Source: a virus | IMG/VR virus record: IMGVR_UViG_3300042090_000844 | Coordinates: 1-22,789 of that record | Reading direction: 5' to 3' (one strand) | Length of the DNA: 22,789 nt | The notes under the pieces: model-generated | What the model was told of the DNA's origin: nothing | Databases searched by the model: none | Seen by the model: the letters and a program-made list of their open reading frames with translations, nothing else | Shown: positions 1-22,789 of the stretch, piece after piece | How positions within the stretch are numbered: the stretch's first letter is position 1 | How the letters are laid out: every line of letters starts with the position of its first letter | Position numbers and translations under genes: made by a program

Positions 1-1098
1 CGGCGCGACCTGCTGCGCCAGAATCTGCTGCGCGGTCTCGGCGACGTAGACGTAGGCCTGGGAGGGCCCGTTCGGCGAGACCGCCGCCAGCGACAGAGTG
101 GTGCGCGCTGCGAGAGCGGCGTTGCTCTCCCAGTTGTTCCCGCTCCACCCGTTCACGTTCGAGACGAAGATCCCAGTGTTCTGGGTCACGGCGATCGTCA
201 CCGTGTTGGGCGCCGCGCTCCCGCCCGTCCCTGCCGCGTCGGCGCTCATCGTCGCCTGCGTCGTCGTGTAGACCGTGCCAAGGGGCGACGGGGCGGACGC
301 CGAGAGCGAGCCCGACGTGATGACGCCGATCGTGAACGTCGTGGTGGTCGTGGCGATGACGGCCGCGAACACGCCGGGCGTGGACCCTGCGCCAGACAGG
401 CCCGAGTATCCCGAGGTCGTAGGGACGGACACGAAGACGACCTGGCCAGGAGTGAGGCCGTGCGCGCTCTGAGTCGTGATGAGCGTCTGGGTCCCGAGGG
501 GCGTGACCGCCGTGACGTTCCCGCCGCTTCCTGCGATGGCCCCGCTCGGGATGCTCAGCGTGGCCGAACTCGAGTACGTCGCGCCCGTCTGCGCGTTCGC
601 GGCGTGGTACGCCTTCGGTGCGTACGGGCCGACCGCGCTCCCCTTGATGTTGACGATCGAGAGCGCGCCGGTCGCGTAACCCGCAGCAAGGCGCGTAACC
701 CCGTAGACGCTTTGCGTAAGGAGATCGAGCCACCCCGGGGCACCCGAGGGGTTCTGCGCGGCGTTGCTCGGGTCGGGCGTGACAGGCACCACGAGCGTCG
801 TGCCGTTCGTCGCCGTGGTCGTGACGGTGCCCGTCGCGGCGGTCTGCAGGAACCCGCCTTGCGCGATGATCGAAATATTCACGTCCGAGCTCTGGAACTG
901 CACGGACTCGATCGCGAAGATCGTTCGCTCAGGTCCGCCGCTCTGCCATGCGGTCGTGGGCAGCTGGGCCAACGCCGCGAGCTGCAGCATGTTCGCGAGC
1001 CACGAGCCGGGGGGCGCCGCTCCGGCGGGAACCTGGCCGTAAGGCCCGACCCCGCTCGGTGCCGGCGTGAACAGGTCTGCAGCAGTGAGCATCGTCAT
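1..1098 (-). CDS. Baseplate J-like protein (Mu gp47-like), C-terminus cut by the window edge
   Basis: The reading frame is open from an ATG at 1098 to base 1 (366 codons, no stop), so the C-terminus lies outside the window. The ATG overlaps the stop of the preceding wedge gene (ATGA). The visible part resembles baseplate J/gp47, which forms the outer wedge of contractile-tail baseplates. Supporting features are a helical N-terminus of about 60 residues, then beta-rich sequence, and near residues 290-350 a glycine-rich turn, a NWESNAALAARTTLSL stretch and a YVYVAETA stretch, typical of the J family. Around residues 195-260 there is an inserted beta module containing SAHGLTPGQVV, resembling the FCCH-like modules of two other tail proteins here. 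Its place directly after the gp46-like gene matches Mu order. The family call is fairly sure; the insertion's function is unknown. Confidence 0.8.
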   Translation of the reverse strand, partial: MTMLTAADLFTPAPSGVGPYGQVPAGAAPPGSWLANMLQLAALAQLPTTAWQSGGPERTIFAIESVQFQSSDVNISIIAQGGFLQTAATGTVTTTATNGTTLVVPVTPDPSNAAQNPSGAPGWLDLLTQSVYGVTRLAAGYATGALSIVNIKGSAVGPYAPKAYHAANAQTGATYSSSATLSIPSGAIAGSGGNVTAVTPLGTQTLITTQSAHGLTPGQVVFVSVPTTSGYSGLSGAGSTPGVFAAVIATTTTTFTIGVITSGSLSASAPSPLGTVYTTTQATMSADAAGTGGSAAPNTVTIAVTQNTGIFVSNVNGWSGNNWESNAALAARTTLSLAAVSPNGPSQAYVYVAETAQQILAQQVAP

Positions 1099-1520
1099 GC
1101 GGGGGCCACCAGTAGCAGGGTCGGCGTGACGTCCACCACGCTGACAACCATCTTGAACGGACCCGCGGATGTCTGCACCTGCGCGGCAACCATGAGCACC
1201 CCCGCGATCGTGAGCGAGACGGAGACCGTGCACCGCTGCACGCGCTCATCCTTCTCGGCCTCGGCCCCGAGTTGCTGCTGCCATCGGTCGATGTCCGAGG
1301 GGGACAGGTCCGAGTTGACGGAGTCGGTGACGTTCCGTCCAAAGTTCGGGTCGTCGATGAGTCCGCCGCTGTTCGTCGTCCAGCGTCGGAGGATGGCTTC
1401 GGCAACGCACTGGAAGCCCGAGGCCCAGTAGGCGGGCATCGAGAGGCTCTGTCCGTTGGGCGTGCCCCAGCACGTGCCGAGGTTGAGCGGCGCGGGAGTA
1501 GGAGGAAGGGGGAAGCTCAC
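1095..1520 (-). CDS. Baseplate wedge protein, gp46 / GPW-gp25-like
   Basis: This 141-aa protein starts at a GTG (1520) that overlaps the stop of the upstream 595-aa gene as GTGA. The central segment GGLIDDPNFGRNVTDSVNSD, followed by a helix and by EKDERVQRCTVSVSL, matches the pattern of small baseplate wedge proteins (T4 gp25, P2 W, Mu gp46). These have an early aspartate/glycine turn, then a helix, then a DxRV-type strand. Wedge proteins join the sheath-initiating part of the baseplate to the J-like protein, which is the next gene. The N-terminus (about 30 residues, Pro- and Gly-rich) is longer than I expect and the C-terminus is a hydrophobic strand ending in APA. The larger open frame upstream in this phase only shadows the neighbouring gene. 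The call rests on pattern and position. Confidence 0.72.
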   Translation of the reverse strand: MSFPLPPTPAPLNLGTCWGTPNGQSLSMPAYWASGFQCVAEAILRRWTTNSGGLIDDPNFGRNVTDSVNSDLSPSDIDRWQQQLGAEAEKDERVQRCTVSVSLTIAGVLMVAAQVQTSAGPFKMVVSVVDVTPTLLLVAPA

Positions 1521-3304
1521 GCGGCCACCGGCATGAATGCGCCGAGCGCAAGCGCGCTCGCCTCCGATGTTGCGCCTAGCACGAGCGCAGAGCAAGCGCC
1601 TCCGGTGACGACGGAGAGCGCGGGACCCAGGTCGCTCCCCGGTCCCGACCACACGTACACGTCCACCTCTCCAGTCCCCAGCCCGAGCTGCGCGCCAATC
1701 TCCCCCGAGAGCTTTCCGATCACGGCGATCTGCGCGGCGATTCCTGCCTGCGCGCTCACGGTGAGGTTCGGGAGTTTGGCGGAGAGGTTCGCCTTCAGGT
1801 TGAGCAGGATCTTGGCCATGAACACAAGCATGAGCGGTGGGAAAGACGGCACGATCTGCGCGGAGAACTTCACGTTGAGCGCCGCGGCCTGCTTTTCGAG
1901 GTTGGCGAGCAGGTCCGCGAGGGCCTGGAACGATGCACCGAACGCTGCGCCGATCGTGGTGGAGCTCGCGACGAGTCCCGACACGGGAAAGCTCACCCCC
2001 GAGGCAAAGAGCGGCAGACCCGCGAGCGAGCCGCCGCCCATCACGACACTCCCGACGGCACCTGAGCCCGTGCCCTGCGCACTCCCGCCCGAGTACGTGC
2101 CGTAGCTCGCGACGGGGAGAGAAAACGCGGTGTCGTAGTAGAGGGCCACCGTCGTCGGCGCGAGCACCTTGCAGGAGAAGGGCCCCACCAGGTTCCCAAC
2201 AAGCGTGGCTCCGCCTGCGTAGACGCCCTCGCCGGTGGACGGGAGAGAGTACGCGGCGTCCTGGTAGAGTGCCACGTGGGTCGCGTCGATCGCCTGGCAG
2301 TACCACGAGCCGTTGAGGCCCGACGACGATGGCTCGGCACCCGAGATGGTGCACGAGTAGAGCCCGGTCGCGCTCGCGACCTGCAGAACGATCGGGGATG
2401 TCGCCGTGGCGCCCAGGACGGGCGTGGAGCCCGTGACGCCCGGAAAGGTCAGAGAGACCCCATCGCCGACGGGGACACCCAGAGCGTCCGGCAGCGTGGC
2501 GACGATCGGGGTCGTCGCGGAGAGCGAGACGAGTGGAGCCGAGTCCACGATCGAGACGGTCGGAGGCGACGCGTAGCCATCCCCCGCGCCGGTCACGTTG
2601 ACGGACGCGGCGCCGATGCCCGTCGGCGTGGAGCTCGACGGCGTGACCGTGACCGTTCCCGTCGCGGTCACGCCTCCTGGGGGCGCTGGGGAGAACGAGC
2701 ACGAGGCGAGCCCCTGGGTATACGTCTGCGGCGGTGGGCTGAGCGAGGACGGGATCGATGGGGTCGTCGGTGGCTGGGGCGGGAGCGGGGGCGGCTGGAG
2801 CATCGTGACGCTCTGCACGGTCCCGGGGCCGCTCGTGCCGGTCGACGTGGCCACGAGCACCACCGCGGTCACACTGGAGCTCGACGGAGTCCCGTCGGGC
2901 CACCCCGACGCGAGAGCCCCGGACACCGCAGCGCTGAGGCCCGTCGAGGCGCCCACATAGGCCAGGACGTCGAGGCTCGCACCGACGGTCGCGGCCACGA
3001 GCGCCTTGAGCGCCACGATGAGCGCCAGCACGATGCCGAGCTGGAGGTTGAGGCAGACCTGCAGGTTCGCGGTGACGTTCGGGATTGGGAACGTGAGCAC
3101 GTTCTGCCACATGACCGCGAGGCTCGCGAGAAGCGCGATCGAACCCGCGATCGAAGGGAACGAGAGCGACACGCCGAGCGATAGGGAGAGCGCGATGAGA
3201 CCGGAGAGTTGCAGCGCGAGGTCGAACGCGACGGCGAGATAGATCGCGAAGAGCGGCGCGCACAGCACCGAGATCGGGATCGTCGTCTTTGCCCCGAGGC
3301 TCAT
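1517..3304 (-). CDS. Unusual 595-aa hydrophobic tail/baseplate protein with internal duplication
   Basis: I do not recognise a named family. The ATG at 3304 overlaps the previous stop (ATGA); upstream in-frame starts would overlap the hub gene. Layout: long hydrophobic segments at about residues 11-65 and 85-115; a Pro/Ser-rich linker at about 155-215; beta-rich modules at about 255-410, including two tandem copies of a unit ending in YAGG or YSGG; then another hydrophobic helical region at about 460-595. Residues ~41-153 and ~476-579 look like diverged copies of one domain: both have a Pro-Asn-(Val/Leu)-Thr motif (75-78 and 512-515), then a hydrophobic helix, then a (L/V)DV strand (111-113 and 547-549), then a V/L-rich strand ending Ala-Thr-Ser. 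The gene occupies the slot of the Mu gp45 spike, between a gp44-like hub and the gp46-like wedge. A baseplate spike or membrane-contacting role is inference from position. Confidence 0.6.
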   Translation of the reverse strand: MSLGAKTTIPISVLCAPLFAIYLAVAFDLALQLSGLIALSLSLGVSLSFPSIAGSIALLASLAVMWQNVLTFPIPNVTANLQVCLNLQLGIVLALIVALKALVAATVGASLDVLAYVGASTGLSAAVSGALASGWPDGTPSSSSVTAVVLVATSTGTSGPGTVQSVTMLQPPPLPPQPPTTPSIPSSLSPPPQTYTQGLASCSFSPAPPGGVTATGTVTVTPSSSTPTGIGAASVNVTGAGDGYASPPTVSIVDSAPLVSLSATTPIVATLPDALGVPVGDGVSLTFPGVTGSTPVLGATATSPIVLQVASATGLYSCTISGAEPSSSGLNGSWYCQAIDATHVALYQDAAYSLPSTGEGVYAGGATLVGNLVGPFSCKVLAPTTVALYYDTAFSLPVASYGTYSGGSAQGTGSGAVGSVVMGGGSLAGLPLFASGVSFPVSGLVASSTTIGAAFGASFQALADLLANLEKQAAALNVKFSAQIVPSFPPLMLVFMAKILLNLKANLSAKLPNLTVSAQAGIAAQIAVIGKLSGEIGAQLGLGTGEVDVYVWSGPGSDLGPALSVVTGGACSALVLGATSEASALALGAFMPVAA

Positions 3305-4488
3305 CCGCCGATCCCCAGGAGCGAAGAGCCCGTCTGAATGGTTCCGATCCCCGGCGTTGTGCAGGTGAGGAGCCCGATGAACGGCTCTGTTGGGATCGGG
3401 AGCCCTTGCAGTCCAGAAATCTGCATCGCGGGCGGAAAGACGATCACCACCGTGTCCCCTACCCGCGCCGCGGCGGGTGCGCTCGACGACTGCGGGCAGA
3501 GCGTGACGGAGACGGGCCCCACGCTTGCGTCTGCCTCGGTCCACACGCACACGGGTCGCGCTGGGCTCCCGTTGATGAACTGCAGATGCGCGAGGCCTCC
3601 GCTTGGCGCGGTGTAGCTCGCGATCGAGGACGACAGGAGCGGAACGTTCTGAATCTCAGGCAGGCCGATCGTCGGGTCCGTCGGCGCGAGGTCCACGGTG
3701 GTCGGCGTCGGGTTGGAGATGCTGTACTCATAGCGGCCGTAGAACCTCGTCCCCGCCGTCTCGCTCTGCACGAAAACGCGAAGGGGGCCGACGAACCTGT
3801 CCGCGCTCGCGGGGTCGGTGAGCACCTGGAAACGGAACTTCCCGTCGGGGTCCCACTCGTACTCGACGCCGCCGGAAGTATACGCCTGGTCCAGGATCGG
3901 GTGCGAAAACGAGGTTCCTGGCATCCACGACGCGTAGTCCTCGGTGGCGATGGTGACGCGTCCGTGGTCGGGGCGCTGCTCGGTCGGGGTGAATGGCGTG
4001 TTGATGGTGGATGCCGGCCACGCCCGCGTCTGCGTCGTGCCAGTCGCGTCGATGTACCACGCGGGTATCCACCCGAACTGCACCGCCTGATCGAGCAGAA
4101 GGCTGGCGAGCCCGTCTCCCCGCGCGAACCCATTGCCGATGGTCGTCGGCGCTCCGGTCACATTGATCGTTTCGCCCACCGAGGTCGCGGCGTCCTGAAG
4201 CACCGTCGCGAGCGAGATGCCCCCGGCCGACCCGTACCCTTGCGGTGTCGTGTTCTTTCGCCACCCCGCCGCGCCCGCGACGATGCGCGCCTGCGTCTGC
4301 CCTCCGTACGCGCTCGAGCGGTAGACCGTCCCCTGCAGTGTCAGGTTGCCGATCACCACGGTGACCGCGCCCGAGAGAGCGTTGGCTACCTGGAGCGCGA
4401 CGTCGGCAGTCCATGGGCCCGTCGCGGGGATCATGAGGCGCCCCGACACGATCGGGAAACCCGCGACGGAGGAGAAGGGGCCGCTCAT
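3301..4488 (-). CDS. Tail hub/baseplate protein in the Mu gp44 (P) position
   Basis: This 395-aa, largely beta-strand protein starts at an ATG overlapping the preceding stop (ATGA). The N-terminal ~50 residues (SGRLMIPATGPWTADVAL and a following strand-rich stretch) look like a tail-hub first domain. The middle (about 90-150) has a region that could be the second hub domain, with ISLATVLQDAATSVGE and FGWIPAWYIDATG. The C-terminal third is an OB-like beta region containing ARVGDTVVIVFPP. Hub proteins of contractile tails close the tube at the baseplate and carry the spike. The assignment rests on gene order (tape measure, gp43-like, this gene, spike slot, gp46-like, J-like) and general fold impression rather than a decisive motif. 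It could also be a spike-hub fusion. Confidence 0.5.
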   Translation of the reverse strand: MSGPFSSVAGFPIVSGRLMIPATGPWTADVALQVANALSGAVTVVIGNLTLQGTVYRSSAYGGQTQARIVAGAAGWRKNTTPQGYGSAGGISLATVLQDAATSVGETINVTGAPTTIGNGFARGDGLASLLLDQAVQFGWIPAWYIDATGTTQTRAWPASTINTPFTPTEQRPDHGRVTIATEDYASWMPGTSFSHPILDQAYTSGGVEYEWDPDGKFRFQVLTDPASADRFVGPLRVFVQSETAGTRFYGRYEYSISNPTPTTVDLAPTDPTIGLPEIQNVPLLSSSIASYTAPSGGLAHLQFINGSPARPVCVWTEADASVGPVSVTLCPQSSSAPAAARVGDTVVIVFPPAMQISGLQGLPIPTEPFIGLLTCTTPGIGTIQTGSSLLGIGG

Positions 4489-5129
4489 GGTGTCGCCGTC
4501 GGGGAGAAGTTGTTGGTACCGCCACTCTGGTATCCGGCGATCTGATTCTGCAGCGCCGTGATCCGCGGGTCCTGGTTTGCGGGCTGGTTGCTGAACGTCG
4601 ATGCGTCATCGGCGTCGAGGCTGGTGGACGCGACCGTTTGCACGATGCTCGTCGCCGGCGGCGGGCTCCACTCGATGATCTGGATAGTGACGTGAAAGAC
4701 GCCCCCGGGCTTTTGCGGGACGGGCCCGGTGTAGTTCTCGACGACGACGACCGTCAGCCCGATCGACGCGTGCCCCGGGTAGTACCAGGAGAGCCCGTTT
4801 GCTTTCTGGTCCTCGCGCGAGATGCTGAGCACCGCGAACACGAACGCGTCCCACGCGGCAAAGTCGGCCGCGGTCACGAGTTGCATCGTGACCGTCCCCC
4901 CTACGGGCGGCTGGTCCTTGAGGATCAACTGTGCCCCCGCGGTTCCCTTTCCGGCCTGAATGTCCCACCCGGTCTGACGCTTGAATCCCTGCAGCCCGCC
5001 CGGGACGACGATGGTCCCTGGCAGCGAGACGCCGGATAGCTTCGGCGCAAGCCACGGGTTCTGCCCGACGTCGTAGCCGACGCTGACCGTAGTCAGCGGC
5101 GGGAGGAGCGTCGGCTGCGGAGAGCTCAC
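4485..5129 (-). CDS. Tail protein following the tape measure (Mu gp43/N or gpU position)
   Basis: The 214-aa product starts at an ATG overlapping the tape-measure stop (ATGA). It opens with a Pro-rich tail, then strands (GWDIQAGKGTAGAQLILKD, VTMQLVTAADFAAWDAF) and a short HVTIQIIEWSPPP strand, and ends in a low-complexity Asn/Ser/Gly-rich tail of about 55 residues. The alternating beta pattern suits a small tail-tube-related or baseplate adaptor protein, which is what normally follows the tape measure in Mu- and P2-like phages. No catalytic motif is visible. A structural tail role is likely; the precise subunit is not settled by the sequence. Confidence 0.5.
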   Translation of the reverse strand: MSSPQPTLLPPLTTVSVGYDVGQNPWLAPKLSGVSLPGTIVVPGGLQGFKRQTGWDIQAGKGTAGAQLILKDQPPVGGTVTMQLVTAADFAAWDAFVFAVLSISREDQKANGLSWYYPGHASIGLTVVVVENYTGPVPQKPGGVFHVTIQIIEWSPPPATSIVQTVASTSLDADDASTFSNQPANQDPRITALQNQIAGYQSGGTNNFSPTATP

Positions 5130-6799
5130 GCGCCCCTCGCAAGCTGTAGTCGCTCGATGGCGGCAGCAAAGCCGCTCATGCTGAGCTGCTGCGCGTCGGT
5201 CACTCCGGCTGCGGCGTGCACGTGGATCTCGATGTTGCCGTGCACGTGGATGCCGCCGTCCCCTCCCCCGACGGGAACGATCTGTTCTCCGGGCGCGACG
5301 GACGCAAAGAACTCGCCCGGCGCGGGGGCGTGGATGACCCCGCCGTCCGCGTGGGCCCGGTGTCGCTGGATCGTGGCCGTGCCGCTCGGGGCCTCGTTGC
5401 CAGGCGAGCCCGAAGCGCCCGACGATAGCTCGATGCCGCGCGGCGCGTCCGGTTCCGTCCGCTGCGGCGAGAGTCCGAGCGCATCCATCCCGCGCTTGAA
5501 CGCGTTGTCGTCGTCGATGCTGGCCGCGTGGAGCGGATTGACGCCGTCGAGCGTGCTCTTGACGCGAGAAAGCAAGTCCACCAGCTCTTTTGCGTCGTCG
5601 ATCACCTCGCGCACACCGTCGACCACGCCGCGAACGTCGACGTCAAAAAACTGCTGAATCGCGTGCTTGTGTTCAAGATAGAACACCTCCACCTCGAGGC
5701 CCGCCACCTCGGCTTCCGTCACGAGCGACGCGAGCGCCTTGATGGCCCCGTTGACTCCGGTCGTCACGCCGTCCTTGAGCCGATCGCCCGACGGCTGCCC
5801 TTCGTCTCCGAGATGGATCACGCTCTGGATCGCGTCGGTGAGCGGAGCCGTGTCAACGTCGTCGAAAAGGTGGCGAAGGGTCTCCTTCCCCTTGGCCCGC
5901 AGCGTGGCGATCTCGTCGCCCATCGCTTCGAGGGAGCCCTTTCCCTTCTCGATCAGGGTGTCGGACAGGGCGTTGCCGAACGCGACTGCGTCGACGGTGC
6001 CCGCCTTGAGGCCCGCGGCGAGCTGCTCCGTCGTCATCCCGATGGCGCTCGCCACCTCGGTGACGTTCAGCCCCGCCTCGTAGAGACCTTTGAGGCTCTT
6101 CTCGGCGAGCTTCAGTCCCTTGTGTTCCTCGATCGCGACGCGCACGCGCTCGGTGATCTTCTGGTAGGCCGCCGCCCCCTCGTCGCCCATGACGGCCTGC
6201 GCGGACGCCGTCGCAAGGATCTGGTGCCGCAGCTCGTCGAGATTGGTGATCCCCAGCGCCTCAAACTGCTTGGTCCACGTGGCAAGCTGCTCGCGCGTCT
6301 GGGGGAGCTGCGTCGAGAGCCTGTCCAGGAAGTCGAGCGTGCGGTCGCCGCTCCCCTCCCCCTGCGACCCGAGCGCCTCGAATGTGGCGACCAGGCGCCG
6401 GTTCGTCTCCGTGACCTCCAGCCCCGTCGTGACGGCGATCTCTCCGATGTGGTAGAGCGCGTCGGCCGACGCGACGGCCCCGACCGCGAGCACGGACAGG
6501 GCCGCTCCGGCCCCCGCGAACTCGGGACCGCCCGCGGCAACGGCGTCGTTGGCAGCCTTGGCGTCGAGCGCGAGACCGCGCTGTTCGAGGCGGAGCCCAG
6601 CGATGTCCTTCGCGCGAGCCCGGCCGATCGATCTCTCCGCCTCGCTGTCCCCGAGCTCGTGCTGCAGCTTCTGAAGGCGGAGCAGCTCACGCTCGTTCTC
6701 CCGCATGGTGGCGGTCAGGTCGCGGACCGCAGCGGACGCCTTGGTGGCGCCGGGCGTCACCTCGTCGATCAGCTGCACTCCGAGCCTGAGAACGTCCAC
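5126..6799 (-). CDS. Tail tape measure protein
   Basis: The 557-aa protein begins at a GTG (6799) with AAGGGG about eight bases upstream, and comes directly after the assembly chaperone genes. The N-terminus (about 20-75) is a charged, coiled-coil-like helix (ERELLRLQKLQHELGDSEAE). A hydrophobic Gly/Ala patch follows at about 90-115, then long helices to about 430. The C-terminus is Gly/Pro-rich and ends in a His-rich strand (GGIHVHGNIEIHVHAAAG) seen at the C-termini of many tape measure proteins. The family sets tail length and is threaded in the tube lumen. At roughly 1.5 angstrom per residue, 557 residues would give a tail of about 80 nm, which is an estimate only. The neighbours (chaperone upstream, hub genes downstream) strongly support the call. 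Confidence 0.85.
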   Translation of the reverse strand: MDVLRLGVQLIDEVTPGATKASAAVRDLTATMRENERELLRLQKLQHELGDSEAERSIGRARAKDIAGLRLEQRGLALDAKAANDAVAAGGPEFAGAGAALSVLAVGAVASADALYHIGEIAVTTGLEVTETNRRLVATFEALGSQGEGSGDRTLDFLDRLSTQLPQTREQLATWTKQFEALGITNLDELRHQILATASAQAVMGDEGAAAYQKITERVRVAIEEHKGLKLAEKSLKGLYEAGLNVTEVASAIGMTTEQLAAGLKAGTVDAVAFGNALSDTLIEKGKGSLEAMGDEIATLRAKGKETLRHLFDDVDTAPLTDAIQSVIHLGDEGQPSGDRLKDGVTTGVNGAIKALASLVTEAEVAGLEVEVFYLEHKHAIQQFFDVDVRGVVDGVREVIDDAKELVDLLSRVKSTLDGVNPLHAASIDDDNAFKRGMDALGLSPQRTEPDAPRGIELSSGASGSPGNEAPSGTATIQRHRAHADGGVIHAPAPGEFFASVAPGEQIVPVGGGDGGIHVHGNIEIHVHAAAGVTDAQQLSMSGFAAAIERLQLARGA

Positions 6800-6803
6800 C
6801 GTG

Positions 6804-7360
6804 TCACCCCTTCGAAAGAGAGCGAAGCGCGAGTCTGAGCCGAATCAGCGTCTCGGCTACGAGCTCGGCTGCGGCTGCGCCATCAGGACTGAGGGCGGGC
6901 CGATCAGCGTCGGTGCGCGCACCTCCTCCGAGGGCGCACCAGGAGAGCCACTCTCCGAGGCCTTGCGCATGCGGTCCAGGGCGGCACTCCTGATGCTCAC
7001 GCCTTTTCCCAGATCGAGCTCGATCTCGCTCTCGAACATCCCGGCGAGCGAGCGGAGCGCGGCGGTGAATTTGGGATGCGCGACGATGGCCGGACGCTCT
7101 CGGAGGAACGCTAGCCAGGACAGGCGCACGCTCTCGCCGGTGTCCGTCGGGACGTGTCCGTCGATGGCCACGATCGTCTCGTTGGCCAGGTTGTCGTCGC
7201 GCTGCGACTGCTCCGCGGTCCCCTCCTTGCGGCGCCACGCGGCGATCTCCTCGCGCGTCGGTCGGCGAAAAACGAACTCTCGTCCGTCGAACTGTACCAC
7301 GGCGATCTTTCCGTGCCTATCGCGGAGTTGCACCAGTTCCGCCTCGTTCAGCTGTCCCAT
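6804..7360 (-). CDS. Probable -1 frameshift product of the tail assembly chaperone gene (185 aa)
   Basis: In the chaperone gene the codons CTG GGA AAA contain a perfect X XXY YYZ heptamer (GGGAAAA, 7010-7004). After a -1 slip the reading frame stays open for 66 more codons and stops at 6804, five bases before the tape-measure start. The fusion would share the first 119 residues with the 167-aa product and carry a different C-terminus that includes EWLSWCALGGG and AAAAELVAETLIRLRLALRS. Tail chaperone genes of many phages (lambda G/GT, P2 E/E', Mu 41) make such paired products, and the same gene order is present here. The extension also fills the otherwise unusual 57-base gap before the tape measure. 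Codon use in the extension is less GC3-rich than in the zero frame, so a non-functional slip site is not excluded. Confidence 0.6.
6857..7360 (-). CDS. Tail assembly chaperone, zero-frame product (lambda gpG / Mu gp41 analogue)
   Basis: The 167-aa protein sits between tail tube and tape measure, the fixed place of tail assembly chaperones, which hold the tape measure while the tube polymerises. I chose the ATG at 7360, with GGTGG just upstream; a GTG at 7369 would add three residues. The N-terminus resembles tail chaperones, with a short beta segment (KIAVVQFDGREFVFRRPTREE) followed by helices (ERPAIVAHPKFTAALRSLAG). The C-terminus, Pro/Ser-rich and ending in QPQPSS, is probably disordered. 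The gene is preceded by a 77-base gap, unlike its coupled neighbours, so it has its own ribosome binding site. A slippery heptamer lies at codon 118-119. Confidence 0.75.
   Translation of the reverse strand: MGQLNEAELVQLRDRHGKIAVVQFDGREFVFRRPTREEIAAWRRKEGTAEQSQRDDNLANETIVAIDGHVPTDTGESVRLSWLAFLRERPAIVAHPKFTAALRSLAGMFESEIELDLGKGVSIRSAALDRMRKASESGSPGAPSEEVRAPTLIGPPSVLMAQPQPSS
7004..7010 (-). promoter_or_regulatory. -1 ribosomal slippery heptamer GGGAAAA
   Basis: Read on the minus strand the zero-frame codons are CTG GGA AAA GGC, so G GGA AAA has the correct phase for a tandem -1 slip. GGGAAA-type heptamers are the classical sites of lambda-like tail chaperone frameshifts. A 16-base perfect palindrome abuts the heptamer on its 5' side (7011-7026). 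I saw no convincing pseudoknot just downstream by eye. Confidence 0.65.
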
Positions 7361-7437
7361 CAGAGCCACCAGGGGTTAGAAGGTGGCCGCCAGGACGTGA
7401 CGGCGTGGAGGGTCGCTCCGGTGCCTCAGAGGATGCC

Positions 7438-7929
7438 TCAGATCGGCACGCCCTGCAACGGGTCGTTCGAGTCCTCGAGCCCGTTGAACTTGATCTTGGT
7501 GGGGTTGAACTCGATGGTGCGGGTGAGGGCCTTGTTTCCCTCCTGATCGTCCGCTTCCGTCGTGTCCATGGTGCAGTTGATGATCACGTCGGTGTAGGTC
7601 GGTAGGTTCACTCCGCCGTAGCTGACCATGGCCGTGAAGGGCTGGTCTCCGTAGCCCGCCCCGATCGCGACGAGCTTCTGCATCAGCACCGCCCACCAGT
7701 CGAGGTAGGCAGTGATGGAGAACTGGTACTTGTTCGTGCCCAGCGTCTTCGCGACGGCATCGACGTTGTTGCTCATCGCCATCTCGCGCGAGCGAGTACG
7801 CGAGCGCTTCACGGCCGTGAAGCCGCCGCTCATCTCGAACCCGGCCAGGTTGAGCGACGTGATGTGCCCGAAGGATCGGATCACTCCGTTGGTAACCGGG
7901 ATCTGTAGGGGGGTCACCTGAGCGCTCAT
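7438..7929 (-). CDS. Tail tube protein (Mu gpM-like)
   Basis: The 163-aa protein starts at an ATG overlapping the sheath stop (ATGA). Its size and place directly after the sheath are those of contractile-tail tube proteins. These form the inner tube of stacked hexamers through which DNA passes. The sequence suits the small beta-barrel tube fold: strands such as KYQFSITAYLDWWAVL, QPFTAMVSYGG and YTDVIINCTMDTTEADDQEG, and a C-terminal strand (LTRTIEFNPTKIKFNGLED) typical of the last strand pair. No membrane or catalytic motifs are seen. The stop lies in a short direct repeat (GCCTCAGA twice, 7423-7442), after which 77 bases pass before the next gene. Confidence 0.75.
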   Translation of the reverse strand: MSAQVTPLQIPVTNGVIRSFGHITSLNLAGFEMSGGFTAVKRSRTRSREMAMSNNVDAVAKTLGTNKYQFSITAYLDWWAVLMQKLVAIGAGYGDQPFTAMVSYGGVNLPTYTDVIINCTMDTTEADDQEGNKALTRTIEFNPTKIKFNGLEDSNDPLQGVPI

Positions 7930-9515
7930 TGCGCACCTCCGTAGGCGATGCTGATCGTTTCGGACACCGTGTTGACGTATCCGCGTGGCTGGACGGCGAC
8001 GGTGATGGGGATCGCGCCGGTAGCCTGCACGTTCGAGGTGACGATCGTCCCCGTCACGCTCGACACGGCCCCGACCGCCACGAGGCCGGCGTTGAGCGCC
8101 TGCTGCAGCCCCTGCTGTAGCTGCTGCTGATCGGCCGCGTTGAGGGTTCCGTTGGGCTGCAAGAGGAGGTCGTCGGACACCTCCTGGATGCCGAACGCGG
8201 CTGCGATGTCACATGCCGCGTCGAGCGCGTTACCGATGACGAGCTCGGTGAACTGGGAGCCGGCCGCGGAAAGGAGCGGCTCTCCGCCGTTGTTCCCGCT
8301 CGGCGCGGACCCGCCCTGGAAGAAGCCCTGGCCCTTGAGGGGAACGGTCCACGCGCTCGCGACGCGTCCCGCGGCGAGGCCGGGGGTCACGCGCTCGTCG
8401 TGGTAGACGAACCCATCCGTAGGGTCTGTCGCGGGGTTCACCAGGATTGCGGGCTCGGGGCCGGTGCCGTAGGGGCCGTCCTTCACGCGCCCGGCGCGCC
8501 GCTGGAGGGGGATGGTGGTGCGCTTTGCCGCGTGCGCCCACGCGAGCGGACGGCGGTACACCGGCTGACCGAACGCCGCATTCGCGTACGGGCTCGGGAT
8601 GTTGTAGTAGCCGCCGTCCGCGCAGACGCGAGGCGCCGTGGTCCCGGCGAGCGCGGTCGTCAGCGCGGAGATCCACGTGGCCTCTGTCTCGGTCGAGCCG
8701 CCCCACGTCGTCCCGCCACTGATGCCCGTCGTCCCGCCCTGATCGCGCAGTTCGACGATGCACCGATCGAACTGGAACGACGCGACTCCGGCTTGCACCG
8801 CCGTCTGAATCGAGCCGACGTCGCCCGACGCGCACGGCCCGACGACGTGCATCGAGCCGACGCCTGCGACGCCGTACTGCGAGGCCTGGAATGCCGCGAA
8901 CGCCGCCGTGAGGCCCGCATCATTCCAGAGCGGGGGCGTGGTGCCGAACTGCCACGTGTCGCCGACCGACATGGTCTGCGCGGACGTAAACGAGAGCCGC
9001 AGCCCCGTCCCGCCGACGGCCACGGTGTTCAGGGGAGCGCCGAGGTCGACCGTGGTGGCCGACCCGAGGCTGATCGGGTTGCCCCAGTTGCGCCCCGCGT
9101 CGCCGGACACAATGATCGACGGTCCCGGCGCGGTGCCGATCGTGCCTGGCACGACGCACTTGACCTTGACGTAGAACTGATCCCAGGCGCCGTAGGTCGA
9201 GTCGACCACGACCGTCATGGCCGCGTTCCCGACGTTCGAGAAGCCAGCAACGACTGCGGCGGCTGCGCCCTTCGTGACCACGGGCACGGACATCGCCACG
9301 CACACGTTGCCGGTCTTGCAGACGAGCCCACCCGACTCGACGAGCGGCCCGCCCGTGAACTGCGTCTGCAGCGAGACGGGGCTCGTGGTCGCGTACGGCT
9401 GATTGACCGTGCCGCCGATCGCGATCCCGCACTTGAACTGGACGTTCTGCGACGGGACCGAGAGCGCGGCGGACACGCCGTTGTCCTGCACCGTCACCTG
9501 AAGAATTGCGGTCAT
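7926..9515 (-). CDS. Tail sheath protein of a contractile tail (gpL-like)
   Basis: The 529-aa protein starts at an ATG overlapping the previous stop (ATGA). It is called a sheath from its size, its place before a small tube gene, and the C-terminal quarter, where sheath proteins have their conserved polymerisation domain. Here that includes DGFVYHDERVTPGLAAGR, a region with FTELVIGNALDAACDIAAAFG, a long Gln-rich helix (ADQQQLQQGLQQALNAGLVAVG), and a final strand stretch (AIPITVAVQPRGYVNTVSETI). The N-terminus is a beta-rich domain with several Gly/Val stretches. Sheath subunits wrap the tube and contract on infection, so the phage is a myovirus. The family resembles the DUF2586-type sheaths more than the Mu protein, as far as I can judge by eye. 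Confidence 0.75.
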   Translation of the reverse strand: MTAILQVTVQDNGVSAALSVPSQNVQFKCGIAIGGTVNQPYATTSPVSLQTQFTGGPLVESGGLVCKTGNVCVAMSVPVVTKGAAAAVVAGFSNVGNAAMTVVVDSTYGAWDQFYVKVKCVVPGTIGTAPGPSIIVSGDAGRNWGNPISLGSATTVDLGAPLNTVAVGGTGLRLSFTSAQTMSVGDTWQFGTTPPLWNDAGLTAAFAAFQASQYGVAGVGSMHVVGPCASGDVGSIQTAVQAGVASFQFDRCIVELRDQGGTTGISGGTTWGGSTETEATWISALTTALAGTTAPRVCADGGYYNIPSPYANAAFGQPVYRRPLAWAHAAKRTTIPLQRRAGRVKDGPYGTGPEPAILVNPATDPTDGFVYHDERVTPGLAAGRVASAWTVPLKGQGFFQGGSAPSGNNGGEPLLSAAGSQFTELVIGNALDAACDIAAAFGIQEVSDDLLLQPNGTLNAADQQQLQQGLQQALNAGLVAVGAVSSVTGTIVTSNVQATGAIPITVAVQPRGYVNTVSETISIAYGGAQ

Positions 9516-10399
9516 ACGACGGGCTCCATGGTGAACACGACGGGGTCAGTGGAGCCGGGATTGACGGGCTCGACGGTGAACTGCAGCGAGAGCGGGGACG
9601 GGACGAAGCTTGCGAGGGTCGGCCGGTCAACGGGCTGCTGGATCTCAACGATGCCGGCCCAATGCTGTCCCGCCTGCGTCTGCGAGCCGGCGCCGACAAC
9701 CTGCGACGGCCACCACTCCTTCAGGAGCTTGATGCCCGCGCCCTGCGCGTCGAAGAGCGTACCCCATAGTGCGTCTCGCAGGTTCGTGGTCGCATCGAAG
9801 TCTCCGAAGTCAGGGTCTGGAGGGGTCGCGCGGCCGTAGACGTGCACCTCGAACGTCGTGTGCGCGGTCGCAAGTCGCGGATTCTGCCGCTGCGCCTGCT
9901 GCTCGAGCGTGCCGCGTCCGTACGGGGAGGCGAACGTCATGTTCGCGCCCCCGCTGGCCTCGAGCCCCCACTCCCGACCGGCCATGGGCACGAATACGAC
10001 GCGCGGGCTCGCCACCGCGGGGGCGTTGTCGACGTGGCGCCTGCCGAGTCGGATTCCGAAGTCGGGGAACGCGACGGCGATCTGCCCCCCGCCGGTGTAC
10101 GCGTTGACGCCCACGACGGGCGTCACGATGCCCTGGGCGGACACCGAGTACAGCGCGAAGGTGTTGGGGTCGACGACCGTGAACACGAACAAGCCGTTGG
10201 CCTCGGGCATCCCGCCGACGCCTGAGGATACGCCGTGCACTGGCTGGCCCGGAGGTACGCCGTGAGATGGCGACGTCACGGTGACCGGGGTGGTCGTGGT
10301 CGCCCCGGTGATCGGGAACGGCGTGCCGAACGTCTGGCCCGCATTGATGAGCACCGACGTCAGGTTGAGGGACAACAGCGTTACGAGCGCGCCGATCAT
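9512..10399 (-). CDS. Probable tail terminator/neck protein carrying an FCCH-like beta module
   Basis: The 295-aa product starts at an ATG (10399) overlapping the stop of the gpG-like gene (ATGA); the longer in-frame extension upstream is a shadow. It lies immediately before the sheath, where tail terminators or neck proteins are found. The second half fits such a protein: a TTFEVHVYGRA strand, a helix LRDALWGTLFDAQGAGI, and a strand WAGIVEIQQPVDRP. The first half carries an extra beta module at about residues 33-105 containing SHGVPPGQPV, a FVFTVVDPNTFALY strand and a YTGGG turn. That pattern matches FCCH-like modules in phage tail proteins and recurs in two other genes here. The terminator role is inferred from order and shape only. 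Confidence 0.55.
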   Translation of the reverse strand: MIGALVTLLSLNLTSVLINAGQTFGTPFPITGATTTTPVTVTSPSHGVPPGQPVHGVSSGVGGMPEANGLFVFTVVDPNTFALYSVSAQGIVTPVVGVNAYTGGGQIAVAFPDFGIRLGRRHVDNAPAVASPRVVFVPMAGREWGLEASGGANMTFASPYGRGTLEQQAQRQNPRLATAHTTFEVHVYGRATPPDPDFGDFDATTNLRDALWGTLFDAQGAGIKLLKEWWPSQVVGAGSQTQAGQHWAGIVEIQQPVDRPTLASFVPSPLSLQFTVEPVNPGSTDPVVFTMEPVV

Positions 10400-10836
10400 G
10401 TGGCCCCCACAGCGCGAGCCTCGTGCGAGACCGCGGCGCCGATGGCGTCGCGCCACGAGCGCGGCATGTCTCGCGAGGGAAGGGTGGGGCGAGCGGGCCC
10501 ATCGCCCTGCGGCCCGCTCCACCCCGTCTGGTGAGGCGCTCCGGGGTGCGGGATGTAGATGGCCACGCCCGCGTACTGCGTCGGCGTGACCGTGCTCCCG
10601 AGGCGCATCGCACCCGTGTCGGTCAGCGGGGGGAAGTGGCGACCCTTCGCGATCGTGGCTTCCGCGAGCGGTTCCCACGGTTCGCCGTACGGGTCGTGTC
10701 CGCCCTCGTACTCCGCCTCGATCAGCGCCTCGAGCTCGAGAGCGACCGTCGCCGCCGCACGAGACGGGATGCGCGCAAGATCCTCGATGCGGTCGGCGAG
10801 ACGGCCCATGCCGCCGATGTCTCCACGCCACGTCAT
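10396..10836 (-). CDS. Phage virion morphogenesis protein (Mu gpG-like) / tail completion
   Basis: The 146-aa product starts at an ATG (10836) overlapping the stop of the 100-aa gene (ATGA). The order is a helical N-terminus (ADRIEDLARIPSRAAATVAL), a region with DPYGEPWEPLAEATIAKG, then a beta part (LTDTGAMRLGSTVTPTQYAG, VAIYIPHPGAPHQTGW) and a helix ending SWRDAIGAAVSHEA. This is the layout of Mu gpG / phage virion morphogenesis family proteins (PF05069-like), in which WEPLA, LTDTG and ARPTLPSRD-like stretches are characteristic. Members act at the head-tail neck or in tail completion. The match is by pattern recognition. Confidence 0.7.
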   Translation of the reverse strand: MTWRGDIGGMGRLADRIEDLARIPSRAAATVALELEALIEAEYEGGHDPYGEPWEPLAEATIAKGRHFPPLTDTGAMRLGSTVTPTQYAGVAIYIPHPGAPHQTGWSGPQGDGPARPTLPSRDMPRSWRDAIGAAVSHEARAVGAT

Positions 10837-11135
10837 CGCGGCCCGCCTCCGGGTCCGGGGTTGAGCGGCACGCGGTACATGACAGGCGCCTTGAGGCCCA
10901 GCACCGTGGCGGTCGACGTGCTCTTGACGAGCTTCGTTGCGATGTAGACGTAGGAGCCGGACGCCACGTTGAACAGCCCGGTGTCGGTGCCGACCAGTGT
11001 GACGAGCTCGAGCTGCCCGCCGCCCGTCACGTAGAGCGATGCGAACGGTCCGTTCGCATCCGAGCCCGACGCTGCGGGCGTGACGGCGCACGCGTCCTCG
11101 TAGACGATGCAGGTGACGATCGTTGCGCCGGGCAT
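10833..11135 (-). CDS. Small neck-region protein of unknown function (100 aa)
   Basis: I do not recognise a family. The ATG overlaps the stop of the DUF1320-like gene (TGATG), and the gpG-like gene starts at its own stop (ATGA), so it is translated within the coupled operon. It looks like a small beta protein: strands at about 5-12 (IVTCIVYED), 33-36, 41-48 and 60-68, with a Pro/Gly-rich tail. Three short Gly/Ser/Asp-rich turns connect them. Position between the head-tail connector and the morphogenesis protein suggests a head-closure or decoration role, which is only inference from order. Confidence 0.55.
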   Translation of the reverse strand: MPGATIVTCIVYEDACAVTPAASGSDANGPFASLYVTGGGQLELVTLVGTDTGLFNVASGSYVYIATKLVKSTSTATVLGLKAPVMYRVPLNPGPGGGPR

Positions 11136-11641
11136 CAGCCGACCCTCGGGGGGGAGGCGTAGCGATTGGTCCAGCCGCGCGGGGCGGTGGTGAGCACCTG
11201 GGGCACGTCGTGGATCGGGTCACCGGGCTCTGGGGGAGCTATGGTGATGTCCGGGTGGATGCGCTGGGTCTGGATTCCCGGGAACCATCCGGGGTGGATG
11301 TAGCCGGGGTTATCCGGGTCGGGGCCGCCCATCGCCTCCGCGTACCCGCGGCGCACGTTGCGATCGGATCCGGCCTGGCCGGCCCACCCGATGATCCGAT
11401 CCATCACGAGGTAGTAGACCATCGCGGCGGTCCTGCTCATGATGTCGTTGCCCACGGCGATGCACGGCAGGGTGTACCGGCCGCGCAGATTCGAGTCGGC
11501 CAGCTCGGTCGCGTCGAGGCACGCCTGCTGCCACTGCGCGGGGGTCGCGAGCGCGAGCACCTGCGCAGGGATGTACTGCGCCAGATACCCGGGCCCTGTT
11601 GGGCTCGAGTACTGGACGTAGGGCAGGCCGCCGACGAGCAC
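11135..11641 (-). CDS. Head-tail connector, DUF1320 / Mu gp36-like
   Basis: The 168-aa protein starts at a GTG (11641) with GAGGG seven bases upstream; the capsid stop is nine bases before it. The core (about residues 28-105) fits DUF1320/gp36: LATPAQWQQACLDATELADS, then NLRGRYTLPC and GNDIMSRTAAMVYYLVMDRI, i.e. a helical bundle with the LRGRY-type motif and a long hydrophobic helix. Such proteins form head-to-tail connectors in Mu-like phages. The C-terminal 55 residues (Pro/Gly-rich, IHPGWFPGIQ) are extra and probably disordered. Its place right after the major capsid gene agrees with Mu order. Confidence 0.75.
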   Translation of the reverse strand: MLVGGLPYVQYSSPTGPGYLAQYIPAQVLALATPAQWQQACLDATELADSNLRGRYTLPCIAVGNDIMSRTAAMVYYLVMDRIIGWAGQAGSDRNVRRGYAEAMGGPDPDNPGYIHPGWFPGIQTQRIHPDITIAPPEPGDPIHDVPQVLTTAPRGWTNRYASPPRVG

Positions 11642-11650
11642 GAGGGACCC

Positions 11651-12664
11651 TCAGGGCCCCGAGCGGGCCATCAGGAACGACGGCGCCCACGTGGGACAGA
11701 AGCGGCACTCGCCGCCCCACACGAAATAGTGTAGCGCGAAGACGTTGGGGTCGGTCGGGTTGATGAGCGGCACGATCGAGAAGGGCTCGCGGAAGATCGC
11801 GCGCACCGCCTTCACGGCCTTGGTGTTGTCCTGGACGTAGAATTTGGCGAAGCTCGCCAGGTACTTGTTCTCGATGAGCCTGAGGCCCATGCGCTTGACA
11901 ACGTTGTCGGTCGCGCCGACCTGCGTCTGACCGGCACCCCACGTGGTGAACCCCACCGACGCTGCGGCAAGCATGTTGTTCACCACGTACTCCGCCTCTG
12001 CGCGCAGCGAGGACGGGTGCATGATGTGGCTCGGGGTGACGCCCATGCGCTCGCCGTCTTCTGCGCGGATCGTCGCCATGTACTCGACGATCGTCAGCAC
12101 CGAGGTCACGGAGAACTGACCTCCGACCGTGGCGCCGTTGATGCTCTGGCCGCCGCCGGTGAAGTCGTTGCAGTAGCTCGTGCCGGTCGCGAGCGACGCG
12201 GCGGCGGTCGAGTAGATGTTGCAGAGGTGGGCCGTGTTCCAGAACGAGAGCCCGTCGAGCCCCTGCTGCACGGTCGTCGACGTCCATGCGCCCGTCGCTT
12301 CCAGCAGATCGCGGATCTGGAGCGCGGGGAAGCGCTTGGTCTGGAGCGCCCAATCCTCCAGCAACGGATAGAACACGCCGTACCCGTCGTCGTCGTACCG
12401 GAACTTGTCGAGCCCGTACGTCAGCTCGAACGGCTCCGGAGTCGCGACGAAGGTCTGCGGGTTGGGCTCGCGCACAAGGCGGGGGCCGGACCAGAGGCGA
12501 GCGGTCGGCATGCGACCGATCCAGCCGTCGATCCACTGCGACGCCTTGCCGAGCGTCTTCTCCGTCGTGTACTCGGCGTACTCGACGGGCGCGGCGCTCC
12601 ACGCCTCGCGCACGGACGTGTCGGCCTGGATGATGAACGGCTGCCAGTTGCTCGGTGTGATCAT
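11651..12664 (-). CDS. Major capsid protein, Mu gpT-like
   Basis: The 337-aa protein starts at an ATG one base after the decoration gene stop; the in-frame extension to 12862 is the shadow of that gene. It resembles Mu-type major head subunits: near the N-terminus a Trp/Gly stretch (WIDGWIGRMPTARLWSG), then EPFELTYGLDKFRYDDDGYG and a helix (LQTKRFPALQIRDLLEATG), then DGLSFWNTAHLC with the DG...H pattern of gpT proteins. The C-terminal half contains a spine-helix-like region and a beta domain (PFSIVPLINPTDPNVFALHY). Several cysteines (about five) are present, more than usual for a capsid. The product forms the HK97-fold shell, and the gene order protease-scaffold, decoration, capsid supports this. 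Confidence 0.82.
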   Translation of the reverse strand: MITPSNWQPFIIQADTSVREAWSAAPVEYAEYTTEKTLGKASQWIDGWIGRMPTARLWSGPRLVREPNPQTFVATPEPFELTYGLDKFRYDDDGYGVFYPLLEDWALQTKRFPALQIRDLLEATGAWTSTTVQQGLDGLSFWNTAHLCNIYSTAAASLATGTSYCNDFTGGGQSINGATVGGQFSVTSVLTIVEYMATIRAEDGERMGVTPSHIMHPSSLRAEAEYVVNNMLAAASVGFTTWGAGQTQVGATDNVVKRMGLRLIENKYLASFAKFYVQDNTKAVKAVRAIFREPFSIVPLINPTDPNVFALHYFVWGGECRFCPTWAPSFLMARSGP

Positions 12665-12665
12665 G

Positions 12666-13211
12666 TCAGACTCCGCCCCAGGGGCCGCTTGCAGTGCCGA
12701 GGTCGACTGCGACCATTCCGCTCGGGATCGACGCGTCAACCGACGGCACCTGCACGATGAGCCCCGCGACCGGCCGCGTCGCGCCGGACCCGGAGGTGGC
12801 TGCGACGTGCGACTCGTCGACGACGTAGGAGCTCGTCTGGATCTGGGTGATCGTGATGGCATCCGCGGCGCTCCCGCCCGTGGCCATCAGGAACGTGCCC
12901 GTGCGGACGGTCGCGGTCAGCGCTCCGTCGGCGGTGTTCAGCGTGGCGCCACCGAGGCCGGGGCCCGTGTTCGCCTGACCGCACGACGGACCGTAGTCGT
13001 CGATCAGGCCGACGACCTTGTCCGTGGCTGCGGGGACCGCCATGTTCTTCAGGTACCCCTGTGTCACGGTGGTGCCGCCGCTGATGGCCGCGAACGAACC
13101 GCGGTAGATCGTCTGCCCAGAGGCGCCCTTGCCGATCGGGTACTCGATCGGCTGGTGCTGCGGGCCCGGGGTGCCATAGGGGTAGGTCGGGATGTCTGCC
13201 GTGAGTGCCAT
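12666..13211 (-). CDS. Probable capsid decoration/cement protein
   Basis: The 181-aa protein starts at an ATG overlapping the protease stop (TGATG) and ends one base before the capsid start. It is beta-rich with many Gly/Thr/Ala turns and no helices to speak of (GQTIYRGSFAAISGGTTVTQGYL, ALTATVRTGTFLMATGG). The position between protease and major capsid gene is that of lambda gpD-type decoration proteins and of DUF2190-like cement proteins, whose start often reads like the ITG/AGQTIYRGS pattern here. A stabilising role on the outer capsid surface is likely. I cannot tell the exact family by eye. Confidence 0.55.
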   Translation of the reverse strand: MALTADIPTYPYGTPGPQHQPIEYPIGKGASGQTIYRGSFAAISGGTTVTQGYLKNMAVPAATDKVVGLIDDYGPSCGQANTGPGLGGATLNTADGALTATVRTGTFLMATGGSAADAITITQIQTSSYVVDESHVAATSGSGATRPVAGLIVQVPSVDASIPSGMVAVDLGTASGPWGGV

Positions 13212-14923
13212 CAGTGGACTCCTGCGCCGTTGGTGAGAGCCTTGCGGTGTGCCGCGTAGGACTTCTCGCGGAACGCGTCAGCAGTCTCGCCGGTCAGCCC
13301 TTTGATCTTCACGGCCTCCTCGACGATCGCGCGAACGTTCGCGGGCAGATCGGCGGCGGGCGACGTGTCGGGCTGCAGGAGCGCGCTCTCGTCGATGGAG
13401 ACGAGCGCGTGCGGGCGCATCTCCTCCACCTGCTTCCAGAACTCCGGCGGCTTCGAGGCCCACCGCTTCGCCTCGCCCGGCGTGACTCGTCGCTCGGCAA
13501 CCAGCTTGCTGATGGTGGCCTGCCGGTTCTGCTCGGTCGCCCTCGCCTCGAGCGCGGCGACGCGGGCCAGAGCCTCGCTCGCCATGCCCGCCTGCGACGC
13601 GAGGATCTCCGTGGCCGCGGACGAATCCGCCGACGGACGGGCGACGCGGGTCGAGGCCTCCGACTCTTCGTCGTCGTCCGCCTCCGCGGCCTCCGCGGCC
13701 TCCTCGGCCTCCTGGGCCTTCTTCTTCCACTCGGCCGCCTTGGCGCGGTGCTTCGCGGCCTCGGCCTGCTTCTTCATCTTGGCCGCGTGCTCCGCGGCTT
13801 TCTTTGACTTGGACTCGTCCTCGTCATCGTCGTCCTCGTCGTCGGGGTCGTCGGGGTCGTCGTCGCCCTTCTCGGCCTTGAATGCCAGCGTTGCCGCCTT
13901 GCGCGAGTTGAGACGGATCAGCGAGGCGCGCTTGGTCGGATCGGTCTCGCCAGCGATCAGCCCGGCGAGCACCATCATGCGAGCGATGAGCTTCATGGGT
14001 GGAGAGCGTGACGCGCTACTACGCGGCGCGTCAAGGACAATCGACGCATCGCGTTGACCTGCCGCGTCATCCGTAGCCAGCCGCTTGGTCTCGTTCCCCT
14101 TGGCTTCCGCGGACTTCGGGGCTGGTCGAGAGAGCCCCGCAGCCACCTGATCCAGGCTCCGCACGTCGTCGATGAGGCCGTGCCTCTTCGCCTCGGGGCC
14201 AAGGTAGATGCCCGCCTGCAGGCTCTGCAGCTTGGCTGGCGCGACGCGTAGCGCCTTGCCGGCGAGACGGAAGAAACTGTTGGCCAGCTGGTCGACGCGG
14301 GCCTGTTCGGCCTTGACCGCCGCGTCGCTGATGGGCGCGTGCGGGTGACCGTCCGCCTTCCGGGCGCCCGAGGTCAGCAGGCGCACGTCGATGCCGTCGG
14401 CGGCATCCTTGACCGCCTGCGAGACCATCGTCGAGATGGTGCCGATCGAACCCGCGATCGCGCTCGCGGGCGCGTACCGCTTGTCCGCCGCGCACGCGAT
14501 GGCGAACGCTGCGCTTGCCGCCATCTCGTTGAGCACTGCGATCAGGGGGATCCCGTACTTCTTCCGCATCGCTTGCAGGTCCGCCACGCACTCGTTGAGG
14601 CCCGCAACCACTCCTCCGCGCGAGTCGATGTCCAGGATCACCGCAGTCGGCGGGGATGGCGTTTCGCCCTCCTCGACGTCCATCCCCTCGAACGCAAGAC
14701 GGACGCGTTCGCGGATCCCCTCGTAGCTGTCCGCCGCGCACGTGATGTGGTGCTCGAGCGAGCCTCGGATCGTGACGATGGCCACGTCATGATATTGCGC
14801 GTGGCGGCGGTTGACCAGGATCGGATCGTCCGAGATCGCCCAAAAGAAGCCCTCGACGCCGCGCTGCAGTGCGCTCGACGCGATGGCGAGCATCTCCCCC
14901 GTCCCGACAAGCCTTCGCTTCAT
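13211..14923 (-). CDS. S49 (SppA-like) head maturation protease fused to scaffold
   Basis: The 570-aa product starts at an ATG overlapping the portal stop (ATGA); the longer frame upstream is a shadow. Residues ~45-260 are an S49/ClpP-fold protease: the strand VILDIDSRGG (95-104), the nucleophile Ser137 in NEMAASAAFAIACAADKRY, IAGSIGT (157-162) and the general-base Lys189 in SGARKADG. A linker leads to a scaffold region: an acidic Asp/Glu run (353-371), a Lys/Ala/Glu coiled coil (about 370-415), a second helical section (435-475) and a C-terminus with VTPGEAKRWASKPPEFWKQ. Family knowledge: such fusions cleave the scaffold and capsid in the prohead. An in-frame ATG at 13996 (Met310) could give a scaffold-only form as in lambda C/Nu3, but I see no good Shine-Dalgarno sequence in front of it. 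Confidence 0.82.
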   Translation of the reverse strand: MKRRLVGTGEMLAIASSALQRGVEGFFWAISDDPILVNRRHAQYHDVAIVTIRGSLEHHITCAADSYEGIRERVRLAFEGMDVEEGETPSPPTAVILDIDSRGGVVAGLNECVADLQAMRKKYGIPLIAVLNEMAASAAFAIACAADKRYAPASAIAGSIGTISTMVSQAVKDAADGIDVRLLTSGARKADGHPHAPISDAAVKAEQARVDQLANSFFRLAGKALRVAPAKLQSLQAGIYLGPEAKRHGLIDDVRSLDQVAAGLSRPAPKSAEAKGNETKRLATDDAAGQRDASIVLDAPRSSASRSPPMKLIARMMVLAGLIAGETDPTKRASLIRLNSRKAATLAFKAEKGDDDPDDPDDEDDDDEDESKSKKAAEHAAKMKKQAEAAKHRAKAAEWKKKAQEAEEAAEAAEADDDEESEASTRVARPSADSSAATEILASQAGMASEALARVAALEARATEQNRQATISKLVAERRVTPGEAKRWASKPPEFWKQVEEMRPHALVSIDESALLQPDTSPAADLPANVRAIVEEAVKIKGLTGETADAFREKSYAAHRKALTNGAGVH

Positions 14924-16377
14924 GCTCCGAACCCTCCACCGCCACCAGGGGCCGGCTCTCCGATCTTGAAGTCTGGGAGGCCGTCGAGACCGAACCGAGT
15001 TGCGGCCCACCGACGCACCTGCTCGACATCCACGAACTGCACACCTGCGCGAGCGAGGCCCATGAACGCGTTGCCGAACTCTTTAAATTGGGCCGCGTTG
15101 GCCGCGTACTGCGCACGGCTCGCCACGTCCCACTCTGTCCACGGCGCAAGCTCTGGGTCACCGAAGCTAAACTCCGCGAACGGTCGCGCGACCTGGTCGT
15201 GAAGCGTCGAGCGCCACGCCGCGTTGTCGTCCTGGATCCCAGAGTCGCGGATGTCCATGTGGGCGCTCGTGGCGGCGAACGAGCCTCCCTTGACCTCCGT
15301 CGTGAGATTCTGGAACAGGAGCGCGAGGACGATCGCCATGTCGCAGTGGTCGATGAGGCCGGCGAAGCCTTCCCAGCCGAGCGTCTCTGCCTCCACGAGG
15401 GAGACGCCGTAGGAGTTGTCCTTGTCGACGCCCTTTCCGATCAGGACAACCGACTCGTTTCCTCGGTTCGCCATCTGCTGCACGAACTGCGATCGCTCGC
15501 CCGGGTCCGCGGCCATCGGCGTTTCCGCGAGCACCATCGGGATGCCGTGGATCTCGCTCCACCGCAGCCAGTCACGTCGAGACCAGTGGCGACCGAGGAA
15601 GGGTTCGGACACTGCGCGGATGGCGCCTCGGATCCAGCAGCGCTCGTACCCGAAGCGCGAATGGTGGACCCACTTCCCGTTCCCGCCGATGACGGGAATC
15701 GACCCGTCCTGGGACAGCGCGACCATGCGCCGCACGCCCCAGTTCCAGTATTCGTAGCGTGGATGCCAGTGCTTCATGTACGGCTTCCACACGGGCTTGG
15801 TCGTGTCCCAGACGAGCTGGGCGTCGCTCCAGCCCATGACCACCTCGTAGTCGCTCATGAGGCCGAGACTGGAGTCGCCCGAGAACTGCGGCCAGTGCGC
15901 AACCCAGGCGTCCAGTACCTCGCGTGCGGCGGCGGAGTCGTTGCCGGGGCTGAACCGGATGTCTCGGCCGAACAGGCCCGCGCGTCGCGACCCGAGCGTC
16001 GCCATCACTCGGTCGTCACCGAGTATCGAGTCGCAGAGCTGCGCAGACCGTTCGAATCGGCCCATCATGTGCTGCGCCAGCGCCTCTCGCGCTTCCTGGA
16101 CGCTCCACGCGTTCTGGATCGTGACGAGCGGGATGTCCCGGAACACCACCTCCGCGAATGGCTTTCGGCCCGCGGGTGAGAGCGGATCGCCGGGTGGCGC
16201 GAAGGCGGGGTCGTTGCGAATCGGGCTCGCCAGCATGCCGACCTGCTGATCGATCATGCGCTGCGCGTCGTCGTAGGTCAGTGCCCGCCCGACGCTCGGG
16301 GCCCCCGTCGCGGTCGGCGGTGGGGGTCGGCCGAGCAGTCCTCCGGCCCCGGGCGTCGCGGTGGGCGGCGCTGCCAC
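14920..16377 (-). CDS. Portal protein, DUF935 (Mu gp29-like)
   Basis: The 485-aa protein starts at an ATG three bases after the preceding stop; its own stop overlaps the next ATG (ATGA). It fits the Mu gp29/DUF935 portal family in length and order: helical N-terminus (EAREALAQHMMGRFERSAQLCD), RRAGLFGRDIRFSPG, the Trp-rich middle (KPVWKPYMKHWHPRYEYWNWG), then the conserved RDWLRWSEIHGIPMVLAETP region, and a helical crown-like C-terminus. Portals form the dodecameric ring through which DNA is packaged and which anchors the connector. The N-terminal 30 residues are Pro/Gly/Thr-rich and the C-terminus ends in a Gly run, both probably flexible. The place between the 238-aa protein and the protease-scaffold is normal for Mu-like head genes. 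Confidence 0.83.
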   Translation of the reverse strand: MAAPPTATPGAGGLLGRPPPPTATGAPSVGRALTYDDAQRMIDQQVGMLASPIRNDPAFAPPGDPLSPAGRKPFAEVVFRDIPLVTIQNAWSVQEAREALAQHMMGRFERSAQLCDSILGDDRVMATLGSRRAGLFGRDIRFSPGNDSAAAREVLDAWVAHWPQFSGDSSLGLMSDYEVVMGWSDAQLVWDTTKPVWKPYMKHWHPRYEYWNWGVRRMVALSQDGSIPVIGGNGKWVHHSRFGYERCWIRGAIRAVSEPFLGRHWSRRDWLRWSEIHGIPMVLAETPMAADPGERSQFVQQMANRGNESVVLIGKGVDKDNSYGVSLVEAETLGWEGFAGLIDHCDMAIVLALLFQNLTTEVKGGSFAATSAHMDIRDSGIQDDNAAWRSTLHDQVARPFAEFSFGDPELAPWTEWDVASRAQYAANAAQFKEFGNAFMGLARAGVQFVDVEQVRRWAATRFGLDGLPDFKIGEPAPGGGGGFGA

Positions 16378-16380
16378 GGA

Positions 16381-17097
16381 TTACTCTGCGGCCTTGTCGG
16401 CAGGGGCGGGCGGCTCGGCCTGTCCCGTTGCGAGGCGAATCTGCTCGGCGGTCAGGCCGAGCGCCGCAAGCTGCGCGGCGGTGATGACGACAGCGCCTTG
16501 CTCCACGCTCACACGCTCGATGTCCGTGCGCCAGTTCGCGAGGCCCGAGACGGACACGCGGTCGAACTCGCCTCCGGGGAGTAGCGCTCGCATGTCGGTG
16601 CGCCGGAACGAGTCCCAGAGCCACACCTTGTACTTCGCGCTCTTGGCGCCCGGCGGATTGCCGAACGCTGGGTCCGCATACATCGTGTCGGCGGGGTACG
16701 GGTAGAGTCCTCCCTCGCTGCGAGCCTGGTCGATGCCGGGCGGGTAGACGTAGTCGAGGAGTTCCACGACGGAACCCTCGGGAAACGACCGGCTCGCCAC
16801 GCACCGCGCGGCGAACGTGGCGCCCGTCATCGGGGAGCGGCACGGGATCAGGAACTCTTTGGGCAGCGGGCGATCGCGGCCGCGGAGGCGGTCGATGTCC
16901 GCCCTCATGACCTCATCGGCGGGCTTGGCCATCACCCTCGCCATCTCCGCCTTGACGTCGTCGATGGACAGGGCGCGTGGCGCGGCGGCGATGGCGCCCG
17001 AGACGGCGGCCTGGACGATTGCGGCGATGTCCGCCGCGGTCAGGGTGACGGCGGGGGGTGCGGTCTCTGCGGGCGGATGCGGATCTTTGCTGGCCAT
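16381..17097 (-). CDS. Hypothetical head-region protein (238 aa)
   Basis: I do not recognise the family. I chose the ATG at 17097 because GGAG lies eight bases upstream; the extended frame to 17208 runs into the terminase gene. The N-terminal ~25 residues are Pro/Ala-rich, followed by a hydrophobic helix (LTAADIAAIVQAAVSGAIAAAP) and a charged helix (VKAEMARVMAKPADEVMRADI). A compact middle follows (about 80-190) with Cys, Pro and aromatic residues and strands (GSVVELLDYVYPPGID, AKYKVWLWDSF). The C-terminus is a helix with an LTAEQIRLATGQ stretch. The leading segment could be a coiled-coil or capsid-assembly tail. The gene lies between terminase and portal, so a minor head or packaging-accessory protein is plausible but not shown. 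Confidence 0.55.
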   Translation of the reverse strand: MASKDPHPPAETAPPAVTLTAADIAAIVQAAVSGAIAAAPRALSIDDVKAEMARVMAKPADEVMRADIDRLRGRDRPLPKEFLIPCRSPMTGATFAARCVASRSFPEGSVVELLDYVYPPGIDQARSEGGLYPYPADTMYADPAFGNPPGAKSAKYKVWLWDSFRRTDMRALLPGGEFDRVSVSGLANWRTDIERVSVEQGAVVITAAQLAALGLTAEQIRLATGQAEPPAPADKAAE

Positions 17098-17164
17098 TTG
17101 GGATCTCCTGCGCGGCCGATCGGCGGCGGCGCCCTCCCACCATGACGCACTGCGACACCCCGCG

Positions 17165-18514
17165 TCAACCCAGCAAGCCCTCGTAAGGTCGACCCCCCCT
17201 TCCCCCAAGCCCGACCTGCGGCCCGGTCCCGCCGCCGCCGAGCATGGCGTCCACCATGCTCACCATCGCGTCGACCTCGTCGTCCCGGTCGCGCTCGTGC
17301 CCGCGAAAGAGCGCGACGCGGTGGAGGAAGCCGGGCGCCCATGGGGCGGTGGCTGGGACCAGGATGTCCCCCTCGTTCCACCGACGGATCGTCTTCTGGG
17401 CGCGGACAAGCTTGTTGTACCGCGCGGGGATGATGCCCACCGGGATGCCGCGCTGGAGCAGTAGGCGCGAGAGTCCCACCTCGGGGCCCGCCTGGTAGCT
17501 CCAGAGCACCGCTCGCCCGTGCTCGTTCAGGAACGTTCGGCAGGTGTCCTCCAGCTGTACGGCGTCGAGCTTGTGCCGCCGAAAATCGACCAGGTAGACC
17601 TTGCGCCCGTACACGCGGGCTGCGCACGCGGCGAAGAAGTCGGAGCCCGGCGCGTCGGTGTAGGCGAAGTCGACGCCGTACGCGATGCGGTAGCCGCCCA
17701 ATGGGAACGCCTCGTAGCGCGTGGCCCCGCGGAAGAGGTCTGAGCCCTCGGGCCTCGGGTCTCCCATGAGCTGCGCGTGCCAGATTCGTTCGCCGGGGTC
17801 CGCGAGCGCGAGCTCGCGGCGCATCTTGTGGAGCTCCTCGAGCGGCCAGACCGAGGGCGCGAACGCCCGCTCGGTCGGGAGCCCCTCGTCGACAATGGCC
17901 GGGTGGTGGACGTACTGCCATCCGCCGCGGGAGAGCCGTCGCCCGATCGGGTCGTCGGGGTGCCATCGGCTCATCAGGATCAGTACGGGCCCGGGCCTCC
18001 CGCGACGCATGCACCGCGCGGTGTAGTGGGCGATGCTCTTGTCCACGACCTCGCGGATGTTCGGGTCGTCGGCTGCGTCCTCGTCGATCGGGTCGTCGAC
18101 GATCAGCGCGTGGCAGTTGTAGCCGATCTTGCTCTGCGCGGCGCTCATCACGACGACGCCGCCCCCCGAATCGTTCTGCCAGTGCGTGATCGTGTTCGTC
18201 CCCTTCGCTGGGCCCACTCCCGCCGATTCCGCGAGCTGTCGGAGCCGCTTACCTCTCGCCTGCGCGGCCTCGAGTGTGTGTGTCAGGAAGATGATCTCTC
18301 GCGTCGGATCCTGGACGAGCAGCCACACGATTCCGTGGAGCGTGGTCTCGGTCTTGTAGTGCCGGATGGGCACATCGCAGAGCGCCCGCGTGCCGTCGCA
18401 CGAGTGGGCCTCGGTGATGATGGCGCACCACTCTGCGAGGTGGTTGGGGCGGGCGAGCTCCGGCGACAGTGCGGGGATGAACTCCAGGAGCGGCAGGCCC
18501 TCGAAACGGGACAT
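17165..18514 (-). CDS. terL: Large terminase subunit (packaging ATPase-nuclease)
   Basis: The 449-aa protein starts at an ATG 12 bases after the lipoprotein stop. It has the two-domain plan of the family. The ATPase part shows a Walker A-like segment (residues 48-55, PIRHYKT; note Tyr53 where Gly is usual, Lys54 kept), Walker B ALIVDD (136-141) with the acidic pair, and motif III MSRWHPDDPIG (181-191). The nuclease part shows an RNase H-like first strand with VDFAYTDAPGSD (Asp282) and a late DRDDEVDAM (Asp411, Asp412, Asp415). Length and order fit Mu gp28-type and related terminases. It drives DNA into the prohead through the portal encoded downstream. No small terminase subunit is recognisable next to it. 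Confidence 0.88.
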   Translation of the reverse strand: MSRFEGLPLLEFIPALSPELARPNHLAEWCAIITEAHSCDGTRALCDVPIRHYKTETTLHGIVWLLVQDPTREIIFLTHTLEAAQARGKRLRQLAESAGVGPAKGTNTITHWQNDSGGGVVVMSAAQSKIGYNCHALIVDDPIDEDAADDPNIREVVDKSIAHYTARCMRRGRPGPVLILMSRWHPDDPIGRRLSRGGWQYVHHPAIVDEGLPTERAFAPSVWPLEELHKMRRELALADPGERIWHAQLMGDPRPEGSDLFRGATRYEAFPLGGYRIAYGVDFAYTDAPGSDFFAACAARVYGRKVYLVDFRRHKLDAVQLEDTCRTFLNEHGRAVLWSYQAGPEVGLSRLLLQRGIPVGIIPARYNKLVRAQKTIRRWNEGDILVPATAPWAPGFLHRVALFRGHERDRDDEVDAMVSMVDAMLGGGGTGPQVGLGGRGGRPYEGLLG

Positions 18515-18526
18515 CTCGTCAGGGTA

Positions 18527-18751
18527 TCACTTCTGGCACACCCAGTACCCGCCCCCGTCCGTGCCCGTCGGCAGAAACACGCACCCCACTCGGTCGGGTC
18601 GCGCGTCGCCGCAGTTGTCCACGAAGTCGCTCGCGTCGTAGTAGACGCATCCCCCCGCATCACGCGGTGGCGTGGACACGTCGGGCTCAGCGTCGATGGG
18701 CGCGGACGCCGACGAGCACGCGGCGAGCAGCAGGAGTAGCGCGGGCCTCAT
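18527..18751 (-). CDS. Small Cys-rich lipoprotein (74 aa)
   Basis: The ATG at 18751 overlaps the GroES-like gene stop (ATGA); the in-frame extension to 18880 is a shadow. The first 12 residues are a very short signal: an Arg at position 2, then a Leu-run and the lipobox Leu-Ala-Ala-Cys (9-12). After that come Ser/Ala/Pro/Asp-rich residues to about 34, then a compact C-terminal domain with four cysteines (35, 47, 57, 72) that could form two disulfides. It is probably lipidated and displayed in the host envelope. Phages carry such lipoproteins as superinfection-exclusion proteins (for example T5 Llp, similar size) or as outer-membrane spanins. A spanin usually lacks such Cys pairs and sits in a lysis cassette, which is not present here. 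Function is not settled. Confidence 0.7.
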   Translation of the reverse strand: MRPALLLLLAACSSASAPIDAEPDVSTPPRDAGGCVYYDASDFVDNCGDARPDRVGCVFLPTGTDGGGYWVCQK

Positions 18752-19170
18752 CGGCAGTCCGCCCCCGCCGCCAACCACGGCCTGCTCGTGTCGCCCTGCG
18801 CTTGCACGAGCTGACCGTCCTCGATCACCGCGTCGATCTCGCGCTGGGCCCGAACCACGCACACGCTGCCATCGGTCCACGTGAGCCGAGAGCCCTTCTC
18901 GGTGCTCTCGTAGTGAAACTGCACTACGTCGCCGACCTTGAACCCGTGCGCGATCTCGTGCCCCTGCGACGTGAGCACGGGCGGACCCATCGCGAGGACG
19001 CGGCCCCGGTGCGTCTTCTCGGAGTACTCACGGTACTCGCCGTCGCCGATGTGGACGTAAGGGTCGATGATGACGCTCGATGCGTGCTCGGCGATCGGAA
19101 GGATGACGACGCGGCCGCGCAGGCAATGCAGTTTGCCGCCCGCGCCCCACCAGGCTCCCGGTTCGCTCAT
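18748..19170 (-). CDS. GroES-like co-chaperonin (140 aa)
   Basis: The ATG at 19170 overlaps the glycosyltransferase stop (ATGA); the frame upstream of it is a shadow. Residues ~19-116 follow the GroES plan: strand GRVVILPIAEH (19-29), a long loop with SSVIIDP (31-37) standing where the mobile loop and its hydrophobic IVL tripeptide occur, then GRVLAMGPP (56-64), the VGDVVQF strand (79-85) and the final EIDAVIED (111-118). The loop between is longer than in bacterial GroES (about 20 extra residues). Phage co-chaperonins such as T4 gp31 replace GroES to let GroEL fold the large capsid protein. Here a similar role for the gpT-like capsid protein is plausible. The C-terminus adds a Gln/Ala/Trp tail of about 20 residues. 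Confidence 0.8.
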   Translation of the reverse strand: MSEPGAWWGAGGKLHCLRGRVVILPIAEHASSVIIDPYVHIGDGEYREYSEKTHRGRVLAMGPPVLTSQGHEIAHGFKVGDVVQFHYESTEKGSRLTWTDGSVCVVRAQREIDAVIEDGQLVQAQGDTSRPWLAAGADCR

Positions 19171-19853
19171 TTCGTCGCTCCTTCGATGTCTCGCCCCGAC
19201 CAAGCCCGTGACCCTGCGTGGAACATTAGATTGCCCTTTCCCTGGTAGATGTCGCACGAGCCGCCCAACTCCCGCCAGCGGCGGGAGAAGGAGTAGTCCT
19301 CGCTCGTGAGCAATATCTCGCCTTGCACCTGCTCGTACAGCATGCCGAAAATGTTGGGCACGAGGTCGGTGGCCGGCCGATCGACGTAGCGGATCACGTC
19401 CTTGGCCGCGCTCATTCGCTCCAGCATCGAGCGAGAGCAGAGCGAAAACCCGAGCCCGACGCCGAGCACGGTCGACACCTCGGGATCATCGGTCGCGGAC
19501 ACTTCCTCGGTGCGCAGGACCCAGCGCACCGGCTCGCGCTTGTTCGTGTACGGCACCGAGATGAAGTCGAGGCCCTTCTCGATCAGGCGGCCGATCACGG
19601 TCACGTCGGCTGGCCACGTGTCGTCGTCCCACCACAGTAGGTGCGTGAAGTCGTGTTCGCGGAGCGCTCGGGCGACGACGCGATTTCGGGCGCGCACGAC
19701 GTCAAGCCCGTAGGCGACGAACGTGTCCGCGGAGAACAGGTGAGACGCTGCGCGGACCGCTTCGGCGTACCCCAGAGAGACCTGCGCACACATCGGATCG
19801 CTCGACCGCACCGGAGTCGCGATCAGGAGTCGCGCGGAGCCGGGAGAACTCAA
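19167..19853 (-). CDS. GT-A fold glycosyltransferase, phage-encoded
   Basis: The 228-aa protein most likely starts at TTG 19853, whose TTGA overlaps the stop of the small HTH gene. A later ATG (about 19790) would remove the LLIATPV strand that begins the GT-A fold. Motifs follow in order: LLIATPVR (9-16), VVRARNRVVARALRE near residues 53-67, then THLLWWDDDTWP with the metal-binding acidic triplet, VPYTNKREPVRW, GFSLCSRSMLERM, and near the C-terminus SEDYSFSRRWRELGG (candidate catalytic acidic pair) and a late His-Ala-Gly. This is the pattern of nucleotide-sugar glycosyltransferases. The acceptor could be virion proteins, phage DNA or a host envelope glycan. No sugar-nucleotide synthesis genes are present, so the donor must come from the host. 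Confidence 0.78.
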   Translation of the reverse strand: MSSPGSARLLIATPVRSSDPMCAQVSLGYAEAVRAASHLFSADTFVAYGLDVVRARNRVVARALREHDFTHLLWWDDDTWPADVTVIGRLIEKGLDFISVPYTNKREPVRWVLRTEEVSATDDPEVSTVLGVGLGFSLCSRSMLERMSAAKDVIRYVDRPATDLVPNIFGMLYEQVQGEILLTSEDYSFSRRWRELGGSCDIYQGKGNLMFHAGSRAWSGRDIEGATK

Positions 19854-19972
19854 GCCCGCCTCACCGGCAAACCCACCAGCCGTCGCAGGATGGTCACCTG
19901 CGTGACCCCCGCCCGATCCGCCATCTCCTGCAACTGCGACTCCGTGAACATCGGGATTCTGAATCTCATCAT
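19850..19972 (-). CDS. Small helix-turn-helix protein (40 aa)
   Basis: The gene is too short for usual ORF callers. GGAGGT (19986-19981) lies eight bases before the paired ATG ATG start at 19972. The protein has a basic N-terminus, then a helix-turn-helix-like stretch (LQEMADRAGVTQVTILRRL) resembling the DNA-reading motif of LacI- or MerR-type regulators, and a basic tail. The stop overlaps the TTG start of the glycosyltransferase (TTGA), so the two are translationally coupled. With a candidate promoter and 7-bp direct repeats just upstream (20003-20030), an autoregulator of the accessory cassette is the simplest idea. A role as a small terminase DNA-binding subunit is less likely but cannot be excluded, since none is seen elsewhere. 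Confidence 0.6.
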   Translation of the reverse strand: MMRFRIPMFTESQLQEMADRAGVTQVTILRRLVGLPVRRA

Positions 19973-19994
19973 GTCACCAGACCTCCATACCCAA

Positions 19995-20023
19995 CGCATA
20001 GCCCGTCACGCATCACGCGTCAA
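19995..20023 (-). promoter_or_regulatory. Candidate sigma-70-like promoter for the HTH-glycosyltransferase cassette
   Basis: On the minus strand TTGACG (20023-20018) is followed after 17 bases by TATGCG (20000-19995). The -35 matches the consensus in five of six bases; the -10 in only three. Predicted start of transcription is near 19988, leaving a leader of about 16 bases with GGAGGT. It overlaps the four 7-bp repeats, which could let the HTH protein act on it. Confidence 0.35.
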
Positions 20024-20030
20024 GCGTCAA
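20003..20030. repeat. Four tandem 7-bp direct repeats (operator-like)
   Basis: On the plus strand the units are CCGTCAC, GCATCAC, GCGTCAA, GCGTCAA, in exact 7-base register. They cover the -35 and spacer of the candidate promoter upstream of the small HTH gene, which suggests protein binding on one face every turn or less. No other copy of the full array was seen in the window. Confidence 0.45.
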
Positions 20031-20457
20031 TCGACCATACCCCCCGCCGGCATACGCACGCAAGCACGCATCCACACACACTCACAGCCATATTCGCACA
20101 CATACACACAACGTATGCCAGCCATGCAGCCAAGCTCAGCCGTGCAGTCGACCCGTAAAGCCTCCCGGGCGCCCTCCTACGCCCCTTTGCCACGCGACGT
20201 CCAAAGAGCCCTCCTAGGACCCTCCCTGGCCCAGCGTTCGCGGGTGGCGTGTGCGGAGTGGACTACGCGCGCGAGGGGGCGAGTGGCGAGCCTGGACTCG
20301 AGCGGCTGCCACACCTGCCCGGCGCGTTCGAGGTGGTGGGGGGCGGCGGAGAGATTTCGGGGGCGTACGAGGCGAGGCGGGGACGGATACCCCCACGCAC
20401 TTCCTAACGATTTTCAAAAAAAAGAGCCCGCGCCATCCGTCGGTCGAATGCATGAGC

Positions 20458-20484
20458 TGCCACACCTGCCATACCTGACACACT
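20458..20484 (+). repeat. Iteron cluster, three 9-bp units
   Basis: Units are TGCCACACC, TGCCATACC and a diverged TGACACACT, in head-to-tail register. They share the core of a lone unit at 20307 (GCTGCCACACCTGCC at 20305 and 20456 is a 15-bp exact direct repeat). Typical of initiator- or repressor-binding iterons. Confidence 0.65.
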
Positions 20485-20557
20485 CACGTACGCGCGCGCG
20501 AGAGACACGCGAGAGAGTCTGTAGCCTACGCGCGCGGGCGCGCACGCGAAGGTCCGA

Positions 20558-20584
20558 GGTGTGGCAGGTATGGCAGGTCTGCCA
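20558..20584 (-). repeat. Inverted iteron cluster, three 9-bp units
   Basis: On the plus strand GGTGTGGCA, GGTATGGCA and GGTCTGCCA follow each other without a gap; the first two are exact reverse complements of the first two units in the opposite cluster, the third has one mismatch to the pattern. The two clusters face each other across 73 bases of CG-rich, alternating purine-pyrimidine sequence. Confidence 0.65.
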
Positions 20585-20649
20585 CCGTGACCCAATGGCG
20601 CACCGCGCCGACCCTCGCCCCCACGCCGGGCGCATGGGACCACGTGGGA

Positions 20650-22083
20650 CTATTCGCCCCGGTCGATGTCGTCGGGCTCGGGCGGCTGAGGGGGTGGCGG
20701 GAAGAACCGCGGCGTCCGGCTCCCGTCCACACAGACCCGCGACTTCGCCCACCCGTTCTCGCGGAGCGCGGCGGCGGCCTGCATGGCGTGCCGGGTGTCG
20801 CAATCCTTGCGCGGCATCCCGACGGCGTGGACGAGCACGTCCATGGTCGTGACCCCCTTCGCGACGTCGAAGGGCGATCGGTAGCTGCGCCCGTCCTCAA
20901 GCTCGAGCTGGGTCGGCTGCGCGAGCCACCGGCGGACGATTTCGACCCACGGGTGCACCACCGTTCGGTCCTGCTGCTGCGCCGTGCAGAGGACGCGGAG
21001 GACCTGCGTGTCGACGTGCCACGCGGCGCCGGCCTCGAAGCGCACGAAGGCCTCGGCCCAGAGCTGGTCGCGAACGGCCGCGATGCGCCCCCAGTCGATG
21101 ACGTCGGCGACGCGCACGGGCCAGAACCGCCGGTTGCCTGTGCGGTCGATCAGGTACTCGTCTTCGTTCGTCGTGCCGGCAAAAACGTTCTGCCGGACGT
21201 AGTCGCGCACGCGGCGCCCGTACGGGGGGCGGTACCGGTCGCGGGTCTGTGTGAGGAAGTTCTTGATGCGCGTGACCTCGCCCTTGCGGAGCGAGTCGAG
21301 CTCGTCGAGCCCGTAGATCCACACCGAGCGGAGCGCGTCGAGGGAGTCCTTGTTCGAGAGGTCGAGCGGCGTGTCGCTGTACCACTCGCGCACGGGGACC
21401 AAGTTGCGGAACACGGACGTCTTCCCCGCCCCGGTCGCGCCCTCGAGGATGAGCGTGCAGTCGACCTGGCACCCCGGCCGCATCACGCGAGCGACGGCGG
21501 AGATGAGCCACCGGGAGCCCACACCACTGGCGTACGGCCCCGCCTCCGCGCCCAGGAGATCGTGCAGCCACGAGTCGATGCGCGCCACGCCGTCCCATCT
21601 GAGCCCGCGGAGGTACTCGCGCACGGGGTGCACCCGCGCCGTGTCTGCCGCCGTCTGAAGTCCGCGCTCCACCTCACCGACGGGCATCTCCAGGCCCTCG
21701 TTCCGCGCCAACCACGCGACCAGCCGGCCCGTGTCGAGATCGGTCCAGGGCCCGGGCGCGATCTGCGCGTGCGCGTCCTCCAGGCACCACGGCGGAACCC
21801 GCGTCGTGATGACGTCCTCGCGGAACTCGTCGTAGACCACACATCCCTTCCACGCGGGGTGGTAGCGCAGGTACACAGCCACGTTCGGCGCCGTGCACGA
21901 GGTCACCACCTGGTGCTTGACCTCCTTGCGAACAAGGTGCTCTTTCCACGCATCCGCCGCGGGGGCGACGCGGCCGAGCTTGTCTGCGAACTCGTGCTCT
22001 GCGATGGGCTCATCGACGTCGTCTCCGTCGCTTCGCGCGAGCTCGTCACGCATCCTCTCCGACGGGGGCCGCGAGCGGCTCAT
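20650..22083 (-). CDS. VapE-type P-loop ATPase/helicase of phage replication
   Basis: The 477-aa protein starts at an ATG (22083) overlapping an upstream stop as TGATG; a GTG at 22086 is possible. It matches virulence-associated protein E (PF05272): LRWDGVARIDSWLHDLLGA (161-179), RWLISAVARVMRPGCQVD (191-208), Walker A GATGAGKT (215-222), a WYSDTPLD stretch, the Walker B WIYGLDELDSL (255-265), TRDRYRPPYGRR (280-291), and the NVFAGTTNEDEYL and TGNRRFWPV pair (299-322), which carries the polar sensor and an arginine-finger-like motif. The family is a superfamily-3-like helicase that works with a primase in phages and satellite islands. Its partner primase-polymerase is the gene immediately upstream. 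The C-terminal 120 residues contain a winged-helix-like region and a Pro/acid-rich tail. Confidence 0.85.
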   Translation of the reverse strand: MSRSRPPSERMRDELARSDGDDVDEPIAEHEFADKLGRVAPAADAWKEHLVRKEVKHQVVTSCTAPNVAVYLRYHPAWKGCVVYDEFREDVITTRVPPWCLEDAHAQIAPGPWTDLDTGRLVAWLARNEGLEMPVGEVERGLQTAADTARVHPVREYLRGLRWDGVARIDSWLHDLLGAEAGPYASGVGSRWLISAVARVMRPGCQVDCTLILEGATGAGKTSVFRNLVPVREWYSDTPLDLSNKDSLDALRSVWIYGLDELDSLRKGEVTRIKNFLTQTRDRYRPPYGRRVRDYVRQNVFAGTTNEDEYLIDRTGNRRFWPVRVADVIDWGRIAAVRDQLWAEAFVRFEAGAAWHVDTQVLRVLCTAQQQDRTVVHPWVEIVRRWLAQPTQLELEDGRSYRSPFDVAKGVTTMDVLVHAVGMPRKDCDTRHAMQAAAALRENGWAKSRVCVDGSRTPRFFPPPPQPPEPDDIDRGE

Positions 22084-22154
22084 CACGCTTGCACCGCGGT
22101 ACGTCCCTGCTTTACCCTGCGCATCTCGTCGGTCTCCTCGTCGGTCTCCGGCAC
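22083..22154 (-). CDS. Possible 23-aa leader peptide coupled to the VapE gene
   Basis: A GTG at 22154 preceded by a purine-rich stretch opens 23 codons ending at a TGA that overlaps the VapE ATG (TGATG). The predicted peptide is acidic then basic (PETDEETDEMRRVKQGRTAV). It may be a leader peptide that couples translation, or chance; the only support is this overlap and a gap of about 130 bases otherwise unexplained between the two replication genes. Confidence 0.2.
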   Translation of the reverse strand: MPETDEETDEMRRVKQGRTAVQA

Positions 22155-22212
22155 ACGCGGCCCGCCTCTGTCCCCCCTGAGCGCGGGCCGCGGCGTCTCC
22201 GGGCTGTCTACC

Positions 22213-22789
22213 CTACGGCCGCCGTGGCGCGCGGAGCAACCAGCCGGGCTCGCTCGTCCGATCGCGCAGCGCGTCACGGACCTTATGACGCAGTGCGTTA
22301 GAGCTCCACGGGGGCTGGCATCTCGGATTGAAATCGCTCGACAGGAGAGCCATCGCATCGTCCTCCCCGAGCTCGAACCCCACCGCGAGCGCCTTTGCTG
22401 CCGCCCAGAGCGCGAGGTGGCCGCCCGAGCCGCTGATCGACGGCTCCATGGTCGCGAGGTAGCGAGCCGCCCGGGTCAGCACACTGGTGGACCCGATCGG
22501 CGTCGACGTGGGCACGGGAGGGCGAGGAGGCGCGGTAACCGGTCGCGCGAGCTCCTGCAGCCACGCAGGTGCCTGCGCGAGCGCGACCTTCGACGGCCGC
22601 GCCGCCGGGTCCCACTCGTACCGCACCCCGTTCGGGTGCCAGCTTGGCGGCGCGACGATGTACCCGCCACGGGTTTTCCAGTCGAGCCCGGGCGCGCCGC
22701 GGACCGCACCGTTCCTGGCTCCGCCAACGGGGACGAGCAGCAGGTGCGAGCCTCCACCCCCCGTGATGGCCCGCGGCGTCTGCGGAAGC
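22213..22789 (-). CDS. Bifunctional primase-polymerase (Prim-Pol), C-terminal part; N-terminus outside the window
   Basis: The frame is open from the window edge (first full codon at 22788), so the N-terminal catalytic residues are missing. The visible 191 residues begin with LPQTPRAITGGGG, then DWKTRGGYIVAPPSWHPNG followed by YEWDP. This is the strongly conserved end of the phage/plasmid Prim-Pol domain (PF09250). A Pro-rich linker leads to a C-terminal module (RAARYLATMEPSISGSGGH, ALWAAAKALAVGFELGEDDA, FNPRCQPPW, ALRHKVRDAL), which is common at the C-terminus of these primases and may contact the helicase. It primes or extends DNA at the phage origin together with the VapE-type ATPase. The internal GTG at 22626 is not the real start. 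Confidence 0.85.
   Translation of the reverse strand, partial: LPQTPRAITGGGGSHLLLVPVGGARNGAVRGAPGLDWKTRGGYIVAPPSWHPNGVRYEWDPAARPSKVALAQAPAWLQELARPVTAPPRPPVPTSTPIGSTSVLTRAARYLATMEPSISGSGGHLALWAAAKALAVGFELGEDDAMALLSSDFNPRCQPPWSSNALRHKVRDALRDRTSEPGWLLRAPRRP

Follow-up and report, generated by a model that had tools for sequence, protein, structure and literature searches.

The window analysed here is the entire 22,789-base viral record of a contractile-tailed phage. Its tail genes include a GC-rich gene encoding a 595-aa protein, which we call P0001. This gene lies within the baseplate block, between the hub-spike and wedge genes, as would be expected of a virion structural protein of a contractile tail (Table 1). 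Its ATG (3304) shares the sequence ATGA with the stop codon of the hub-spike gene, and we take it as the natural start of P0001; with the end at 1517, the coordinates originally given were correct, on the minus strand. The protein contains no arginine, and its N-terminus is strongly hydrophobic. Elsewhere in the window, where the structural block begins, we also observed a short lipoprotein-like ORF (LLLLLAACSSASAPIDAEPDVS..., 18527-18880, minus strand), which is similar in style to lipoproteins of myxobacteria and could point to an outer membrane in the host.

Table 1 Features of the tail region and of the P0001 gene in the window.
Feature	Position	Strand	Basis or remark
Sheath	7926-9515	minus	27% identity to Meiothermus phage sheath genes
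Tube	7438-7929	minus	named mainly by gene order
Chaperone-like gene	between tube and tape measure	minus	named mainly by gene order
Tape measure	5126-6799	minus	
214-aa gene	between tape measure and hub gene	minus	
Hub-spike protein, 395 aa, hub and OB-type spike fused	3301-4488	minus	relatives 37-54% identical, some with two genes
Spike part of hub protein, residues 250-395	3304-3741	minus	Pfam Phage_base_V and Phage_Mu_Gp45 matches among homologues; profile similarity to VgrG OB region
PAAR-like tip ARVGD...GTIQTGSS with inserted FPP...PFxG segment	3316-3468	minus	50% identical to L022 spike tip
P0001, 595 aa	1517-3304	minus	translation; full-length homologues 39-42% identical
Copy 1 of the domain, residues 1-165	2810-3304	minus	very hydrophobic, GRAVY ~1.6 over residues 10-110
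Copy 1, two-residue alternating (beta-like) stretch, residues 16-106	2987-3259	minus	beta z +7 to +8.7, helical signal absent
Copy 1, beta-alpha-beta end with GWPDGTP, residues 110-152	2849-2977	minus	AlphaFold pLDDT ~85
Pro-rich linker, residues ~160-200	2705-2827	minus	sequence
Inserted beta modules, residues ~200-425	2030-2707	minus	weak PHROG tail/baseplate matches in homologues
Copy 2 of the domain, residues 426-595	1520-2029	minus	less hydrophobic; nearer to single-copy relative
Copy 2, two-residue alternating stretch, residues 450-540	1685-1957	minus	beta z +7, helix z ~+1
Copy 2, beta-alpha-beta end, residues 546-578	1571-1669	minus	pLDDT 67-85 by 10-residue block
gp25-like baseplate wedge protein, gene after P0001	1095-1520	minus	phrog_975 baseplate protein, E 2e-5
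Baseplate J gene	after gp25-like wedge gene	minus	

P0001 had been placed at the position of the central spike, as a possible spike substitute. We found that the spike lies in the preceding gene. The C-terminal 146 residues of the 395-aa protein align with stand-alone genes in the phages L015, L018, L019 and L041 and in Meiothermus and Thermus phages. Within the resulting set of ten spike segments, Phage_base_V was matched by five (best E 0.0088) and Phage_Mu_Gp45 by three (best E 0.0078), and among the PHROGs the Riverbug member matched one PAAR family (E 8.6e-4). Searched against the PDB, the profile of the set aligned with several VgrG spikes and All3320, around VgrG residues 420-460, at E values of 0.13-0.26 that are marginal but consistent. 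Each of these matches is weak singly; because they combine with the gene order, we read the 395-aa protein as a hub fused to an OB-type spike with a PAAR-like tip. With a separate spike in that gene, P0001 is an extra gene that comes after the spike, and the idea that P0001 is itself the spike was rejected; the gp45-type OB spike whose presence elsewhere would speak against a spike substitute sits in the 395-aa gene. P0001 has no OB-fold domain recognisable by Pfam or PHROG profiles up to E 1, nor any sequence match to PAAR tip proteins in Pfam, PHROG or PDB profiles. The apex PAAR-like motif is absent from it as well, and ARVGD...GxIxxGS is found in the hub-spike gene instead.

The arrangement of this region varies among the phages compared. 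Hub and spike are fused in the window and in L002, L010, L011, L013, L014 and L033, and each has its own gene in L015, L018 and L019 (at ~6800-8130). In L017 (8259-9734) and L018 (8340-9794), both of which lack the P0001 family, a gene of ~485-490 aa with a lipoprotein signal (LVACSG, VIAACSG) stands between the spike and the gp25-like gene. A gene of ~80 aa with a common ARGWFNK motif follows the spike in L015 (~7917-8160) and L018 (~8094-8322), with no duplicated protein, and an unrelated Ala-rich gene of ~160 aa fills the slot in L043 (6155-6640). The lipoprotein-like and Ala-rich genes may be taken as signs that varied accessories occupy the slot after the spike.

The P0001 family proved rare: scanning 2.9 million viral contigs repeatedly, using either the hub gene followed by reading of the next gene or the protein family itself, yielded seven distinct viral relatives of P0001, and a final scan with the tandem forms added no further member. 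The gene always lies directly after the hub-spike gene and is followed by a recognisable gp25-like gene in every relative except L022. The full architecture also occurs in L002, L010, L011 and L022 (39-42% identity to P0001), the L002 homologue being 39% identical across nearly its whole length, while L019 (340 aa) and L033 (349 aa) carry bare tandem copies and L013 (166 aa) a single copy. From this series of single copy, tandem, and tandem with insert, we propose an order of evolution: the sequences suggest that a single copy was duplicated in tandem and that a Pro-rich linker and beta modules were then inserted between the copies.

All family members are metagenomic, and no cultured phage with the gene is known. 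Searches of 50,697 phage genomes by tblastn with P0001, the L002 homologue, the tandem forms and the single-copy form returned no match. P0001 and its relatives were assigned to no family in Pfam, PHROGs or NCBIfam, P0001 itself giving zero Pfam or PHROG matches up to E 1, and a PDB sequence profile search gave nothing credible for P0001. With Foldseek, the whole model of P0001 gave only weak matches in the PDB and the single-domain model none in a viral library, and both models are of low confidence, so that neither result is evidence of a new fold. Among 400 genomes of the phylum to which a Chloroflexi MAG with a sheath relative belongs, no match was found either, a result of little weight. 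The remote homology search proposed with the original prediction thus recovered no known family or fold, and the P0001 domain fits no described family, fold or structure.

A duplicated hydrophobic domain had been noticed by eye at residues ~41-153 and ~476-579. The two halves of P0001 gave a Smith-Waterman score of 79 against a shuffle mean of 48.6, a score reached in 5 of 2000 shuffles. With a stricter null, which preserves both local composition and odd/even alternation, 11 of 400 shuffles reached it. The relatives gave a much clearer result under this strict null, with z values of 10.4 for the halves of L019, 12.0 for L033 and 8.7 for L010, and none of 400 shuffles reaching any of these scores. 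Alignment by hhalign of the N-copies with the C-copies of the window protein and its L002 homologue gave an E value of 1.3e-9, and the window N-copy found the L002 C-copy in a cross-BLAST at 8.6e-8. On these alignments the internal duplication is real, marginal in P0001 alone and secure through its relatives. The duplication therefore stands as predicted and its extents do not, the units spanning residues ~1-165 and 426-595. That the likeness of the halves reflects hydrophobic composition alone was rejected, since the relatives clearly beat the composition/alternation null and P0001 alone does so marginally. Both copies in the relatives share a W-P/H-D-G-T motif, which is gone from copy 2 of the window protein.

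Each copy consists of a long alternating stretch, divided in copy 1 into long segments by Pro turns, followed by a small beta-alpha-beta end. In the AlphaFold model the order of elements in this end is identical in the two copies, and the two ends are the only parts of the copies predicted with confidence. Between the copies, the Pro-rich linker and the beta modules that had been described are both present. The modules comprise a GxGYxSxPTV-type module and others distantly like the E1 FCCH fold, and they are missing from the single-copy (L013) and bare tandem (L019, L033) relatives. Foldseek matched the whole P0001 model best to UBA6, an E1 enzyme (prob 0.89, E 0.26); this match probably arises through the inserted modules (2030-2707) and would suit their FCCH-like character. 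The gpJ-like protein of L002 and a window ORF at ~9512-10400 also seem to contain stretches resembling these modules.

The hydrophobic segment of each copy had been described as a long helix. We found instead that its pattern has a period of two residues and not of 3.6. Across all 15 domain copies, hydrophobic residues alternate with small or polar ones at z +5 to +16 (180 degrees), and no copy gives a signal at the helical periodicity of 100 degrees. This alternation is kept among copies down to ~17% identity and shifts phase at Pro turns ~25 residues apart. In a scan of 94 proteins (the eight family members and 86 controls), ranks 1-9 were taken by the eight family members together with T4 gp5, which peaks in its C-terminal needle (z 8.7-12.8; +8.7 for P0001 vs +9.1 for T4 gp5), followed by T4 gp37, Ag43, OmpF, the hub-spike of the window itself and T4 gp34. 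The helical membrane proteins LacY, NuoL, NuoN and ClcA reached only 1.5-2.2, and the best protein of this kind, NuoA, 4.1. The period of two is not the eight-residue repeat of the T4 needle, an identity that was rejected on the weak or negative autocorrelation of P0001 at lag 8 (+0.18) and lag 16 (-0.06), against +0.44 and +0.45 for T4 gp5. Because the alternation has a period of two and is not accompanied by helical periodicity, the hydrophobic region probably forms long beta strands rather than helix. Two observations run counter to this reading: AlphaFold places three helices per copy in the alternating region, linked by Pro turns, at low confidence (pLDDT mostly <50 in the full-length model and ~43-69 in the single-domain model), and much of the alternating sequence is Ala, Ser and Asn, residues that form beta structure poorly.

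Hydrophobicity is the other distinctive property of the domain. Over residues 10-110, GRAVY values of all copies range from 0.6 to 1.7. In the five long members, copy 1 is at ~1.6 over 100 residues, with four to five 19-residue windows above the hydropathy threshold, and copy 2 ~0.8-1.0; so strongly hydrophobic a copy 1 is confined to these long forms, the single and tandem forms being milder. Beta-rich controls gave -0.1 to -0.7, with the T4 needle segment at -0.25 and that of OmpF at -0.68. Strong alternation together with high hydrophobicity would thus fit a membrane-inserting beta structure, and we infer from these profiles that copy 1 may act on the host membrane. The membrane-active look given to the protein in the original prediction accordingly survives as a live possibility, copy 1 of the long forms lying far above any beta-rich control.

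The preceding gene offers a possible attachment site for P0001. In the window and all seven relatives, the PAAR-like tip carries an insertion of the form FPP...PFxG...TSP, which varies somewhat among them. It is present in 8/8 phages with the P0001 family directly downstream vs 0/11 without it; these 11 (L005, L006, L014, L015, L016, L017, L018, L041, L043, L044 and L045) came from the same searches, and the P0001 domain is absent from all of them. A split this clean would arise by chance once in 75,582 cases if the phages were independent, a figure that is overstated, as most of the 19 are related. The sole clearly independent case in this table is L022. Its hub is of a different type (phrog_177) and the body of its spike is unrelated; neither of these, nor its tape measure or next gene, has a relative in L002 or in the window DNA. 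However, the last ~46 residues of its spike are 73% identical to those of L002 and 50% to those of the window, and its P0001-family protein is 60% and 40% identical, respectively. The spike tip and the P0001 family are all that L022 has in common with L002 and the window. The tip and the protein appear to have been exchanged as a unit, and physical contact is therefore the simplest explanation; on this linkage, P0001 probably docks on the PAAR-like spike tip through the hydrophobic tip insertion.

Taking these results together, our best explanation is that P0001 is a tip-mounted accessory of the needle of a Mu-like contractile tail, with copy 1 specialised for the membrane. As a whole we give this model about an even chance, docking on the tip being likelier than that and the membrane function less likely. 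P0001 would be an accessory component of the central needle and not the spike itself, mounted on the PAAR-like tip of the hub-spike and, as the spike is, most likely trimeric. Its domain would consist of long alternating, probably beta, segments and then the small beta-alpha-beta unit. Copy 2 would retain the ancestral, more polar character and role, and copy 1 would have turned extremely hydrophobic, with the Pro linker and beta modules inserted between the two. On sheath contraction, the needle would carry P0001 into the envelope, where copy 1 would insert into or destabilise a membrane and so open a path for the tail tube and DNA. Of the hybrid of baseplate cap and membrane-disrupting protein that had been suggested, this model keeps a separate membrane-directed protein on the spike tip and drops a spike that has itself turned membrane-active. 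A bolder version, which we consider unlikely, is that the duplicated domain of a trimeric tip protein unfolds on contraction into a membrane-spanning beta barrel that serves as the phage's own DNA conduit, with tip and pore protein swapped as one module.

Much of the same evidence can be read mechanically. As an intertwined trimer of beta structure, P0001 might make the spike tip longer or sharper, in the form of a fibre or cap with the alternating hydrophobic residues buried in its core and no membrane insertion. The tie between the family and the spike tip agrees with such an extension, as does an alternation that matches the T4 gp5 beta-helix needle and exceeds the T4 gp37 and gp34 fibres. 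However, P0001 is far more hydrophobic than every needle or fibre tested and lacks the eight-residue repeat of the T4 gp5 type, which makes a purely structural role rather unlikely in our estimate. The hydropathy windows of the first copies and the AlphaFold helices would instead suit a protein that spans the membrane with helices formed by its hydrophobic segments and that may serve as a channel or pilot. The periodicity argues against it: no copy shows the helical period, the alternation is conserved among very divergent copies, and LacY, NuoL/M/N/H, ClcA and FhuB have no comparable alternation. We judge a helical membrane protein quite unlikely.

Two further roles would set the membrane aside. 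The beta modules, with their weak PHROG matches, resemble those of tail fibres, and two phages carry a lipoprotein-like gene in the same slot, so accessories there vary; P0001 might accordingly be a tip-borne adhesin that recognises the host surface, or a delivered effector, with the modules as its functional part. But the modules are absent in L013, L019 and L033, hence not the core function, and no enzymatic or toxin family was matched, so we hold this role to be improbable. P0001 could also be imagined as an assembly factor or chaperone of the spike that stays outside the virion, given that type VI spike tips often require adjacent chaperones for hydrophobic segments, as reported for Eag proteins (PMC12881460). 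Yet P0001 itself has the hydrophobic, low-charge character of the partner, contrary to that of a chaperone, and beta modules such as it carries typify virion proteins; we consider such a function highly improbable.

Comparison with known systems places the tip-mounted accessory near several of them and identical to none. Type VI effectors whose N-terminal transmembrane segments are bound by Eag chaperones resemble P0001, as modelled here, in having a very hydrophobic N-terminal region at the spike tip that is to be delivered into an envelope, whereas P0001 is probably beta, duplicated and phage-borne, and no effector domain was found in it. With the PAAR tip proteins (T4 gp5.4 and type VI PAAR) and their cargo, P0001 shares the character of a separate protein, presumably on the spike apex; it lacks the PAAR motif and any toxin mark and would rather be the partner of a PAAR-like tip. 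The central spikes Mu gp45 and P2 gpV occupy a neighbouring gene slot and, as far as the position of P0001 can be deduced, the same needle region, but P0001 is not homologous to them and gives no OB, beta-helix or PAAR signal. The alternation of the T4 gp5 C-terminal beta-helix needle is of comparable strength, but P0001 has no octapeptide repeat, is far more hydrophobic and ends in a beta-alpha-beta unit. In phage phi29, hydrophobic parts of gp9 at the tail end enter the membrane. P0001 has no sequence relation to gp9 (tblastn, 50,697 phage records), the phi29 tail is short and non-contractile, and the loop region of gp9 has a GRAVY of just +0.16.

The passage of contractile-phage DNA across the inner membrane is poorly understood. 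According to a 2025 cryo-EM paper on Mu, evidence is lacking that myophages pierce the inner membrane with their distal tail or make a transient hole there with it, T4 being the sole proposed exception (PMC11915804). P0001 would be a concrete candidate for this step. If our explanation is true, phage spike tips, like type VI tips, would be swappable docking platforms for accessory proteins.

Follow-up and report, generated by a model that had tools for sequence, protein, structure and literature searches.

The stretch of DNA analysed here, referred to as the window (IMG/VR virus record IMGVR_UViG_3300042090_000844, one metagenomic contig of 22,789 bases), carries a gene that is best read, with a probability of about 0.93, as a tail assembly chaperone gene of the lambda G/GT type in a Mu-like contractile-tailed phage. 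On this reading a -1 slip at an in-phase GGGAAAA heptamer gives products of 167 and 185 amino acids (aa), and the end of the shorter product is a run-on of the ordinary frame. The slip site, its phase and the open -1 frame are present in the window, and both site and frame are conserved in relatives. The features of the region were as follows.

5126..6799, minus strand: tape measure protein gene (phrog_167, E 2.6e-6), with a GTG start at 6799
6804..7004, minus strand: -1 frame T domain, 66 aa plus stop, second part of the 185-aa GT-like product
6857..7003, minus strand: 0-frame run-on tail, 48 codons plus stop, overlapping the T domain
6857..7360, minus strand: 0-frame ORF of the tail assembly chaperone, G-like product of 167 aa, with the conserved N domain at about residues 1-118
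6936..6996, minus strand: candidate stimulatory stem of 10 outer pairs (6996-6987 with 6945-6936), 7 nt past the heptamer
7004..7010, minus strand: in-phase slippery heptamer G GGA AAA, which the relatives L071-L074 also have at this place
7438..7929, minus strand: probable tail tube gene, called from its position and from homologues that are syntenic in relatives
7926..9515, minus strand: tail sheath gene (tblastn against the annotated tail sheath of Thermus phage Riverbug, E 4e-5)

The minus-strand genes lie in a Mu-like order of large terminase, portal (Portal_Mu), S49 protease, capsid (gpT), gp36-like protein and sheath, followed by the probable tube, the chaperone gene, the tape measure and the baseplate. 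The chaperone gene sits between tube and tape measure, the tube being assigned through synteny only; the tube gene was without a match in the family searches. Elsewhere on the same strand, a GroES-like domain gene was observed at 18748-19257 (phrog_3188, E 3.1e-6; Cpn10 just below the Pfam cut-off). Codon usage revealed two places where the longest listed ORF was not coding throughout: 1095-3550, where it followed 3550-1517 and then the frame of 1095-3263, and 9512-11223, where it followed 11223-10396 and then 9512-10831. These frame changes are probably ordinary gene borders. The ORF 11223-10396 matched phrog_26, tail completion/neck.

The 0 frame of the chaperone gene starts with ATG at 7360 and stops at 6859-6857; with translation starting instead at the in-frame GTG at 7369, both products would be 3 aa longer. 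This ORF is supported by the N-domain HMM across relatives and an AlphaFold model in which the pLDDT of the N domain was mostly above 80. Read from the ATG at 7360, the frame passes through the heptamer as CTG GGA AAA GGC, which is X XXY YYZ in phase. In the -1 frame, 66 further codons are open up to a stop at 6806-6804, and the tape-measure GTG starts 4 bases past this stop. The gap between the 0-frame stop and that GTG consists of 57 bases (6856-6800). The first-pass annotation had read the gene as a tail assembly chaperone gene with programmed -1 frameshifting from the same heptamer, open frame and gap, and its coordinates and product lengths were confirmed.

Scans of viral contigs with the single tube, chaperone, portal and tape measure proteins returned no relatives, nor did tblastn of tube and chaperone in phage records. 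Distant relatives came from portal-based searches, and the N-domain HMM located the chaperone gene in many of them. The N-domain alignment search gave matches in 20 of 377 genomes of the phylum to which the genome holding L017 (a Myxococcales MAG) belongs; another genome search covered almost the same genomes. A sheath scan yielded 18 further contigs, close relatives among them, and the chaperone gene was found in 16; L077 and L078 gave no chaperone match, and their stored DNA stops soon after the sheath. A total of 51 relatives were tabulated after L059 and the minus-strand ORF of L014 (both not chaperone-like), L048 (off the contig end), L061 (a diverged copy) and identical duplicates had been dropped; these are not all independent, since near-copies (L044/L047/L060/L064/L066, L056/L063, L079/L081 and L005/L016) were counted apart.

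The four closest tail modules, L071-L074, share 53-58% identity with the window in the sheath and 47-55% in the tube. All four retain the in-phase GGGAAAA at the same place with an open -1 frame, and the window -1 frame was 42-48% identical to their T domain by tblastn (E 1.4e-8, 4.7e-8, 1.6e-5 and 0.007). The comparison of related phages suggested by the first-pass annotation, whether heptamer and shifted frame are kept, thus came out in favour of its frameshift. In comparisons of identical T-frame residues, different codons were used in 23 of 75 cases close to the slip, in 26 of 54 midway and in 118 of 177 beyond the overlap, which indicates that the T frame is conserved as a protein and that silent sites are constrained near the heptamer; this constraint fits an overlapping frame or an RNA signal. 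The T-domain model contained helices at 16-24 and 40-64.

Against the broad family, the fit of the window T frame was weak: 51 of 2000 shuffles, and later 14 of 4000, scored as high or higher, and in pairwise comparison 27 of 1000 and 51 of 1000 did so. A hidden indel inside the T domain was considered on account of this weak profile fit and was dropped because, in the -1 frame, the tblastn matches of L071-L074 cover almost all of it. The -2/+1 frame after the slip in the window contained stops, and the T domain of the relatives is homologous to the -1 frame. Comparison with L002 gave 57-74% identity for portal, terminase and capsid and 25-32% for sheath and tube, head genes being held in common and the tail far diverged; the window is a mosaic relative to L002/L006 and L071-L074, with its tail module nearer to L071-L074.

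Across the tabulated set, 32 of the 51 relatives had a slippery heptamer in phase where the N domain ends, the spot homologous to that in the window (GGGAAAA in 13; GGGAAAG, GGGAAAC, AAAAAAA, AAAAAAG, GGGGGGG or AAATTTT in the rest), a count that includes the ambiguous L046, whose -1 frame of 137 codons is not T-like. A further 13 of the 51 had A AAA only, with no canonical heptamer, and six continued in the +1/-2 frame. Of the 45 relatives of the -1 type, 34 had a tape-measure-like start close to the end of the -1 frame (-4 to +7 bases); among the others, the nearest such start was 27-60 bases on in five and none was found in six.

Several variants of this arrangement were observed. In L076, L079, L081, L083, L084, L085 and L087, the N domain ends with A AAA and then a stop (TAA, TGA or TAG), and the -1 T frame is open and T-like without a canonical heptamer; this suggests single-tRNA slippage on A AAA with the stop in the A site. 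L004 (Riverbug), L005 (MMP17), L016, L049, L051 and L057 have their T domain in the +1/-2 frame and not in the -1 frame, which means that homologous members of one family differ in the direction of the shift. In L014, L044, L047, L060, L062 and L064-L069, the chaperone ORF has two tandem N-domain matches and the slip site follows the second (examples: G303:C28:8946-9260 and 9405-9608; G002:C200).

The near-equal length of the two products results from the 48 codons by which the 0 frame extends beyond the slip. An early 0-frame end after the slip, a usual but non-essential trait of the lambda G/GT type, is therefore absent in the window; in 40 of the 45 relatives of the -1 type the 0 frame stops at most 5 codons past the slip. 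The distance to the stop is 15 codons in L073 and L074, 19 in L075 and 28 in L071 and L072. In L071-L074, the 0-frame stop is a TGA formed by CTG-ACN (Leu-Thr) of the T frame; in the window, both aligned Leu codons are CTC, so that neither TGA exists, and a 9-residue insert adds further codons. The run-on thus probably reflects the loss of TGA stops that hinge on the Leu codon chosen in the T frame, and we infer, as the order of events, that the stops were lost in the lineage of the window. The first-pass annotation had described the shift as swapping C-termini rather than adding a domain. This description did not hold, as the -1 frame adds the T domain of the relatives and the length of the run-on varies among the window and its closest relatives. 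For comparison, the average slip-to-stop distance is 26 nt in the SEA-PHAGES training set and 36 nt in the Xu phages, and cases with larger distances are noted as missed, in PMC10885494. Long 0-frame run-ons in these chaperone genes were not found described in the titles and abstract openings that were searched.

It is also conceivable that the frameshift is real and both C-termini, of near-equal length, are functional, in which case the dual-coded 0-frame tail would be selected and slippage would exchange this disordered, Pro/Ser/Ala-rich tail for the T domain. We regard this as unlikely. The 0-frame tail is at least 15 codons long throughout the near clade (window and L071-L075), where its beginning shares the pattern GKG[VA][ST]xR[PS], and identity in the 0 frame falls from 0.42 over the first 14 columns to 0.26 beyond the overlap. 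This conserved beginning could, however, come from T-frame or RNA constraint; the tail varies between 15 and 48 codons and diverges in sequence after about 8 codons, AlphaFold predicted it with low confidence as mostly disordered apart from one short helix, and no such tail exists in the 40 relatives with an early stop. Based on its variable sequence and the low AlphaFold confidence, we take the 0-frame tail to be a run-on rather than a functional alternative C-terminus.

Codon usage across the overlap was evaluated with a table built from 11 well-framed genes. The 48 N-domain codons upstream of the heptamer scored +19.7 in the 0 frame, and the 48 codons past it scored +3.9 (0), -15.3 (-1) and -47.5 (+1), compared with medians of 22.2 in-frame, -33.9 (-1) and -31.6 (+1) for single-coded gene segments. 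A gap between the 0 and -1 frames as small as that of the window was seen in 1.2% of 3890 single-coded segments. The codon usage of the T frame in the window was poor (third-position GC 0.64), a point against the frameshift reading. The scores past the heptamer fit an overlap in which both frames are coding, and their lean to the 0 frame is a point for a selected tail.

An accidental overlap, in which only the 0-frame product is made and GGGAAAA is a chance run, appears very improbable. An open frame of this length can occur by chance in GC-rich sequence (GC 69%). The site, its place and the T-frame protein are nevertheless conserved in relatives, and heptamers are strongly concentrated at this position of the gene: 24 in-phase heptamers in 210 codon positions were found in the last 6 codons of the chaperone gene of 35 relatives, against 3 in 3908 positions elsewhere in its last 120 codons. 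At chance level, 14 window ORFs contained 19 in-phase XXXYYYZ heptamers in 5782 codons, YYY being AAA or TTT in 4 of the 19, and GGGAAAA occurs a single time in the window when both strands are counted.

Equally little credence can be given to a single gene broken by an assembly error or to two genes with separate starts, for although the window is one metagenomic contig and relatives are annotated as two genes (e.g., Mx4_p57 and p58), many separate contigs and prophages have the break at the corresponding position, the -1 frame upstream of the slip has non-coding codon usage (with a table that included two wrongly framed ORFs), and the T frame of the window contains no ATG, GTG or TTG after the slip, for which reason its independent initiation was rejected.

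The RNA downstream of the heptamer was also evaluated. The spacer of 7 nt between the heptamer and the candidate stem is usual for -1 stimulators; such a stem at a spacer of 4-9 occurred at 2.3% of window positions, and the 70-nt fold was among the most stable 5%. The 104-nt fold downstream of the heptamer was unremarkable (z -0.87). The four close relatives showed no excess fold stability (z -0.79, 0.54, 0.10 and -0.46) and did not have the stem in common, and a conserved stimulatory RNA was accordingly left unsupported. The stem of the window is a possible stimulator and was not counted as evidence for the frameshift. Immediately 5' of the heptamer, 7026-7011 (minus strand) forms a perfect 16-nt palindrome, AGATCGAGCTCGATCT, which gave a 6-pair hairpin when folded; it was not seen in L071, the sole relative inspected by eye.

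Standard family libraries gave faint signals for this protein. The window N domain matched phrog_344, a tail assembly chaperone family, weakly (E 0.014 and 0.0075), and it had no match to Pfam DUF6848 (PF20941) at E 0.01 or better. Foldseek analysis of the N-domain model against PDB gave no strong match; 3fgx came first, the tail assembly chaperone of HK97 (2ob9) second and YqbN (3klu) sixth, the last two with weak E-values. Both 3fgx and YqbN are phage-like chaperone relatives. In BFVD, nothing was found at E 0.001 or better, and named tail assembly chaperones appeared at ranks 12, 24 and 37. Among the 12 aligned N domains of alignment A3, eight matched Pfam DUF6848 (best E 8.2e-7) and eight matched PHROG 20303, 'minor tail protein'. 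It is probable that proteins under either label are tail assembly chaperones with a frameshift.

Compared with lambda G/GT, whose heptamer is GGGAAAG, the window has the gene in the same place between tube and tape measure, a -1 slip that occurs on GGGAAA followed by a purine, where the N domain ends, and adds a T domain, and a -1 frame that ends at the tape-measure gene. It differs in belonging to a contractile-tailed, Mu-like phage, in having no clear sequence similarity to the lambda system and in a 0 frame that continues for 48 codons instead of stopping near the slip. In Myxococcus phage Mx4 (p57/p58; L003), the N domain is homologous, an in-phase A AAA AAA lies at the homologous place and the -1 frame is open into a T domain ahead of the tape measure; unlike in the window, the 0 frame stops 2 codons past the heptamer, and the two parts are annotated as two hypothetical proteins. 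The window shares Mu-like head genes and gene order (Portal_Mu, gpT, gp36) with phage Mu, and the first-pass annotation had named Mu 41 as a further -1 case. This needs correction, as Mu genes 41/42 use -2 frameshifting according to the review PMC5009743, whereas the window uses -1. The same review covers lambda G/GT and the roles of its products, states that G-T frameshifting in tailed phages goes -1, -2 or +1, and mentions P2, whose E/E' is by description a similar case, a myophage chaperone with -1 frameshifting.

We infer the slippage, its rate and the functions of the proteins as follows. Most ribosomes would stay in the 0 frame and produce the 167-aa G-like product, and a minority would slip by -1 on G GGA AAA and produce the 185-aa GT-like product. 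This longer product would join the conserved N domain to a helical T domain that ends just before the tape-measure gene. By analogy with lambda, the N domain may bind the tape measure protein and the T domain may recruit tube subunits. The early 0-frame stop that is normal in the chaperone family is missing in the window, which would make the long tail a run-on; the two TGA stops of the relatives would hinge on the T-frame Leu codon, as CTG followed by AC gives TGA and CTC does not.

The predicted frameshift of the window is a divergent example of a well-known mechanism, and its sole oddity is the long overlap in the ordinary frame. Comparison with relatives supports -1 frameshifting in a divergent chaperone family hardly recognised by standard libraries, and the analysis links Pfam DUF6848 and PHROG 20303 to frameshifting tail chaperones. 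One family includes members with canonical heptamers, members with A AAA next to a stop and members that continue in the +1/-2 frame, and thus offers a natural series for asking which slip sites are effective and whether it is important that the 0 frame stops early.
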